Source: Synechocystis sp. PCC 7509 (GTDB taxonomy: Bacteria > Cyanobacteriota > Cyanobacteriia > Cyanobacteriales > Chroococcidiopsidaceae). Taken from it: a stretch of DNA of 64,000 nucleotides. Below, piece by piece: positions 1-64,000 of this stretch. The notes under the pieces are model-generated. The model was not told the DNA's origin. It did not search any database and was given only the letters and a program-made list of their open reading frames with translations. Location: assembly GCF_000332075.2 (NCBI RefSeq), contig NZ_ALVU02000001.1, positions 2,740,324 through 2,804,323 on the forward strand, given 5' to 3'. A program made the translations under genes and the position numbers. The stretch's first letter is position 1, and each line of letters opens with the position of its first letter.

Positions 1-1227
1 GCCGTCGAACCACTAATACTTACTAAGTTAAGTCCAGAAAACCGCCAGCAAACTGAGAGATTATTAGGCGATGTGTGGGGAGAATGGCAAAGTGCTGTTA
101 GTACGAGTCGCAAGGTAAGTATAGATAAATTGCAACAAATCGCCGATAATCAAGGACTACTAGAAGCTACTGCCGCAAAAAGTAATGGTTTAGTTGATGA
201 AGTAGGGTATTTTGACGAAGTTTTGGGCGAACTTAAAAAGTTAACGGGTAGCAAAGCGGACGAACGAACATTTAAACAAATTAATTTAGTAGACTATGCT
301 GGCGTTTCTGGGAAATCCTTGGGTGTAGAGCGCAATTCAAAAAATCATATTGCCGTTGTCTACGCCGAAGGTACGATTGTGGATGGACAAGGTGGAGTTG
401 GACAAGTAGGAGGCGATCGCTTTGCGCGTCTATTTCGCCAATTGCAGCAAGATAAAACTGTAAAAGCGATCGTTTTGCGCGTCAATAGTCCGGGGGGTAG
501 TGCGACGGCTTCAGAAGTGATGCAGCGCGAAATTAAAATTGTCGGCAAAACTAAACCTGTCATTGTCTCTATGGGTGATGTGGCGGCGAGTGGTGGTTAC
601 TGGATTGCAACCGATGCTAAACGTATTTTTGCCGAACCAAATACAATTACTGGCTCTATAGGCGTGTTTGGAGTGTTGCCAAACTTCCAAAAACTAGCAA
701 ATAATAATGGCATTACTTGGGATGTAGTCAAAACGGCAAATCTTGCTGATAGTCAAACGGTTGCTCGTCCTAAGTCTCCTCAAGAATTGGCAGTTTATCA
801 AAGTTCTGTCAATCGACTTTATAGTTTATTTTTGAGCAAAGTTGCCGAAGGGCGCAAAATCCCCGCCCAAAAAGTAGCCGAAATTGCCCAAGGGCGGGTA
901 TGGTCGGGGGTAGCAGCAAAAGAGATTGGTTTAGTTGATGAAATTGGTGGTATTGAGTCCGCGATCGCCTATGCCGTTAAACAAGCCAAGTTAGGCAACG
1001 ATTGGCAAGTCACCGAGTATCCCACCGCCCGCAGTTTTGAACAACGTTTACTTGGACAATTGGGCAACGAAGCGCGGGTAAGATTAGGGGGTGAGGCTAT
1101 AAGCAAGTCACCAGATTTGCTGACGGCGGAGTTTAAAAAACTCCAACAAGAGCTAGAAGTATTGCAATCAATGAACGATCCCAGAGGCGTTTATGCTCGT
1201 TTGCCGTTTACCTTAAAAATTGAATAA
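1..1227 (+). CDS. sppA: Signal peptide peptidase SppA, 67K type (5' end outside window)
   Basis: Membrane-associated serine protease thought to degrade cleaved signal peptides; in cyanobacteria SppA is also linked to thylakoid protein turnover. The frame is open from base 1, so a GTG at 73 is internal and the gene starts upstream. The second protease domain is complete: [10 protein letters not shown] carries the nucleophilic serine, followed by the [10 protein letters not shown] segment. The first residues (AVEP) align with the E. coli SppA segment immediately after its catalytic lysine (YKSAVEP), so that lysine should lie about two codons upstream of the window. The double-length (67K) layout is inferred from two related domains. 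No obvious terminator follows. Confidence 0.93.
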
Positions 1228-1333
1228 ACAGCTATCCAAAAAGTAGTAAGTGAAAACACGGTTGCATTTTAAAAACATCCCGATAAGATTAGGGAAAGTT
1301 TAAATATATAAATGCGATCGCACACATCTACCT

Positions 1334-1573
1334 ATGGACATAAAAACTAAGCGCCTTGCTCTTTTGGTCGTTTCCTGTAGTGCTGTGGGGGTAATTCTCG
1401 GCGGTAGTGCTAGTTTGGCAGACAGCAATCAATGTTGGGCAGCTAAAGAGGTTACAAATGATTGTCTAACTACTGAACCAGTAGTTAAAACTATGCAAGG
1501 CATGAGTACGGGTTTAATTGCTGGATTTACCGCCGCCATAGTAGCAGCTTGGCAAATCAAACACGACGAATAG
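1334..1573 (+). CDS. Small conserved-type membrane protein, function unknown
   Basis: A 79-residue protein I cannot assign. It has a hydrophobic N-terminal segment (about residues 8-29) that could be a signal anchor, a central polar part with two cysteines (C34, C43), and a second hydrophobic segment (about 58-73) ending in a short charged tail. The start follows a HIP1 site. It converges with the next gene, with only 3 bp between stop codons. It looks like a short cyanobacterial membrane protein; the function is open. Confidence 0.6.
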   Translation: MDIKTKRLALLVVSCSAVGVILGGSASLADSNQCWAAKEVTNDCLTTEPVVKTMQGMSTGLIAGFTAAIVAAWQIKHDE

Positions 1574-1576
1574 TAG

Positions 1577-2695
1577 CTAACCTTTGACACTAATTATCCC
1601 CGCGATCGCTGCCGAGGCTGCGGAGGTAAAAGCCGAAGCAAATAACCACCAAACGGCGGTTTCTGCTACCTTTTGGGTAGCTTTTGCTTGAATAGTCGCT
1701 TGTTGTTTGCGGGTTTGCTCGATTAGTTGCTCTAATTCTTGGCTAAGTTGAATTGATTTTTCCTCTGATGAGGTAGGTTGAAGTACAGCAAGTACAGTTT
1801 CTGGGGCGGCTTTTAGCGGTTGTTGTCCCCAAAGCTGCTGCCAAAAAGTTTCTAACTGTTCCATCGCTTGATTGACATCGTTTTTAGAAAAGTCTGTGCG
1901 GCTGCTAACTAAGTCTACAAAAGTTTGTCGCCCGATATTTTGGATATGGTTATCGCGGGCGATGGTTTGCATTTCGGGTTCAACAATTAACTGTTCAAAT
2001 TCTGCTTGGAGTTGATGGCGATCTTCTTCGGGGATTCTTAGCTGATTTAGGTAGCTTGAAATTGCTTCACGGCTGCGAGCGTGATCTATGGCGGTACTAA
2101 GTTCGCGGCGTACCGTAGTAGCGGCGGCTTCGGCGGTAGAAACAACGCGATCGCTTACTTGTTTTGCCCCAAGAGCGATCGCTGCTGTACCAATAATTCC
2201 TTGCAATCCAGAAGTTGCCGAATTAACTACTGTACCAATTACTGAACCTACCGTAGTTAAGCTAATCCAAACTAACAATGTAAAGTACGTTGCCCAAATT
2301 GTTAGCCCAAAAATTGCTCCTAAAATTGCATCGTTTACTAAGCTGAGTTTTACCGCCAAAAAACACGCCCCAAACAAGGTAATGCTAAGAGTTCCCAGTG
2401 TTCTTAAGCCTACTATTGTGCCGATTTTGTCAATAGTATCGTCTAAAGATTCTCCTTCCTTAGATTCCTCATCAGAATCTGAATAGGAAATACCCAAAGC
2501 AATAAAAAAGTTGGCTAGTAGTAGCTGAAAGGCAAAAGCTAAAACTAATCCCGCCACTAAGACTAAAAAGCCTTGAGAGCCTGAAAACACGGTATTAGAG
2601 ACGCTTCCCAAAGGTAAATAGGCGAAGCCCGTAACCGGGCGCGCTGGCGGTATCGCCCCGTCAAAAAATTGAACTATTCCCACCCACTGAAACAT
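1577..2695 (-). CDS. Membrane protein with C-terminal coiled region, unknown function
   Basis: A 372-residue protein with several hydrophobic segments in the N-terminal half (about residues 40-70, 95-120, 125-150, 160-180). A long polar, probably helical region follows (about 190-340, rich in Glu and Gln), then a final hydrophobic segment (about 347-368). I do not recognise the family. The first 35 codons are suspicious because residues about 14-27 (IPPARPVTGF) are encoded by a palindromic dispersed repeat at 2621-2657. The true start may be further in, for example the GTG at residue 36. No strong ribosome-binding site precedes the ATG used here. Confidence 0.65.
   Translation of the reverse strand: MFQWVGIVQFFDGAIPPARPVTGFAYLPLGSVSNTVFSGSQGFLVLVAGLVLAFAFQLLLANFFIALGISYSDSDEESKEGESLDDTIDKIGTIVGLRTLGTLSITLFGACFLAVKLSLVNDAILGAIFGLTIWATYFTLLVWISLTTVGSVIGTVVNSATSGLQGIIGTAAIALGAKQVSDRVVSTAEAAATTVRRELSTAIDHARSREAISSYLNQLRIPEEDRHQLQAEFEQLIVEPEMQTIARDNHIQNIGRQTFVDLVSSRTDFSKNDVNQAMEQLETFWQQLWGQQPLKAAPETVLAVLQPTSSEEKSIQLSQELEQLIEQTRKQQATIQAKATQKVAETAVWWLFASAFTSAASAAIAGIISVKG
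2621..2657. repeat. Palindromic dispersed repeat inside a coding region
   Basis: Nested inverted repeat: outer GGCGA/TCGCC and inner GCCCG/CGGGC around a 4-base loop (GTTA read on the minus strand). Such GC-rich hairpins are typical of small dispersed palindromic repeats in cyanobacterial genomes. It lies in frame within the 5' part of the 1577-2695 gene and is read as a Pro/Arg-rich peptide. Confidence 0.6.
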
Positions 2696-2807
2696 AGATT
2701 TTTGTTAAGTTTGCTTCTATAAACTGATAATACTTTTGCCTCCTTCGATGTCTCTCTCTAATGAGCGAAAAATAGCTCTTAATTGCAAAGACTAGACTTT
2801 TAGCTGA

Positions 2808-3428
2808 TTAAAAGCGGTAGTTGCGATCGCGTATCCATAGACTAACGGGTACGCCATTCCCTTGTTTATCAACTTTTATTTCCATTACAAGAAGTTGCGA
2901 TCGTCCTCTTTGCGCTTGACTAACAGCTTGGTTAATTTCTTGCTGTTGAGATTCGGGAAAGTAATAAGTTTCTAACCCGTAACGAATCGAATTACCTGCG
3001 CCTCTGCCCTTCAGAGCTATCTGGTTGGCTGGTAACGGTGTCGGCGGGCTGCCACTTACTCTTACAGGTTTCCAAGCTAAAGGGGGCTGTTTTGCTCCAT
3101 CTGGTGGCGATTCTAAGACTACATACAACTGTGTACTTGAATCTAGATAGTTGTCATTTGTAATTTTTTGCTGTTTTTTTATTTCTTGCCAACCTGGAAG
3201 CTTTCGTAAGTTTTCTAAGCGGGAAATGTCATAACTTAGGGTTTGCGAATAACCCCGTAATGGATCGTAAGGATCTACAGGAATCGTCTGCAATATCACA
3301 GTTTTGCCTGTAATGTGCGTATACACTGATTGGGCAGGTAGAGCTAAAATTAGCCCAACTTGAAATAGTAAAGGTACAGCAAACCGCCATATTGGTAAAG
3401 GCGATCGCGTTTCTTCATTTTGTGACAT
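2808..3428 (-). CDS. GDYXXLXY-family membrane-anchored protein
   Basis: A 206-residue protein with one N-terminal hydrophobic segment (about residues 13-31) and an extracytoplasmic domain. The segment DPYDPLRGYSQTLSYDIS corresponds to the signature of the GDYXXLXY family (Pfam), in the RGYSxTLSY form I associate with cyanobacterial members. The biochemical role of the family is unknown. It lies 16 bp downstream of the DUF2157 gene on the same strand, a pairing known for these two families, so they are probably co-transcribed and may form one envelope complex. Confidence 0.85.
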   Translation of the reverse strand: MSQNEETRSPLPIWRFAVPLLFQVGLILALPAQSVYTHITGKTVILQTIPVDPYDPLRGYSQTLSYDISRLENLRKLPGWQEIKKQQKITNDNYLDSSTQLYVVLESPPDGAKQPPLAWKPVRVSGSPPTPLPANQIALKGRGAGNSIRYGLETYYFPESQQQEINQAVSQAQRGRSQLLVMEIKVDKQGNGVPVSLWIRDRNYRF

Positions 3429-3444
3429 AAAAACCTCTTAACTT

Positions 3445-4902
3445 TTAATTATTTGTATTACCAAAAGTTCGGACGTACTTCTCAAACCAAAGTCCGATCG
3501 CAATTACGCCAACTCCACACAAAACAAAGACTAAAGATTTGAAAAACAATCCCGTATTAGCTAAGAAAAACCAATTCAAAATTCTTAAAACTAACAGCAA
3601 CAATCCAAACCAAAAAGCCCGTCTTTGTCCGTGAGTTAAACCTTCGCGCATTAAACCAATAGATAAAATAAACAACAGCGCGTTAAAAGCAAAGGTGGCA
3701 AATTCAGGAATTGGTGCAACATAAGTATGCCAACTAGAAATTGAAACGGGAATAACTATTAATAAACCAATAACAATTGTTGTCAAGTCTTGAGATTGCA
3801 TTGGGCGATGTCTAGATATTCTATTTGCTAGACGCAACCATTGCCAAACACCAATTACGATCAAAATCAAAAGGTTTATGAGCGGAAACAAACTTACTTT
3901 TTCTAAATCCGTTTCTGAAGATTCGCGCGACCAATTATTCCACAAACTATAGAATGAAAAAGAGTAAAATATACCTGCTAAATAGATAAGTGCAAGGTTT
4001 TGAGAAATAGCTTTAAAAGACTTTGATATTGCTCGATTTTCTCTAAAGTCGTCATAACTCCATAATAGTATTGGCGGTAGTGTAAAAAGAAGTGCGATCG
4101 CCCAACCGGAGATTTGTAGATTAGATAAATTAAATAGCCTTCCTATTCCATAAGCGTAGAAGTAGTGATTACTTATTAAAGCTGATATAATTGCGATCGC
4201 ACTAAAAGCAAATACCCAGCGCGACTTGCATAAATAGGCTAAAGGTATAAACATTACACAAGCAAGAATTGGCATATGTTCCCCTAGCAAAGATGACCAA
4301 GAAAGTTGTTGATACAGCCAAGAATTATTAAATAAACTATCTATAGCAAATCCCCACTGACCGATCCAAATTAATAAAATAGATAGTAAACTTAATGATG
4401 TTAAGCGCAAGCTATAAGCCATTGCTAGTACACCAATTCCCCACGCAAGCATTAATTCATAAAAGGGATTATTGACTTGATAAATTTGCCCCATTAGTGC
4501 CATGTTTGCCCCTAGTATCAATGCACCTAGTAGCAACAATCCAGTACCGAGGCGCTGATTAGAATCGTGAGATTTTCTCCAAATATAAAAACCTGTAGTA
4601 TTAACACTTACAAACAAGCTTAGTAACAATAATATCTTGGCAATTTTTGATAAATCTTGCCAGTTTGCAGCTACAAAAGTAATTATTCCTAACCCGATTA
4701 GAATACTTCCAAGTCCAATCAAAACCATTACAAATAGATTTCGAGAAGATGTATCAATAGCATTAAATTGATAGCGTTGTGCTAGTTGTTCATGTTGAGA
4801 ATCATTAATTAATCCTTCGGTGCGCCATACTTCCGCTTCCCGGCGTAACTGGCTGCGAAACTTGTCTGTAATCAAAATAAGTGCCTCCTTTTTTATCAAC
4901 AA
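3445..4902 (-). CDS. DUF2157 polytopic membrane protein
   Basis: A 485-residue protein. It has a soluble N-terminal region (residues 1-50, with LRREAEVWRTEGLI resembling the start of DUF2157) followed by about a dozen hydrophobic segments, including LFVMVLIGLGSILIGLG and LLLSLFVSVNTTGFYIW. DUF2157 proteins are inner-membrane proteins of unknown role. It is first in a two-gene operon with the GDYXXLXY gene. A run like AAGGAGG (minus strand, near 4890) lies just inside the annotated 5' end, so the start could be a few codons further in (for example LITDKFRSQL). Confidence 0.82.
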   Translation of the reverse strand: MLIKKEALILITDKFRSQLRREAEVWRTEGLINDSQHEQLAQRYQFNAIDTSSRNLFVMVLIGLGSILIGLGIITFVAANWQDLSKIAKILLLLSLFVSVNTTGFYIWRKSHDSNQRLGTGLLLLGALILGANMALMGQIYQVNNPFYELMLAWGIGVLAMAYSLRLTSLSLLSILLIWIGQWGFAIDSLFNNSWLYQQLSWSSLLGEHMPILACVMFIPLAYLCKSRWVFAFSAIAIISALISNHYFYAYGIGRLFNLSNLQISGWAIALLFTLPPILLWSYDDFRENRAISKSFKAISQNLALIYLAGIFYSFSFYSLWNNWSRESSETDLEKVSLFPLINLLILIVIGVWQWLRLANRISRHRPMQSQDLTTIVIGLLIVIPVSISSWHTYVAPIPEFATFAFNALLFILSIGLMREGLTHGQRRAFWFGLLLLVLRILNWFFLANTGLFFKSLVFVLCGVGVIAIGLWFEKYVRTFGNTNN

Positions 4903-5029
4903 AATATTAATAAATTAAAAGTTTTATTAAACTAAAGGCTATATCAGTTTTATTATCAAATTATAATTAGCAAACAAATATACTTGCTGTGACACTTTGT
5001 TTGTTGGTATGTTTTTTAACATAAATTAT

Positions 5030-5440
5030 TTAATCGAAATATTCTTGAGTTGCTAAGATTTCTAACTCCTTGTATCCTGTTTGTGCATCTATGGTTCTAG
5101 CAAAAATAAAATCTTCACTTACGCCAATAACAATTTCTGCTGTTGTGTAGATAATGCAACCAGTTTCTAAATGTCCACCGATAGTTTTACCTTGGCAATC
5201 GGCTATTGCTATATGTAAATGAATGCCAGTTTTAGATAATGTGCCGTTTAGGGAAAGTATTTCAAATTTGTCTTGTAAAAATGCTGCTTTATTTTGATTG
5301 GCAAAACGAATATTTGCCTGTTTTAAACTACCTATTGCTGTTACTATAAATCCAGCTTTTATATCTTTTTCTTGAGTAAATGTTTCTAAAGCTTGGCGTA
5401 AATCTTGTTCGGGTTTTAACCTGATTGCAAAAGTTTTCAT
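5030..5440 (-). CDS. PPC (DUF296) domain protein
   Basis: A 136-residue single-domain protein of the PPC/DUF296 family, the fold also found in plant AHL DNA-binding proteins. The metal-site residues are visible: GIHLHIAI gives H74 and H76, and TIGGHLETG gives H90, the usual three-histidine set. Bacterial stand-alone PPC proteins form trimers; DNA binding is inferred from annotation habit and not shown here. It is a monocistronic unit, divergent from the dynamin-like gene. A short inverted repeat (ATACGG/CCGTAT, 5460-5498) lies in the shared promoter region. Confidence 0.88.
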   Translation of the reverse strand: MKTFAIRLKPEQDLRQALETFTQEKDIKAGFIVTAIGSLKQANIRFANQNKAAFLQDKFEILSLNGTLSKTGIHLHIAIADCQGKTIGGHLETGCIIYTTAEIVIGVSEDFIFARTIDAQTGYKELEILATQEYFD

Positions 5441-5568
5441 AACAGCTACAAGAGTATATATACGGGTAAATTTGAATAAAATATAAATATATCCGTATTT
5501 TCACTATAACTTGTCTCTAAATATGCTTCATAAAATAGTTGTAAATAGCTATTTTTAGGATTTATATA

Positions 5569-8013
5569 ATGACTGAACCTTTAACACAGTGTCAAAATTT
5601 GCAAGCGCAAGTTGAAAGCATACTTCAGTTATCCCATCAAGAAGCAAGTTTGCGATCGCAAGATATAACCCCAGTACAATCTAGTTTGAGAAAAGCTGTT
5701 TCTCCTACCTTTGAAATTGTCTTTGCTGGTGCTTTTAGTGCGGGTAAGTCGATGCTAATCAACGCCTTACTAGAAAGAGAGTTATTGTACAGCGCAGAAG
5801 GACACGCTACGGGTACTGAATGCTACATTTTTTATGCTGAAGCGGAACAAGAAAAAGTTATTTTAACTTTTTTAAGTGAAGTAGAAATTAGAGAACAAGC
5901 AGTAGCACTATGTCAAAAATTGGGATTAACAGCACCCAGTAATATTAACGATACTGAAATGGTTAATTTGTTACGTCAAGGATGCGTATTAATTATTCAA
6001 AAAGAAGGCGGTGAGAGTAAATCGGAACGCGCCAAACAAGCAAAGGCTTTGATACTTTTATTAGAGGGATTTGAAACAAACCGCGATCGCATTCATTCGT
6101 TAAATAATGCTACATATTCGATGGAACAGTTTAACTTTGCCAATCTCAAAGAAGCCGCCAGTTTTGCGCGTCGTGGTAGTAATAGCGCCGTCTTAAAGCG
6201 GATTGAATACTATTGCACTCATCCCTTATTAAAAGATGGAAACGTAATTATTGATACACCCGGAATTGACGCACCCGTACAAAAAGATGCGGAATTAGCT
6301 TATCGTAAAATTGAACATCCCGATACTTCCGCCGTTGTCTGCGTATTAAAGCCAGCTTCTGCGGGAGATATGACGAAGGAGGAGACAGAATTAATTGAAA
6401 AAACTAACTCTAATATAGGTATACGCGATCGCTTGTTTTATGTATTTAACCGTATTGACGAAACTTGGTTTAAACCAGAGTTAAAACAACGATTAGATAG
6501 ATTGATTAATAGCGAGTTTCAAAATACTACTAGAGTCTACAAAACCAGTGGTTTACTAGGATTTCATGGTAGCCAGGTTAAACAACATACAAATAAGAGC
6601 GATCGCTTTGGTTTAGATTCTATCTTTGCTGAGAGTGTTGGGGGTTTGGAGGGACAAGAAGAAACGCCACAATTTGTTAATGCTTTAATGCAATATTGCG
6701 CGTTGTCGGGTAAATTACCTCCTACATTTCGGATTGATGTGCGCGGATATGAAACGCCAAATCAAAACTACGAGCGGATTTTAAATGATTATGGAATGCC
6801 ATTAATCGATCAATTGATTATCGATAGTGGAATTGAGGAATTTCGCTCGGCTATTACTCGTTATTTGACAGAAGAAAAACGTCCTCAATTGTTTTCAAAC
6901 TTAGCTGACGATTTACAACCAGTTTGTATTAACTTACGCAATAATTATCTTGCAAAGCATCGAGAACTAGATAGCCAACCCCGCGAAATTGAAGCTATGA
7001 AGGCGCGGGAATTGGAACTATTAAGTAAAGAGTTGCAAGACTTGGGAGAGCATTTTTTTGAGCATATCGAATTAGAAGTTAATCAATTAGTAAACAATAA
7101 ATGCGAGAATTTTGAAAAAGATTTTCTATTGCTACAAACTCGCATGATTGGCAAATTAGACGAGTTATTAAATACTTTTTCTGTAGCAGATGCTTATAGC
7201 CGCGCTACTCTCAGCCATCGCCGCAATGCTACAGCGCCATTAATTGCTATTTTAGTAGAAGCACTTTATTATCTATCTAACGAATTGGAAGATGTTTTAG
7301 TAAAATCTTGCCAAGAAGTGATTAATAGCTTTTTTCAACGCTTAATTGAAAGAGTACAAAAAGCAGAGTATTACAGTCATTTGTATAGGTTGCTAGGCAA
7401 TGATGCCGGAATTGTAGAACAGATAAAAGCATTAGAAACTTTGGTACAACATTCTTTAATGGATGCAGCAAAAGTAGAGTGCGATCGCTTTGTGCGAGAA
7501 AGTCCCAGATTTTACGATGAGGGGACATTTTCTATCTATCAATTTCGTCAAACATTGGCGCAAACATCCCAAGGTTACGACAGCGAAAGTATGGTACAAG
7601 CACAGCCAGCAATTAGGCAATTATTGAAGTTAGATTTTGAGCCAAAAGTCTCCGAAACTATCCGCAAAAACTTCCGCGCTAATATTAACGCTGTTCTCAA
7701 AAATGGTTTATTACCCCTTGCAGAAAAACAAGCAAATCAGATTTTACAGCAATACAATAATGCTCGCAATCATTTAGAGCAAACGTTGGAGAAAGAGGCG
7801 GAAGAAAAGATTGCTGGTAATATGCGATCGCAAAAGGAAGTAGAAAGTAATATTTCTGCTTACAATCAAGCAGTTTCGGGTATTAACGGTTGCTTGCAAG
7901 CCATGCAATTACATACTCATTTATTACCTTTAATTGCAGATTCTGATTTTAAATCGGTTATTGTTGATACAGAAGTTGTAAGTCTTAGTCATTTTAAAGT
8001 TTTGGCGATTTGA
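5569..8013 (+). CDS. Dynamin-like GTPase
   Basis: An 814-residue large GTPase of the dynamin superfamily. G1 is GAFSAGKS (residues 54-61), a candidate G2 threonine lies in GHATGTE, G3 is DTPG near residue 229, and G4 is NRID near 294. The rest is long and helical with many Glu, Gln and Lys residues, consistent with a dynamin stalk. Bacterial dynamin-like proteins remodel or protect membranes; some act in phage defence. No transmembrane segment is obvious, so membrane binding would be peripheral. The gene reads toward the two KGK genes, separated by 141 bp. Confidence 0.9.
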   Translation: MTEPLTQCQNLQAQVESILQLSHQEASLRSQDITPVQSSLRKAVSPTFEIVFAGAFSAGKSMLINALLERELLYSAEGHATGTECYIFYAEAEQEKVILTFLSEVEIREQAVALCQKLGLTAPSNINDTEMVNLLRQGCVLIIQKEGGESKSERAKQAKALILLLEGFETNRDRIHSLNNATYSMEQFNFANLKEAASFARRGSNSAVLKRIEYYCTHPLLKDGNVIIDTPGIDAPVQKDAELAYRKIEHPDTSAVVCVLKPASAGDMTKEETELIEKTNSNIGIRDRLFYVFNRIDETWFKPELKQRLDRLINSEFQNTTRVYKTSGLLGFHGSQVKQHTNKSDRFGLDSIFAESVGGLEGQEETPQFVNALMQYCALSGKLPPTFRIDVRGYETPNQNYERILNDYGMPLIDQLIIDSGIEEFRSAITRYLTEEKRPQLFSNLADDLQPVCINLRNNYLAKHRELDSQPREIEAMKARELELLSKELQDLGEHFFEHIELEVNQLVNNKCENFEKDFLLLQTRMIGKLDELLNTFSVADAYSRATLSHRRNATAPLIAILVEALYYLSNELEDVLVKSCQEVINSFFQRLIERVQKAEYYSHLYRLLGNDAGIVEQIKALETLVQHSLMDAAKVECDRFVRESPRFYDEGTFSIYQFRQTLAQTSQGYDSESMVQAQPAIRQLLKLDFEPKVSETIRKNFRANINAVLKNGLLPLAEKQANQILQQYNNARNHLEQTLEKEAEEKIAGNMRSQKEVESNISAYNQAVSGINGCLQAMQLHTHLLPLIADSDFKSVIVDTEVVSLSHFKVLAI

Positions 8014-8154
8014 TTATTAACTTATTAGTGCGGTTACATAAGTGTTTGAGTATACTTTTGCAAACTTTGGCGCTTGTAGCCGCTAATGAAATTCGCTAAA
8101 AATGTCGAGTCACCTAAGTTAGTCAATTTATCAACATAAGGTATTGAGGAAAAT

Positions 8155-8541
8155 ATGCAAAACAAATTTAAGCCATTGAATGATGAATATCAAGATACTG
8201 TTTTATCATTTGCCACATCTATGTTTAAAGTAGGTGAATTGATAGCAGAAATCCGAAAAGTATGGAAAAACAACGGTTTAAATATACTAAGAAATACATT
8301 AGTCAATCGAGGTGATATACCAAGCAATAGTGAGGAATGGTGCAATCAAGGCGTAAACTGTGAAATCTTAAAGCCTGGTGATAAAAGTTGGAAAAAAGGG
8401 AAAATTAGAATCAATATTAGCTTTGAGTTTTGTCCTGATGAAATTGAGATTGAGGAAATAACACAAAGTAAAGATGCAGAAGTCAGTCAAATAAGTTCAC
8501 CCCTTGATGATATTCGTCAAATGATGAATCAAAATAGCTAA
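8155..8541 (+). CDS. KGK-domain protein, copy 1
   Basis: A 128-residue protein with the cyanobacterial KGK family signature (Pfam KGK): WKKGKIRINISFEFCPDE, followed by an acidic linker and a C-terminal SPLDDIRQ motif. The family has no known activity. It is clearly paralogous to the next gene, with the KGK motif, FCPDE, acidic linker and SPLDDIR in the same order. The N-terminal part diverges more. The gap between the copies is 29 bp, so the pair is probably one operon. Confidence 0.82.
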   Translation: MQNKFKPLNDEYQDTVLSFATSMFKVGELIAEIRKVWKNNGLNILRNTLVNRGDIPSNSEEWCNQGVNCEILKPGDKSWKKGKIRINISFEFCPDEIEIEEITQSKDAEVSQISSPLDDIRQMMNQNS

Positions 8542-8570
8542 TATAACAGTTACAAAAAATATAAGTCAAA

Positions 8571-8921
8571 ATGAATAATAGATTTGTGCGGCTAACTTTT
8601 GATGAGGTAATATCACCTACAATAACGGGTCTAAATTTATCTAGTACCTTCAAGGTGAAGGAGCTGCTTGCAGTAGTTAAAAATCAATTTCCTGGTGAAA
8701 GCAAAAAGTTGTTTGAGGAAGAAGGTTTAGAATTGGAAGTTTTGAAACTGGATGCTAAAGGTTGGAAGAAGGGAAAAGTTCGATTTAGCATAGAATTTTG
8801 TCCCGATGAGCCTGAAATTGAAGAAACAACACAAAGTAATAATGTAGAAATTAATCAGACAAGTTCACCCCTTGACGATATTCGCCAAAGGATGAGTAAA
8901 GATCAGCAAAATAATTCATGA
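8571..8921 (+). CDS. KGK-domain protein, copy 2
   Basis: A 116-residue paralogue of the upstream gene. It carries WKKGKVRFSIEFCPDE, an acidic stretch and SPLDDIRQRM near the C terminus. The stop codon overlaps the start of the HNH gene (ATGA, 8918-8921), so the two are probably translationally coupled. That is the only contextual hint to function: the KGK protein may work with, or regulate, the nuclease. The biochemical role is unknown. Confidence 0.82.
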   Translation: MNNRFVRLTFDEVISPTITGLNLSSTFKVKELLAVVKNQFPGESKKLFEEEGLELEVLKLDAKGWKKGKVRFSIEFCPDEPEIEETTQSNNVEINQTSSPLDDIRQRMSKDQQNNS

Positions 8922-9163
8922 GCAAAACGCCACGCATTCCCCTACCGCCAGAAGTGAGAAAATATGTTTTTGAGCGCGACTTACACCATTGCCAAAGTTG
9001 CGGTAAAACTGACACAGAAGCTAACCTTAATATCGATCATATTATTCCTCTAGCTCGTGGCGGCAAAAACGATCTTAGCAATTTGCAAACTCTTTGTATT
9101 ACCTGCAATCAACGTAAACGCGATCGCCTAGATCCCCGATTTAGACGTTATTTTGACAAATGA
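8918..9163 (+). CDS. HNH endonuclease
   Basis: An 81-residue single-domain HNH nuclease. Zinc-binding cysteines are at C25, C28, C60 and C63 (CQSC and CITC). The catalytic core is IDHIIPLARGG (D40-H41), with the central asparagine in DLSNLQTLC (N55). There is no other domain, so target choice is unknown. Small HNH proteins act as stand-alone nicking or cutting enzymes in many contexts. The start overlaps the stop of KGK copy 2 by 4 bp, indicating co-expression. Confidence 0.9.
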   Translation: MSKTPRIPLPPEVRKYVFERDLHHCQSCGKTDTEANLNIDHIIPLARGGKNDLSNLQTLCITCNQRKRDRLDPRFRRYFDK

Positions 9164-9194
9164 GTTATCATCGAGTCTTGCTTTTACTAAGCTT

Positions 9195-9428
9195 ATGTCT
9201 AAAAATTCTAGTAATAAATTAAACAGTAACTTTAACTACTCTGTAGAAAAGGCTCAAAAGCCTTACTCAAAAATATTATTTCGCCTGGTGTTAGCAGTAG
9301 CTATTTTAATCACAGCTTTTCCCCTACTTTATGAATTTAAGTCGAGAGTTGGGATTGATATAGTTCATGGAGTACACGCCGGAACTTTTTTTGAAAAACA
9401 CACTGGCGGACTAATTAAGTGTCAATGA
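9195..9428 (+). CDS. Small single-pass membrane protein, unknown
   Basis: A 77-residue reading frame starting at ATG 9195; an in-frame ATG at 9153 overlaps the HNH gene and is less likely. It has a polar Asn/Ser-rich N terminus, one hydrophobic segment (about ILFRLVLAVAILITAFPLLY) and a C-terminal part with HGVHAGTFFEKH and a terminal cysteine region. I do not recognise it. Its position 31 bp after the HNH gene on the same strand makes it a possible last member of the dynamin-KGK-HNH run. The 283 bp that follow hold no convincing gene. Confidence 0.5.
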   Translation: MSKNSSNKLNSNFNYSVEKAQKPYSKILFRLVLAVAILITAFPLLYEFKSRVGIDIVHGVHAGTFFEKHTGGLIKCQ

Positions 9429-9711
9429 TTGTATCCTTATCATTGTCCGAGCGATCGCATGACCTAAGATTGTTCTCATTCTACGATTAAAGCATTGTAG
9501 CGGCTTTATTGATGATATTTTTGTTAGCGCGATCGCACCGTCTATTTACAAAGACAAATTCCATCGCTGGCGCATTATCCACACCATTTTAAACTGCTTT
9601 GAAAACAGCATTATATAAGCTGTAACTCTTGATGTGTATGTCTAAATCCGTCTTTTGGCGTGACTGTAGATATAAATAAAGTATTAAGATTAGCTAAAAA
9701 GTGCGATCGCC

Positions 9712-10671
9712 ATGACTTATCTTGAAACCGCCGCCCAGTTTTACAGTGACGTAGCCGAAACGCCCCAAGTCGGGCTATGCTGCGTTCAAAGTACCCCTTT
9801 GCAATTGCCAGGGTTAAATATTCCCGACCAAATGCAGGAAATGAATTATGGCTGCGGTACTACCGTCCACGCTGCCGAACTTACAAACCAACCAACGGTG
9901 CTTTATGTGGGGATTGGTGGCGGCTTAGAAGCCCTGCAATTTGCTTATTTTTCTCGTCGTGCGGGGGCAGTCATTGCTGTAGAACCAGTTGCTGCTATGC
10001 GCGAAGCCGCCGCCCGTAATTTACAAATTGCCGCTCAGGAAAACCCCTGGTTTGAAACAAGTTTTGTAGAAATTCGCGCCGGGGATGCTTTTAAATTGCC
10101 TGTGGCTGATGCTTCGGTGGATATAGTCGCTCAAAATTGCTTATTTAATATTTTTGAACCGGCGGATCTTTCTATCGCCCTGCAAGAAGCTTACAGAGTC
10201 TTAAAACCTGGTGGGCGCTTACAAATGAGCGATCCGATTGCGACACGTCCTATTCCTTATCATCTGCAACAAGACGACCAATTAAGGGCAATGTGTCTAT
10301 CGGGGGCGTTGACTTACGAGGAATATACAGCCCGGATTATTGATGCAGGCTTTGGACAAGTGGAAGTGCGATCGCGTCGCCCTTATCGGCTTTTAGATAG
10401 TCATACTTACAACTTAGACGATCATTTACTTTTAGAAAGTCTTGATTCTGTCTCTTTTAAAGTTCCAATTCCTGAAGATGGTGCTTGTGTTTTTACCGGA
10501 AAAACTGCTATTTACACCGGAAATCAAGCAATTTTTGATGATAATGCGGGGCATATACTTCAGCGCGGTATTCCCGCCGCCGTCTGCGATAAAACTGCCG
10601 CAAAACTTGCCTCCAAAGACGTAATTGTTACTAATTCTACTTGGTATTATGACGGTGGCGGCTGCTGCTAG
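9712..10671 (+). CDS. arsM: Arsenosugar biosynthesis arsenite methyltransferase ArsM
   Basis: SAM-dependent methyltransferase of 319 residues that methylates trivalent arsenic, the first step of arsenosugar formation or detoxification. Motif I is VLYVGIGGGLEAL (residues 63-75); the acidic end of the next strand is in VIAVEP. Cysteines that could bind As(III) include C23-C24 and C48, and the protein ends in GGGCC. Assignment as the arsenosugar-type ArsM follows from this architecture and from the adjacent arsS gene. The ATG is directly preceded by a HIP1 site. Cytoplasmic. Confidence 0.9.
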   Translation: MTYLETAAQFYSDVAETPQVGLCCVQSTPLQLPGLNIPDQMQEMNYGCGTTVHAAELTNQPTVLYVGIGGGLEALQFAYFSRRAGAVIAVEPVAAMREAAARNLQIAAQENPWFETSFVEIRAGDAFKLPVADASVDIVAQNCLFNIFEPADLSIALQEAYRVLKPGGRLQMSDPIATRPIPYHLQQDDQLRAMCLSGALTYEEYTARIIDAGFGQVEVRSRRPYRLLDSHTYNLDDHLLLESLDSVSFKVPIPEDGACVFTGKTAIYTGNQAIFDDNAGHILQRGIPAAVCDKTAAKLASKDVIVTNSTWYYDGGGCC

Positions 10672-10796
10672 AAAACTTGAAATAGTTTAGAAAAATACGT
10701 TCAAATTGATATTTTTCCTTCTTGTTATGGGGGAGATTTTTCCACAGCAAACATACATAGCTTAAAAGCGATCTCTTCAACATCTAGTTAGAAATT

Positions 10797-11783
10797 ATGG
10801 TACAAACACTCATAACACCCTTCAAAGATAAACTAGCTTTACCCTTAACTAAAAAAGCAATAAACACCTTACAAATTAATTTAGGTAAACGCTGTAACCT
10901 TGCTTGCAATCACTGTCATGTAGAAGCTAGTCCCAAAAGGACAGAAGAACTTAGTCCAGAAATTTGCAATCAACTAATTGAAATTATTAATACATTTCCT
11001 CAAATTGAAGTTATCGATCTTACTGGTGGTGCGCCAGAAATGAATTATGGATTTAAACCTTTAGTAGAAGCAGCTAGAAACCAAGGTAAAAAAGTAATTG
11101 TTCGCTCTAACTTAACGATTTATTTTGTAGATGGATTTGAAGAATTGCCAGAATATTGCGCTAAATATCAAACTCAGATAGTTGCTTCTTTGCCGTGCTA
11201 TTTAGAAGATAATGTTGATAGAATGCGCGGCAAAGGTGTTTACAATGATTCAATTGCAGCTTTGCAATGTCTTAATCAATTAGGTTATGGGAACAATCCT
11301 AATCTAATCTTAGATTTGGTATACAATCCGCCAATACCATCTTCAGAAAAGTTTAGTCTAACCCCAGAACAAGCAAAGTTAGAGCAAGATTACAAAGCTT
11401 ATTTACAAGAACATTTTAATGTTGTTTTTAACAATTTATATACAATTACAAACTTACCAATTGGACGAACTAAATTTCAGTTAGAAAACAAAAAATTACA
11501 TAAGCCTTATTTACAATTTTTGGAGTCAAGCTTTAATTCCAGTACCGTTGAACATTTAATGTGTAGAAACGAGCTTTCCATTGATTATTTAGGCAATGTA
11601 TACGATTGTGACTTTAACCAAATGGAAAATCTACCTGCAAAAACTCGCAATGGTGAAGTATTGACGGTTGCCAAATTACTAGAAGCGGGAAATTTAGACT
11701 TGATCAACAAAATTAAAACTGCGCCTTATTGTTACGGTTGTACGGCGGGAAGTGGTTCTAGTTGTGGCGGCGCTTTGGTATGA
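10797..11783 (+). CDS. arsS: Arsenosugar biosynthesis radical SAM protein ArsS
   Basis: A 328-residue radical SAM enzyme proposed to transfer the 5'-deoxyadenosyl group to dimethylarsinous acid in arsenosugar synthesis. The [4Fe-4S] motif is CNLACNHC (C33, C37, C40). The C-terminal region has further conserved cysteines (YCYGCTAGSGSSCGG), as in the ArsS family, consistent with an auxiliary cluster. It lies 125 bp after arsM on the same strand. The arsM-arsS pair is the recognised cyanobacterial arsenosugar locus. No arsR or ArsR-type operator is evident in the window. Confidence 0.93.
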   Translation: MVQTLITPFKDKLALPLTKKAINTLQINLGKRCNLACNHCHVEASPKRTEELSPEICNQLIEIINTFPQIEVIDLTGGAPEMNYGFKPLVEAARNQGKKVIVRSNLTIYFVDGFEELPEYCAKYQTQIVASLPCYLEDNVDRMRGKGVYNDSIAALQCLNQLGYGNNPNLILDLVYNPPIPSSEKFSLTPEQAKLEQDYKAYLQEHFNVVFNNLYTITNLPIGRTKFQLENKKLHKPYLQFLESSFNSSTVEHLMCRNELSIDYLGNVYDCDFNQMENLPAKTRNGEVLTVAKLLEAGNLDLINKIKTAPYCYGCTAGSGSSCGGALV

Positions 11784-11873
11784 TTTCGCTAAAATTTGTG
11801 ACTATAGATAGAATAATTACGCCCAACAGAAATGTTATCTGTATATTGACAGTTAATAAGTAAGTTAAAAGCA

Positions 11874-12371
11874 ATGAACGATCGCCAAGATAATATTGAA
11901 AAGCTGCACGACATGATTAAAGACATCAGGTTTGCCATGTTAACTACTGTCGAAGAAGATGGTACTTTACGCAGCCGCCCGATGGCAACTCAAGAATTTG
12001 AATTTGATGGCGATTTATGGTTTTTTACTAGCGCTGATGCGACCAAAGTCAATGAAGTAGAACACGAGCATCATGTTAATGTTAGCTACGCCGAACCAAA
12101 AGATCAAAAGTACGTTTCGGTATCGGGTACAGCCCAACTAATCCGCGACAAATCAAAAATAGAAGAACTATGGAATCCATTGCTTAAAGCTTGGTTTCCT
12201 GACGGTTTAGACGATCCTCAACTGGCGCTATTAAAAGTTAGTGTAGATAAAGCTGAATACTGGGACTCTCCATCAAGTAAAGTAGTGCGTTTGTTGGGAT
12301 TTGCAAAAGCTGTAGTGACGGGTAAACCCATCGGTAATCCGGGCGACAATGCCAAAATTGAAGCCCTTTAG
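11874..12371 (+). CDS. Pyridoxamine 5'-phosphate oxidase-like flavoprotein (general stress protein 26 type)
   Basis: A 165-residue split-barrel FMN-binding protein. Family features include FAMLTTVEEDGTLRSRPM near the N terminus, LWFFTSADATKVNEV, and the C-terminal EYWDSPSSKVVRLLGFAKA. Members bind FMN or similar cofactors and are often induced by stress; substrates are unknown. It follows arsS by 90 bp on the same strand and precedes a strong terminator, so it could be the last gene of the arsenosugar transcript. A role in arsenic redox chemistry is only a guess from position. Confidence 0.87.
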   Translation: MNDRQDNIEKLHDMIKDIRFAMLTTVEEDGTLRSRPMATQEFEFDGDLWFFTSADATKVNEVEHEHHVNVSYAEPKDQKYVSVSGTAQLIRDKSKIEELWNPLLKAWFPDGLDDPQLALLKVSVDKAEYWDSPSSKVVRLLGFAKAVVTGKPIGNPGDNAKIEAL

Positions 12372-12463
12372 AAGTTGGGTATCACCACTTTTAAAATGAC
12401 ACAGTTGTTAAAGGTGATAACTGCGCCATTTTTTACAGCTATTAGACCTATTAAAAGTAAGAT

Positions 12464-12499
12464 AGTAAACCTTTGATAGAAATCAAAGGTTTACTTTTT
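12464..12499 (+). terminator. Strong intrinsic terminator, probably bidirectional
   Basis: Perfect 14-bp inverted repeat AGTAAACCTTTGAT / ATCAAAGGTTTACT with a 4-base loop, followed by TTTT. It closes the arsM-arsS-PNPOx direction. On the minus strand it lies just past the stop of the lipoprotein gene and could serve it too, although its T-run there is weak. Confidence 0.85.
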
Positions 12500-12510
12500 C
12501 TTAGCTATAT

Positions 12511-12924
12511 TTACAGTTTGGAAGTCTTACTGATAGTTGTTTGTATAGATTGCAAGCCTGTCAATATGATTTCTTGATTAGGGTTAGAGTTTTTAAATTC
12601 GCCGTTTATTTTATCTAAACTTTCTTCAATGGCATTGTAATTGTCCTTAGACTTGGCTTTGATGCCATCTTCGACGGGTTTCCAATTATCTTCAAATTTG
12701 GCAAATTCTGTTTTTCCCTGAGCGTAATCGCCAGCTTTAACGGCGGCGGTAGTTGCAGACACTACTGCTAGCACTCCTGGATAACCTGCGCCGAAAGATG
12801 CGGAGACTGGAGAAGGGCTACTTTCTCCTGGTGATGATTGGGTAGTTTCGGCATTATTGCACCCAGTTAGGGCAAAAATACCAATTGCCCCAATTATCAA
12901 GACTTTATTAAAATAGCTATTCAT
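12511..12924 (-). CDS. Small lipoprotein, unknown function
   Basis: A 137-residue secreted lipoprotein. The start is placed at 12924 (MNSYFNK) because this gives a proper signal peptide (LIIGAIGIFALTGC) with lipobox ALTGC; the longer frame from 12993 adds a non-conserved leader. After a Ser/Pro-rich linker comes a helical domain with AVKAGDYAQGKTEFAKFEDN and a phase of Lys/Asp/Asn. It resembles small periplasmic helical domains found near metal-uptake proteins, but I cannot name a family. Monocistronic. Confidence 0.72.
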   Translation of the reverse strand: MNSYFNKVLIIGAIGIFALTGCNNAETTQSSPGESSPSPVSASFGAGYPGVLAVVSATTAAVKAGDYAQGKTEFAKFEDNWKPVEDGIKAKSKDNYNAIEESLDKINGEFKNSNPNQEIILTGLQSIQTTISKTSKL

Positions 12925-13102
12925 AATTTTCTTAAAAAACAGTTGTTGTAAGTTGTAAATTATACTCGATCGCCATCCAGTAAGAAATATCACCTGGATG
13001 TCGGTTAAATTATCTAATGTTATGAACTAGCGTCTTGCAGTCGAAAAGGGAAATCAAGCGATCGCGCTCTATTGCAAGTTAAACTTAAAATTTCCCAACC
13101 CT

Positions 13103-13384
13103 ATGAAACGTTTAGCCCGCAAATACCACCGAATTATAGCGCCCATTGTTGCGATACCCCTAATGTTAACGGTACTAACTGGAATGTTGGCAACAGTTGT
13201 TCGAGAATGGCCAATTAATACCGGACTCACATCTGGCTTGATTTTGAGCATTCATACCGGGGAATTATTTCATCTTCAAGCAGTTTATCCAATTTTGAAC
13301 GGGCTAGGATTGATTGTATTAGTAGTAACAGGGATAAGTATGTCGGGGATATTTGGCAAAAAAAAGCGGGAAGGACAGCAGTAA
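13103..13384 (+). CDS. Small two-helix membrane protein, PepSY-TM-like
   Basis: A 93-residue protein with two hydrophobic helices (about residues 11-33 and 62-82). Histidines lie near their ends (H9, H51, H57), and the order RKYHRIIAPIVAIPLMLTV ... TGELFHLQAVY resembles PepSY-associated transmembrane helices. Haem or metal binding by these histidines is possible but not shown. It is 45 bp upstream of ispF on the same strand. The C terminus is strongly basic (KKKREG). Confidence 0.65.
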   Translation: MKRLARKYHRIIAPIVAIPLMLTVLTGMLATVVREWPINTGLTSGLILSIHTGELFHLQAVYPILNGLGLIVLVVTGISMSGIFGKKKREGQQ

Positions 13385-13429
13385 TATTGTTGAAATGCGA
13401 TCGCAATTATTCATAATATATTTTAAACT

Positions 13430-13912
13430 ATGCTAAATATCCGTGTTGGTAATGGCTACGATATCCACCAACTAAGCACCAATCGCCGCTTAATTTTGGG
13501 CGGGGTAGAAATTCCCCACGAGTTAGGTTTGCTAGGACATAGCGATGCAGATGTTCTTACTCATGCAATTATGGATGCAATGCTTGGGGCTTTATCTTTA
13601 GGAGATATTGGGCTATATTTTCCCCCTAGCGATGCTCAGTGGGCGGGGGCGGATAGTTTAGTATTACTGAATAAGGTAAATCAACTAATACGCGATCGCG
13701 GTTGGAAAATTGGCAACATTGATTCAGTAATTGTCGCCGAACGTCCGAAGTTAAAGCCGCATATTTCTAGTATGCGCGATCGCTTGGCAAATGTTTTGCA
13801 AATACCCGCCGATTGCGTCGGTGTTAAAGCCACCACAAACGAACAATTAGATGCAATCGGACGAGAAGAAGGAATTGCAGCCCATGCGGTAGTTTTATTA
13901 GTAGCTAGTTAA
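13430..13912 (+). CDS. ispF: 2-C-methyl-D-erythritol 2,4-cyclodiphosphate synthase
   Basis: IspF, the MEP-pathway enzyme that cyclises CDP-methylerythritol 2-phosphate to MEcPP and releases CMP, on the route to carotenoids, chlorophyll phytol and quinones. Length is 160 residues, as usual. Metal ligands are visible: GYDIH gives D11 and H13, and [12 protein letters not shown] gives H45. The GHSDAD and C-terminal [19 protein letters not shown] motifs are intact. The trimeric cytoplasmic enzyme needs no partner. It is followed after 2 bp by a membrane protein gene. Confidence 0.97.
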
Positions 13913-13914
13913 CT

Positions 13915-14346
13915 ATGTCTAACCCCTTGCGTCAGCTTAAATATTTACCTTGGCGATCGCTATTTATAATTGCTGGCATGACTTTTGTAATTGTCACAAC
14001 GGTAGAATGGTTACTGTGGATGACTTACAATCAGTTAGACGAGGGGACGCAGTTTACAATCGTCAGGATATTAGCAGCAACTTTATATTCGCCATTATTA
14101 TCGTTATTTACTGTTGGTGCGATCGGTGTAGGTGTTGGCGCTTTAGGTGTATTTTTACTAGAAAGATTAGAAAAGCGAGTTTTTATTAATGCTGGGATAC
14201 TTTGGGCATTAATTTTATGTTTAATTGTTGGTTTAATAATTAGAAGTTACATCCCTATACCAGCCCTTTTCACTGACGTGAATCAACTACAGTTAGTTGG
14301 GATGATTTTAGGAGTGTTTTGGCAAGGTAAGCGTTATTGGAGGTAA
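13915..14346 (+). CDS. Four-helix membrane protein, unknown
   Basis: A 143-residue protein starting 2 bp after the ispF stop, so probably translated from the same mRNA. It has about four hydrophobic segments (near residues 14-35, 55-80, 92-108 and 120-135) with short loops. I do not recognise a family. The gene order ispF - membrane protein - zinc-ribbon protein suggests an operon without a clear functional theme. Confidence 0.6.
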   Translation: MSNPLRQLKYLPWRSLFIIAGMTFVIVTTVEWLLWMTYNQLDEGTQFTIVRILAATLYSPLLSLFTVGAIGVGVGALGVFLLERLEKRVFINAGILWALILCLIVGLIIRSYIPIPALFTDVNQLQLVGMILGVFWQGKRYWR

Positions 14347-14350
14347 AACA

Positions 14351-14830
14351 ATGAATAGTACAAAAATAAAGTGCTGCAAAGATAACGGTAAGACAATTTA
14401 TTCATTTCAAGATGAATTTTTGGTACATTGTCCTCGCTGTAATTCTTGTGCTATTGTCCGCCGCATCGATCCTGAAAATACTGATTGGTTTACTCCTCGC
14501 CGATTTTCCTGTATGGCTTGTAGTTTTACAAAAGATTGGACTGAAAAAGAAATTGCTAGACCTTGGTATGGTGAACCAGTAGATGACTATTTTCACTATC
14601 CTTTGTGGCTTCAAATGTCCTGTTGTAGTCAAACGCTTTGGGCTTACAATCTTACACATTTAGACTTTATTGAAGAATTTGTTAGCGCAAAATTAAGAGA
14701 ACGCAAGCCCGATGAAAACTACGGCTGGTCAAATCGCAGTTTGTTTTCTCGCCTGCCAAAATGGATGCAATCTCGTAAAAACTGGGAAGAAATTTTAAGT
14801 GCGATCGCCAAAATCCGCAAATCAATATAA
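14351..14830 (+). CDS. Cysteine-rich putative zinc-ribbon protein
   Basis: A 159-residue protein starting 4 bp after the previous stop, with a good ribosome-binding site (GGAGG at 14339-14343, inside the upstream gene's end). A four-cysteine zinc ribbon is visible: HCPRCNSC near residue 27, then FSCMACSF near 53. The remainder is Trp- and Arg-rich (RPWYGEPVDDYFHYPLWL) with a CC pair. Similar proteins are annotated as TFIIB-type zinc-ribbon proteins of unknown role. Nucleic-acid binding is an inference from the ribbon. Confidence 0.75.
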   Translation: MNSTKIKCCKDNGKTIYSFQDEFLVHCPRCNSCAIVRRIDPENTDWFTPRRFSCMACSFTKDWTEKEIARPWYGEPVDDYFHYPLWLQMSCCSQTLWAYNLTHLDFIEEFVSAKLRERKPDENYGWSNRSLFSRLPKWMQSRKNWEEILSAIAKIRKSI

Positions 14831-14895
14831 ATAAACTTTGCAGTGTTGGATGTATTAAGCTTGATTTATAGATTTTCTAATGGACACCCAACAAT

Positions 14896-15108
14896 ATGAC
14901 ATTAGCTGAATTACTTCCTGCGGTGCGATTGCTCTCTGTACAGGAAAAACTTAAGTTAATTCGCCTTTTAGCAGAGGAATTAGATACGGCTGAAGAAATT
15001 GCACCCTTAGAACCCTATAAAACCTACAAATTACCAACTCCATACAATAGTTTTGAGACTGGTGCAATTTTGATAGAAACATTGAAACAGGTTGACTTTG
15101 AGCATTAA
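14896..15108 (+). CDS. Small protein resembling orphan antitoxin-like cyanobacterial proteins
   Basis: A 70-residue protein with the pattern AVRLLSVQEKLKLIRLLAEELD (helical), an acidic hinge, and LEPYKTYKLPTPYNSFETGA at the C-terminal half. Short cyanobacterial proteins of this pattern are common, sometimes next to PIN or RelE-like toxin genes. No toxin gene is adjacent here: the next frame is a solute-binding protein. So it is either an orphan antitoxin or another kind of small protein. Confidence 0.6.
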   Translation: MTLAELLPAVRLLSVQEKLKLIRLLAEELDTAEEIAPLEPYKTYKLPTPYNSFETGAILIETLKQVDFEH

Positions 15109-15207
15109 AGCCTATGATGTTTATGTATTCAACGATTAGCTCAAACCAGTATTGTATTGGTATTATTTAAAACTTTCTTTTAATAATATACCTATATTAA
15201 ATAAGTT

Positions 15208-16992
15208 ATGACTTTTTATAATTGGGGGCGTAAATGGATAGCTTTTATATTAACTGTAGTAATTGCGATCGCCTTTTCTGGCTGCAACCCTACAAACTTC
15301 AAGTCTCAAGCGGCGCAGACATCCCAATTAGTTCTTAGTGTCCTTAGCGATCCGCAGACCTTTAACTATGCTTTAAATCAACAATCACCGAATATTTTTG
15401 GCTTGACGTTTAAAGGTTTAACATCAATTAATGGCAAAGGTGAAATTGAGCCAGAGTTAGCCGAATCTTGGACGGTATCAGCAGATAAAAAAAGAATTGT
15501 TTTTAATCTCAGACCTGGGTTGAAATGGTCAGATGGCAAACCGCTAACATCAGATGATGTTGTTTTTACTTATAACGATATAGTTTTTAATCAAGAAATT
15601 TCTACCGATCTTAGAGATTACCTTAAAATTGGTGTAAGTGGAACTTTACCTAAAGTTCAAAAAATTAGCGATCGCCAAGTTGAATTTATTTTACCTGAAC
15701 CCTTTTCGCCTTTTTTAAGTACCACTATCGGCGACTCTAGTAGCGCGATCGCAATTTTACCAAAACACGCCCTAGAAGCATCGATAAAAGCTAAAGATTC
15801 TGAGGGAAATTCTCGTTATATGTCTACTTGGGGAACAGATATCGATCCCAAGGAAATTGTCACAAATGGCCCTTATAAGTTAGAAAGTTATACCCCTAGT
15901 CAGCGATTAGTATTTCGCAAAAATCCTAACTATTGGCGCAAAGATAAACAAGGAAATTCTCAGCCATACATTGAAAGAGTTGTTTGGCAAATTGTCGAAT
16001 CGACAGATACATCTTTACTTCAATTTCGTTCGGGTGGATTGGATATAGTGGGCGCGAGTCCTATTAGCTTTTCCTTGCTTAAAAAGGAAGAAAAACGAGG
16101 AAAATTTACAATTTATAATGGTGGCGCTGCTTACGGGCAAAGTTTTATTAGTTTCAATCTCAATAAAGGTAAAAGAAACGGTAAACCTTTAATAGATCCA
16201 ATTAAATCGCGGTGGTTTAATACGGTGGAGTTTAGACAAGCGGTATCTTATGCTATTGATCGCCAAAGTATAGTTAATAATCTTTTTCGCGGCTTGGGAC
16301 AACCTCAAAATTCCCCGGTTGATGTGCAGAGCAAATATTATCTTTCGCCCAAAGATGGATTGAAAGTTTATAATTATGAGCCAGAAAAAGCCAAGGAATT
16401 ATTATTAAAAGCCGGATTTAAGTATAATGATAAAAATCAACTGCTAGATGCGGATAACAACCGCGTCCGTTTTACATTGTTATCAAACGCTGGAAGTAAG
16501 ACAGGGGAAGCAATGAGCGCCCAAATTAAGCAAAACTTAAGCAAGATTGGCATCCAAGTAGACTTAAACGCGATCGCATTTTCAGTAATTGGCGAAAAAC
16601 TACACAATACCCTCGATTGGGAATGTTATTTTGGCGGCTTAATTGGCTCAGGAGTAGACCCCAATGAGGGCGCAAATGTTTGGCTAACGGAAGGTGGATT
16701 GCATAGCTTTAATCAAGCTGCACAAGTCGGAGAAGAACCTATAGAAGGGCGCATCGTATCAGATTGGGAAAAAGAGATAGCTGATTTATATATCCAAGGG
16801 GCGCAGGAATTTGACGAAGCTAAACGTAAAGTTATTTATGATGAAACTCAGCGCATTACTCAAGAGTATTTACCTTATATATATTTAGTTAATCCTTTAT
16901 CTATGGCGGCGATCCGAAACCGCATTCAAAACGTTAAATTCTCGGCTTTAGGTGCATTTTGGAATATCTATGAACTTAAAGTAGACGAGTAG
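15208..16992 (+). CDS. Peptide-type ABC transporter solute-binding lipoprotein, copy 1
   Basis: A 594-residue extracytoplasmic binding protein of family 5 (DppA/OppA type). It has an N-terminal signal with lipobox AFSGC (C26). Family landmarks include PGLKWSDGKPLTSDDVVFTY, NGPYKLESY and VEFRQAVSYAIDRQSIVNN. It would deliver oligopeptides or similar ligands to an inner-membrane ABC importer. No permease or ATPase gene is nearby, so it must use components encoded elsewhere. It is the first of a tandem array: a second full paralogue follows after about 50 bp, then a remnant of a third. Confidence 0.93.
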   Translation: MTFYNWGRKWIAFILTVVIAIAFSGCNPTNFKSQAAQTSQLVLSVLSDPQTFNYALNQQSPNIFGLTFKGLTSINGKGEIEPELAESWTVSADKKRIVFNLRPGLKWSDGKPLTSDDVVFTYNDIVFNQEISTDLRDYLKIGVSGTLPKVQKISDRQVEFILPEPFSPFLSTTIGDSSSAIAILPKHALEASIKAKDSEGNSRYMSTWGTDIDPKEIVTNGPYKLESYTPSQRLVFRKNPNYWRKDKQGNSQPYIERVVWQIVESTDTSLLQFRSGGLDIVGASPISFSLLKKEEKRGKFTIYNGGAAYGQSFISFNLNKGKRNGKPLIDPIKSRWFNTVEFRQAVSYAIDRQSIVNNLFRGLGQPQNSPVDVQSKYYLSPKDGLKVYNYEPEKAKELLLKAGFKYNDKNQLLDADNNRVRFTLLSNAGSKTGEAMSAQIKQNLSKIGIQVDLNAIAFSVIGEKLHNTLDWECYFGGLIGSGVDPNEGANVWLTEGGLHSFNQAAQVGEEPIEGRIVSDWEKEIADLYIQGAQEFDEAKRKVIYDETQRITQEYLPYIYLVNPLSMAAIRNRIQNVKFSALGAFWNIYELKVDE

Positions 16993-17040
16993 TAGTCGGG
17001 AAACCTTGTAAACTAGAGAGATTTAGTAACTTTGCTAGAG

Positions 17041-18819
17041 ATGTTTGCAATGTTTCCTTTGATGCGGCGGTGGTTGGTGGGATTATTCACAGTGGTAATT
17101 GCGATCGCTCTTTACGGTTGCAATCCCACAGATTTCAAGTCTCAAGCCGCGCAAGTAACCCAAATAGTTGCTCGAACTCCTGGCGATCCGCAGAGTTTTA
17201 ATTATGCCTTAAACCAATCATCTCCTAGTGTTTTTGGGTTTATTTATGAGGGAATGACTGTAGAAAATGGCAAAAATGGCGAAATAGAACCAGGAATTGC
17301 TCAATCTTGGGAAACTTCAGAAGATGGCAAACAGATTGTTTTTACTCTTAGACCGGGCTTAAAATGGTCGGATGGAGAACCTTTAACCGTTGATGATGTT
17401 TTATTTACTTACAACGACATTTACTTAAACGAGCGGATTCCTACAGATTTTCGAGATGTTATCCGCGTTGGTGAAAGTGGCGCTTTACCAAAAGTCCGCA
17501 AAATAAGCGATCGCCAAGTAGAATTTACAGTACCCGAACCCTTTGCACCTTTTTTAAGAACCGTTGGTGGAGTGGCAATTTTACCTAAACACTCCCTGCA
17601 AAAATCTATAACTACAAATAATAGCGAGGGAAAACCTCAGTTTTTATCAACCTGGAGTACCGACGCAGATCCCAAAAAAGTTGTTGGGAATGGCCCTTAT
17701 GTGCTAGAAAGCTACGCTACAAATCAAAGGGTAGTATTTCGACGCAATCCTTACTACTGGCGCAAAGATGCTCAAAATAATGCTTTACCTTATATTGAGC
17801 GATTAATCTGGCAAATTGTCGAATCCCCTGATACAGGTTTAATTCAGTTTCGTTCTGGTGGCTTAGATATTTTAGAAATTGGCCCCGCAACTTTCCAATT
17901 GCTCAAAAAGGAAGAAAAGCGCGGAAAGTTTACAATCTACAGTGGTGGCCCGGATTTTGGCACTAATTTTATTACCTTCAATCTCAATAAAGGCAGTAGA
18001 AAAGGTAAACCATTAGTAGATCCTATTAGATCCCGTTGGTTTAATACTGTAGCTTTTAGACAAGCTATAGCTTACGGACTCGACCGCCAAACGATGTTAA
18101 ATAATGTATATCGGGGGATTGGTGACTTTCAAAATTCGCCCATTTCTGTGCAAAGCCCTTATTATTTTTCACCTCAACAAGGGTTGAAAGTTTACGATTA
18201 CAACCCCGAAAAATCAAAAGAATTACTACGACTAGCAGGATTTAAGTACAACAATACAGGACAATTGCTGGACGCTAAGGGTAATAGAGTACGTTTTACA
18301 ATGCTAAGTCAAGCGGGAAATCGAACTGTAGATGCGATCGGTTCTCAAATCAAGCGCGATATGAGCAAGATTGGTATTCAAGTAGATTTTAATCCAGTAG
18401 ACTTTGGGGTACTTGTAGACAGAGTTACTAACTCTTTAGAATGGGAATGTTATTTTGGAGCAATTACAGGCGGTATTGAGCCAAATGGTGGTGCTAATGT
18501 GTGGCTACCCAATGGTGGATTTCACCCCTTCAATCAACAACCACAACCAGGACAACCACCCATAGAAGGACGAGAAGTAGCGCCTTGGGAAGCAGAAATT
18601 GGACGCTTGTATATTCAGGGTGCAAAAGAAGTAGATGAAACCAAGCGCAAAGCTATCTATGCAGAAACTCAGCGTTTGACGCAAGAGAATTTACCTTTTA
18701 TTCATTTAGTTAATCCTTACGCTTTAGCTGCAATGCGCGATCGCCTAGACAATACAAAATTTACCGCTTTAGGGGGAACTCTTTGGAATATCTACGAAAT
18801 GAAAGTTGCCGCAGATTAG
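17041..18819 (+). CDS. Peptide-type ABC transporter solute-binding lipoprotein, copy 2
   Basis: Tandem paralogue of the preceding gene, about 592 residues, with lipobox ALYGC near residue 27. The same landmarks are present (PGLKWSDGEPLTVDDVLFTY, NGPYVLESY, VAFRQAIAYGLDRQTMLNN). The ATG at 17041 is chosen over a TTG at 17032 because it gives the same leader length before the conserved Trp as copy 1; the ATG at 17050 is also possible. The two copies differ at many positions, so duplication is not recent and ligand preference may differ. Its 3' end abuts the remnant of a third copy. Confidence 0.92.
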   Translation: MFAMFPLMRRWLVGLFTVVIAIALYGCNPTDFKSQAAQVTQIVARTPGDPQSFNYALNQSSPSVFGFIYEGMTVENGKNGEIEPGIAQSWETSEDGKQIVFTLRPGLKWSDGEPLTVDDVLFTYNDIYLNERIPTDFRDVIRVGESGALPKVRKISDRQVEFTVPEPFAPFLRTVGGVAILPKHSLQKSITTNNSEGKPQFLSTWSTDADPKKVVGNGPYVLESYATNQRVVFRRNPYYWRKDAQNNALPYIERLIWQIVESPDTGLIQFRSGGLDILEIGPATFQLLKKEEKRGKFTIYSGGPDFGTNFITFNLNKGSRKGKPLVDPIRSRWFNTVAFRQAIAYGLDRQTMLNNVYRGIGDFQNSPISVQSPYYFSPQQGLKVYDYNPEKSKELLRLAGFKYNNTGQLLDAKGNRVRFTMLSQAGNRTVDAIGSQIKRDMSKIGIQVDFNPVDFGVLVDRVTNSLEWECYFGAITGGIEPNGGANVWLPNGGFHPFNQQPQPGQPPIEGREVAPWEAEIGRLYIQGAKEVDETKRKAIYAETQRLTQENLPFIHLVNPYALAAMRDRLDNTKFTALGGTLWNIYEMKVAAD

Positions 18820-18821
18820 TC

Positions 18822-18929
18822 GCACTGTGCGATCGCATCCAAGGAGTAGAATACACCGCTCTCGGCTCTCAAGGCGGTACATTGTGGGATAAATATAAAC
18901 TCAAAGTAGTAACAAAACAACTAAATTAA
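18822..18929 (+). pseudogene. C-terminal remnant of a third solute-binding protein gene
   Basis: In the second frame immediately after the copy 2 stop, the DNA reads CDRIQGVEYTALGSQ then GGTLWDKYKLKV and a stop at 18927-18929. This matches, residue by residue, the extreme C termini of copy 1 (NRIQNVKFSALGAFWNIY) and copy 2 (DRLDNTKFTALGGTLWNIY). No upstream part of this copy remains and there is no start codon. The simplest explanation is that a third tandem gene lost all but its last 35 or so codons by recombination or deletion within the array. Confidence 0.85.
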
Positions 18930-18931
18930 CT

Positions 18932-19708
18932 GTGACTCAAGCTAACAATCTGCAAAGTCTGCTCGAATCTGTAGCTGCGGGGGAAGTAGATCCCGCCGTT
19001 GCTTTAGAAAAATTCAAACACCTTGGTTATGAAACTGTAGGGGATTTTGCTCGAATAGATAGCGATCGTACTCGTAGAACTGGCTTCCCAGAAGTCATAT
19101 GGGGTCAAGATAAAACCCCCGATCAAATTGCTCAAATTATGGAGACAATGCGCCTCCATAGCCCGGTAGTCATGGCTACGCGCATAAATAGTAACGTCTA
19201 CGCACAGTTAGAAACTCTAGTTACAGGATTGCAGTATTACCCCGCCGCGAGAATTTGCGCCCTTTCACCAGAAACAGTTACACCCCAATATCCCGGAATT
19301 ATCAGTATTTTAGCGGCAGGAACAGCAGATTTACCTGTAGCCGAAGAAGCGGCGGTTACAGCGACTCTTTGCGGCTTTCAAGTACAGCGTTTATGGGATG
19401 TGGGAGTAGCAGGGATTCATCGCTTACTCAACAATCGTCATGTAATTGATTCGGCTAATGTGTTAATTGCGGTGGCTGGAATGGAAGGGGCTTTACCAAG
19501 TGTAGTTGCAGGTTTAGCCGATTGTCCGGTGATTGCTGTACCTACTAGCATTGGCTACGGGGCTAATTTTGGTGGACTTGCACCTTTACTTACAATGCTC
19601 AATTCTTGTGCGGCGGGTGTAGGCGTTGTCAATATTGATAATGGCTTTGGTGCGGCAATTTTGGCAGGGCAGATTTTACGGACAGCGGCGAAGTTGAATA
19701 AACTTTAA
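18932..19708 (+). CDS. larB: Nickel pincer cofactor biosynthesis protein LarB
   Basis: LarB carboxylates and hydrolyses nicotinic acid adenine dinucleotide in the first step of the nickel-pincer nucleotide pathway. The C-terminal half is AIR-carboxylase-like (GTADLPVAEEAAVTATLCG, VAGMEGALPSVVAGL, TSIGYGANFGGLAPLL). Length, 258 residues, is normal. The start is GTG at 18932, only 2 bp after the solute-binding remnant's stop and without a clear ribosome-binding site, so expression may depend on read-through from upstream. larC and larE are not in the window. It converges with the next gene, overlapping by 4 bp. Confidence 0.93.
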   Translation: MTQANNLQSLLESVAAGEVDPAVALEKFKHLGYETVGDFARIDSDRTRRTGFPEVIWGQDKTPDQIAQIMETMRLHSPVVMATRINSNVYAQLETLVTGLQYYPAARICALSPETVTPQYPGIISILAAGTADLPVAEEAAVTATLCGFQVQRLWDVGVAGIHRLLNNRHVIDSANVLIAVAGMEGALPSVVAGLADCPVIAVPTSIGYGANFGGLAPLLTMLNSCAAGVGVVNIDNGFGAAILAGQILRTAAKLNKL

Positions 19709-19977
19709 CTTGCCGATTCTATACTTGTAACCAAGGCATTAATTAGCGGTGCGATCGCATTTAAAGCCGAAGGTATTATCACCGCCGCCACCGCCGCTAC
19801 AATTATCGTAGTTGCAAGGCGTACCATTGCATCCGACGCTTTTTGATAAGTGTCAAATTTATAATCGACTTTCTCAAGGTTTAATTCTAATTGGTCTAAC
19901 CTCTGGTTAATTTGACGCAATTCCGATAAAACTGTTGCCTCAAAATTATTTTGTGCATCTGGTTGGTTTGTTGTCAT
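19705..19977 (-). CDS. Small coiled-coil membrane-anchored protein
   Basis: A 90-residue protein with a predicted coiled coil (about residues 15-45, LSELRQINQRLDQLELNLEK) followed by a hydrophobic C-terminal segment (about 53-80). Such small coiled-coil plus membrane-helix proteins are frequent in cyanobacteria and have no assigned function. Its stop overlaps the larB stop by 4 bp on the opposite strand. Confidence 0.65.
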   Translation of the reverse strand: MTTNQPDAQNNFEATVLSELRQINQRLDQLELNLEKVDYKFDTYQKASDAMVRLATTIIVAAVAAVIIPSALNAIAPLINALVTSIESAS

Positions 19978-20023
19978 TTTTTTTGCTGCAAAGCCTGTAA
20001 TTTTATTATGACTTAATTAAAAT

Positions 20024-20065
20024 ATGCCAAAACGCATCATTTCTATGCCAAAACGCATTATTTCA
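20024..20065 (+). repeat. 21-bp tandem duplication at a start codon
   Basis: Two adjacent 21-bp units, each beginning ATGCCAAAACGCAT and differing at two positions. Each supplies an ATG and the peptide MPKRIIS. It is a duplication of the initiation region of the DUF6745-like gene. Confidence 0.9.
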
Positions 20066-20839
20066 GAACTATCACCGGAACAAGAAGCAATGCTTCCTAG
20101 CTATCGAGACAAGTGGCGATCGCTATCTATATTAACTGAACCGATTAATAAAGAAAAAGTTACAGCAGTTATTAAAGCCGCTTATGCGGTAAGTGGCTAT
20201 GGTGAGCCTGAAATTTTATTTTATAGCAGTCCTATGGAGTCAATTAAAAAGGTTATTGCGGTTGAGAATTTTAAGGATTATTTAGGACGTAATATCAATA
20301 TTAAATTTATTAAAAGAGTAATAGATCACCTTCAACATCAAGTTATGCAACAGTTTGAGGAGCAATTATTCATTAGTAGACTGCTTAATCAGATTAGCAT
20401 TCCAGAATTTCCCCATTATTCAACCCAGAGTCATCCACGAGTTTCATACTTTCCGTCGTATAGTGTAACAAGCTGCACTGAACAACAATTAATTGCCGAT
20501 TTCGACCAATCGAAAATTGAATTTACTGACTATTCATACTTTACACGCAACCTTACTAGACCAGCAGAAGGGGCAATTTGGGGTTGTATGTTTGATTTCT
20601 GTATCTCGGTTCTCAAACTACAGCATGATCGTCAAAAATGGCAAGTTCTTCAAGAATTAATGCAACACTCTGGTTTCATCTTTCAATATGAGAAAGTTTG
20701 CATAGTTTGCGATCGCCCTTATAAGTTATCTTTTGACCAAGAAAATAGACTTCATGCCGAAGGAGAACCCGCTATGCAATTTACTGACGGTTATAGTGTT
20801 TATGCTTGTCATGGTAGTAATCCTTTTGAATTGAGATGA
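20024..20839 (+). CDS. DUF6745-like protein, apparently C-terminally short
   Basis: A 271-residue protein. The N-terminal pattern LSPEQEAMLPSYRDKWRSL ... LTEPINKEKVTAVIKAAY and the C-terminal CDRPYKLSFDQENRLHAEGE resemble the DUF6745 family of cyanobacterial and actinobacterial proteins. As I recall the family, it continues well past this motif, whereas here the frame stops soon after YACHG; a 3' truncation is likely. The first 42 bases are a 21-bp unit repeated twice (MPKRIIS MPKRIIS), so either ATG (20024 or 20045) could be the start. Function unknown. Confidence 0.7.
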   Translation: MPKRIISMPKRIISELSPEQEAMLPSYRDKWRSLSILTEPINKEKVTAVIKAAYAVSGYGEPEILFYSSPMESIKKVIAVENFKDYLGRNINIKFIKRVIDHLQHQVMQQFEEQLFISRLLNQISIPEFPHYSTQSHPRVSYFPSYSVTSCTEQQLIADFDQSKIEFTDYSYFTRNLTRPAEGAIWGCMFDFCISVLKLQHDRQKWQVLQELMQHSGFIFQYEKVCIVCDRPYKLSFDQENRLHAEGEPAMQFTDGYSVYACHGSNPFELR

Positions 20840-20916
20840 GTTTAAAGCGATCGCATAACTTCCCACAACAAGCTTATACTTGTATTTAATAGTTAGACAA
20901 ATTTGCAAGTAAATTT

Positions 20917-21561
20917 ATGCTATTACAACTTAATCAATTCGTTGTAAAACCTGGGCAACAATTATTACTAAAAGATGTTCCTTGGCAGATGTATGAAAAC
21001 ATTTTAGAGGAATTGGGAGAAAGGCGTTCAACTAAAATTAATTACTTCCAAGAAATTCTAGAAATCATGACTCCGTTACCAGAACATGAAGATGACAAAG
21101 TAATAATTGGTGACTTAGTAAAAGCGCTGCTTGAAGAACTAGATATTGAAGCTAGAAGCCTTGCGTCTACAACATTTAAAAGTGAAAGCATGAAAACTGG
21201 AGTAGAAGCAGATGACTGTTTTTATATTCAAAATGAAGCAGCAATTAGAGGCAAAAAACGGATAGACCTAACTATAGATCCGCCGCCAGATTTGGCACTT
21301 GAGATTGATATTACTTTCCGCACTCGTCTTGATAATTACGAAGCTTTGGGAGTGCCGGAGTTATGGCGATACGATGGTCAAAGTTTAGAAATAAATGTGT
21401 TGGAAAACGGCAAGTATGTTAAATCAAATATTAGCCGCAACTTTCCTAGCCTGCCTCTAATTGATGTTATTCATCAGTACGTTGAGAAAAGTAAGATTAA
21501 AGGTAGAAACGCCACAATTAAAGCTTTTAGAAGTTGGGTAAGATCCCAAATAAAAAAATAA
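20917..21561 (+). CDS. Uma2 family (PD-(D/E)XK-like) protein
   Basis: A 214-residue protein of the Uma2 family, greatly expanded in cyanobacteria. These have a restriction-endonuclease-like fold; the cellular role is unknown and some copies travel with mobile elements. Core pattern: YFQEILEIMTPLPEHED, DLTIDPPPDLALEIDIT (the D and E-x-D active-site acids) and YEALGVPELWRYDG. The C terminus is basic. It is an independent gene; a second Uma2 gene of a different subtype lies at 30667-31488. Confidence 0.92.
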   Translation: MLLQLNQFVVKPGQQLLLKDVPWQMYENILEELGERRSTKINYFQEILEIMTPLPEHEDDKVIIGDLVKALLEELDIEARSLASTTFKSESMKTGVEADDCFYIQNEAAIRGKKRIDLTIDPPPDLALEIDITFRTRLDNYEALGVPELWRYDGQSLEINVLENGKYVKSNISRNFPSLPLIDVIHQYVEKSKIKGRNATIKAFRSWVRSQIKK

Positions 21562-21620
21562 GTTTTCAGTGAAAAGATCCGCCGCGATCGCACCTTGTTA
21601 CCCTGTAAAATTGACAAGGA

Positions 21621-21655
21621 GCGATTATCCAAGGGGTAGCGCCAGGGGCGATCGC
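21621..21655. repeat. Dispersed palindromic repeat, copy A
   Basis: GCGATTATCC ... GGGTAGCGCCAGGGG ... CGATCGC. It is closely similar to the copy at 23292-23325, which shares the central GGGGTAGCGCCAGGG. It lies 13 bp past the stop of the GH57 gene (minus strand). Confidence 0.75.
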
Positions 21656-21668
21656 ATTAGACTAAAAC

Positions 21669-23258
21669 CTACGCTGGACGATAAACGCGGTAATTGATTT
21701 CGGGGAAAATATTATCTATTTCTTCGACTTTTTCCAGCCAACCGCTATCAATTTTGCCGATGTTGATGTCTTCGTAGAGCTTATTAAACCGCATTAAGTG
21801 CGATCGCGTTCTGCGTACAGCATAAGGAACCATTGTCCCTGTCCGCATAATAAACGCCCAATCGGAAGATTGCGCGAGTAATACTTCTCTAGCGGCTTGA
21901 TTTAAAGCTTTCCACTCCAACTCATCGGCGGGTTCTCTGCGCCCTAATTCAATCATCCTTTCGGCGGCTTTGTGCAAATGGGGATAAACCCAAGCATTAG
22001 TTTCATTTAGCCAATATTCGTGAAAGCCCTTAAAGCCCCAGCTAGATTGAGAAGGACGACAAACTTGTTGGCTGGGATTTTCCCGCAAGTAGTCTGCTAA
22101 GTGAGTCATTTTGTAAGTTCCCTGATCGTACCAAGACTTGCGGTACAAGTAATCAATAAACCAAGGGCCTTCATACCACCAATGACCAAATAACTCTGCA
22201 TCGTAAGGAGAAACAATTATGGGTGGGCGTTGCATCATTCCATGCAAATTACTAACTTGCTGCTCCCGATTGTACATATAGTTGGCGGCGTGTTCGGCGG
22301 CTTTTTGTTTTGCCCAGTAAGGATCGTAAAGAGATTTATCCGATAGTCCCAAACCTCGCCCAGTAATTTTATGGTATTTGACCCCGGTATTTTTGCGCTG
22401 ACCGTTGGGCATAATGAAGGGTTTAATGTACTCGTACTCTGCCTCCCAGCCCAAATCCTTGTAAAATTCGCGGTATTCCGCCGCGCCAGGATAGCCAACT
22501 TCAGACGACCATACTTGTTGAGACGATTCGTGATCACGCCCAAAAACTGCTACGCCAGTTTCGGTAAAAATCGGCGCGTAGCTACCAAAACGCGGACGCG
22601 GACGGGCGTAGAGAATGCCATGCCCATCGGTAAGGAAATATCGCAAGCCAGCATCGGCTAACATCCTTTCTAGCCCTTCGTAGTAGGCGCATTCGGGCAA
22701 CCAAATACCTTTAGGAGGGCGACCAAAAGTTTGCTCGTAGTGTTCGCAAGCTACTTGAAGTTGCGCCCAAACAGCCTGGGGGTACATTTTCATGAGTGGC
22801 AAATAGCCGTGAGTCGCACCGCAAGTAATAATTTCTAGGTTGTTAGAGTCTTGAAATTGCTTAAAAGCAGTAACAAGATCGCCTTTGTAGCGTTCCCAGA
22901 GTTTACGAGCGTTGCCAAATTCTTTAACGTAGTATTCAGCTAGATAGCGGATATGACCATTATTGCTGTTGCGATCGCTTTCTAGGGCTACTAATTTCTC
23001 TAACTGGGCTAAATGTAGGTCATAGCGCTCTTGCAGCAGTTTATCGCGCAGCATGGATACCAAGGGCGGTGTCATGCTCATGGTAATTTTGAAATCGATG
23101 CCGTCTTGCTTTAAGCCTTCAAATACTTGCAGTAAGGGAATGTAGGTTTCGGTAATAGCTTCATAAAGCCATTCTTCCTCTAAGACATAATCGCTTCCAG
23201 GGTGACGGACGTAAGGTAAATGAGCGTGGAGGACAAGAGCGACATAGCCAGTAACCAT
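21669..23258 (-). CDS. GH57 1,4-alpha-glucan branching enzyme
   Basis: Glycoside hydrolase family 57 protein of 529 residues, branching-enzyme subfamily (with DUF1957 C-terminal domain). It would introduce alpha-1,6 branches into glycogen. Catalytic residues are visible by comparison with archaeal GH57 branching enzymes: E189 in GIWLPECAYYEG (nucleophile) and D353 in SPYDAELFGHWWYEG (acid/base). The N-terminal LHAHLPYVRHP motif is typical. Gene context gives no operon. Copies of one palindromic repeat sit on each side of the gene. Confidence 0.93.
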   Translation of the reverse strand: MVTGYVALVLHAHLPYVRHPGSDYVLEEEWLYEAITETYIPLLQVFEGLKQDGIDFKITMSMTPPLVSMLRDKLLQERYDLHLAQLEKLVALESDRNSNNGHIRYLAEYYVKEFGNARKLWERYKGDLVTAFKQFQDSNNLEIITCGATHGYLPLMKMYPQAVWAQLQVACEHYEQTFGRPPKGIWLPECAYYEGLERMLADAGLRYFLTDGHGILYARPRPRFGSYAPIFTETGVAVFGRDHESSQQVWSSEVGYPGAAEYREFYKDLGWEAEYEYIKPFIMPNGQRKNTGVKYHKITGRGLGLSDKSLYDPYWAKQKAAEHAANYMYNREQQVSNLHGMMQRPPIIVSPYDAELFGHWWYEGPWFIDYLYRKSWYDQGTYKMTHLADYLRENPSQQVCRPSQSSWGFKGFHEYWLNETNAWVYPHLHKAAERMIELGRREPADELEWKALNQAAREVLLAQSSDWAFIMRTGTMVPYAVRRTRSHLMRFNKLYEDINIGKIDSGWLEKVEEIDNIFPEINYRVYRPA

Positions 23259-23291
23259 AGGAATCTCAATGATGGGGTGTAATAGTTTGGT

Positions 23292-23325
23292 GCGATTACC
23301 CAGGGGGTAGCGCCAGGGTAATCGC
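23292..23325. repeat. Dispersed palindromic repeat, copy B
   Basis: Perfect 10-bp inverted repeat GCGATTACCC / GGGTAATCGC around a centre containing GGGGTAGCGCCA. It is a relative of the repeat at 21621-21655 and lies upstream of the GH57 gene start. It can form a GC-rich hairpin. Confidence 0.8.
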
Positions 23326-23482
23326 GTTTTATAAACTAGATATTTTATGAATTTTATGCCGAAACAGGTAGCAGGAGAAATAGTAAGTTGCGAAGTTTCA
23401 AGGTCTTACTTTTGATAAAGGGTAATCAAGCAAAGTACAAGCATTAGATAGATGTTTTTCAGCTTACTTTTTTATTACAACT

Positions 23483-24622
23483 ATGGCTAGAGATGTAGTC
23501 AAAGGCGATCGCCCCATTATGACCAATTTGCAAAAACAACCAAAAACTCCGCCTTCTTTATTCGATTATGTAACTAAAAGTGTTACAGAAACTTTCCGCA
23601 TTGCTTTTGACGCGGGACAAGAAGCGGTGGATCGCACCCACGATTTGCTCTCCCAAGTAACTAAAGGGGCGGGAGAAACTATCGATAATGTCGGTAGTAA
23701 TTGGTTTGTGCGGCGGTTAACTCGCTTTCTTAATCTCGATTGGCTTCTGGGTGCAACTGATAGTGTTGATGTTGCCAAAGCCCAAAGCGTGGTACAAAAG
23801 CTTAAGCAAAAATATCCTCACGAATCACATAGCCAACTCGCGCACCATATTATGGTAGAAAAAGCTACCCAAGCCGGGGGTATTGGGCTTGCTACCAGTT
23901 TTTTACCAGGAATAGCGATCGCTCTGTTAGCGGTGGATTTGGCAGCCACAACGCGCTTGCAAGCAGAGATGATCTATCAAATTGCCGCAGTGTATGGGCT
24001 GGACTTAAAAGATCCAGAGCGTCGCGGCGAAGTTTTAGGGATTTTTGGTTTAGGTCTGGGTGGGAGTCGATTACTAAAAGCTGTCGGTTTGGGGTTGCTT
24101 AGAAATGTACCTTTTGCTGGGGCAACAATTGGCGCAAGCACTGACGCAGCAATGGTTTACTCTTTGGGTTATGCTGCCTGTAGATTTTATGAAACTAAGT
24201 TAAAGTCCCCCCAAGAAGTTAAAGCGAAAACCATTAACGACTTGCAGAAACAAAGCCAGCAATATCTAGAAGTTGCGATCGCGCAGCAAGTTATTATGGA
24301 TCGAATTTTAGTCCATACAATCTTAGTTAGTCATCCCGTCAAGTCTTGGGAAGAACTTTTACCCCAACTGCAAGCTATAAATATTAGCCCAACTTCGCTT
24401 CAAGTCATTGCTGAGGATTTCAAGTCGCTGCAACCTTTAAGTGAGCTACTCAATCAACTCAACCGCGACTTTGCAATTCCTTTATTAGCTCAATGTTACC
24501 GAATCGTTGAAGCTGATGGCGGGCAAACCCCTGTGGAAACTGAAGTTATAAATGCGATCGCGAATAAGTTCGATCTCGATCTTAATTCTATTAAGTCAAT
24601 GGTTGACAATCCAGTAAATTGA
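23483..24622 (+). CDS. EcsC-like protein with possible TerB-like C-terminal domain
   Basis: A 379-residue protein; the start could also be ATG 23519 (MTNLQKQ), since a HIP1-related site separates the two and neither has a clear ribosome-binding site. The middle has glycine-rich hydrophobic helices (GGIGLATSFLPGIAIALLAVD, GIFGLGLGGSRLLKAVG, FAGATIGASTDAAMVYSLG) as in EcsC-family proteins. The C-terminal 60 residues (IPLLAQCYRIVEADGGQTPVE) look like a TerB-type helical domain. Function unknown; membrane association is likely. Confidence 0.72.
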   Translation: MARDVVKGDRPIMTNLQKQPKTPPSLFDYVTKSVTETFRIAFDAGQEAVDRTHDLLSQVTKGAGETIDNVGSNWFVRRLTRFLNLDWLLGATDSVDVAKAQSVVQKLKQKYPHESHSQLAHHIMVEKATQAGGIGLATSFLPGIAIALLAVDLAATTRLQAEMIYQIAAVYGLDLKDPERRGEVLGIFGLGLGGSRLLKAVGLGLLRNVPFAGATIGASTDAAMVYSLGYAACRFYETKLKSPQEVKAKTINDLQKQSQQYLEVAIAQQVIMDRILVHTILVSHPVKSWEELLPQLQAINISPTSLQVIAEDFKSLQPLSELLNQLNRDFAIPLLAQCYRIVEADGGQTPVETEVINAIANKFDLDLNSIKSMVDNPVN

Positions 24623-24640
24623 ACTTTAGTTTGTTGTCAA

Positions 24641-24662
24641 CTTGGCTATATTTATAGCCAAG
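24641..24662. terminator. Hairpin between convergent genes
   Basis: CTTGGCTA / TAGCCAAG with a 6-base loop between a plus-strand gene (stop at 24622) and a minus-strand gene (stop at 24727). There is no strong T-run on either side, so its termination strength is uncertain. Confidence 0.45.
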
Positions 24663-24726
24663 CCTATTTACTTATTGAGCGGATTTCTAATATTAATCTA
24701 AACATTTCATAAAACTCACAAAATTA

Positions 24727-25866
24727 CTAATTAACCTCAGACAACTGACGAATAGTATTTAACCTTTTAAGTAATATTAGGTCGTAGGGCTTCCAGATAA
24801 TCTTTTTTTCTTTAGTGTTAACTTGATTGTTCAGCTTTTCAATTTTTATTGGGGAGCGATTCTTAATTAAATTGTGTTTAAATTCTACCCAAGAGCGGTG
24901 ATTTGACCATATTAAAGATGTAATTGGATTAACAGCAATTTTGATTAAGCAAACCACTATCATTATATATACTCCAGGGCGTACAAGAGTTGCCCAGTCT
25001 GACTTTACAGTTTTAAATAAGCAAAGCAATGTACTCCAGTGAGCGCCCGAAGCATAAACTTTTCCTAATAAATAATTGTAGTAAAAAGTATTAGATAGAC
25101 GATAAATATTAACGGGGATGGCTGGGTGAATTCGCTGGACATCTGCCATCACTAAATTATAAGATTTTACCATTGACTTATAATTTCCCGCCATACTTCC
25201 TATGACTTGCCGATAACCGACTAAAAATTCTGGTACAACCCTAAATTCATAATATTCAGCAATTCGCAAATACATATCCCAATCTTCACAGCCTTGAGCA
25301 GCTTCTTGCTTTAATTGATAATTGTAGCCACCAATATGTTTAAAACAAGTACGTCGAATTAGAGGGGTACTAGCATTACCAACAAAGTTGGTACATAGTA
25401 AAGCTGTATAAACTTTTCCTTCTGGCTTAAATATAAAATTGTCAGAATACTGACCAATAATTAAATCATTTTCATCAATATTAGCCGACAAAGAATATAC
25501 TAATCCTACAGATTCGCCTGCTTCTAATATACACTTGACTTGTTTTTCTATTTTACTAGGATACCAAATATCGTCAGCATCAATGGGTGCGATATATTCT
25601 CCTTGAGATTTTTCAATAGCTAAATTACGAGCGGTGGCAACCCCGGCATTTTTTTGTTGAATTAGCGTCACACGAGAGTCTTTTTGCGCGATAGATTGCA
25701 CAAGCTCAAAAGTTTTATCTTTTGAGCCGTCATCCACAACTAAAACCTCTAGGTTGTTGTAAGTTTGACCGAGGACAGAGTTTAAGGTTCGTTCAATAAA
25801 AGCCTCGGCATTGTAAGCAGGGATAATTACAGAAACTAGAGGAAACTGAAAATTGATTTTACTCAT
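24727..25866 (-). CDS. Glycosyltransferase family 2
   Basis: A 379-residue GT-A fold glycosyltransferase. The N terminus LVSVIIPAYNAEAFIERT and the nucleotide-sugar/metal motif IAPIDADDIWY (DxD near residue 97) are typical of family 2. The C-terminal part contains hydrophobic stretches (LVRPGVYIMIVVCLIKIAV) that could bind the membrane. The sugar donor and acceptor cannot be told; an envelope or exopolysaccharide role is likely. No other polysaccharide genes are adjacent. Confidence 0.9.
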   Translation of the reverse strand: MSKINFQFPLVSVIIPAYNAEAFIERTLNSVLGQTYNNLEVLVVDDGSKDKTFELVQSIAQKDSRVTLIQQKNAGVATARNLAIEKSQGEYIAPIDADDIWYPSKIEKQVKCILEAGESVGLVYSLSANIDENDLIIGQYSDNFIFKPEGKVYTALLCTNFVGNASTPLIRRTCFKHIGGYNYQLKQEAAQGCEDWDMYLRIAEYYEFRVVPEFLVGYRQVIGSMAGNYKSMVKSYNLVMADVQRIHPAIPVNIYRLSNTFYYNYLLGKVYASGAHWSTLLCLFKTVKSDWATLVRPGVYIMIVVCLIKIAVNPITSLIWSNHRSWVEFKHNLIKNRSPIKIEKLNNQVNTKEKKIIWKPYDLILLKRLNTIRQLSEVN

Positions 25867-26527
25867 ATAGCAATCCTAAATTAGTCTTTAAAAAGTGAGA
25901 CTTGTTCGCCCCTAGTCCCCTTGCGTTGAGGAAACCAGACTTTTAGCTACCTCCAATTGGGGGTTTGGGGGCAAGTAAATATTTCACTGGCTCAAAACAG
26001 ATTGCTATATTTTTTGAGTTATTAAATAAAATAAATATTGCAATATTTGAGTAAATATAATACTTACTCAAAGGTTTTTTTGTAGGTGAAATAGATTAGA
26101 GCAATGTAAGTATAAATTTGAGCTTGTAATTGTATATTTTAATGCAAGAAGACAAAGTTGTATAAATATTTTATAAAGTTGCCGCTAATAATGATTAAAG
26201 TTATGACAAAGCTATTTAAAGTGGAAATACAAAAAAACTAAGAAATTGTTTAAATTTTTAGATAAAATATTTATTGAAAGTTTTGCTAAATATCTAGAGT
26301 CAAAACTGGAATTGCCTGACAATAACTTGAAGTAGATAAATAACGTTGAGTACCTGTAGAACTGAAAGCTTATTAATGGATACTGTGGAAGACTTAAGCT
26401 TAGAGATAGGAATTTTAAGCTAAGTAGTGCTAAGTTTTCCCCCCAAATTCCGCAACTACCTTGACAGACAGAAGTTATTGAAGGAATCATCATTAAGACA
26501 CATCGGATTATTCCATTTGAGGAAACT
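25867..26527. other. 661-bp AT-rich intergenic region
   Basis: Divergent promoter region between the glycosyltransferase and the antiporter. A weak low-GC hairpin TTTGAGTAA / TTACTCAAA (26046-26072) is followed by a run of seven T at 26075-26081. A C-rich/G-rich inverted pair lies near 25910-25975 (CCCCTAGTCCCC / GGGGGTTTGGGGGC). No protein-coding gene is convincing; a 133-residue minus-strand frame crossing into the antiporter is rejected. Confidence 0.5.
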
Positions 26528-28690
26528 ATGAACGCAGTTGCTATTGTTCTAGTTGAGGTGCTGATTGTAATTGGACTTTCGCGGCTGGTGGGGCTAGGAT
26601 GCCGAGCAATCAAGCAACCGTTAGTAATCGGCGAAATTATTGCCGGGATTATGCTAGGTCCTTCTTTATTGGGCTTAATTGCCCCCAGTTTAGCTACAAC
26701 TTTATTTCCTGCCGAAACAATCCCTTACTTATTTGTCCTATCTCAGATTGGACTAATATTTTTTATGTTTCTGATTGGCTTAGAGCTAAATCCTAAATAT
26801 TTAAGCGGTCAGCTTGAAATCGCAGTTTTAGTATCGCACGTTAGTATTTTAGCCCCTTTTTCTCTAGGAACTCTACTAGCGGTAGTGCTGTATCCTCAGC
26901 TTTCTAACGGGGATGTATCGTTTACTGCCTTTGCCTTGTTTTTGGGAGCGGCGATGTCAATTACCGCTTTTCCGGTACTAGCGAGGATTATCACCGAAAA
27001 TAACTTACAAGGTACGCGCTTAGGGACTTTGGCGCTAACTTGTGCGGCGGTGGATGACGTTACCGCGTGGTGCGTACTAGCTTTAGCGATCGCTGTAGCT
27101 AGAACTGGGACAATTAACGGAGCCATCCCCACAATCATCTATTCGTTGATTTATATCGGCTTGATGGTGACGGTAGGGCGTTGGTTTTTAAAGCGTGTTG
27201 CTAGGTACTATCAACGTGTGGGGAAAATGAGTCAGTTACTTTTAGCAGGTATTTATGCTGGGGTAGTTGCATCCGCTTTAATTACCGAATTAATCGGTAT
27301 TCACTTCATTTTTGGGGCATTTTTATTAGGCGCAGTCATGCCTAAAGATGAAGGGTTGGTAAGAGAAATAGCGGAAAAAACCGAAGACTTTGTATTAATT
27401 TTTCTGTTACCAATATTTTTCGCCTATAGCGGTCTGCGGACGCAAGTAGGATTGCTCAATCGTCCTGAATTGTGGTTGCTTTGCGCGGGGGTTGTCGCGG
27501 TGGCAATTAGTGGTAAGTATTTTGGTACTTACATCGCGGCGCGAGTAAGTGGAATTGAAAATCGCGAAGCTTCAGCCCTCGGTTGGCTGATGAATACACG
27601 CGGATTAACGGAACTTATCGTATTAAATATTGGCTTGAACTTGGGGGTAATATCGCCGCTTTTGTTTACGATGCTGGTAATTATGGCGCTAGTTACTACT
27701 TTTATGACTTCGCCCTTATTGGAGTGGACTTATCCCAAACGGCTAATTAGATTAGATACGGTTGAGCCAGAAACCGAGATCGGACTCAAAGCCGAAGTTA
27801 CTTATCGGGTGCTTGTTCCTGTTGCTAACGTAGATACCCAAAAAGGACTAATTCAATTAGCGACAGCGATCGCTCTCAATAATTCCCAAAGTGCTGTAGT
27901 TCATCCCCTCAGCTTAGTGGAACTTGAGGAAGATTACGCTTTTCAAAGTATGCCCGCCGAAGCTGATAGGTTGATGGATAAACGCCGCCAACAGCTAGAG
28001 CAATTAATTACAACTTTAGAACCCCCAGATATCCGCGCCTTTGTGCAGCCTCTAGTTCGCGTTACTAATGATGTTGCACGAGCTACAGAACAAATTACAA
28101 GTCAAAATAAAATTGATTTAATGCTAGTAGGTTGGCATCGCCCAGCTTTTAGCACCAATCGTTTAGGCGGACGTGTGGGGCAAATTCTGAGTATGGCTCC
28201 GGTAGATGTAGGAGTTTATGTTGATCGCGGACAATCAGCTATTGAGAAACTGTTAGTAGCTTATTCGGGTAATATTCATGACGATTTGGCGTTAGAACTA
28301 GCTTTAAGAATGCTCGTTAGTTCCGAAAGCCGGACTTTATCAATTTTGCGGGTAGTCCAAGCGGGGCAAACCAATAGTGAATTGAGCTATGAATTAAGTG
28401 GAGTCATGCAAAACTTGTCCCGTAAAGTGCGCGATCGCATTGATATCCAAGTCCAACAATCCGCCGAACCCATTACTGTAGCGGTGGAAGCTTCCACCCA
28501 CGTTGATTTAACTATTGCTGGAACAAGCCGCGCTTGGGGAATCGAGCGGCAAACTTTGGGGCGTTATACCGACCAACTAGCGATTCAATGCAAATCTTCC
28601 TTGCTCATAACTCGCCGCTACAGCCAAGTTACATCTCATTTGGCTTCGGTAGTTGCGCCTAGCACGGATACAGATAAATCAGGAGTTTAA
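26528..28690 (+). CDS. CPA2-type cation:proton antiporter with C-terminal USP-like domains
   Basis: A 720-residue protein. The N-terminal 400 residues form about 12 transmembrane helices of the monovalent cation:proton antiporter-2 family (KefB/NapA-like; e.g. LGLIAPSLATTLFP, GAAMSITAFPVLARI, LTCAAVDDVTAWCVLA with its paired aspartates). The C-terminal 300 residues look like two universal-stress-protein-like halves (VLVPVANVDTQKGLI, KLLVAYSGNIHDDLALEL). It probably exchanges Na+ or K+ for H+. The start has a good ribosome-binding site (GAGGAAA). It is followed closely by 28693-29199. Confidence 0.93.
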   Translation: MNAVAIVLVEVLIVIGLSRLVGLGCRAIKQPLVIGEIIAGIMLGPSLLGLIAPSLATTLFPAETIPYLFVLSQIGLIFFMFLIGLELNPKYLSGQLEIAVLVSHVSILAPFSLGTLLAVVLYPQLSNGDVSFTAFALFLGAAMSITAFPVLARIITENNLQGTRLGTLALTCAAVDDVTAWCVLALAIAVARTGTINGAIPTIIYSLIYIGLMVTVGRWFLKRVARYYQRVGKMSQLLLAGIYAGVVASALITELIGIHFIFGAFLLGAVMPKDEGLVREIAEKTEDFVLIFLLPIFFAYSGLRTQVGLLNRPELWLLCAGVVAVAISGKYFGTYIAARVSGIENREASALGWLMNTRGLTELIVLNIGLNLGVISPLLFTMLVIMALVTTFMTSPLLEWTYPKRLIRLDTVEPETEIGLKAEVTYRVLVPVANVDTQKGLIQLATAIALNNSQSAVVHPLSLVELEEDYAFQSMPAEADRLMDKRRQQLEQLITTLEPPDIRAFVQPLVRVTNDVARATEQITSQNKIDLMLVGWHRPAFSTNRLGGRVGQILSMAPVDVGVYVDRGQSAIEKLLVAYSGNIHDDLALELALRMLVSSESRTLSILRVVQAGQTNSELSYELSGVMQNLSRKVRDRIDIQVQQSAEPITVAVEASTHVDLTIAGTSRAWGIERQTLGRYTDQLAIQCKSSLLITRRYSQVTSHLASVVAPSTDTDKSGV

Positions 28691-28692
28691 TT

Positions 28693-29199
28693 GTGAGTAG
28701 CCATTTTAATGTTAAATCCTTAAGCTTTTATGCGATCGCCATTGGTTCGGTACTATTACTGTTCAACGTCGTTACAGCCTATGGAGAAAGCAAGCTCAAA
28801 GCACCTAAAACTATTGGTGGTAGGTATCAACTTACTTTAGCTAATAGCTTGCCTGGTTGCCCGCAAATAGCGCCGTTAATGCTCCAACTCGATCAGTCTG
28901 GCACTTATGTTAATGCCGCCATTTTAAAAAAAGAAGTGCTTAACTCAATGTCCGCCGAAGAAAAACTGACGCTGACGGGTTTATTTAAAGAGCAACAGCT
29001 AAGTCTTACGGGTAATGTTGCTAATTCAGTGCTATGCGATCGCCCCCAAGCATCAGGAGAAAGTGCGATCGCTCTTACAAGTCAAATTGAAGGAGATGAT
29101 TTAGTTGGGACGATTTCTGTCAATGGGGAAGCAGCAAAAACTCCCTTCACTGGCAAAAAAGCTGTCTTACCTAACGCATCGCCATCTTCTGGTCACTAG
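28693..29199 (+). CDS. Exported protein of unknown function downstream of antiporter
   Basis: A 168-residue protein starting with GTG at 28693, just 2 bp after the antiporter stop. The GTG is supported by AGGAG at 28681-28685, seven bases upstream. Residues about 10-29 form a signal or anchor helix; the remainder is a beta-rich-looking soluble region with two cysteines (GCPQ, LCDRPQ). I do not recognise the family. Co-transcription with the antiporter is likely. It converges with the DUF3172 gene, overlapping by 4 bp. Confidence 0.7.
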   Translation: MSSHFNVKSLSFYAIAIGSVLLLFNVVTAYGESKLKAPKTIGGRYQLTLANSLPGCPQIAPLMLQLDQSGTYVNAAILKKEVLNSMSAEEKLTLTGLFKEQQLSLTGNVANSVLCDRPQASGESAIALTSQIEGDDLVGTISVNGEAAKTPFTGKKAVLPNASPSSGH

Positions 29200-29732
29200 A
29201 ACTGTTCGGTATTAGTGGGAGCATTAACTGCTCCTGGTTGATTAATAAAAAAGTTCTGTGCGTCTTCACTTTGATAAATACAGCTAATGGCGGGAGAATT
29301 CCCCAAATCTCCCGTAAACCCAAAGGTATTTAACTTTTGCCGACAATCACGCACTTGATCCCCTGTTACTAAGTTACGTTGCTCCAAAACTGCCCAGTTA
29401 GATTGGCGCAGTACGCAGCCGGGGCGCATATTTGGTTGGGAAACATAAACTTTAAAAGGTCGCAAAGTGACAAATAAACGTGCATCCATCACCATCGCAC
29501 TAGCACCGTACTGGACACATATATCGGGGTTAGGAGCTTTTTGATCGATCTGAATACTGGAACTTACATTATTTTCTCCGCCGCCTGTATCCGAGGCAAA
29601 CAGCGTACCAATCCCAATTCCCAGAATTAATGCCGCCGCCAAAATGGCGATGGTAGCGTAGTTAACGCTGGCGGGTAAGAATGCAAAGGGTTTTTTGTCT
29701 GTCACCGTAGACCTACCAGATTTACGTCTCAT
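29196..29732 (-). CDS. DUF3172 protein
   Basis: A 178-residue cyanobacteria-specific protein of the DUF3172 family. It has a basic N terminus, one transmembrane helix (about residues 25-47, YATIAILAAALILGIGIGT) and an outer domain with conserved cysteines (ICVQYGASAMVMDARLFVT, PGCVLRQSNWAVLE, DCRQKLNTFGF, SCIY). Function unknown. It is transcribed divergently from the ABC-2 permease gene. Confidence 0.88.
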   Translation of the reverse strand: MRRKSGRSTVTDKKPFAFLPASVNYATIAILAAALILGIGIGTLFASDTGGGENNVSSSIQIDQKAPNPDICVQYGASAMVMDARLFVTLRPFKVYVSQPNMRPGCVLRQSNWAVLEQRNLVTGDQVRDCRQKLNTFGFTGDLGNSPAISCIYQSEDAQNFFINQPGAVNAPTNTEQF

Positions 29733-29853
29733 TTTTACTTAATCAATTTCATCTAGTTTTGTAGGGAGGGTTAGGGACTCTCCTGTTTTATTATTGCTTG
29801 ATGTCGTAACAGCAATGGTTATTATGTAGCAAGTAAACTATTGCCTAAGTTAA

Positions 29854-30663
29854 ATGCGATCGCCTTCTCTAACCAAAACTAACAATTCTTCTCAATGGCG
29901 AACGCTGTTTGCCGATAGTCTGACAATATTTTGGGGCGATTGGCTAGATTTGCGCGTCCGCATTACTCAAGTAGCAGCTTCGGGGCTAATTTCTCCGCTT
30001 ATATATATTTTAGCTTTTGGCTTAGGTTTGGGTAGTTCTTTGCCTAAACCTGCTGTTGGTGACAGCTATTTAGAATTTATTTTGCCGGGAATGGTGGCGC
30101 TGTCGTCAATGACAATTAGTTTTGGGGGGACGACTTTTTCTATTTGTGGCGATCGCTTATTTACTAAAAGTTTTGAAGAATTGCTCTTAGTCCCCATTCA
30201 TCCATTGGCTTTACAAGTGGGTAAAATGCTGGCAGGAATTGTCAGAGGCTTGATGACATCAGGATCGGTAATTTTAGTTGCGGTGCTATTTACAGGCAAA
30301 ATTTGGAGCTTTATTAACCCGTTGTTTTTGCTGATATTGGTGCTAAATTGCGCGGTGTTTTCAGCTTTAGGGATAATTGTCGGGTTAAATGTGCAAAGTC
30401 TTGAAAGTGTAGGTTTGTATAATAATTTTGTGATTGTCCCCATGTCATTTTTGGGTGCAACCTTTTTCGATCCAGCTTCTCTACCTATTGCCTTAAAAGC
30501 CATAGTGTATTTACTCCCGCTAACTTATACAGCTATTGGGCTTCGGGCGGCGGCTTACTTACCTATAGCTCAGTTTCCTTGGTATAGTATCCCGATATTG
30601 CTAGTAAGTGCGATCGCGCTTTCTATAATTGGTGCGCGTCAGTTTGCCAGCCAACAAGACTAA
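29854..30663 (+). CDS. ABC-2 type transporter permease
   Basis: A 269-residue permease with six hydrophobic segments typical of ABC-2 exporters (drug, polysaccharide or lipid efflux). The family region FILPGMVALSSMTISFGGT and the C-terminal YLLPLTYTAIGLRAAAY are recognisable. The cognate ATPase gene is not adjacent. The start lies within a HIP1 site (atgcgatcgcc), with no clear ribosome-binding site. The substrate cannot be inferred. Confidence 0.88.
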   Translation: MRSPSLTKTNNSSQWRTLFADSLTIFWGDWLDLRVRITQVAASGLISPLIYILAFGLGLGSSLPKPAVGDSYLEFILPGMVALSSMTISFGGTTFSICGDRLFTKSFEELLLVPIHPLALQVGKMLAGIVRGLMTSGSVILVAVLFTGKIWSFINPLFLLILVLNCAVFSALGIIVGLNVQSLESVGLYNNFVIVPMSFLGATFFDPASLPIALKAIVYLLPLTYTAIGLRAAAYLPIAQFPWYSIPILLVSAIALSIIGARQFASQQD

Positions 30664-30666
30664 TAA

Positions 30667-31488
30667 TTATAATTCTGGTTCTATCCCCAACGCTCTCAAT
30701 TGCGCGGCTAGTTTTTCCGCCCTTTGAGCTTCAGTATTTGCTCTTTGAGCTTCAGTATTTGCTCTTTGAGCTTCAGCATTTGCTCTATGAGTTTCAGCAT
30801 TTACCCTTTGTAACTCTATTTCTGCTCGTTCTGAGCCAGTTAGCAATAAATTGCCTTGAGGGTCCCACCACCGCAGCCAGGGTAACTCGGTATTAGAATA
30901 ATGTCCTTGCCAGATGCCTAATTCTGCGCCTAACTGAGGGATAAAGTAATGTCCGCGATCGTTTGCTTCTAAAAGGTGGTAAGAATTTTCAATTAAATGA
31001 TAGATTTCTACCGCAGCTTTTTCAACTTCATAAATGCCATAAAATGGCACTCTAATCCCTTGCTCGTATACCCAAAACTTGCCTGTAACGGGAGTGCGAT
31101 CGCGTTCGGCTGCACCGTTTCCACTGACAAACTCTAAAACAATTAAGGGTGCAACGTATTCTTGCCACAATACATAAGAACGCCGCATTTGACCTTTAAG
31201 AGTTGGGGGTACACGAGGTACATAAAACCAGTCGGGGGCTAAAACACCTCTTTCTAATGGCTCTGTCAAGCGCCAATAGATGCCGCTATCTTGACCGATA
31301 CAATATTGGTCATCGGGATGTATTTGTTTCAGTATTGGCTCGATTGAATCGGTCAGCAGTACGCTTTGAGGATGTTCTTGAAAGTTCTTCACAAATGTAC
31401 CGTCAGATTCTGGTAGCTGCGTATGGTCGGGTAAAGTATTAGGAAAAGTTTGTGATTGGAAAAGCCCTGTCATAATTGGCATCCTCAA
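30667..31488 (-). CDS. Uma2 family protein with C-terminal heptad-repeat tail
   Basis: A 273-residue Uma2-family protein of the longer subtype (LEPILKQIHPDDQYCIGQDSG, APLIVLEFVSGNGAAERD with the E/D acids, FWVYEQGIRVPFYGIYEV). The C-terminal 50 residues consist of repeated ANTEAQR heptads, encoded by a 21-bp tandem repeat, ending in LAAQLRALGIEPEL. The heptads could form a coiled coil. The start may be the ATG at 31473 (MTGLFQ). It converges with the ABC permease gene with a 3-bp gap. Confidence 0.9.
   Translation of the reverse strand: MRMPIMTGLFQSQTFPNTLPDHTQLPESDGTFVKNFQEHPQSVLLTDSIEPILKQIHPDDQYCIGQDSGIYWRLTEPLERGVLAPDWFYVPRVPPTLKGQMRRSYVLWQEYVAPLIVLEFVSGNGAAERDRTPVTGKFWVYEQGIRVPFYGIYEVEKAAVEIYHLIENSYHLLEANDRGHYFIPQLGAELGIWQGHYSNTELPWLRWWDPQGNLLLTGSERAEIELQRVNAETHRANAEAQRANTEAQRANTEAQRAEKLAAQLRALGIEPEL
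30722..30805. repeat. 21-bp coding tandem repeat, about four copies
   Basis: Units of CTTTGAGCTTCAGTATTTGCT at 30722, 30743 and 30764 (the third with one change) and a diverged unit at 30785. They encode ANTEAQR-type heptads on the minus strand in the Uma2 gene. Copy number is likely to vary between strains. Confidence 0.9.
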
Positions 31489-31770
31489 GCAGTGAACTTA
31501 AGTTTATTTTAGCGAGTGCGATCGCTCGTCTACTAATTAAGCAACCTATGTCTCTAATATTTGATTAAACAGTAGATTTTCTCTAATTGGGTCGAAAATC
31601 TTTTTAAACAAGAGAAGCGCACGTCTACAAAATTTATTTTATATTGGTAGGTAATTTGTTGGAGAATACTAAACTTACCAATTCTAGGCTCACCCCAAAT
31701 CATATTAATAATTTGAGGTTATTTTTGATTGGATTATTGAGATATTTATCAAGTTCCTTAGAAGTAATTT

Positions 31771-32171
31771 TTAATTCTGTTGCTTATTAATGAGTTTTCC
31801 AAACAAGTGTTTGGGTATATTATGATTTTGAGCCAAATTATGGCGAACTTTCTTATTTTCATCGTTGACTAATTTTTGAAAGATCGCAACAGATAGATTT
31901 GGATTTAGTGCAAGTTTCCGGCGTACCCAAGAATCATCAGAATTTGATAACTTTTCTAGAATCTTAGTGGGAGTATTTAGATTTGCTGCAACTGAAGACA
32001 TTAACAAAGGTATTTCTACTAAATATTCTAATGCGATTGCAGGAGTATTTAAGTGTTGAGCAATAGCTTCCAGAGTTCGAGTTTTTATGCCATGCGTATC
32101 TTAGCAAGTTTAGTTAACTCCAATGGTGAAGTATTTTTATTGGCGGCTAATTGTTCGGGAGTTAGTTTCAT
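31771..32171 (-). pseudogene. Frameshifted leucine-rich-repeat-variant (LRV)-like gene
   Basis: Two overlapping frames make one repeat protein. Frame 1 starts at ATG 32171 (MKLTPEQLAANKNTSPLEL then TKLAK). Near 32100 it shifts, and frame 2 continues TLEAIAQHLNTPAIALEYLV, then AANLNTPTKILEKL, ALNPNLSVAIFQKLV, AQNHNIPKHLFGKL to a stop at 31771. Each repeat has the N-x-P spacing typical of LRV/HEAT-like helical repeats. Adding one base at AAGAT (for example AAGGAT) restores a single reading frame of about 134 codons. It is either a recent pseudogene or an assembly error. Confidence 0.8.
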
Positions 32172-32321
32172 AAATACGATCGCTTTGTTTACCTTGCACC
32201 TAGACTCAAGTTACCCAAAAAGGCGATCGCTCTAACATATTATTGCGCCAGTTATTTCAGTTTTTATTTAGATTTATCTTGGCGCGATCGCATCTAATGA
32301 CGTGCGATCGCCCTATTCTCC

Positions 32322-33770
32322 CTACAAAGTACCGAAACCTTTTTTCTTTTTCTCTTTCTTCTTCTTTTTACCCCCAGGATCGCTATAACCGCGCCAACCT
32401 GCCTGAGCCGGACGATTACCCACTGCTGCGGGGTTTTCCATCCCCCCAAACATTCCCGGCATCCCCGGAAAGCCGCCCTGAGTCATCTGTTGCATCATTG
32501 TCCGCATTTTTTGAAAATCGCTGACCAACTTCGCTACATCGCTTTCTTTATAACCCGACCCGCCCGCAATTCGCCGCCGCCGACTGGGAGAACTTGCCAA
32601 AATATCCGGGTCTTTGCGCTCCTTAGTTGTCATGGATTTAATCATCGCTTCGCAGCGTTTTAGCTGGGTTTCTCCCTGCTTTAACTGGTCAGAATTAAGC
32701 TTATTCATACCGGGGATCATTTTCATTAACCCCCCCAGCGAACCCATATTTTTCAACAACCGCATTTGCTTAAGAAAGTCGGTAAAGTCAAACTTTGCCG
32801 AGAGCATCTTCTGCTGCATTTGCTCCGCATCAGCAAGATCGATTTCTTCCTGGGCTTTTTCCACCAGGGTTAGCACATCTCCCATGCCCAAAATTCGCGA
32901 TGCCATGCGATCGGGATAAAAGGGCTGCAATGCTTCTACTTTTTCCCCTACCCCCACAAACTTAATTGGCTGACCAGAAACTTGACGCACCGAAAGCGCC
33001 GCCCCACCTCGACTATCGCCGTCTAGTTTGGTTAAAATTGCTCCCGTAATCCCAATTTGCTCGTGAAAGGTACGAGTCAAATTTGCCGCTTCTTGACCCG
33101 TCATCGCATCTACTACTAGGAGCGTTTCTTGGGGTTGTACGGCGGCTTTAATCCGGGCTAATTCTCCCATCATGTCTACGTCAATTTGCAAGCGTCCCGC
33201 CGTGTCAATAATTACGGTGTCAACTCCTTGCTCTTTAGCTTGTTCTACACCGCGCTTGGCAATTTCCACTGGGTCAGCGTCGCTACCCATTTCAAAGACA
33301 GGGACTTGAATTTGCTTGCCCAAAGTTACCAATTGGTCAATCGCTGCGGGACGATAAATATCTGTGGCTACTAATAAGCAGCTACGATTAATTTTCTTGA
33401 GATGAAGCGCTAACTTGGCTGTGGCGGTAGTCTTACCTGTTCCCTGCAATCCAGCCATTAATACAATTGTTGGGGCTTGATCGGCTTTTGCCAAGGGGAC
33501 GTTAGTTTCTCCCATGACTTCTAGCAGTTCGTCGTAGACAATTTTGATAAACTGCTGATCGGGTCTAACTCCCGATACTACTTCTGCTCCTTGGGCTTTG
33601 GTTTCCACCCCAGCAATAAAGTCTTTAACTACTTGCAAGTTAACGTCTGCTTCCAAAAGAGCGCGGCGGACTTCTTTCAGCGCTTCTTGAATATTTGCAG
33701 AGGTAATTTTGTCTTGACCTCGTAACTTTTTCCAAGCAGATTCTAAACGGTCAGATAGTGCATCAAACAT
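32322..33770 (-). CDS. ffh: Signal recognition particle protein Ffh (SRP54)
   Basis: GTPase of the signal recognition particle, 482 residues, targeting membrane and secreted proteins co-translationally with 4.5S RNA and FtsY. The NG domain carries the P-loop GLQGTGKTT (residues 107-115), DTAGRL and TKLDGDSRGGAAL. The M domain has the RNA-binding SGSGYKESDV-type region (here IAGGSGYKESDV) and the methionine-rich MRTMMQQMTQGGFPGMPGM. It ends in a lysine-rich tail. All motifs are intact. Monocistronic. Confidence 0.97.
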   Translation of the reverse strand: MFDALSDRLESAWKKLRGQDKITSANIQEALKEVRRALLEADVNLQVVKDFIAGVETKAQGAEVVSGVRPDQQFIKIVYDELLEVMGETNVPLAKADQAPTIVLMAGLQGTGKTTATAKLALHLKKINRSCLLVATDIYRPAAIDQLVTLGKQIQVPVFEMGSDADPVEIAKRGVEQAKEQGVDTVIIDTAGRLQIDVDMMGELARIKAAVQPQETLLVVDAMTGQEAANLTRTFHEQIGITGAILTKLDGDSRGGAALSVRQVSGQPIKFVGVGEKVEALQPFYPDRMASRILGMGDVLTLVEKAQEEIDLADAEQMQQKMLSAKFDFTDFLKQMRLLKNMGSLGGLMKMIPGMNKLNSDQLKQGETQLKRCEAMIKSMTTKERKDPDILASSPSRRRRIAGGSGYKESDVAKLVSDFQKMRTMMQQMTQGGFPGMPGMFGGMENPAAVGNRPAQAGWRGYSDPGGKKKKKEKKKKGFGTL

Positions 33771-33905
33771 AGTTCGTCTAATACGTTTATTAATAGGTAT
33801 TTGGCAGGCATCAAATTTTTGCCCACTATATATAAGGTTAAATCCTTTGTTTGTCTAATTGTTGGCTGTGGGTTTATTGTAAAGTTTTGTTAAAGTTTTG
33901 ATTTG

Positions 33906-33944
33906 GTAGTTTATGTTACAGAAGTTATTTGTTATATTTAATTT
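33906..33944 (+). promoter_or_regulatory. NtcA-like site with -10 element
   Basis: GTAGTTTATGTTAC at 33906-33919 fits the NtcA consensus GTA-N8-TAC exactly. A -10-like TAATTT follows at 33939-33944, 19 bp after the site (about 22 is usual), giving a predicted start about 40 bp before the 33993 gene. This is a short motif and could occur by chance, but its placement matches an activator position. Confidence 0.4.
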
Positions 33945-33992
33945 ATAAGCAAAAAGTTAAAAACACTTCCCTAGAAAAAAGGAATCTCGATT

Positions 33993-34178
33993 ATGTCTAC
34001 ACAAGAACAAGCTCGTGCTTTGATGATGCGTCACCACCACATCGTTAAGAACCGTCAGCAATCAATGCTCAATCGTACTGCCACTGAAGTAGGTCTTGAC
34101 GCTCTAGAAAACTCCATTGACGATCGCAATAATTCTAATCGCAACAATAGCGATCGCCCTGGTACAGCTACAAATTAG
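33993..34178 (+). CDS. Small basic conserved-type protein, unknown
   Basis: A 61-residue protein, rich in His, Arg, Asn and Gln (EQARALMMRHHHIVKNRQQ), with a polar Asn/Ser-rich tail that probably is disordered. The ATG has GGAATC upstream. Its own promoter region with an NtcA-like site and its own strong terminator (34240-34287) make it a defined monocistronic unit, so it is likely real despite its size. I do not recognise a function. Confidence 0.7.
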   Translation: MSTQEQARALMMRHHHIVKNRQQSMLNRTATEVGLDALENSIDDRNNSNRNNSDRPGTATN

Positions 34179-34239
34179 ATTTAGCCTGTTATTAGGCTTA
34201 TAGATGTCATCAACAAAAATTAGTTTCAGTTATTATTTC

Positions 34240-34287
34240 AAAAAGCTTGTCGTCATAAGTTACCGTTGACGACAAGCTTTTTAGGTA
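34240..34287. terminator. Very strong bidirectional intrinsic terminator
   Basis: Perfect 16-bp inverted repeat AAAAAGCTTGTCGTCA / TGACGACAAGCTTTTT with an 11-base loop. The A-run and T-run at the ends make it symmetric. It terminates the small gene at 33993 and overlaps the 3' end of the WD40 remnant on the other strand. Confidence 0.85.
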
Positions 34288-34587
34288 TATGTCCTGTCAA
34301 AGTTCTTGGTAATCCTCCTGTTTGAGAATTCCACAACTTTACTGTGTTGTCGTCGCTGGCGGTGGCAAAGGTTTTATTGTCGGGACTGATAGCTACAAAC
34401 CAAATTCCTTTGGTATGACCGTTTAAGCTTTGACTTTGGATATTTTGCCAATTATTTATTATTGCCATTGGTATGTCCCGTAAGTGCCTGCACAAAGCAA
34501 CAAAATACCTAATATACCCAGAGTAAGCGGACGTTTAGTGTTACGAATAGGAGTATTCCTAACATGATTGTGCTTGCTACTCAGCAT
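34253..34587 (-). pseudogene. Decayed WD40-repeat protein gene (N terminus plus one repeat)
   Basis: From ATG 34587 one frame reads a basic N terminus and a transmembrane helix (RPLTLGILGILLLCAGTYG) then stops at TAA TAA. In the adjacent frame the DNA continues WQNIQSQSLNGHTKGIWFVA, ISPDNKTFATASDDNTVKLW and the start of a second repeat, TLTGH, then ends in the terminator hairpin. So a membrane-anchored WD40 protein gene has suffered a frameshift near 34460 and loss of nearly all its repeats. A shorter 80-codon frame inside it is not a functional propeller. Confidence 0.75.
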
Positions 34588-34898
34588 AAATTTGTATCCT
34601 ATGTTTGGTTTCAACTTGGTTTTAAAGGTGCTGTGTTTAAGGAAACTGTTTTTATAGTGGCTATTATAAATTTTGTAAAATAAAACTTGCGATCGCCTTC
34701 AATAATAAAAACTATATTTTGCTAACAAACTTAATGTCTATTTGAAGTTAATTTTTAAGTTGCAAATACATTTCAACTATCTCTGCATCTAGCTAACGAG
34801 GTATCTTTATCACACGCAAAAGAGGGAGAAATTATTTCTCCCCCTTTTTTTGTTATTAGCTTAAATTAGGTAAAGCGATCGCTCATTTCCAAGCAATT
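34588..34898. other. 311-bp intergenic region with a terminator
   Basis: AT-rich stretch upstream of the WD40 remnant and downstream of the dps gene. The only clear element is the hairpin at 34820-34851. No ORF or RNA gene is convincing. Confidence 0.5.
34820..34851 (-). terminator. Intrinsic terminator of the dps gene, possibly bidirectional
   Basis: GGGAGAAA / TTTCTCCC with a 3-base loop. On the minus strand it is followed by TCTTTT and lies 48 bp after the dps stop. On the plus strand it is followed by seven T, which is even stronger, though no plus-strand gene ends here. Confidence 0.75.
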
Positions 34899-35444
34899 TT
34901 AGTTAGAACTTGCTTCTACAGGAATTTTACTGGAATTTGGCTTGTTACCGTCGGCGGAAAGGGCTTCACCTTCAATAAACGAGCGTAGCATCCAAGCCAT
35001 TTCTTCGTGCTGCTCCATCAGTCCGGTTAAAAAGTCGGCTGTACCTTCGTCGCCGAATTTTTCCGATGATTGGTCTACGTGTTCGCGCAAGTTACGGATA
35101 ATTTCCTCATGGTCATCTACTAGCTGAGATACCATTTCGGTTGCTAGCGGAATATTGTCGGATTGTTCTTTGATAGAACCATATTCTAAAAAGCCTGCTG
35201 CTGTACCTACAGGGAAAAATCCCAAGGTGCGGACGCGCTCGGCTAAAGAATCTATATTAATTGTTAATGCTTGGTATTGTTCTTCCCATAGTTGGTGCAA
35301 AGAACGGAATTGAGGGCCAACTACATCCCAATGGAATTTTTTGGTTTTGATTAATACTAGGTAAGCGTTTGCTAAATCACTGTTCAATAGTTCGCTTACG
35401 CCCGATCGTTGTTCTTCTGATAGACCAATATTGATTTTACGCAT
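34899..35444 (-). CDS. dps: Dps-family ferritin-like protein, copy 1
   Basis: Dps proteins form 12-subunit shells that oxidise Fe(II) with H2O2 and store iron, some also binding DNA. The start is the ATG at 35444 (MRKINIGLSEEQ); a TTG eight codons earlier is less likely. Ferroxidase residues in the KFHWDVVGPQFRSLHQLWEE segment (both His, with Glu in place of the usual Asp) and SLAERVR (Glu) are present. The C terminus carries a polar tail. It is the most downstream gene of a minus-strand cluster with an HTH/GrpE-like gene, a second dps and sulfiredoxin. Confidence 0.93.
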   Translation of the reverse strand: MRKINIGLSEEQRSGVSELLNSDLANAYLVLIKTKKFHWDVVGPQFRSLHQLWEEQYQALTINIDSLAERVRTLGFFPVGTAAGFLEYGSIKEQSDNIPLATEMVSQLVDDHEEIIRNLREHVDQSSEKFGDEGTADFLTGLMEQHEEMAWMLRSFIEGEALSADGNKPNSSKIPVEASSN

Positions 35445-35551
35445 GGTTTGTTTTACTTTTTGCTTCAATATTTAGTGGAACAAATCTATCTATAAAACAA
35501 CATCAGCCAAAGGGGAGATTGTCTGCTTTGAATGGGTAATTGGTAATTGGA

Positions 35552-36202
35552 TTATTCAACTAAGCTCACTTTGGCTCGGTATAGTAGCTTCTCGCCTTGA
35601 ATATAACCAGTGTAGCGGACGATAACTAAGTCACTAGGTTGGGCGTTTCCTGATAAAAGCTGGTGCAGTTGAGGGTTATAAGGTATTTTTTCTCCCACTG
35701 GCGCGATTTGTTCTATTCCCCATTGTTGTAACAATTGCTGCAACGGGCGGATTAATGGTAATAATTTTGTGGCGCTGATTTCGGGATGCTCTTTGACTTT
35801 AAACTCAAAGGTAGGTAATTGTAATAAGCAAGATTCCAAAACTTGCAAAGTTGATAGTTGAAACTCTTGCAACAAAGTTTGCTTTTGTTGTTCTAATTGA
35901 TGTTGCAGTTTTTGGTATTCTTGTTTTAAAGTCGCAATGGTTTTGTCTTCTGTCGGTGGTTGTGCTATTTCAGAATTTAAAAATGTTCTCATAAGAACAT
36001 TTATAGGCACTTTCAGCACTTGAGCTAACTTGAGTATTGTCTCTACTCGCATCTGTTCTACTTCTCCCCGCCGCAATCGCATTATTTGCTTTTGCGAAAC
36101 TCCCGACGCACTAGCTAAAGCTTTAAAACTAGAAATACCGACTCGTTGCATTAATGTTTGCAACGAGTCGGTATAATTTGGCTTTGATGACTTAGACATC
36201 AC
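35552..36202 (-). CDS. HTH regulator-like protein fused to coiled coil and GrpE-head-like domain
   Basis: A 216-residue protein in three parts. Residues about 15-72 are an XRE-type helix-turn-helix (SSFKALASASGVSQKQIMRL ... VETILKLAQVLKVPINVLM). Residues about 86-125 are a coiled coil. The C-terminal 80 residues (WGIEQIAPVGEKIPYNPQLH, VRYTGYIQGEKLLYRAKVS) match the pattern of the GrpE beta head (GLxxI..VGexFDPxxH, GYxxGdrvLRpAxV). It lies 16 bp downstream of dps copy 2. It may regulate the stress genes or act on DnaK; neither is proven. Confidence 0.8.
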   Translation of the reverse strand: MMSKSSKPNYTDSLQTLMQRVGISSFKALASASGVSQKQIMRLRRGEVEQMRVETILKLAQVLKVPINVLMRTFLNSEIAQPPTEDKTIATLKQEYQKLQHQLEQQKQTLLQEFQLSTLQVLESCLLQLPTFEFKVKEHPEISATKLLPLIRPLQQLLQQWGIEQIAPVGEKIPYNPQLHQLLSGNAQPSDLVIVRYTGYIQGEKLLYRAKVSLVE

Positions 36203-36218
36203 TTGCGCCTAACAATGG

Positions 36219-36710
36219 TTATTCTTCTAACAAGCTTCTCAGCATCCAAGCATTTTTTTCATGAATTTGCATTCTTTGAGTCAATAAATCGGCGGTTGGT
36301 TCGTCGCTTACTTTGTCTACAGCCGGAAATATAGACCGAGCGGTTCTAACTACTGCTTCTTGACCTTCTACTAATAGGCGGATCATTTCTGTAGCTTTGG
36401 GAACTCCTGGAGTTTCGGGAATTGAACTTAGTTTGGCGTAATCGCTGTAAGTTCCTGGTGCTGGATATCCTAGCGCTCTAATTCTTTCTGCAATTAAATC
36501 TACTGCTAAAGCTAATTCTGTATACTGGGTTTCAAACATCAAATGCAAGGTTTGAAACATTGGCCCTGTAACATTCCAATGAAAGTTATGAGTTTTGAGA
36601 TACAGCGAATAGGTATCAGCAAGCATCCGTGACAATCCTTCCGCAATTAGCTTGCGGTTTTCGTCATCTATACCGATGTTAACTGGAAAAACCGAACCTT
36701 GAGCTTGCAT
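36219..36710 (-). CDS. dps: Dps-family ferritin-like protein, copy 2
   Basis: A 163-residue Dps protein, diverged from copy 1. The ferroxidase segment [20 protein letters not shown] keeps both histidines and has Glu at the next ligand position; [10 protein letters not shown] supplies the other Glu. There is no long C-terminal tail, unlike copy 1, so the two shells may differ in DNA interaction. It is 16 bp upstream of the HTH/GrpE-like gene and probably co-transcribed with it. The ATG is preceded by AGGAGAATTT, a good ribosome-binding site. Confidence 0.94.
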
Positions 36711-36798
36711 AAATTCTCCTAATTTAGGTCAAATATAAACGTATTTCGCTGTTTTCTGCCTATAATAATTGCCTAAAACCAGCTTACTGTAAATCTCT

Positions 36799-37062
36799 TT
36801 ATGCTAGGTGCATTTTTAAGACGGCGCGAGGAGCTTTACGTACTCTAGCTAAAATTGTTTCTTTACCCAACCTCTGACAAGCTTCGTAACGATGACAACC
36901 CGAAAATCCGTAGTATTGCCCATCCACTTCTAGCACGTCTATGGGTTCTTGTTGACCCATTTCGGCGATGGATTCCATCAAAGACGCAACTTTTGCGCTG
37001 TCGTTGGCTCGCGGTAAAGGTCTATAAATCTGCTGTAGCGGAATCTCTTGTATTTTTATCAT
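36799..37062 (-). CDS. srx: Sulfiredoxin
   Basis: Sulfiredoxin reduces over-oxidised (sulfinic) 2-Cys peroxiredoxin using ATP. The 87-residue protein from ATG 37062 has the ParB-like fold of the family and the active-site motif GFSGCHRYEAC (catalytic Cys at residue 56). The longer frame starting at 37125 adds a leader not found in the family and enters the region next to the insertion sequence. It is 88 bp upstream of dps copy 2 on the same strand; with the two Dps proteins it makes an oxidative-stress cluster. Confidence 0.93.
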   Translation of the reverse strand: MIKIQEIPLQQIYRPLPRANDSAKVASLMESIAEMGQQEPIDVLEVDGQYYGFSGCHRYEACQRLGKETILARVRKAPRAVLKMHLA

Positions 37063-37183
37063 AAGAAAAGTGCGGGATGTTGGAAAACCCATAGGCTTCA
37101 GAGAAAGAGGGAGGAACGACGACACGAGCGGTTAAAACCGCCCACTGTCTTTAAACCTTAGAATATCCTTGTTTTTCAATAGT

Positions 37184-37212
37184 TTTCGCTATATATTAAA
37201 ATAATAGCGAAA
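37184..37212. promoter_or_regulatory. Inverted repeat just upstream of tnpB
   Basis: TTTCGCTAT / ATAGCGAAA, a perfect 9-bp inverted repeat with an 11-base AT-rich centre, ending 8 bp before the tnpB start. It could be an operator or an RNA hairpin masking the ribosome-binding site. Confidence 0.5.
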
Positions 37213-37220
37213 TAATAACT

Positions 37221-38462
37221 ATGTACTTAACTCAGAAAAACCAAATACGCGATCTTAGCAAGACCGAGTTCTTGGCTCTGAGAGAGTTGTGTCGATTGAG
37301 TAAGAACCTCTACAATGTGGGGCTTTACACCATTCGACAATACTATTTTCAAGAACATAAGCACTTGCGCTATGAATCTGCTTACTATTTGTGTAAAGAC
37401 AATGAGAACTATCTTCTTCTCAACACTGACATTGCACAGCAAACACTGAAGGTAGTAGATAGAACGTTTCGCAGTTTCTATGGATTGATTAAGGCGGTTC
37501 GATTTGGAACATTTCAGCAGAAGGTGAGGCTTCCTTGCTACTTGCCCAAAGAGGGCTATTTCGTGCTGATAATTCCTCGAATTAAGGTTAAGGATGGTTC
37601 GTTTAAAGTACCAATGTCGAATTCTTTTAAGCAGAAATTTGGTGAGATTGTAATTAACTTTCCCGAACGTCTTGACAGTGCCAAAATCAAAGAAGTGAGA
37701 ATTCACCCCAAGTACGATGCCAGGTTTTTTGAAGCTGAGTATATCTCCTCTGGTGAAATCGAAGCTGTAGAAACAGTCCCTGACAGTGCTTTGGCAATCG
37801 ATTTCGGGCTTAATAATTTGGCTACTTGTGTTGACACCAATGGGGCATCCTTTATTATGGATGGTCGCAAACTTAAATCTATTAACCAGTGGTTCAACAA
37901 AGAAAATGCCAGACTGCAATCGATTAAAGATTTGCAGGGAATTAAGCAACTTACCTGCCGTCAATCGAGACTGTACATTAATCGTAGTAGTCAAGTTAGA
38001 GACTATCTGAATAAAGCGGCTAGACTGATTATTGACCATTGCATCAATACTAAAATTGAACGCCTGATTGTAGGATTCAATATTGGAATGAAGGATGGCA
38101 TCAATATCGGTAGTCGGAACAATCAAAACTTTGTCCAAATTCCCTTTTATTCTTTGAGAAACAAACTTAAATCTCTCTGCGAGCGATACGGGTTGATCTA
38201 TCTTGAACAAGAGGAGTCTTACACAAGCATTGCGAGTGCTTTGGATGGTGACGACCTGCCTATCTACAATGCTGACAAACCAGCTACCTACCAGTTCTCT
38301 GGCAAGCGGGTACGCCGTGGATTGTATAGAAGCAAGGAAGGACATTTGATTAACTCAGATACTAACGGTGCTGCGAATATCGGACGTAAAAGTAAGCAGA
38401 ATGGTTTTACCGGACTGTCTAGAGGCTGTTTGGCACAGCCATTAAGAATCAAGGTCTACTAA
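37221..38462 (+). CDS. tnpB: TnpB-family RNA-guided nuclease, zinc-ribbon-less type
   Basis: A 413-residue TnpB/OrfB protein. The RuvC catalytic acids are in SALAIDFGLNNLAT (D194), YLEQEESYTS (E331 or E332) and INSDTNGAANIGR (D380). The usual CxxC...CxxC zinc ribbon between the last two motifs is absent: the segment reads SGKRVRRGLYRSKEG without cysteines, a known variant. TnpB proteins cleave DNA guided by an RNA from the element's right end and help retain the element. A 372-codon antisense frame over the gene is not a gene. Confidence 0.88.
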   Translation: MYLTQKNQIRDLSKTEFLALRELCRLSKNLYNVGLYTIRQYYFQEHKHLRYESAYYLCKDNENYLLLNTDIAQQTLKVVDRTFRSFYGLIKAVRFGTFQQKVRLPCYLPKEGYFVLIIPRIKVKDGSFKVPMSNSFKQKFGEIVINFPERLDSAKIKEVRIHPKYDARFFEAEYISSGEIEAVETVPDSALAIDFGLNNLATCVDTNGASFIMDGRKLKSINQWFNKENARLQSIKDLQGIKQLTCRQSRLYINRSSQVRDYLNKAARLIIDHCINTKIERLIVGFNIGMKDGINIGSRNNQNFVQIPFYSLRNKLKSLCERYGLIYLEQEESYTSIASALDGDDLPIYNADKPATYQFSGKRVRRGLYRSKEGHLINSDTNGAANIGRKSKQNGFTGLSRGCLAQPLRIKVY

Positions 38463-38514
38463 GACTTTGCCGTCTTAATAATCTCCGTCTCGAAGAAGCG
38501 GGGAGTGTCAAAGT
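38380..38514 (+). ncRNA. Presumed reRNA (omega RNA) of the TnpB element
   Basis: In studied TnpB systems the guide RNA comes from the 3' end of tnpB and the right end of the element, with a guide of about 16-20 bases just beyond it. Here the region contains two hairpins after the stop (AAGAC/GTCTT at 38461-38476 and TCTCCG/CGGGGA at 38482-38504). The guide would start near 38514. The extent is an inference from other systems. Confidence 0.35.
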
Positions 38515-38625
38515 GATGCTACTTTATTTGTCTTCTTCTATATCGTACTCATTATGACTTTAAGTTGCAACCTTTTGCATCGGATTTAGTCGGAAAGCTT
38601 AGGATAGTTAGGAAAAAATATTTAT

Positions 38626-40212
38626 ATGAATTTTCAGCAACGGAATTTGGCATTTAGGGCTTTAACAGTATTTTGTGTACTGGGATTGACTGCAACATCG
38701 GTTAAAGCAGCGCCTTTAGTAGAGCAAGAGTTAAAGGTGGGTGTGGTACAGCGTTTTGGCGATGAAGCAACAGAAGAATTGTTGATAGAATCTCTACCGG
38801 GCGATCGCCTAACTCTAAATTTTACCACTGGTACAAAGCCACAAACTTTGCAAACAAAGAGTGTCAAGCTGGAAATAGCTATGCAAAGTTTGCCAAAACC
38901 AGAGTTGGCGGAGCGGGTAGTTTTGGGTGTATTTCGCAGCTTTGAAACCGCCGAAGAAAGCGCCCAAAGGTGGAAAGCGCAGGGTATAGAGGTAGAAGTT
39001 GCTCAACCGGAGCGTTGGGAAGTTTGGGCAAAAAGAGACGTTTACAATACGCCTTTATTGCGGCGGTTACTAATGGGGAGTTTGCAAACCAAAGGTAACA
39101 AAACTGCCTATTTGGATAGTAAAGTTGTGGAGCAATCACCAAAACTTAGTTGGATTGTAGGAGGAAACCGTTACAGTCGGGACAAGTTAGATATTTCTGC
39201 AACTAAAAATTTAATTCAAGTTAGTCAAGCTAAAAATAAATCTGATACGACTTCCTATCCGGGACGTTTGCGCTTGCAGGGGAACGCCTACGGTAGTTAT
39301 ACGCTAATTAATCATGTCCCCATTGAAAGCTATTTGCGGGGCGTAGTACCCAATGAAATCGGCGCTAAAGCCCCTTATAACGCTGTAGAAGCGCAGACAA
39401 TTATTGCTCGAACCTATGCTTTACGAAATGTACGCCGCTTTGCAATTGATGGTTACGAATTATCCGCCGACGTTCATTGTCAAGTTTATAAGGGATTGAG
39501 CGGTATAGATCCAAATAGCGATCGCGCAATTTCGGCGACAAAAGGACAGGTACTTACTTATAACAATCAATTAGTAGACGCTTTGTATTCCTCAACTACG
39601 GGAGGAGTGACGGCAAAGTTTAGCGATGTTTGGAATGGACAAGATCGCCCCTACTTAAAGCCTGTAGTAGATTCGGCGGCGAGTGTGTGGAATTTGGCGC
39701 GTCAAAGTTTAGCCGATGAGCAAAACTTTCAGCAGTTTATTAATATCAATCGTGGATTTAATGAGGTGGGGTGGAAAACCTTTCGCTGGCGCAGAGAAAG
39801 CAGTATTGAGCAATTAACGACTGATTTGCAGAAATATTTAGAAGTTAATAGAAGTCCCTTTGCAAGTTTTCAAAAACTTAACAGCTTGAAGGTTGTAGAG
39901 CGAAGTCCTGGGGGTAGAATTTTGAAGCTATCGGTGCAAACAGATATGGGGACGTTTAATTTACTCAAAGACGAAGTTCGCAGCGCCTTTTCTGCACCTA
40001 GAAGCACATTGTTTTATTTAGAACCTGTCAAAAAAGATAACAATCCTTTATGGGGTTACGCCTTTGTGGGTGGCGGTTTTGGGCATGGAGTCGGCTTAAG
40101 TCAAACAGGATCTTATCGGCTAGCAGATTTGGGCTGGACAAGCAAGCGGATTTTAAACTTTTATTATCCGGGGACAACAATTCAGGTTCTAGATCCAATA
40201 GTCAAGTCTTAA
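38626..40212 (+). CDS. SpoIID/LytB-domain protein
   Basis: A 528-residue exported protein with a signal peptide (residues 1-28, ending VKAAP). The N-terminal third includes an SPOR-like segment (GVFRSFETAEESAQRWKAQG). The SpoIID domain spans about residues 210-400 (YTLINHVPIESYLRGVVPNE, VEAQTIIARTYAL, STTGGVT) and ends GYAFVGGGFGHGVGLSQTG. SpoIID proteins are lytic transglycosylases acting on denuded peptidoglycan; in cyanobacteria the role is probably cell-wall remodelling. A hairpin terminator follows. Confidence 0.92.
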   Translation: MNFQQRNLAFRALTVFCVLGLTATSVKAAPLVEQELKVGVVQRFGDEATEELLIESLPGDRLTLNFTTGTKPQTLQTKSVKLEIAMQSLPKPELAERVVLGVFRSFETAEESAQRWKAQGIEVEVAQPERWEVWAKRDVYNTPLLRRLLMGSLQTKGNKTAYLDSKVVEQSPKLSWIVGGNRYSRDKLDISATKNLIQVSQAKNKSDTTSYPGRLRLQGNAYGSYTLINHVPIESYLRGVVPNEIGAKAPYNAVEAQTIIARTYALRNVRRFAIDGYELSADVHCQVYKGLSGIDPNSDRAISATKGQVLTYNNQLVDALYSSTTGGVTAKFSDVWNGQDRPYLKPVVDSAASVWNLARQSLADEQNFQQFININRGFNEVGWKTFRWRRESSIEQLTTDLQKYLEVNRSPFASFQKLNSLKVVERSPGGRILKLSVQTDMGTFNLLKDEVRSAFSAPRSTLFYLEPVKKDNNPLWGYAFVGGGFGHGVGLSQTGSYRLADLGWTSKRILNFYYPGTTIQVLDPIVKS

Positions 40213-40217
40213 TAAAG

Positions 40218-40262
40218 AAGGCAGGAACAATAATTAGTAAGTCCTGCCTTAAAACTTTTTTT
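40218..40262 (+). terminator. Intrinsic terminator after SpoIID gene
   Basis: AAGGCAGGA / TCCTGCCTT with a 15-base loop, followed after five bases by seven T. Ferredoxin is read toward it from the other side, so it may serve both. Confidence 0.75.
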
Positions 40263-40282
40263 AATTAGTGCGATCGCATTAA

Positions 40283-40609
<327 letters not shown>

Positions 40610-40829
40610 TTAATAAGTTTTTCTAAAGCAAAATAATGATTCGCTAATCAAAACGAATGGTCTATTTATTTTGCCCCATTTTAGATACTACGAGAAAAAC
40701 CGCCGATTTCAACCGCTCTATTGAAAGCAATTAGTAATGGAATTTAGGTATTTAATCCTGATTACTTATACTTATTTGACAATCTAGGGTTTAAAGGGTA
40801 ACGTTTACTCAGTTTTGAGGCAATATTGC

Positions 40830-41300
40830 TTAACAACACTTTGTCCAACTCCATTGTCCATCTTCGTACCATTCTTTTTTCCAAATGGGGGCATTGTCTT
40901 TGAGGGCATCAATAGCATACTGACAAGCCTCAAACGCTTGTAATCGGTGAGGACAACCCACCGCAATCAAAACGCTGATTTCGCCAACTTGCAAGCGTCC
41001 AACGCGATGATGTATGACTATACGGTTGACATCGCTCCATTGGTGGCGAATTTCTGAAGCGATTTGTTTAAATACTTGAATTGCCATTGGTTCGTAAGCT
41101 TGATATTCTAAAGCAACCACTGGTTGTCCCCCCGTTTGATTGCGAACCATCCCACTCATGACTACAATTGCGCCATTAGCGCGATCGTCTGCCAAATCGT
41201 AGACTTCGCTTAAGGATAAGGGAGCAAAAAAGATTGCAAAATTATCCTTAGTGTTTGCGGTAATTGGATAGTTTAAAGACGTTGGGACTTTAGAAGTCAT
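40830..41300 (-). CDS. moaE: Molybdopterin synthase catalytic subunit MoaE
   Basis: MoaE inserts two sulfurs, carried by MoaD, into cyclic pyranopterin monophosphate to make molybdopterin. The start is the ATG at 41300; a TTG four codons earlier is less likely. The family core is clear: GAIVVMSGMVRNQTGG, ALEYQAYEPMA, HRVGRLQVGEISVLIAV, and the C-terminal IWKKEWYEDG with the catalytic lysines. The first 25 residues are an extension. MoaD and other moa genes are not nearby. Confidence 0.93.
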   Translation of the reverse strand: MTSKVPTSLNYPITANTKDNFAIFFAPLSLSEVYDLADDRANGAIVVMSGMVRNQTGGQPVVALEYQAYEPMAIQVFKQIASEIRHQWSDVNRIVIHHRVGRLQVGEISVLIAVGCPHRLQAFEACQYAIDALKDNAPIWKKEWYEDGQWSWTKCC

Positions 41301-41361
41301 AAATAAATTCAATAAAAGGATTAATTCTATTGTGAAGGAGAAATTATTTTAAAATCCCACC

Positions 41362-41389
41362 GTAGGGGCGCAATGCATTGCGCCCCTAC
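41362..41389. repeat. Perfect 28-bp palindrome, dispersed repeat
   Basis: GTAGGGGCG CAATGCATTG CGCCCCTAC reads the same on both strands. A close copy with one insertion and changes is at 49948-49976. It lies between moaE and the Ca2+/H+ exchanger, both on the minus strand, and may act as an RNA hairpin. Confidence 0.85.
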
Positions 41390-41440
41390 TACACCGTTTT
41401 ATACGGTTATCTTGTGTTTGGTGCGATCGCCCATACCTTT

Positions 41441-42553
41441 TTAACCAATACCTGTAATTACTGGATGGTAATAGAAAGCCAAGCCCAAAACTACATAAGC
41501 GGCTAATAACATTGTGCCTTCTAGCCAATTGGAGCGCCCATCGGAACTAATAGAATTAGCAATTAGTACGGATACGGCTACAGCAACTAATTCAAAGGGA
41601 TTAAAATTCAAATCCATTGGTTTACCCATAAACCGACCCGCTAAAACCAATACTGGAGCAACGAATAAGGCAATCTGCAAGCTCGATCCCACTGCTACGG
41701 AGACTGAAAGATCCATTTTGTCTTTCATAGCTACTGTAACTGCCGTAGTATGTTCGGCAGCATTACCAATAATGGGAACGAGGATAACTCCGGTAAATAG
41801 GGAAGTTAAACCTAGTTGAGATGTTGCAACTTCCAGCGATTCTACTAATAATTCTGATTCCACCGCTACAAGCAAAGTTGCTCCTAGCAATACGCCAACC
41901 CACAACCATAAATTGACCCCAGGAGCGCCACCAATTAAATTTGCCTCGGCTAACTCTACTTGGTCAGTTTCTACTAAACCCACATCGTAAAGGTAAGAGT
42001 GAGTTTTCATCGAAAATAATAGCGTTAAGCCGTAAACCAAAATTAAAACGATCGCCACAGCAATAGATAAGTTCTGCAAAACACTCTCAGGAATCCCCGA
42101 AGACGTAAAATTTACAGCAGTAGGCATCAAAATTGCAATTACAGCCAAGTTCATTAGTGAAGCATTTACCCGCGCCACGAAGGAGGGAAACTGTTGTTCT
42201 TTGTAGCGCAAACCTCCTAACAGCATTGAAAAACCCATAACCAAAAGTAGGTTACTAATAATCGATCCGGTAATACTTGCTTTAACTACATCGACAAGTC
42301 CAGCATTGAGGGCGATTAAAGCAATAATTAGCTCGGTAGCATTACCAAAGGTAGCGTTTAAAAATCCTCCTAAAGTTGGCCCAACTACTACGGCTATTTC
42401 TTCTGTAGCGCTACCCATCCAAGCGGCTAAAGGTAAAATAGCTAACGCCGACGTGATAAATACTGCTAGTTCTCCCCAGTGTAAAAAGTGAGCCGCCGCA
42501 GAAATTGGGATAAATATTAATAAACCTAAAAACAAACCATTTTTAAACGACAT
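41441..42553 (-). CDS. Calcium/proton exchanger (CaCA family, CAX type)
   Basis: A 370-residue antiporter with about 11 transmembrane helices. The two alpha-repeats are present: FGNATELIIALIA (residues 69-81) and IGNAAEHTTAVT (262-273), with the acidic residues that bind Ca2+. An acidic loop (ETDQVELAEAN) lies between the halves. It should export Ca2+ from the cytoplasm using the proton gradient. The gene stands alone. Confidence 0.95.
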   Translation of the reverse strand: MSFKNGLFLGLLIFIPISAAAHFLHWGELAVFITSALAILPLAAWMGSATEEIAVVVGPTLGGFLNATFGNATELIIALIALNAGLVDVVKASITGSIISNLLLVMGFSMLLGGLRYKEQQFPSFVARVNASLMNLAVIAILMPTAVNFTSSGIPESVLQNLSIAVAIVLILVYGLTLLFSMKTHSYLYDVGLVETDQVELAEANLIGGAPGVNLWLWVGVLLGATLLVAVESELLVESLEVATSQLGLTSLFTGVILVPIIGNAAEHTTAVTVAMKDKMDLSVSVAVGSSLQIALFVAPVLVLAGRFMGKPMDLNFNPFELVAVAVSVLIANSISSDGRSNWLEGTMLLAAYVVLGLAFYYHPVITGIG

Positions 42554-42937
42554 TGAGAATTTTGTCCCTAATTCCTTGTACTAACTACCTTTACCTCCCC
42601 ATAGGTTAACCTCAAGCTTGGGAGAAAAGTTTGGAGACTTACAACTTGTAAATAAAAATGTAGCTTTGTAACGCGATCGCCCAAAATATTAAGTTGACTT
42701 AACTTAAGGCTTTATTTACGGTTTAATAATAAAAGTTGCGTTTGCGACCACAGGCTGAGGCAATCTCCCTAAATGAGTTACTAGAATAAGCCTCGAAAGA
42801 TAAACAACGCAAACGTTAGAAATTTCTATCTTTCCCTAACTATCAACAGCCCCAAACTCATTGTTATTTAGATTAACCTTCAATACTTGGGTTTTAAGGA
42901 AGCTTGATTGACAACTATAATTTTGGACTAATAATAC
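42554..42937. other. 384-bp divergent intergenic region with a structured stretch
   Basis: It holds the promoters of the Ca2+/H+ exchanger (minus) and the DUF3536 gene (plus). At 42739-42815 two nested stems can form, CGTTTGCG / CGCAAACG outside and GAGGC / GCCTC inside, about 120 bp before the DUF3536 start. No known riboswitch was recognised. Confidence 0.5.
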
Positions 42938-45547
42938 ATGACTTCTGCTGCCGATCTCCCCGTTAGTGCTGTTACACAATACCAAGGTAACGATGTTATA
43001 GCGATCGATCCCCTAAAAACAGCGACAGGTGTTTACGTTACAGTTCACGGTCATTTTTACCAACCACCCCGCGAAAACCCTTATTTAGACGCGGTGGAGC
43101 GTCAAGCGGGGGCGGCTCCCTTCCACGACTGGAACGAACGCATACATCACGAATGCTACCGCCCTAATGCCTTTGCAAGAGTGCTAGACGAATGGGGCGA
43201 TGTGGTGGGGATCGTTAATAACTACGAGTATTTGAGCTTTAATATCGGCGCAACGCTGATGTCGTGGTTAGAAAGATACGATGTTGAGGTGTATCAACGC
43301 ATTTTGGAAGCCGATCGCAAAAGCTGCGAAGTCTTAAATGGTCATGGAAATGCGATCGCCCAAGTATACAATCACATCATCATGCCTTTGGCGAACGAGC
43401 GCGACAAACATACACAGATTCGCTGGGGTAAAGAAGACTTCAAATCCCGATTTAAGCGCAATCCCGAAGGAATGTGGCTGGCGGAGGCGGCGGTAGATTA
43501 TGCAACTATCGTTGCATTAATTGCTGAGAAGATTCGGTTTATAGTCTTAGCACCTTCCCAAGCGCAACGTTGTCGGATGCTACCTAACTCTGAGCAGGGT
43601 ATTGGGGAATGGTATGAAGTAGGAGGTAGTCAAATTGATGCTACTCGCCCTTACCGATGTTTCTTACCCGGCGGCGATCCCAATAGCGATTATATAGATA
43701 TTTTCTTTTACGATGGCCCAATTTCCCGCGATATGGGCTTTAACGATGATTTGTACAGTGCCGATCGCTTAAGTGGCAGAATTGGGCAAGCAGTACGCGG
43801 GGATCATCGAGAATCGCAGTTAATTTCTGTGGCTACTGATGGCGAAACTTTTGGACATCACAAAAAAGGTACGGAAAAAACCTTAGCCTACGCCTTTTTA
43901 AATGAGTTTCCCCACCGTAATTGGACAGTAACCAATTACGCCCACTACTTAAGTATCAATCCGCCCAGTTGGGAAGTGGAGTTAAAGCCCGTCACCGCTT
44001 GGAGTTGCGCTCATGGGGTGGATCGTTGGCAAGATGATTGTGGTTGTGGTGGTGAAGGTGGCGTATGGCATCAAAAATGGCGGAAACCGTTGCGCGAGTC
44101 CCTAGATTGGCTGCGGGATGAATTAACTAAGGTGTATGAGGAGACAGGAAAGCTATTTTTCCGCGATCCCTGGTTGGCGAGAGATGAGTATATTCAGGTA
44201 ATGCGCGATCGCTCGATTGCCAATGTTAGCCGTTTCCTCAATAACCACCAATCCCACAAACTCACCCCTTTAGAGAAAGTAGACGCTTTACGTTTACTGG
44301 AGATGCAGCGTCACGCTTTGTTGATGTATACAAGTTGTGGCTGGTTTTTTGAAGAAATTTCTCGCCCGGAAGGTACGCAAATTTTACGTTATGCGGCTCG
44401 TGCTTTAGAATTGGCGGGAGATGTAGCGGGAGTACAGCTAGAAAAAGCTTTTATTGGGCGCTTAACCCAAGCACCAAGCAATGTTGAACTGTTTAAGCAC
44501 GGCGCGGAAATTTATCGACAATTGGTAATAACAGCGCAAATTGGGTTTAGACAAGTAGCCGCTCAGTACGCCATTAGTTCGTTATTTGGCGACAGATCGG
44601 CTAATCAATCCATCCAACGCATTTATTGCTACACCGCCCATCAAGTCAATTACCAAGTGCAACGGATGGGATCGCTAACTTTGGCGGTAGGACAGTTGCG
44701 TTTAGTTTCTGATATTACTTGGGAAAGCCAACATTTAGTATTTGCGGTACTGCATTTAGGTGGTTGGGATTTTCATTGTTGCATTCAACCCTTTACCGGG
44801 CGCAGAACTTACAGCCAGTTAAAAGAGAAAGTATTTGGCTCTTTAGAACAAGCTAGTGCGGCGCAGACTATTTTGGCAATCAATCAAGTATTTGGGGATC
44901 AAACCTTTAGCTTGCAAAATCTGTTCGCGGAAGAAAGACATCGGATTATGGAGCTACTAAGTCATGAAACTTTAACCAGGCTCGATCAGCTTTATACTCA
45001 GGTTTACCGCGATAATTACGGCGTATTGATGGCATTTCATCGAGATGAACTAACTGTACCCCAAGAGTTGCAAGTAGCGGCGGAGATTGCTTTAAAGCAT
45101 CGTTGCGTCAATGTTTTAAAGCTGCTGTGGGAAGAAATCGGCGAACCGCAAGCAAGTTTGCATCATTTGGCAGAATTGGAAGCAACGGCGACAGAAGCCA
45201 AGCATCTGCGTTGTAATTTGCATATACCCGAAGGTAAGCAGACAATGGAGCAATTGATTTTGCGATCGCTTTGGCAACTATTGCACGATAACAATTTGGC
45301 TACGATAGAGGCAATTCAACAAGTTGAGCGCTTAATTAATGTCGCAAATCAGCTAAACCTTAGCTTGTGTTTGGGTAAATCTCAGGAGCTATATTTTAGC
45401 CAGTTACCGCAACTAATTAGTTTGTGTCGCCAAGCGGTTGCAAGTCAAAGTCAGGCAGCTGGCGATTTTGGTCAATTACAACAATTGCTGCATTTAGGAC
45501 AAAAGCTCGGTATCGGTGTGAATAATTTGCTGGAACAACTAGCTTAG
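42938..45547 (+). CDS. GH57-like protein with DUF3536
   Basis: An 869-residue protein with an N-terminal glycoside hydrolase 57-type barrel (VYVTVHGHFYQPPRENPYL, GMWLAEAAVDYATI with the nucleophile-like Glu, ISVATDGETFGHH with the acid/base-like Asp) and a C-terminal DUF3536 region. Such proteins are common in cyanobacteria; a role in alpha-glucan metabolism is likely, but the substrate is unknown. A cysteine cluster (WQDDCGCGGEGG) lies near residue 370. It is the second GH57-type gene in the window. Confidence 0.9.
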   Translation: MTSAADLPVSAVTQYQGNDVIAIDPLKTATGVYVTVHGHFYQPPRENPYLDAVERQAGAAPFHDWNERIHHECYRPNAFARVLDEWGDVVGIVNNYEYLSFNIGATLMSWLERYDVEVYQRILEADRKSCEVLNGHGNAIAQVYNHIIMPLANERDKHTQIRWGKEDFKSRFKRNPEGMWLAEAAVDYATIVALIAEKIRFIVLAPSQAQRCRMLPNSEQGIGEWYEVGGSQIDATRPYRCFLPGGDPNSDYIDIFFYDGPISRDMGFNDDLYSADRLSGRIGQAVRGDHRESQLISVATDGETFGHHKKGTEKTLAYAFLNEFPHRNWTVTNYAHYLSINPPSWEVELKPVTAWSCAHGVDRWQDDCGCGGEGGVWHQKWRKPLRESLDWLRDELTKVYEETGKLFFRDPWLARDEYIQVMRDRSIANVSRFLNNHQSHKLTPLEKVDALRLLEMQRHALLMYTSCGWFFEEISRPEGTQILRYAARALELAGDVAGVQLEKAFIGRLTQAPSNVELFKHGAEIYRQLVITAQIGFRQVAAQYAISSLFGDRSANQSIQRIYCYTAHQVNYQVQRMGSLTLAVGQLRLVSDITWESQHLVFAVLHLGGWDFHCCIQPFTGRRTYSQLKEKVFGSLEQASAAQTILAINQVFGDQTFSLQNLFAEERHRIMELLSHETLTRLDQLYTQVYRDNYGVLMAFHRDELTVPQELQVAAEIALKHRCVNVLKLLWEEIGEPQASLHHLAELEATATEAKHLRCNLHIPEGKQTMEQLILRSLWQLLHDNNLATIEAIQQVERLINVANQLNLSLCLGKSQELYFSQLPQLISLCRQAVASQSQAAGDFGQLQQLLHLGQKLGIGVNNLLEQLA

Positions 45548-45624
45548 ATAGTTAGTGAAAATGCCCCTAAGAGCGATTCTTAAGTAGAGATTGAGAGAAA
45601 GGGCAAAGATGCACCAGAAACAAC

Positions 45625-45661
45625 GTTTATCTAAGGCTGATTAATTCATCCTTAGATAAAC
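45625..45661. terminator. Hairpin between convergent genes
   Basis: Perfect 12-bp stem GTTTATCTAAGG / CCTTAGATAAAC with a 13-base loop, between the stops of the DUF3536 gene (plus) and purH (minus). T-runs are weak on both sides, so termination is plausible but unproven. Confidence 0.55.
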
Positions 45662-45703
45662 CTCCTAAGACAACTGGATTAAGGTTTAATTTGAAATGTC
45701 TTT

Positions 45704-47242
45704 TTAGTGTAAAAAGTGTCGAATTCCAGTAAATACCATAATTAACCCTAGTTCGTTAGCGGCTTTAATAGAATCAGCGTCGCGCATACTTCCCCCCGGT
45801 TGCGCGATCGCTTTTATCCCGGCGGCGGCGGCGGCTCTTACGGAGTCGTCAAAGGGAAAAAAACCATCGCTGGCAAGAAAACCACCCTTGGCGCTTTCGC
45901 CAGCTTGCTCTAAAGCAATTTTTACTGAGCCAACGCGGTTCATTTGCCCTGCTCCGATGCCTTTTGTAGTTTGGTTTCCAGTTACAACGATCGCATTTGA
46001 TTTGACGTGCTTGCAAACATTCCACGCAAACAGTAATTCGGCTAATTCTGTAGAATTGGGAGTGCGATCGCTCACTACTTGCCATTTGCTAGAATCAGCA
46101 GTGTAATTGTCCGCATCTTGAACTAAAAAGCCACCAGCGATTACTTTTACGGTCTTTTCAATGCTAGTGCGATCGGGCTTAATTAAAACTCTAAGTTTAG
46201 ATTTGGCGGCGATAATTTCTTTGGCTTCGGCTTCAATTTCGGGTGCCACCACACATTCAAGAAAGGTTTGAGTTAACGCTTTAGCTGTCGCCGTATCTAT
46301 AGGACGATTTAACGCCACAATTCCCCCAAAAGCAGAAATAGGATCGGCGTTGAAAGCCTTGTTGTAAGCTGATTCTAAACTATCTGCCAAAGCTACCCCG
46401 CAAGGATTGGTATGCTTGATAATGACGGCGGCGGGGGTATCCGTAAACTCGCTAACTATACGCTGTGCTGCTTCTAAATCTACTAAGTTGTTATAACTAA
46501 GTTCTTTACCTTGCAATATAGTTGCAGTCGCCCAACCTGTAGGCGTATCGCCTCTTTGATACCAAGCGGCGGATTGGTGGGGGTTTTCACCGTAACGCAA
46601 GGGTTGTAATGTTTGTCCCGTAAGAGTAAAACTTTCTTTGGTTGGGTAAGACGCGAACTGACCAGTCAGCGCTTGCGCTATCGCACTATCATACCCAGCA
46701 GTATGTAAAAATGCTTGTTGAGCGCACTGTAAGCGAAATTCTAACGTTACTTCCCCTTGATTTTGGCGCAACTGTTCTAAGTAAGAATCGTAACTTGTGG
46801 GATTGCTGAGAATAGTAACATGAGCGTAGTTTTTGGCAGAGGCGCGAATTAAAGTCGGCCCGCCAATATCTATTTGTTCGATAGCTTCAGCTAAAGTTAC
46901 GTCTGGAAGTGCGATCGTTTCCTCGAAAGGATATAAATTAACTACAACTAAATCAATCGGGCGAATTTGATTATTTTCTAAATCTGTTAGGTCTTGGGGT
47001 ACATCTCGCCGCGCTAAAATACCGCCATGAATCCGAGGATGTAGGGTTTTGACTCTCCCGCCTAATATTTCTGGAGAACCTGTATAATCGGCAACTTTAG
47101 TAACGGGGATACCCTCAGCTAGTAAGGCTTTGGCTGTCCCGCCACTACTGATAATATCAAAGCTAAATTTTTCTACTAATGTTCGGGCAAATTCGATTAG
47201 TCTGGTTTTATCAGATACGCTGAGAAGTGCTAGACGTGCCAT
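45704..47242 (-). CDS. purH: Bifunctional AICAR formyltransferase/IMP cyclohydrolase PurH
   Basis: PurH performs the last two steps of purine synthesis, formylating AICAR and closing the ring to IMP. The N-terminal MGS-like cyclohydrolase domain starts ALLSVSDKTRLIEFAR with SSGGTAKAL. The C-terminal transformylase domain has the catalytic KHTNPCGVA and RYGENPHQSAAWY motifs. At 512 residues it is full length. Monocistronic. Confidence 0.97.
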   Translation of the reverse strand: MARLALLSVSDKTRLIEFARTLVEKFSFDIISSGGTAKALLAEGIPVTKVADYTGSPEILGGRVKTLHPRIHGGILARRDVPQDLTDLENNQIRPIDLVVVNLYPFEETIALPDVTLAEAIEQIDIGGPTLIRASAKNYAHVTILSNPTSYDSYLEQLRQNQGEVTLEFRLQCAQQAFLHTAGYDSAIAQALTGQFASYPTKESFTLTGQTLQPLRYGENPHQSAAWYQRGDTPTGWATATILQGKELSYNNLVDLEAAQRIVSEFTDTPAAVIIKHTNPCGVALADSLESAYNKAFNADPISAFGGIVALNRPIDTATAKALTQTFLECVVAPEIEAEAKEIIAAKSKLRVLIKPDRTSIEKTVKVIAGGFLVQDADNYTADSSKWQVVSDRTPNSTELAELLFAWNVCKHVKSNAIVVTGNQTTKGIGAGQMNRVGSVKIALEQAGESAKGGFLASDGFFPFDDSVRAAAAAGIKAIAQPGGSMRDADSIKAANELGLIMVFTGIRHFLH

Positions 47243-47379
47243 ATATTAGGGTTTTTGTAATTGGTAATTGGTAAGAAAATCATCATACTTTCAGCAATGC
47301 TAAAAATACTTAGGGTGAAGAATTAGTTATTATTACAATAGATTAAGAGAATTTTTATAATAGGAGAAAGTCTCAGCCC

Positions 47380-47991
47380 ATGCAAGTTATTAATATTGCG
47401 CCAACTACAGGTAAAAAACCTGCGGGTTTAGTTGTGGTTTTGCATGGCTGGGGTGCAAATGCTCAAGATTTGGCGACAGTTGTGCCTTTTTTGAATTTGC
47501 CTGATTATCAGTTTGTTTTACCAGATGCGCCTTTTAATCATCCTCAAGTAGCTGGCGGTAAAGCTTGGTACGATTTTCAAAAAAATAATCAAGGATATTA
47601 TGAAAGCAAGCAATTATTAAACGATTGGCTGCAATCTCTAGAAAAAGAGACGAGTATTCCTTTGTCCAAGACAATTTTAAGTGGTTTTTCCCAAGGTGCG
47701 GCGATGACTTTGGATGTTGGGTTGCATCTACCATTGGCGGGTTTAGTCGCATTAAGTGGTTATTTGCATCCAATTACAGAATCACCAATTAGCCATATTT
47801 CGCCGATTTTGCTAGTACATGGTAGACAAGATTCGGTTGTTCCCCTGATTGCCGCCCAAAAAGCGCGAGATAGTTTGCTTACTATGGGCGCAAAAGTACA
47901 GTATCAAGAATTTGATATGGGTCACGAAATTCGCCCCGAAGTTATTGCTTTAATTCGCACATTTATTGTGGCGCAACAAAAAGTTTCTTAG
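47380..47991 (+). CDS. Phospholipase/carboxylesterase-family alpha/beta hydrolase
   Basis: A 203-residue serine hydrolase. The oxyanion region is VVLHGWGANAQDL; the catalytic triad is S104 (SGFSQGAAM), D151 (HGRQDSVVP) and H182 (DMGHEI). Such enzymes cleave short-chain esters or acyl groups. AGGAGAAAG precedes the start by about 10 bases. It converges with the CDF gene, stops overlapping by 4 bp. Confidence 0.93.
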   Translation: MQVINIAPTTGKKPAGLVVVLHGWGANAQDLATVVPFLNLPDYQFVLPDAPFNHPQVAGGKAWYDFQKNNQGYYESKQLLNDWLQSLEKETSIPLSKTILSGFSQGAAMTLDVGLHLPLAGLVALSGYLHPITESPISHISPILLVHGRQDSVVPLIAAQKARDSLLTMGAKVQYQEFDMGHEIRPEVIALIRTFIVAQQKVS

Positions 47992-48902
47992 CTGTGTTCT
48001 GGAAAACGGTCTAAGCCTTGATCTTCCCAGGATACCGGATCTTCTAAGGGTTCTAAATGGGTAATGATGTGCGTGCTAGGTAAAGCCCTACTAATTGCTA
48101 GTTCAATTTCTTCAGATAAGTCATGTCCGCGCTGCACCGTCCATTCTCCAGGGACAAGGATATGGAAAGAAACGAAGCGGCGCGAACCTGCAACGCGCGA
48201 TCGCATAGCATGAAATAATATGCCTTGGCGGTCGTAAGGTGCTAGCAAATCGGTAATAATTTTTTGGTCGGATAGGGGTAGCGCAGTATCTAATAATCCA
48301 TACCCAGTCTCTTTTAAAAGTCTAAACCCTGCCCAAACTATATTTGCAGCAACAATTATGGCAATAATTGGATCTAAAATTAGCCATCCGGTTAGTTGTA
48401 CTAACAATAAACCAACTACCACCCCTACGGATGTCCAAACATCTGTAAGTAAATGGTGCGCGTCTGCTCTTAAAGTAATCGATCTTAAGCGTTTTCCCGC
48501 CCGTAATAAAATAAACGCTACTCCTCCATTAATAGCGGCGGCGATTAAAGAAAGAACTAAACCCAAGTCTACTTTTTGGATAGGTTGAGGGTCGATTAAT
48601 CTACTTAAGGCAGCTACACCAATACTTAGGGCAGCAACTAGGATTAACGCCCCTTCTAAGCCACTAGAAAAGTATTCCGCTTTAGAATGACCAAAAGTGT
48701 GTTCTTCGTCGGGTGGTTGGGCGGCGAGAGTGAGCGCCCACACTGCTACAACGGCGGCGACTAAGTTTACAACTGATTCGGCGGCATCGGAAAACAAACT
48801 TACAGAGTTTGTAAGTAAGTAAGCGCCAAACTTTAAACCGATAGTTGCGATCGCCGCAGCAATCGATAAAATAGCATAGGAACGAGCAGATTTGTGACTC
48901 AT
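47988..48902 (-). CDS. Cation diffusion facilitator transporter
   Basis: A 304-residue CDF-family efflux protein for divalent metals (Zn, Fe, Mn or Co). Six transmembrane helices are apparent. Metal-site motifs are SLFSDAAESVVN in helix 2 (with the first Asp) and RADAHHLLTDVWTS in helix 5 (H..D). A loop with EEHTFGHSKAEY precedes helix 3, and a cytoplasmic domain of about 90 residues ends the protein. It lies 8 bp downstream of the methyltransferase gene on the same strand, so they are probably co-transcribed. Confidence 0.94.
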   Translation of the reverse strand: MSHKSARSYAILSIAAAIATIGLKFGAYLLTNSVSLFSDAAESVVNLVAAVVAVWALTLAAQPPDEEHTFGHSKAEYFSSGLEGALILVAALSIGVAALSRLIDPQPIQKVDLGLVLSLIAAAINGGVAFILLRAGKRLRSITLRADAHHLLTDVWTSVGVVVGLLLVQLTGWLILDPIIAIIVAANIVWAGFRLLKETGYGLLDTALPLSDQKIITDLLAPYDRQGILFHAMRSRVAGSRRFVSFHILVPGEWTVQRGHDLSEEIELAISRALPSTHIITHLEPLEDPVSWEDQGLDRFPEHS

Positions 48903-48910
48903 AGCATTAT

Positions 48911-49828
48911 CTACAATTTACGGGCAATTATCGTTCTATGACGGGGCGTATTGCTAACAATTGTAGGAGTTGCAAAGCCAGCAGCAGCTAAAGCGCTCTC
49001 AATATCTAAACTAAAATAATCGTCTAAATAGGGTTCGGTACTTTTGAGCAAAGTTAAGATATAAGGCGGCATTTTTGCATAGATTTCCGATTTAGGATTC
49101 ATATCCATAATTGTCAAATACCCACCCGGCTTTAATAACCTTTGCGCCTCCTGGAATATTTGCCCTGTAGCCGATTGGGGCAATTCGTGAAACATCAGAA
49201 AACTCGTTACTAAATCAAAAGAATTAGCCGCTAATGGTGTGGCTTCGGCGGTGGAGTGAACCCAGTTTATATTTGTATCGCGCTCCAGCGCGGAGTATTT
49301 GGCAACGGCGAGAAAGTAAGGAGATAAATCTAACCCCGTAATTGCTGCATGGGGGTAAACTTCTTGTAATGCAAAGGTACTCATCCCCACACTACAGCCC
49401 AAATCGAGAATAGTTTGGGGAGTTGTGGGAATTTCCCTCGTAATAATTTCATGATAGCTAGAACGTAAAAGGCGATCGCCTTTAGCGCCAGATTCCTTCC
49501 AAATCCCTGCATGAACAGCATGGGCTGCAACTTCTACTTCTAAGGCTGCTTCCCAATTGAGATTTCCTTGTTCGTAAGCATGAAAAGATTTGAGGTAATA
49601 ATCGGGGTAGGCAATTTGCGGATTTTGAACTTGGGCTAAATCAGTTTCCCAATCGCGGGTTTTTAATTCTTGTACTCTTTTTGTCCAAGGTACACCGATT
49701 TTTTCTGCCCGTTTAATCATCATTTGCCTTGCTTGGTGCTTGGCTAAGTTTGCCAAAGGTTTAATTGCCAGTACCCTATTTACCAAGCGCGAAGCTAACC
49801 CAGGATTATTATCTACAGTCGCCGTCAT
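48911..49828 (-). CDS. Class I SAM-dependent methyltransferase
   Basis: A 305-residue protein from ATG 49828 (MTATVDNNPGL). The longer frame to 49942 is rejected because its extra codons read through a rho-independent terminator (49886-49922) belonging to the upstream gene. Motif I is TILDLGCSVGMSTF; later motifs include FDLVTSFLMFHELP and LLKPGGYLTIMD. An N-terminal helical region of about 130 residues precedes the fold. The substrate is unknown. It is followed 8 bp later by the CDF gene. Confidence 0.85.
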   Translation of the reverse strand: MTATVDNNPGLASRLVNRVLAIKPLANLAKHQARQMMIKRAEKIGVPWTKRVQELKTRDWETDLAQVQNPQIAYPDYYLKSFHAYEQGNLNWEAALEVEVAAHAVHAGIWKESGAKGDRLLRSSYHEIITREIPTTPQTILDLGCSVGMSTFALQEVYPHAAITGLDLSPYFLAVAKYSALERDTNINWVHSTAEATPLAANSFDLVTSFLMFHELPQSATGQIFQEAQRLLKPGGYLTIMDMNPKSEIYAKMPPYILTLLKSTEPYLDDYFSLDIESALAAAGFATPTIVSNTPRHRTIIARKL

Positions 49829-49885
49829 AATAAAAGCTGCTAAATTATCTGTTCTTATTTTGCAAGCATTAGCGCCTGTTTGCAC

Positions 49886-49922
49886 AAAGAAAAATCCGCG
49901 ATCTCTAAAAGCATCGCGGATT
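49886..49922 (-). terminator. Intrinsic terminator of the di-haem peroxidase-like gene
   Basis: On the minus strand AATCCGCGAT / ATCGCGGATT, a perfect 10-bp stem with a 10-base loop, is followed by TTTCTTT. It lies between the 49981-52008 gene and the methyltransferase and supports the later start of the methyltransferase. Confidence 0.75.
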
Positions 49923-49947
49923 AAAAGCAGATTCATAATCATTTTCT

Positions 49948-49976
49948 GTAGGGGCGCAATGCCTTGCGCTCCCTAC
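49948..49976. repeat. Dispersed palindrome, second copy
   Basis: GTAGGGGCGCAATGC followed by CTTGCGCTCCCTAC. It is a slightly diverged copy of the perfect palindrome at 41362-41389 and lies just after the stop of the peroxidase-like gene. Confidence 0.8.
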
Positions 49977-49980
49977 AACT

Positions 49981-52008
49981 CTACGAATTACTTGCCAAGA
50001 AATTAGTTAAAGGTGTACCACCATTACGCCCAACGGCGGGAATTTCTCGCATTTCTGTTATTGCTTTACCAGCACTATCTTTAATAATCGCTGTTCCCGT
50101 GCCAGAATGTCCATTAGTAACAAACAGTTGAGGATGGTCAAAGGGTGCTTTTTGGTAACGGACTCGCTCATCGGTTAATCCTTTCATAAAGGCAACAAGA
50201 GCATCTTTTTCCTCATTACTCAGTCCCAAGTTCTCAATATCTGGATCGAGATCGTCGATATTTTGCTCGTGGAAGTCACCACCGCGATTATAGAAATCAA
50301 CTACTTGACGCAGTGTCAATTGTCCGCCGTTATGGAAATAAGGGGCTGTAAGCTCTACATTTCTTAGTCCTGGCGTTTTAAAAGCTCCATCGGCGGCTAC
50401 GCGCTCGTTAGGACTTACTGGCGGTTCGAGGTGAGGATCGTTAAACTTTCCTTGTTGAGCTAGACGCGATTCCGATAAAGGATTGCCAAAAGGATCTTTA
50501 CCTCCTACGCCTAAATCTTCTCTAGTTGGTCTTACGCCAATGTTATAAAAACCGTTGTCGTAAACTGCAACTTCATTGTTGCCCATGACCATGCGCTCAA
50601 GTCTTTCTTTTTTAACATTTTTGACGGAGGCGTTGGTAAATTCTGCGCCACCATGACAGCTAATACACTTAGCTTTGCCTTCAAATAGCTCTTTTCCAAG
50701 CTTCTGTTGGCTAGTTAAAGCATTAGAATTACCATCAAAGTATTTGTCAATCGGTGCATCGTTGGAAACTAACGTTGATTCGTACATCTGTACCGCTAGT
50801 CCAAAAAATAATGGAAAATTGTACTCCATTAACGAAAACTGCGTAGCCGAATTAGGATCGGATGCTCCCACTAGCCCCGTAAAGGTTGGCTTACCATTGG
50901 TATCAATAGTAATAATGCGATCGCTATTCCACCACTGAGGTCTAAAAGCAGCTTGCACTAAGGTTTTGTACTTCGACCTAACCCCTGGCATGGGCGACTT
51001 ACTATAAGTACCTAGTATGCTGTCATCAGGATGTACTTTTTGCTTGTTCAAAGGAATTAAAGGCAGCATTTTCTTACCAAGTAAACTAAATGGCTTGCCT
51101 TTAAAGGACATTTCAACTTCACTTACAGGTGGCCCTACAGCTTGGGAAGCAAGACTAGCATTATTTAAACTAATCTGCACCTCTTTCAAGTCTCCAAAGG
51201 CTTCAGCTTTAATCACTTTGGCATTAACATCTCTAGCGCCAAAAGGGTTAACGCCATTAAAGTCATTTTGCGCTCTACCATCCCAGAAGTTGCGGAAGTT
51301 GAAGACGGCATTAATTGCACTAGGCGAATTGCGGGCGGTGACTCGTAGTAAGTTTGTGTTGTCAACGTTGAATACTGGATCTACTACTGGAACGCCTGCT
51401 TCTTGGGCTTTACGCAGAAAAATGTTGGAAAATATGAAGCCAAATAGCCCTTGGGAGCCTGTAACATCGTTACTATCAGATATTACTTCTGACTTGCGAT
51501 TGTTGATGTCTGCAAGTTTGTGAAATGGGTAGTCACCGGGTTTAAGTTGGTAGTTTAGCCCGCCAATCTCAAAGTTGGTGTCTGGGTTAGGGCTACCATC
51601 AGCATTGACTCTCAGTAAACCAGGGCTAAGTTGATGTTTTGAGCGGTTGTCTGCGCCAGCGTGGAAGTGGCAACTAGCGCACGATTGAATGTTATCGCTG
51701 CCAGTTTGCATATCCCAAAACAGTGATTTTCCCAAAACCAAGGCTGCGGTTTTATCGCTAATAAATTCTCCTAAATTTGAAGGTTCGGGAATTGATACGG
51801 TTTTTAGGGATGTTAAGGGCTGTGATGGTGCTACTGAAGGCACTTCTTGCGCTTGTAATGCTGAAGACATACTTTGCCCCACGATCGCGGCGATCGCAAA
51901 CAACACTACTATTTTTAGTCGTTTTTTGAGTAAATTTGATACTGCTATTTTTAGCCAATCGAAGATTGAAGTCCCTCTTAGAGGTCTTCTTTTTGGGTAT
52001 TTATTCAT
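49981..52008 (-). CDS. Di-haem cytochrome c peroxidase-like protein
   Basis: A 675-residue exported protein with two c-type haem motifs: CASCH (C110, C113, H114) and CISCH (C448, C451, H452). A signal/anchor helix covers residues about 30-50. The order of motifs and the C-terminal FKTPGLRNVELTAPYFHNG are those of bacterial cytochrome c peroxidases and MauG-like oxidases. It is about twice the usual length because of a large insert between the haem motifs. It would act on the outer side of the plasma membrane or in the thylakoid lumen. Activity is not proven by sequence alone. Confidence 0.88.
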   Translation of the reverse strand: MNKYPKRRPLRGTSIFDWLKIAVSNLLKKRLKIVVLFAIAAIVGQSMSSALQAQEVPSVAPSQPLTSLKTVSIPEPSNLGEFISDKTAALVLGKSLFWDMQTGSDNIQSCASCHFHAGADNRSKHQLSPGLLRVNADGSPNPDTNFEIGGLNYQLKPGDYPFHKLADINNRKSEVISDSNDVTGSQGLFGFIFSNIFLRKAQEAGVPVVDPVFNVDNTNLLRVTARNSPSAINAVFNFRNFWDGRAQNDFNGVNPFGARDVNAKVIKAEAFGDLKEVQISLNNASLASQAVGPPVSEVEMSFKGKPFSLLGKKMLPLIPLNKQKVHPDDSILGTYSKSPMPGVRSKYKTLVQAAFRPQWWNSDRIITIDTNGKPTFTGLVGASDPNSATQFSLMEYNFPLFFGLAVQMYESTLVSNDAPIDKYFDGNSNALTSQQKLGKELFEGKAKCISCHGGAEFTNASVKNVKKERLERMVMGNNEVAVYDNGFYNIGVRPTREDLGVGGKDPFGNPLSESRLAQQGKFNDPHLEPPVSPNERVAADGAFKTPGLRNVELTAPYFHNGGQLTLRQVVDFYNRGGDFHEQNIDDLDPDIENLGLSNEEKDALVAFMKGLTDERVRYQKAPFDHPQLFVTNGHSGTGTAIIKDSAGKAITEMREIPAVGRNGGTPLTNFLASNS

Positions 52009-52123
52009 GTTTTACTTTTACTTTTAGCTGATAGGTAGGTCTTGTGGCTTTATGTTGTTTTTACTCACAACCATTGCAGTTGTTTCAGATATCAAACTGT
52101 GAAACCTGTGTAAATCACAATTT

Positions 52124-52153
52124 TTGGCACTTAAAACTATTCAGTATTAATAC
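52124..52153 (+). promoter_or_regulatory. Candidate promoter for an intergenic RNA
   Basis: TTGGCA at 52124-52129 and TAATAC at 52148-52153 with an 18-bp spacer resemble sigma-70-type -35 and -10 elements. Transcription would start near 52160 and end at the hairpin at 52200-52232. Confidence 0.4.
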
Positions 52154-52159
52154 TGGTAG

Positions 52160-52232
52160 CGCTCTATGTACTCTCCAAGTTCCTAAGTAATCGTTATTTA
52201 CTCAAACCTAGTTTTAGGTTTGAGTGCATTTT
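52160..52232 (+). ncRNA. Candidate small RNA with intrinsic terminator
   Basis: A perfect 11-bp stem ACTCAAACCTA / TAGGTTTGAGT with a 4-base loop at 52200-52225 is followed by a six-base T-run (52229-52234). No plus-strand protein gene ends upstream, so the terminator is an orphan. With the promoter-like sequence 35 bp before, it defines an RNA of about 70-75 bases. It does not contain the Yfr1 core ACTCCTCAC. This is inference from signals only. Confidence 0.4.
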
Positions 52233-52835
52233 TTGTATAAACCATGTAAAAAGTATTTTAACCGTCTCAGTAAAAATACTAGGTTTGTAAATTGAATGTA
52301 CCATCAAGCATTTAAGTTTGAAAATAGTCTTTACAAAAAAAAGTCATAAAAACTACATTGTATTAATTAGATAAAATATTTTTTCAAAAAAGACAATTAT
52401 ATTTTTTAGTGCAACTGTCTGTAAATGAGTTTTTGGCGGCAAATTTCCTAACTAAAAACTGAAATTACTAAATAAAAGAATTAGCACCTCTTGTTTCCTA
52501 GCTATGCCAACGTAAATATTTATACTTTGCTTTAAGCTAACTTTATATAAGTAAGTATGTATTTAAGTACAATTTTTTACGTAAGCTCTAAGAGCAGTAA
52601 GCAATATGACGTAAAAAATTGAAGTATTATTAATAACTTAATTTATATTTTTTTAGTGAATTTACTTAGAAATACTGGCGGATAAAATCAAGGGTATGCC
52701 AAGCTGCTACACAGATGATTACTGAAGACATTATCTCAGCAATATCCGCAAATTTTAAGTATTTATTAATACCTTAAAATTTTTGCCGCACTAATTAGTT
52801 CGTTCCCATATACACCTATTTAGGGAAATTTTCGT

Positions 52836-53630
52836 ATGCTTACTTTTAAATTTGTCCAGCATTCTGCCGTAGCAGGTATTGTGGGTTTACTGGGGCTATT
52901 GAATGCTCATAGCTCTCAAGCGGGGGTTATGAATGGTGATTTTGAAGATGGATTTGCAGGGTATAGCACCATCGGTGACACGATTGTTCATACAGGCTCT
53001 TTTGAGAGCAATTATGGCGGGGGACATTCTGAAGCCGTAATATCAAACACCCCAGGAGCGGAAGTTGATTTCACTTTTTCCGGTAATCCTGCTGTATCTA
53101 CCGCCAACCTAGAAACATTCTTAGGATTGAGTGCAGGCAGTTTTGATGCGATCGCCAGTGATAGTGTAATAGAGGGTTCGGCAATCCAACAAACTTTCTA
53201 TGGCAATGCCAACGATATTTTGTCCTTTGATTTTCAGTTTCTTACGGATGAAGATGTATTTGCAGGCTCTAACCGTCCCAACGCTAACTTCAACGACCTT
53301 GCCTTTTTTACAGTGCAATTTAACAATTCGCCAGCTTATATATTTCAATTAGCTGACACTTTTTCTAATTTTTCTAACTCCAATACACCTTTTATCTATG
53401 AAACCAATGGTCAAAATACAGCTTTGTCTCTAGCGCAAAGTGGGTACTACACAATAGGGTTTGGCGTTCTAGATGTAGGTGACGAAAGTTTTGCTTCTAG
53501 CTTGTTACTTGATAATATCGGAGTTACTTCTAGCGAACCTGTCCCCGAACCAGCTACTATGCTAGGTTTGACAGCTTTTAGCTTTGGGGCATTTATGAAA
53601 CGTCGCCAAAAACAAAAAGCAAAAGCGTAA
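52836..53630 (+). CDS. PEP-CTERM sorting-domain exported protein
   Basis: A 264-residue exported protein with an N-terminal signal (VAGIVGLLGLLNAHSSQAG) and a C-terminal PEP-CTERM signal: VPEPATMLGLTAFSFGAF followed by MKRRQKQK. Such proteins are processed by exosortase and end up in the envelope or extracellular matrix. The middle is beta-rich with GDFEDGFAGY near the N terminus. Its ligand is unknown. The exosortase is not in this window. Confidence 0.93.
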   Translation: MLTFKFVQHSAVAGIVGLLGLLNAHSSQAGVMNGDFEDGFAGYSTIGDTIVHTGSFESNYGGGHSEAVISNTPGAEVDFTFSGNPAVSTANLETFLGLSAGSFDAIASDSVIEGSAIQQTFYGNANDILSFDFQFLTDEDVFAGSNRPNANFNDLAFFTVQFNNSPAYIFQLADTFSNFSNSNTPFIYETNGQNTALSLAQSGYYTIGFGVLDVGDESFASSLLLDNIGVTSSEPVPEPATMLGLTAFSFGAFMKRRQKQKAKA

Positions 53631-53645
53631 TCAAAAGCAAAATTA

Positions 53646-54083
53646 TTAAGCTTGTCGCGATTCGATAGTAGTTGTCAGTCTCTCTAAAGCGCTAGTTAAT
53701 CTCTCTTGAGAAATCATTGCCGGATCGGGGGGGGCTGCTTCTGCGGCGGCGGCGGCTTCCCCACTGCGAACAAATTTTCTTTGGGCTTTTTCAAAGGCTC
53801 GAATGAGGAGGAAAATACAGAAAGCAATTACTAAAAAATTGATAATTGCCGCTAGAAATACACCGTATTTGATGCCATTGATTGACAAAAGCTGCAAGTC
53901 TTCAACCCTAGCAGCTTTCAATGCAGGGGTTAAAAGTACCGGGGTAATAATATCTTCTACTAAAGAAGTGATAATCTTACCAAATGCGCCGCCGATAATT
54001 ACAGCAACGGCTAAATCGATGACATTACCGCGCATCAAAAATTTGCGAAAATCGGCTACAAATCCACTGTTAGCACTGCTCAT
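53646..54083 (-). CDS. mscL: Large-conductance mechanosensitive channel
   Basis: MscL opens under high membrane tension and releases solutes on hypo-osmotic shock. At 145 residues it is full length. The first helix RGNVIDLAVAVIIGGAFGKI with the amphipathic N terminus, and the second helix FLAAIINFLVIAFCIFLLIR, are typical. The C terminus has an alanine-rich segment and a helical end. It converges with the PEP-CTERM gene with a 15-bp gap. Confidence 0.96.
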   Translation of the reverse strand: MSSANSGFVADFRKFLMRGNVIDLAVAVIIGGAFGKIITSLVEDIITPVLLTPALKAARVEDLQLLSINGIKYGVFLAAIINFLVIAFCIFLLIRAFEKAQRKFVRSGEAAAAAEAAPPDPAMISQERLTSALERLTTTIESRQA

Positions 54084-54185
54084 AAGGTTTTGAGTCCTAA
54101 TTTAGGTTCAATCAGGGGATTATACAGTTTTTTTGTTCAATCGCTAAAGAGATCGCAATAACTTAATATTTCCGCCTCCATAAGG

Positions 54186-55835
54186 CTATTTGCTACTTGG
54201 TTTTAAGGCTAACAACAGCTCAAATTGGCTAGTAGAATTATTGGGGCTACTGGCGCTCATGCCAATACCGCGAATCGAATCTAAAATAGCTTTGGCTTCT
54301 GGGGTAATAGCACCTGCTTGGGCGTTAGCGTTGATTAAGGCTACAGTTTTATCCATATCTAGATAAAAGTACCCAGCATTCGATTTAGGTAAAGAACTTG
54401 TAGCCGCCTTAAAACTATCGCTGGTAGTTAATAACTGACTTGGCTTGGTTGCCACTACATCGGCAATTGGCCCGCCAAAAGCAATAAACACTGTATCTTT
54501 ATCTAACCATCCATGCCCTAATAGTGCGCCTTGTCCTGGTACTGTCCATTCTGTTACCGCCGTTGCCCCAATGTTTCTGGGTGCGATGCCGATAAAAGAG
54601 GTTTTAGCAATACCATCCAACTTAGTTAAAGTAGCTTCGGCGGTAGGGCGGTTTGTAGTATCAATTAATAATGCGCCACCAAAGCCAATCGGTGCGAGGA
54701 GTCCTTGTTTGGAAGCAATAGCGGCGATTGCAAACTCCCCATCCATCCAGCCAAAAATATCTTTATCTAAATCTAGATTGTAGTTTTGTAGTTGGACTCT
54801 AGCTAAATCTAAGCCCAAACTTACTTGAGGAATATCTTTTGCTTGTTTGCTAAAAGCCAGCCAACTTTTGCTAATTCCCGCGCCAGTAATTAAAGCTATG
54901 GTTTCGGCGGGTAGAATATTTACTAACTTTCCTGAAGACGCTTGATACTGATTTTTTAATAATTGCGAATCTACATCAGCAAGAACTTTTAGCCGCATTC
55001 CATCGTTATCTACTCCCACACCCGCAATTACAGATTTGATTTGTTTTAACTGCGCCAAAGTTTCGGGGGAAATTTGCGAGGCATTGGGGCTACTAGCAAT
55101 TAGTTGTTCTACGACTGCGCCATAATCGGGAAGATAAACTTGCGCGATCGGGTTAGTTAAATCTATACCTTTAGCTAACAGGCTATTTGCACCTTTTTTA
55201 GTAGCAAAAGATGGTTCGCCCTTAAAAGTATCAATGGCTTTTTGTACGCCAATTTTCTCTGGGGCAACTACTACATACTCGTTATTTAAAATGCTGCTGT
55301 AAACTGGAGCGCTAGAACCTTCAATACTTTCAGTAATTTTTTGTCCTTTATATTCTGTCTCAGTGTTTTTAACGTTTTTGCGCTCTTTTAGCTTATTCGC
55401 AAAATTTAAGGCATTTACTTTGTCTTTGATTTTTACGACCATTAGCACATTAAAGCTTTCTGCTTTGGTCTGAGTTGGTTTTGTTGAATTTGGGGGCAAA
55501 ACTGCAATCATTACACCACCAACCCAAGGTTTTAGGTCTTTTTCGTAATCGATGTTAGATTCGGCTAAAGCTTGTTTATTAGCGTCTTGTAAGCTTTTGT
55601 TGATTAAGTTTTTGGCTTCAGGAGTGCCAAATTTTTGCAATTGCTCCCAAGCTTTAGAATCGGGGGAGATAAAGCTTGCCATGAGCGCTTCATCGGGAAC
55701 AATTTTTGCACTAGCTAAAGGACTTGCACCGTCTCCAAGCCCGCCACGAAAATAAACGTAAGCAGCGATTCCACTAGCTACAACTACCGCCGTAGCTAGG
55801 GCTGGAAATAAAAAATTAGATTTTTGTGCTGACAT
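54186..55835 (-). CDS. DUF3352 protein
   Basis: A 549-residue protein with a single N-terminal transmembrane helix (about residues 9-29) and a large extracytoplasmic domain. The order and motifs (DEALMASFISPDSKAWEQLQ, WVGGVMIAVLPP, GWMDGEFAIAAI, NAGYFYLDMDKTVALI) match DUF3352, a family common in cyanobacteria with no assigned role. It is monocistronic and divergent from the ribonucleotide reductase gene. Confidence 0.9.
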   Translation of the reverse strand: MSAQKSNFLFPALATAVVVASGIAAYVYFRGGLGDGASPLASAKIVPDEALMASFISPDSKAWEQLQKFGTPEAKNLINKSLQDANKQALAESNIDYEKDLKPWVGGVMIAVLPPNSTKPTQTKAESFNVLMVVKIKDKVNALNFANKLKERKNVKNTETEYKGQKITESIEGSSAPVYSSILNNEYVVVAPEKIGVQKAIDTFKGEPSFATKKGANSLLAKGIDLTNPIAQVYLPDYGAVVEQLIASSPNASQISPETLAQLKQIKSVIAGVGVDNDGMRLKVLADVDSQLLKNQYQASSGKLVNILPAETIALITGAGISKSWLAFSKQAKDIPQVSLGLDLARVQLQNYNLDLDKDIFGWMDGEFAIAAIASKQGLLAPIGFGGALLIDTTNRPTAEATLTKLDGIAKTSFIGIAPRNIGATAVTEWTVPGQGALLGHGWLDKDTVFIAFGGPIADVVATKPSQLLTTSDSFKAATSSLPKSNAGYFYLDMDKTVALINANAQAGAITPEAKAILDSIRGIGMSASSPNNSTSQFELLLALKPSSK

Positions 55836-56169
55836 TTCAATTAAATTTAATAAGTTGTGACTACGCGACTATAGCTTTACTTCACAAGCCGCAGCCAAAA
55901 ATCCGCAAACCATGAGCGATCGCTATTTTGACAGCTTGACTTTTAGCAGAGGCTCTTTAGTTTTAGTATTCCCGAATTATTTGTAAATCTATAGCGATGC
56001 TCAAGCAAATACTTCTCCTATGGGCGGCAAAAAGTCAAGACTTTTGGGTAGAGGCGAATAGAGAAAGCCTCTATCTATAGCGCAAAAATCTAAATATTTC
56101 AATTCTTGTCCGCTATATCTAAATGCCGTATAGTCTTAAGTCTGTCCTTCAAAATATCAGACTTTTCCT
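55836..56169. other. 334-bp divergent intergenic region
   Basis: Carries the promoters of the DUF3352 gene and nrdJ. I found no cobalamin-riboswitch B12 box, no tandem NrdR-like boxes, and no ORF. Nothing else is evident. Confidence 0.5.
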
Positions 56170-59100
56170 ATGGTGAGAGATTTAGAGCGGGTGCAAAAAA
56201 GTAATAAGTTTCCTGAATCTGCCCCGGCTGGCGAAGCGGTATTTTATCGGACTTACAGCCGTCGTCAGAGTACCGGAAGGGAATCTTGGCAACAAGTAGG
56301 CGATCGCATTCTCGATGGATTAGTAAGTTTAGGTAAGCTTACCCCCGAAGAAGCCGCTTTAACTGCCAAAATGCAGCAACAACTCAAATCTCTCTCTAGC
56401 GGTCGTTGGCTGTGGGTAGGTGGGACGCAATGGCTAGAAAAGCCAGAGAATTTTTCCGGTGCGTACAATTGTACTAGCACAAATGTATTAGATTGGCGAG
56501 CTTTTGGGCTGATGATGGATTTGGCAATGATGGGTTGCGGCACGGGCGCAGTGCTAGAACCTAAGTATATTAACCAATTGCCAGCAATTCGCAATCGCTT
56601 GAAAGTTGAGTTACAGGGGAAAATCGGTACAACTCCAGCCTCATCACGGCGGGAGAAAACAGAAATTAATATTAATAACAATATTGTTACAATTTACGTC
56701 GGCGATAGCCGTGCTGGGTGGGTTAAGTCTTATCAAACTTTATTAGAACTTTCCAGCGATGAAAGATTTACAGGGGACGTAATAGTTCAAGTAGTTATTG
56801 ATGATATTCGCGGCGAAGGAGAGCGTTTAGAAGGCTTTGGCGGCGTTGCTAACCCGGTTAAACTACCGACATTGTACGATCGCTGTGCCAGTATCCTCAA
56901 CAAGGCTATAGGACGACAATTAAATTCAGTGGAATGCTGTTTATTAATCGATGAAGCGGCTGTAGTCGTTGTTGCAGGAAATGTCAGAAGATGTATCGCT
57001 TACGGGGAAAGGGTTTCAGCAATTTCGGGGATGAAGCCGATTCAAGATATTGCCATCGGTGAATTGGTGCTGACTTCTTCTGGAGAATACAAACCCGTTA
57101 CGGATAAGTTTCTGCAAGGAGTACAAGATGTAGTCGAGATTCGGACTCCCGAAACTTCTATTCGTTGTACTGCCAACCATCGCGTTGCTGTTTACAATGG
57201 CTTGCAATCTTATACTTGGAAATATGCGGGTGAATTACGATCGGGCGATCGCCTAATTTCTGTTCCCCACCGCAAAGGAATACCCTGTTCTACGGCTGAT
57301 TATGCTTGGCTGGTGGGATTCTTTATTGGTGACGGTCATGCAGATATTGCTTCTTTAAAGCGTCGTAACGGTGGCGGCGGATGCGTTACTTTTGCCTTTT
57401 CTAAAGCGCGACTAAACGGCGCTCTCGGTCAAAAATGCCTCCGTATTCTCCAAAGTCTGGGTTACACACCAGCGATCGCTCTAAACGAGAATCACGCCTG
57501 GATTAAAGTTCACCGCAAACAATTAGCTGACGAACTCATTGCGTACAAACAACCTTGGAAAACTCCTGTAATTCCCGAATTCGTTTGGTTGGGAACGGAA
57601 GAAATTCGGGGTGCTTTTCTGGCGGGTGTGTCCGATGCTGATGCTGGCCCATCGCGGAATGTTTTATTGCACTCCAACAAACTAGAATTTTTACGTCAAG
57701 TTCAAAAGTTAGCTTTATCTTTAGGAATTGCCACAACCTTACACGAACGCAGCCCAAAAAGGATCGGAGGTCGCGATACCGTTTATAAGGGTTGTCATTG
57801 GCTAAAAATTCGGGGAATTCAGTCTCAAGTCAATGCAGTTGCTCTCGTAAACCCATACATGGGGCGTACGGGATTCCAGATTTACGGACAGAAAAAAAAC
57901 GGATTGAGTTTGCCCCATCAGTTCATTGAAGAAGCAATGGTTAGCGGTTGGAGAGCTACAACTGTTAGCGAAACTAAGAACATTATTAAACCCAGCCATC
58001 AAGGTGGTTCAATGCGCGATGCCAACTGGGATACTTTGCTCTCTGAGGGCATTGTTAATCCTCATTGGCTACCCTTAGAAGTGCAATTAGTTGTACCCGC
58101 AGGACAAGCTGAAACCTTCGATATTGAAGTTGAGAGCGATGGCGAATTTATTGCCAGTGGTTTGCTGGTGCATAACAGCGCCGGGATGCGCCAGGGGGTA
58201 AGCGAAGACGAGTTATTTGCTAATGCTAAGGGCAATTTATGGAGTCAAGATGAAAATGGTAATTGGCGCATAGATCCCGAAAGAGATGCGTTAAGAATGG
58301 CAAACCATACAAGAGTATTTCACCGCAAACCCACCGAGGAGGAATGTATTAATGCTGTAAGACAACAGTATTATTCAGGAGAAGGGGCGATTCAATGGGC
58401 GGGAGAAGCGATCGCACGGGCAAATGTAGATATAGTAAATACTCCCGAACTAAAAAAAGATTTTCTCAAAACCTACACAAATTCCGAAGCATCGGCGGCG
58501 GATTGGTTGCTTAGTCGCGCTCCCCAAATGCCAGCAACAGAAGTAGAACATCGGCTTTCTAGATATGCTTTAAATCCTTGCGTTACTTCAGATACTTGGA
58601 TTCATACAGAAATTGGTGCAAAGCAAGTTAAGGATTTAATCGGCGTACAACATGGTACTTATGTTAACGGCGAATTATTTAGTACAACGTCTCAAGGATT
58701 CTTTTTTACAGGAGTTAAGCCTGTAGTTAAGTTGCGGACAAAAGAAGGTTATAGCCTGCGACTCACAGAAAATCATCAACTGTTAAAAATCACCGCCCAA
58801 ACTCAAAATAGTCAGTATACAGAATGGGTTGAAGCGGGTGCATTGCAAATAGGCGATCGCATTTCAATCCACAATCACCGAGAATTGCGACCTTGGGATG
58901 GAAAAGGGACAAAAGACGAAGGCTGGCTATTAGGTAACTTGGTAGGCGATGGCTGTTTCAGTCATAATCCTGCAAATTATAGTTATCAGGCTCATTTGAG
59001 ATACTGGGGTGATAGCCAAGTAGAGATGAAAGAGTATGCTCTTGGTTTGGTTAAAAACTCTGTTCAAAGTAGTAACAAATTACAGGGAGTTTACAGCAAA

Positions 59101-61734
59101 CAACATAAGTATTATCAAGTAAGTTCTGCGGGTTTAGCCGGGCTTGCTCGTAATTATGGAATCACCATTAGACACAAAACAATTACACCCGAAATAGAGC
59201 AAGCAAGTTTTAATTTCTACTGTGGTTTTCTGCAAGGAATATTTGATGCTGATGGTAGTGTCCAAGGTACGCAAGAGAAAGGTACAAGCATTCGATTAGC
59301 TCAAAGCAATTTGCCATTACTTGAAGCTGTACAAAGAATGCTACTGCGCTTAGGAATTGCCTCTAGTATTTATCAAAATCGCCGATTAGAAGGCGTAAGA
59401 ATGCTACCAGATTCTAATCGGGAACTAGCAGAATACTTTTGCAAGGCACAACATGAATTAGTTGTAGCTAATGATAATATTGTTACCTTCCAAAAGCTAA
59501 TTGGATTTGCTGAACCCAAAAAAGCTGAACGTTTACAAAGTTTGTTGTCAGGATACAAGCGAAATATTAACCGCGAACGTTTTAGCGTCACAATATCCAG
59601 CATTGAATCTGACGGTCAAGAAGCTGTTTATGATTGTACGGTTCCTGGTGTAGCAAGATTTGATGCGAATGGTTTAGTTGCTCACAATTGCGGTGAAGTA
59701 ATCGGCGCTAATTTTCACTGCGTTTCGGGAGAAACTCAATTAATTACCCGCGATAGCATCCACAAAATTAAAGATGTAGTCGGAGAACAAATCGAAATTT
59801 GGAACGGTAAGCGCTGGAGTAAAGTAGTACCTTTCCAAACCAATATAGAACAAAAGTTATATAGAGTTCGCTTTGCTGATGGTTCTTACTTAGATGCTAC
59901 AGAGTACCATCGCTTCTTTGTCAAAGATAGATTTGGTAAAGAATACAAAGAGGTACAAACCAAAGACTTATTAAGTTACAGCAAGTACAGTATCCACACA
60001 GAACCTTTTACTATTGATTACCTTGATGGAGTTAAGGTAGATCCAGCCTATGCTTACACTCTAGGCGTAGCCGTAGGTGATGGCACAATAGATAGTAATG
60101 GTAATGCAAAAATCCGTTTTTATGAGAAAAAGGCGGAACTTGTGGTTGCAGGGAAAAAATCCCCCGCAAGAAACTACAGTTACTTACCTACCTTTGTAGA
60201 TGTTACAGATTTAGGGTTTTCAGGGGAACTATTACAGCGATTAAAAAATGACCCAGACTCGTTAAATGCGATCGCGTGTTGGCACAAAAAAGCTATCCTG
60301 TCCTTTATTGCTGGACTTGCAGACACTGATGGCTCTAACACTGATAGCAACGGCATTAGAATCTATGTTTCCGATTACCAAAGGGCAAATCGTTTACAAC
60401 TTCTCTTGGCTAAATGTGCGATTAGGTCGTCTGTAAATATCATGGCACGACGTGCAGATACAACAAATTTAGGTCAAAGAGCCAAAGATTTGTACTATTT
60501 GCAAATTACTGATTGTGGGGAAATTCCTTGTCAGCGTTTAGATACAACCAAAGGACATAAGCCTACAAATAAAGGCAAATGGCAAATTATTCAAAGCGTT
60601 GAAGAATTACCAGGACAACACGATACTTATTGTTTCAACGAACCAGAATTTAACAAAGGTGTTTTTGGCAATACGTTAACAGGAAACTGCAATCTTGCGG
60701 AAATTCACCTCAATCAAATCGACCCCCACAACTACCAAGAACAAAAAGATGCTTTTACCGCCGGAGCGCTTTCGGTTGCTTCTTTATTGAACCATCAATT
60801 TATTGAAGAAAGATACCAATCTTCGCGGGAATTAGATCCTATTGTGGGCGTATCTTTTACCGGATTATTTGACTTTTTTGTCAATGCTTTTGGTACGCAG
60901 TGGCTGCGCTGGTGGGAAGCTGGAAGACCGCAAACCGAGGCAGGATTGGAGTTTAAACAGCAAGAAGAAGCCTATTTAAGTCGGTGGAAAGAAATTGTTA
61001 ATGAGGTAGTGTGGCACTATTGCGACGAGCATAATCTTAAGCGCCCAAATCGCTGTACAACGGTGCAACCATCCGGCACAAAATCTTTACTCACAGGCGC
61101 GTCTCCGGGCTGGCATCCCCCCAAAGCCCAACGTTTTATTCGCCGAATCACTTTTCGCAAAAACGACCCCGTAGCCTTGGCTTGTATTGATTACGGCTAC
61201 AATATTGTGCCTTCGCAATCTGATAAAGATGAAAATGGCAACTTGCTAAACAATCCTTTTGACGATCGCTGTACAGAATGGCTTGTAGAAATTCCCGTTG
61301 CTGTACCTTGGGCAGATTTTCCTGGAGCGGATGAAATAGAGATTAGTCAGTTTAGCGCGGCGGCTCAGATGGACTTTTATATGCAGGTGCAAAAGTATTA
61401 TGTCGCTCATAATACCAGCGCCACTATTGAGCTAAGAGAACACGAAATTGAAAGCTTGGGGACGCGCATTTACGAAGCAATCCGCGATGACGAGGGTTAT
61501 ATTTCTGCGGCTTTATTGGCTCGATTTGACGCGCATCAAACCTTCCCGCGTTTACCTTTTGAACCGATTACTAAGGAAACTTACGATCGCTTAATGCAGG
61601 AAGTAAAAAGCCGCCGCCAAACCGATGATTTTTACGCCGCGTTGAGTCGCTATGATTCTGGGGAAATGCCTGAAGCTGGTCCGGCGGGTTGCGATTCAGA
61701 TAAATGTTTATTTGCGGCGGAAGAACCCAAGTAG
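56170..61734 (+). CDS. nrdJ: Adenosylcobalamin-dependent (class II) ribonucleotide reductase with three inteins
   Basis: Monomeric class II ribonucleoside-triphosphate reductase: it makes deoxyribonucleotides using B12, without oxygen. The precursor is 1854 residues; removing three inteins (395, 370, 323) leaves 766, the normal size. Compared with Lactobacillus RTPR, C101 (AYNCTST) matches C119. C1174 in NP|CGEV matches the thiyl-radical C408, C1507 in CNLAEI matches C419, and C1841/C1846 (CDSDKC) match the C-terminal thiol pair. Exteins: 1-274, 670-803, 1174-1183, 1507-1854. The second and third inteins sit directly before catalytic cysteines, so the enzyme is inactive until spliced. Confidence 0.96.
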   Translation: MVRDLERVQKSNKFPESAPAGEAVFYRTYSRRQSTGRESWQQVGDRILDGLVSLGKLTPEEAALTAKMQQQLKSLSSGRWLWVGGTQWLEKPENFSGAYNCTSTNVLDWRAFGLMMDLAMMGCGTGAVLEPKYINQLPAIRNRLKVELQGKIGTTPASSRREKTEININNNIVTIYVGDSRAGWVKSYQTLLELSSDERFTGDVIVQVVIDDIRGEGERLEGFGGVANPVKLPTLYDRCASILNKAIGRQLNSVECCLLIDEAAVVVVAGNVRRCIAYGERVSAISGMKPIQDIAIGELVLTSSGEYKPVTDKFLQGVQDVVEIRTPETSIRCTANHRVAVYNGLQSYTWKYAGELRSGDRLISVPHRKGIPCSTADYAWLVGFFIGDGHADIASLKRRNGGGGCVTFAFSKARLNGALGQKCLRILQSLGYTPAIALNENHAWIKVHRKQLADELIAYKQPWKTPVIPEFVWLGTEEIRGAFLAGVSDADAGPSRNVLLHSNKLEFLRQVQKLALSLGIATTLHERSPKRIGGRDTVYKGCHWLKIRGIQSQVNAVALVNPYMGRTGFQIYGQKKNGLSLPHQFIEEAMVSGWRATTVSETKNIIKPSHQGGSMRDANWDTLLSEGIVNPHWLPLEVQLVVPAGQAETFDIEVESDGEFIASGLLVHNSAGMRQGVSEDELFANAKGNLWSQDENGNWRIDPERDALRMANHTRVFHRKPTEEECINAVRQQYYSGEGAIQWAGEAIARANVDIVNTPELKKDFLKTYTNSEASAADWLLSRAPQMPATEVEHRLSRYALNPCVTSDTWIHTEIGAKQVKDLIGVQHGTYVNGELFSTTSQGFFFTGVKPVVKLRTKEGYSLRLTENHQLLKITAQTQNSQYTEWVEAGALQIGDRISIHNHRELRPWDGKGTKDEGWLLGNLVGDGCFSHNPANYSYQAHLRYWGDSQVEMKEYALGLVKNSVQSSNKLQGVYSKQHKYYQVSSAGLAGLARNYGITIRHKTITPEIEQASFNFYCGFLQGIFDADGSVQGTQEKGTSIRLAQSNLPLLEAVQRMLLRLGIASSIYQNRRLEGVRMLPDSNRELAEYFCKAQHELVVANDNIVTFQKLIGFAEPKKAERLQSLLSGYKRNINRERFSVTISSIESDGQEAVYDCTVPGVARFDANGLVAHNCGEVIGANFHCVSGETQLITRDSIHKIKDVVGEQIEIWNGKRWSKVVPFQTNIEQKLYRVRFADGSYLDATEYHRFFVKDRFGKEYKEVQTKDLLSYSKYSIHTEPFTIDYLDGVKVDPAYAYTLGVAVGDGTIDSNGNAKIRFYEKKAELVVAGKKSPARNYSYLPTFVDVTDLGFSGELLQRLKNDPDSLNAIACWHKKAILSFIAGLADTDGSNTDSNGIRIYVSDYQRANRLQLLLAKCAIRSSVNIMARRADTTNLGQRAKDLYYLQITDCGEIPCQRLDTTKGHKPTNKGKWQIIQSVEELPGQHDTYCFNEPEFNKGVFGNTLTGNCNLAEIHLNQIDPHNYQEQKDAFTAGALSVASLLNHQFIEERYQSSRELDPIVGVSFTGLFDFFVNAFGTQWLRWWEAGRPQTEAGLEFKQQEEAYLSRWKEIVNEVVWHYCDEHNLKRPNRCTTVQPSGTKSLLTGASPGWHPPKAQRFIRRITFRKNDPVALACIDYGYNIVPSQSDKDENGNLLNNPFDDRCTEWLVEIPVAVPWADFPGADEIEISQFSAAAQMDFYMQVQKYYVAHNTSATIELREHEIESLGTRIYEAIRDDEGYISAALLARFDAHQTFPRLPFEPITKETYDRLMQEVKSRRQTDDFYAALSRYDSGEMPEAGPAGCDSDKCLFAAEEPK
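56992..58176 (+). other. Intein 1 (395 aa), LAGLIDADG type
   Basis: Begins at C275 (CIAYGERVSAISG) and ends ...GLLVHN before Ser (SAGMRQG). Splicing block B is TANH; block G is VHN|S. The homing endonuclease motifs are WLVGFFIGDGHAD and AFLAGVSDADAG. The +1 extein residue is serine. It inserts after NVRR in the reductase. Confidence 0.93.
58579..59688 (+). other. Intein 2 (370 aa), LAGLIDADG type
   Basis: Begins CVTSDTWIHTEIG and ends ...GLVAHN before Cys (CGEVIGANFH). Block B is TENH; endonuclease motifs are WLLGNLVGDGCFS and FLQGIFDADGSV. The +1 cysteine is the reductase's thiyl-radical residue (L. leichmannii C408 equivalent). Confidence 0.93.
59719..60687 (+). other. Intein 3 (323 aa), LAGLIDADG type
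   Basis: Begins CVSGETQLITRDS and ends ...NTLTGN before Cys (CNLAEI). Block B is TEYH; endonuclease motifs are YTLGVAVGDGTID and FIAGLADTDGSN. The penultimate residue is Gly rather than the usual His. The +1 cysteine matches C419 of RTPR. Only 10 extein residues separate it from intein 2. Confidence 0.92.
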
Positions 61735-61818
61735 ATAAGCATTTTCCCTCAGAGGAGGAGTTAACGAGCCTTGCGAATACGTTAAAATTTCAGCCAATAG
61801 TACAAGGAGACTTAGATC

Positions 61819-62040
61819 ATGTTTTTAGACGAACTAACACCCCTTTTTAAAGAATTGACTCAGCACCCAGTCTCGTTTTTAGGTGGGCTTTGCTCCGGCT
61901 TTTTGCGGCTCAACTTAAATGACGACCCAGTTAAAAGTTGGCTTTCTCAGCAAGGCGGCACTACAGCTTATAGTAGTTTTAGTGTTGATGGCGATCGCAA
62001 TGGCAATAGTAAAGGGCCTCAGTCTATTTCTATTGACTAA
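61819..62040 (+). CDS. Small conserved-type protein, unknown
   Basis: A 73-residue protein with a good ribosome-binding site (AAGGAGA, 8 bases before ATG). The N-terminal half is hydrophobic/amphipathic (LTPLFKELTQHPVSFLGG ... GFLRLNLNDDPVKSWL); the tail is polar and Gly/Ser-rich. I recognise it only as a short cyanobacterial-type protein. It sits between nrdJ and a strong terminator. Confidence 0.72.
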   Translation: MFLDELTPLFKELTQHPVSFLGGLCSGFLRLNLNDDPVKSWLSQQGGTTAYSSFSVDGDRNGNSKGPQSISID

Positions 62041-62049
62041 TTATTTTTG

Positions 62050-62087
62050 GCGGTAAGCAGACGTTGCTTACCGCAATCAGTATTTTT
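62050..62087. terminator. Intrinsic terminator after the small gene
   Basis: Perfect 10-bp stem GCGGTAAGCA / TGCTTACCGC with a 5-base loop, then AATCAGTATTTTT. Plus-strand orientation fits the end of the 61819 gene. Confidence 0.75.
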
Positions 62088-62166
62088 GTATTCCAGATAA
62101 CCTTGGAGTCAGGTAAAGATAAGCTATTATGGGGCGGTATGTTTAAGTTCAGCCGCATCTTTGGTC

Positions 62167-62214
62167 AAAATCTAGACTTGCTGACTATTTAACTAGACAA
62201 AAATCTAGACTTGC
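62167..62214. repeat. Direct repeats AAAATCTAGACTTGC in the rbp leader region
   Basis: Two exact 15-bp copies at 62167-62181 and 62200-62214 (33 bp apart, about three helical turns), with a third partial GTCTAGACT at 62278-62286. They lie upstream of the RRM gene and could be regulatory protein sites or promoter duplication. Confidence 0.55.
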
Positions 62215-62303
62215 CATTGATTAATTTAGATAGATTTTATTAAGGTGTTATCTATCGGTCTGAAGCTTTTGCTAATCGTCTAGACTAAACTTGCGATCGC
62301 GTT

Positions 62304-62594
62304 ATGACTATTTACGTTGGAAACCTCTCTTACCGTGCTACCGAAGAAGACTTAAGAACAGTATTTGCGGAGTACGGCGCAATCAAAAGAATTGTTTTGC
62401 CTACAGACCGAGAAACCGGACGGCTGCGAGGTTTTGCCTTTGTTGATATGAATGAAGATGCCCAAGAAGACACCGCCATTACCGAGTTAGATGGCGCAGA
62501 ATGGATGGGCCGTCAGTTGAGAGTAAATAAAGCCAAGCCGAAAGAGGACAACCGACGGGAGGGCGGCGGAGTTTCTAGGAGAAGCGAATATTAA
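62304..62594 (+). CDS. Cyanobacterial RRM-type RNA-binding protein
   Basis: A 96-residue protein with one RNA recognition motif: RNP2 IYVGNL (residues 3-8) and RNP1 RGFAFVDM (42-49). The short C-terminal tail is Gly/Arg containing (REGGGVSRRSEY). Cyanobacterial Rbp proteins bind single-stranded RNA, and many are induced by cold through long 5' leaders. Here about 200 bp of leader with repeats precedes the start. A hairpin terminator follows the gene. Confidence 0.95.
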   Translation: MTIYVGNLSYRATEEDLRTVFAEYGAIKRIVLPTDRETGRLRGFAFVDMNEDAQEDTAITELDGAEWMGRQLRVNKAKPKEDNRREGGGVSRRSEY

Positions 62595-62643
62595 GTAAAA
62601 TAGTTTTTCTCAGCACAGACTAAAACGCCATAGTATTGCACAG

Positions 62644-62693
62644 CCGACTTGCTAGGACAAATTAAGTAAATGTCCCAGCGAGTCGGTATTTTT
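62644..62693 (+). terminator. Intrinsic terminator of the RRM gene
   Basis: CCGACTTGCTAGGACA pairs with TGTCCCAGCGAGTCGG (one mismatch, one wobble), followed by TATTTTT. It lies about 50 bp after the stop. Confidence 0.8.
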
Positions 62694-62932
62694 GATGGGT
62701 TGGCGCGATCGCACTTTTTCAATAATTCAACTACAGTTTAGGTTCTAGTTGATAGTATAAATTAAGAATTTTTAGACAGTAATAAATAACACAAAGTCTT
62801 ACTTAAGAGATGAAGTTGCAGAGATAATCTTGATAAAGCGATCGCTTTATATATTTTTTGGGAATACTAAAATTGTAGTTTGATTTATTTTCAACGCAAT
62901 GATGCGATCTGCAAGCGATGTGGTTAAGTTAA

Positions 62933-64000
62933 TTGATAATACGCGTAGTCAAAAATTTTCTTCAGGGTCATGATACGCCAGAAGGTCGCGGCAAGAAAAG
63001 AGTCCGCAAAGCTGCTCTAACTGGGGTAGCAACTTTGGCTGTTAGGGGAGTAACTATTGGCGCAGGTCTAATTTCAATTCCCCTCACAGCCCGTTATCTT
63101 GGCACTGAGCGCTTTGGTTTGTGGCTAACATTAAGTAGCTTACTAAGCTGGATTAGTATCGCCGATCTGGGATTGGCAAATAGCTTAACTAATGCACTGG
63201 CAACCGCCGATGGTAAGCAAAATCAGCAGCAGGCGCGGGAAGCAGTTTCTAGTGCTTTTTGGTTAATGATGGGTGTAATGGGCATAGTTATTCTAGTTTT
63301 TACTCTAGCTTACCCCTTAGTGCCTTGGGAAAAAGTATTTAATGTCACTTCAGAACAAGCCAAGGTAGAAGCCGGACTTGCTGTTTTAGCTGGCTTTATA
63401 TTTTTTGCTCTACGTTTGCCTTTGTCGATTCCCAGCCGTATTTATGGGGCTTATCAAGAAGGATATTTTTATCAAATTTGGAGCGGTATAGGTAGTCTTT
63501 TATCAATAGTGGCTTTGCTGATAGCTATCAATTTTAAAGCTGGCTTACCGCAATTAGTGGGGGCTTTTTTTGGTACTTCATTATTAGCAGATTTATTAGC
63601 AGCAGTGCATATATTTGGTTGGCAACGACGCTGGCTAAAACCTAATATTCAAAACTTTAACTGGATAACATCAAAGTGGTTGCTTAAAACTGGGGCGCAG
63701 TTTTGGATTGTGCAAATAAGTGCGATCGCTTTTCTCCAAACCGATCTAATTATCGTTGCTCAGTTATTTGGAGCTAGTGCTGTTGCCAGCTATGGCGTTT
63801 TGCTCAAATTATTTTCAATAATTGGTATTGTCCAAACTGCTTTCCTTGCTCCTTTTTGGCCTGCTTACTGTGAAGCATTAGCTAAAAAAGATACTAATTG
63901 GATTTTTCAAACTTTTAAAAAATCTATATTTTTGAGCTTGTTATGGTCATGCCCTATGGGTATTTTGTTACTGTATTTAGCACCAAAAATAATTCAAGTA
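62933..64000 (+). CDS. Oligosaccharide flippase-family membrane protein (3' end outside window)
   Basis: Wzx-type polysaccharide flippase: the open frame runs 356 codons to the window edge. The N-terminal region GKKRVRKAALTGVATLAVRG, ISIPLTARYLGTERFGLW and repeated hydrophobic helices are typical. There is no in-frame ATG near the start; the first possible codon is TTG at 62933, right after a stop. An ATG at 62899/62902 in another frame (MMRSASDVVKLIDNTRSQKF) would join it if one T were removed from the TTTT near 62955, so a frameshift or error is possible. It would export lipid-linked sugar units across the plasma membrane. Confidence 0.85.
   Translation, partial: MIIRVVKNFLQGHDTPEGRGKKRVRKAALTGVATLAVRGVTIGAGLISIPLTARYLGTERFGLWLTLSSLLSWISIADLGLANSLTNALATADGKQNQQQAREAVSSAFWLMMGVMGIVILVFTLAYPLVPWEKVFNVTSEQAKVEAGLAVLAGFIFFALRLPLSIPSRIYGAYQEGYFYQIWSGIGSLLSIVALLIAINFKAGLPQLVGAFFGTSLLADLLAAVHIFGWQRRWLKPNIQNFNWITSKWLLKTGAQFWIVQISAIAFLQTDLIIVAQLFGASAVASYGVLLKLFSIIGIVQTAFLAPFWPAYCEALAKKDTNWIFQTFKKSIFLSLLWSCPMGILLLYLAPKIIQV

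Follow-up and report, generated by a model that had tools for sequence, protein, structure and literature searches.

The window analysed here, a stretch of 64,000 nucleotides from Synechocystis sp. PCC 7509, carries on its forward strand a single stop-free frame of 1854 aa (56170–61734). The frame matches TIGR02505, the model of AdoCbl-dependent ribonucleoside-triphosphate reductase (RTPR), in three stretches with 700 bits against a cut-off of 340, and its predicted product is a class II (AdoCbl-dependent, NrdJ) ribonucleoside-triphosphate reductase with three inteins. Removal of the inteins leaves an extein of 766 residues, the length of a full enzyme. Specifically, extein residues 1–274 (56170–56991, ending in GNVRR) are followed by intein 1 (395 aa, 56992–58176), residues 275–408 (58177–58578, ending in ALNP) by intein 2 (370 aa, 58579–59688), and residues 409–418 (59689–59718, CGEVIGANFH) by intein 3 (323 aa, 59719–60687), while residues 419–766 and the stop codon (60688–61734) complete the gene. 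All of these features lie on the forward strand. The neighbouring genes encode a DUF3352 protein (54186–55835, reverse strand) and a small RRM RNA-binding protein (62304–62594, forward strand). An Rfam scan of the whole window returned nothing at gathering scores, and no B12 riboswitch.

Insertion sites and catalytic cysteines

Inteins 1, 2 and 3 occupy sites that we designate a (between extein residues 274 and 275), b (408 and 409) and c (418 and 419); a further site, d, lies between residues 548 and 549. The initial annotation placed intein 2 directly before the equivalent of C408 and intein 3 directly before that of C419, with only the ten extein residues CGEVIGANFH in between. To locate the junctions, we built a profile from 20 intein-free relatives and aligned it to the RTPR structure 1L1L. 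In this alignment, NPCGEI maps to chain residues 406–411 and CNL to 419–421; extein C409 corresponds to C408 of 1L1L, and extein C419 to C419, the structure being longer than the window extein by one residue between the two. All three placements hold, and the junctions of the 766-residue extein fall where they had been put. We take C408 to be the thiyl-radical cysteine and C419 to be a redox-pair cysteine of RTPR. NPC and CNL are invariant across the 20 intein-free relatives, and the window extein has the same residues.

Intein 2 (C...AHN, followed by C) ends directly before the C408 equivalent, which is the first codon of segment 409–418 and the +1 nucleophile of the intein. Likewise, intein 3 (C...TGN, followed by C) ends directly before the C419 equivalent, the first codon of the last extein segment and its own +1 nucleophile. 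CGEVIGANFH is the sole extein between the two inteins, and 30 bp separate site b from site c. Intein 1 (C...VHN, followed by S) is of a rare type and has Ser at +1; a single-sequence phmmer alignment puts R319 and S320 of 1L1L on either side of site a. The catalytic cysteines would serve as +1 nucleophiles because a Cys, Ser or Thr is required there for splicing, and would lie at intein junctions because invariant residues are stable homing targets.

Two further cysteine motifs are present in the extein. At its C-terminal end, GCDSDKC holds a pair of cysteines five apart that resembles C731/C736 by motif, past the aligned part of 1L1L, and this pair is invariant in 20/20 relatives. The YNC motif, a candidate for the C119 equivalent, is likewise invariant in 20/20 relatives; the profile alignment to 1L1L does not bring its region onto C119.

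Integrity of the inteins and the reductase complement

Each of the three inteins contains the residues of a class 1 intein, namely Cys1, the block-B Thr and His, the terminal Asn and a Cys or Ser at +1. Furthermore, each contains both LAGLIDADG acids: D114 in FIGDG (57331–57333) and D217 in SDADA (57640–57642) in intein 1, D124 (58948–58950) and D225 (59251–59253) in intein 2, and D121 (60079–60081) and D204 (60328–60330) in intein 3, all on the forward strand. Scanned alone, every one of them scores above the cut-off of LAGLIDADG_3, and these are the only matches to that model in the genome. The splicing models respond unevenly. Intein 2 is above the cut-off of Pfam Intein_splicing, which inteins 1 and 3 match below cut-off; the NCBIfam N-terminal splicing model reaches its cut-off in inteins 2 and 3 and has no match in intein 1, and the corresponding C-terminal model does so in intein 2 only. 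The splicing part of intein 1 matches the structure of the M. tuberculosis RecA intein (2imz) with an E value of 2e-6. For inteins 1 and 3, AlphaFold gave models with a mean pLDDT of 34 and 37, respectively, which were kept out of the evidence. The residue audit and the domain scans confirm the proposal of three complete inteins, each with splicing blocks and a LAGLIDADG pair; a chance origin is excluded because relatives have intein-free alleles of the same enzyme and inserts at the same codons.

We then compared block F and the adjacent positions with 30 site-a, 24 site-b and 25 site-c inteins, a sample that leaves out G354, G372 and G277. In inteins 1, 2 and 3, F:4 is D, D and C, F:13 is G, A and N, and the penultimate residue (G:6) is H, H and G. 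The F:4 Cys and the penultimate Gly of intein 3 are common to 25/25 site-c inteins, and its Asn at F:13 recurs in 5/25; the Ala of intein 2 at F:13 belongs to a site at which His is absent in 20/24 inteins and Ala or Ser is found in 19/24. Intein 1 stands alone at its site: F:13 (58141–58143, forward strand) is Gly, encoded by GGC, and is His in the other 29 of the 30 inteins. The endonuclease acids are both retained in 25/25 inteins at site c, and at site b the first is retained in 22/24 and the second in 19/24. Since the block-F His is absent from all three window inteins, their splicing efficiency is uncertain.

We searched the genome, rated 100% complete, for PF02867 (class I large chain), PF00268 (small chain) and PF13597 (class III), and found no match, whereas in 14 control genomes the three models matched in 11, 7 and 6, respectively. 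Because the window's own enzyme escapes PF02867, this model is informative solely on class I-like large chains. A search of the same genome with the extein gave three matches, all within this gene, and hence no second class II copy. As far as found by these searches, the gene encodes the only ribonucleotide reductase of the genome. With no other reductase found, dNTP synthesis should need all three splicing events, provided that splicing proceeds as the intein residues suggest. The dependence on three splicing events, proposed from the gene alone, is strengthened by the lack of any other reductase family or second copy among the matches, and we infer it from sequence.

The nucleophiles and block-B residues are intact in all three inteins, and the one departure that stands out is the Gly of intein 1. 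The codon GGC is two base changes away from a His codon, and this substitution could mean that splicing is poor in at least one intein, intein 1 being the likeliest, leaving a hypomorphic reductase and an element heading for loss. However, intein 1 retains C1, the block-B T and H, the F:4 D, the penultimate H and the terminal N. F:4 and F:13 are moreover given as less conserved positions, with Cys as the second most common residue at F:4, in the accessible part of PMC4031507, and 20/24 site-b inteins also do without the His. Finally, given no other reductase among the matches, a severe defect would not be expected to last. We therefore regard poor splicing as unlikely and expect that all three inteins would splice.

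Distribution and exchange of the inteins

The extein search gave matches in 40/60 relatives and 81/244 genomes of the phylum, in 109 different genomes. We mapped 107 genes, 105 from the extein searches and two (G354 and G372) from a search with intein 1, whose inclusion biases the intein counts upward; G100 (a remote 34% match), G209, G254 and G279 were left out of the tree, and site b of G277 is uncovered. Inteins are present in 61/107 genes and absent from 46/107. One intein is carried by 41 genes, two by 13, three by six and four by one, and the seven genes with three or more are those of G000, G002, G033, G057, G131 (where the gene is in two pieces), G199 and G354. The architecture had been described as rare rather than unique, and multi-intein reductase genes as known in cyanobacteria. 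Rarity stands for three inteins (7/107) but not for the presence of any intein in the gene (61/107).

By site, a is occupied in 32 genes, b in 25, c in 28 and d in 4 of the 107. Sites b and c are occupied together in 9/107 genes, against 6.5 expected, with no mutual exclusion between inteins at these two sites. In 37/107 genes, all of the counted inserts are absent. The fewest state changes on the extein tree are 19 for site a, 21 for b and 23 for c. Within the window's genus, G002 has inteins at a, b and c, G001 at a and b with c empty, G004 at b only and G003 at c only, while the extein search of a further congener, G005 (genome 74% complete), gave no match.

Several genes in the survey have an unusual layout. 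In G354 (L221), a 2008-aa open frame carries inteins at all four sites, and the 5' part of the gene lies outside the frame. The reductase is split into two genes about 84 kb apart in G131 (L191, L192) and about 720 kb apart in G277 (L214, L215). The first half of the G131 gene stops just ahead of the active-site segment and the second half starts anew before NPCGE; no split intein was seen at this break.

The three window inteins differ in their relation to those of congeners. Intein 2 is 91–95% identical to the inteins of three congeners (92–95% to G001 and G002), and intein 3 is 93% (G002) and 85% identical to those of two, values close to those of the exteins. Intein 1, in contrast, is only 32–33% identical to the site-a inteins of G001 and G002, whose exteins are 94–95% identical to that of the window. 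Its closer relatives are the site-a inteins of G020 (65%) and G372 (69%), and querying 386 genomes with intein 1 yielded, besides the site-a inteins of G001, G002, G020 and G372, two weak matches only. Sorted by their ends, site-a inteins fall into three types, found in 3, 13 and 16 genes, and swaps of type recur between near relatives: G119 and G148 have exteins 97% and inteins 34% identical. Across the survey, intein and extein identities correlate (Spearman 0.71–0.74, over non-independent homologous pairs), so that much of the inheritance looks vertical.

Inteins 2 and 3 are under purifying selection. The dN/dS of intein 2 against three congeners is 0.08–0.125 and that of intein 3 against two is 0.075–0.089, compared with 0.03–0.09 for the C-terminal extein. 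With part boundaries set by hand, constraint is equally strong in the endonuclease part and the splicing part (0.06–0.10 versus 0.06–0.17).

Homologous inteins also occur in viral copies of the gene. In IMG/VR, an alignment search recovered relatives of the enzyme at 63 loci, on contigs whose viral nature is IMG/VR's own prediction plus a few phage-type neighbours, with matches to phage polymerase exonuclease, DNA methyltransferase, ParB-like protein and SSB families. Among the 63 loci, inserts are present at b in eight, c in four, d in five and a in two. The site-b inserts are those of L273, L274, L275, L277, L278, L280, L281 and L282, of which that of L275 is cut off, that of L280 reads with stops, so that its identities were unused, and those of L277 and L278 are different inteins, with no more than 30% identity to host inteins; the site-d inserts of L273 and L282 are cut off and that of L280 is partial. 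L273 combines b, c and d, and L281 (1–5229) and L282 combine a, b, c and d.

Some viral inteins are closer to host inteins than the enzymes are to each other. Specifically, three viral c inteins share 82–83% identity with the one in host G076, at extein identities of 65–70%, and four viral b inteins share 76–78% with those of hosts G052 and G095, at extein identities of 63–69%; three of the four viral exteins compared (L273, L281, L282) are partial, with 539–551 residues. For the window the values are 60–61% at b and 67–68% at c, against 62–67% for the exteins, with little or no intein excess. These identities indicate viral exchange for other hosts, not for the window's host, and point to viral contigs with inteins at the same sites as a plausible route of spread; any direction of transfer is one that we infer. 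A pattern search of the viral contigs with intein 1 gave no match. The whole precursor matched 682 phage records and 14 plasmid records, in neither set over more than 80% of the query.

Multi-intein viral loci such as L273, L281 and L282 raise the question of whether the three window inteins arrived as one block, for example from a viral copy of this kind. This is scarcely credible, because every site has its own pattern across the window's genus, and because, against G001 and G002 with their 94–95% identical exteins, intein 1 is distant and intein 2 (and intein 3, against G002) close. Moreover, the two viral site-a inserts are mini-inteins of 134 aa that are 45% identical to intein 1 and 73–75% identical to another type.

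Instead, we consider it very probable that the gene encodes the sole reductase to be found in this genome, that its three inteins most likely splice themselves to yield the 766-residue enzyme, and that they are homing parasites with viruses as likely carriers. According to this model, three full-length inteins would excise themselves from the precursor, and each, with an endonuclease that has both acids and would be able to cut, would exploit a near-invariant codon of an essential gene. The inteins would be gained, lost or swapped between lineages, and viruses with the same gene and homologous inteins at a, b, c and d would be the likely carriers. The patchy filling of sites among close relatives, congeners included, is as expected of homing parasites.

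Splicing had also been proposed as a possible control point. If the radical and redox cysteines of the enzyme, which double as +1 nucleophiles for inteins 2 and 3, were held by oxidation or by a metal, splicing and catalysis would both stall, and conditional splicing would gate the dNTP supply. The geometry of the junctions at the C408 and C419 equivalents, the lack of another reductase among the matches, the purifying selection on inteins 2 and 3 and the absence of the block-F His from all three inteins are compatible with such a gate, and some inteins are disulfide- or metal-sensitive according to the accessible part of PMC4031507. The same source, as far as accessible, reports no physiological role for conditional splicing by its time. 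Furthermore, the sites are empty or otherwise filled in congeners and close relatives, with 37/107 genes free of counted inserts, and the endonuclease part is constrained as strongly as the splicing part, which homing accounts for and control does not. We thus find no support for a control point and give conditional splicing a slim chance; homing with viruses as likely carriers is a better account than a conserved control switch. A bolder version is a long shot: because the two cysteines that inteins 2 and 3 need for splicing are also those of catalysis, one redox or metal signal could hold both processes, and with the loss of the F-His from intein 1, maturation could be slow and conditional and set the dNTP level. 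If this were true, maturation of the cell's only reductase would be a conditional step that sets the dNTP supply.

The sole reductase found, three endonuclease-bearing inteins and congeners with an intein at b only or c only make this a natural test bed, in which one can also ask if an essential enzyme ever depends on conditional splicing.

Intein-bearing reductase genes of cyanobacteria are already known, and the window gene is a further example. The RIR gene of Trichodesmium erythraeum, described by Liu, Yang and Meng in 2003, reportedly has four inteins and three group II introns. It resembles the window gene as a cyanobacterial ribonucleotide reductase gene with several inteins; compared by description rather than site by site, the window gene differs in having three inteins and no intron. 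In Thermosynechococcus, nrdJ likewise has full-length inteins, which vary among close strains, and unlike here a three-intein gene is not described in the accessible part of PMC9403480. The RIR gene of Nostoc punctiforme has a group I intron (Meng et al. 2007, via the accessible part of the review PMC12702839), a self-splicing insert in the same gene that acts at the RNA level. The neighbouring haloarchaeal inteins MCM-a and MCM-d offer a parallel, an essential gene in which several inteins with endonucleases lie near one another; there, neighbouring inteins hinder each other's homing, and singles and doubles coexist (PMC10643990, accessible part). MCM is an archaeal helicase, whereas in the reductase b and c lie 30 bp apart and are filled together in 9/107 genes. 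Congeners with b only or c only allow a bacterial test of the mutual hindrance seen in the archaeon.

Reductase genes are a recurrent intein target in viruses, and two nrdJ genes with inteins are noted in Global Ocean Sampling data (PMC3653736, accessible part). The cases treated singly in that part are nrdA, nrdE and nrdD; unlike in our survey, an nrdJ with several sites is not described. Among about 18,700 marine viral reductases, 8 contain inteins according to the accessible part of PMC12918982. In literature titles and the starts of abstracts, we found no description of a viral NrdJ that has inteins at more than one of these sites, a weak negative since most subscription journals are outside the coverage.

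Putative introns beside site b

In 20/107 genes, a stop-containing insert is present after extein codon 410. These inserts begin after the GGT of this codon, six bases beyond the site of intein 2, and the fewest state changes for them on the extein tree are 14. A site-b intein and a codon-410 insert occur together in 0/107 genes, against 4.7 expected (Fisher p 0.003). With ancestry-independent pairs, of which there are 17, none changes the same way and about three change in opposite ways (median p 0.25, at low power). The exclusion is a lead only, and target competition is its simplest reading.

With Rfam, 17 of the 20 stop-containing inserts were scanned, in two sets of 14 of which the second added three new loci; group I was reached in two inserts (L161, L176), and the second set gave no group I match at E 0.01. 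The remaining codon-410 inserts have ends and conserved stretches in common, and are putative group I introns on the basis of AGACTA/TAGTC versus AGCGTA/TACGC, read by eye without a covariance model. The short inserts missed by the Rfam group I model include L159, L163, L169, L170, L185, L197, L198 and L210, in which AGCGTA/TACGC stands at the position of AGACTA/TAGTC in G023, G056, G084 and G237. Read by eye, the difference resembles a change of both pairing partners in P7 of a variant group I intron.

The viral locus L276 likewise has a short codon-410 insert. G269, one of the 37 genes without counted inserts, has a group II intron instead (L213, identified by Rfam), which holds a 436-aa open frame and lies near extein codon 86 of the same gene. 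In G234 (L208), the codon-410 insert spans 1153 bases and holds an open frame of 345 aa.
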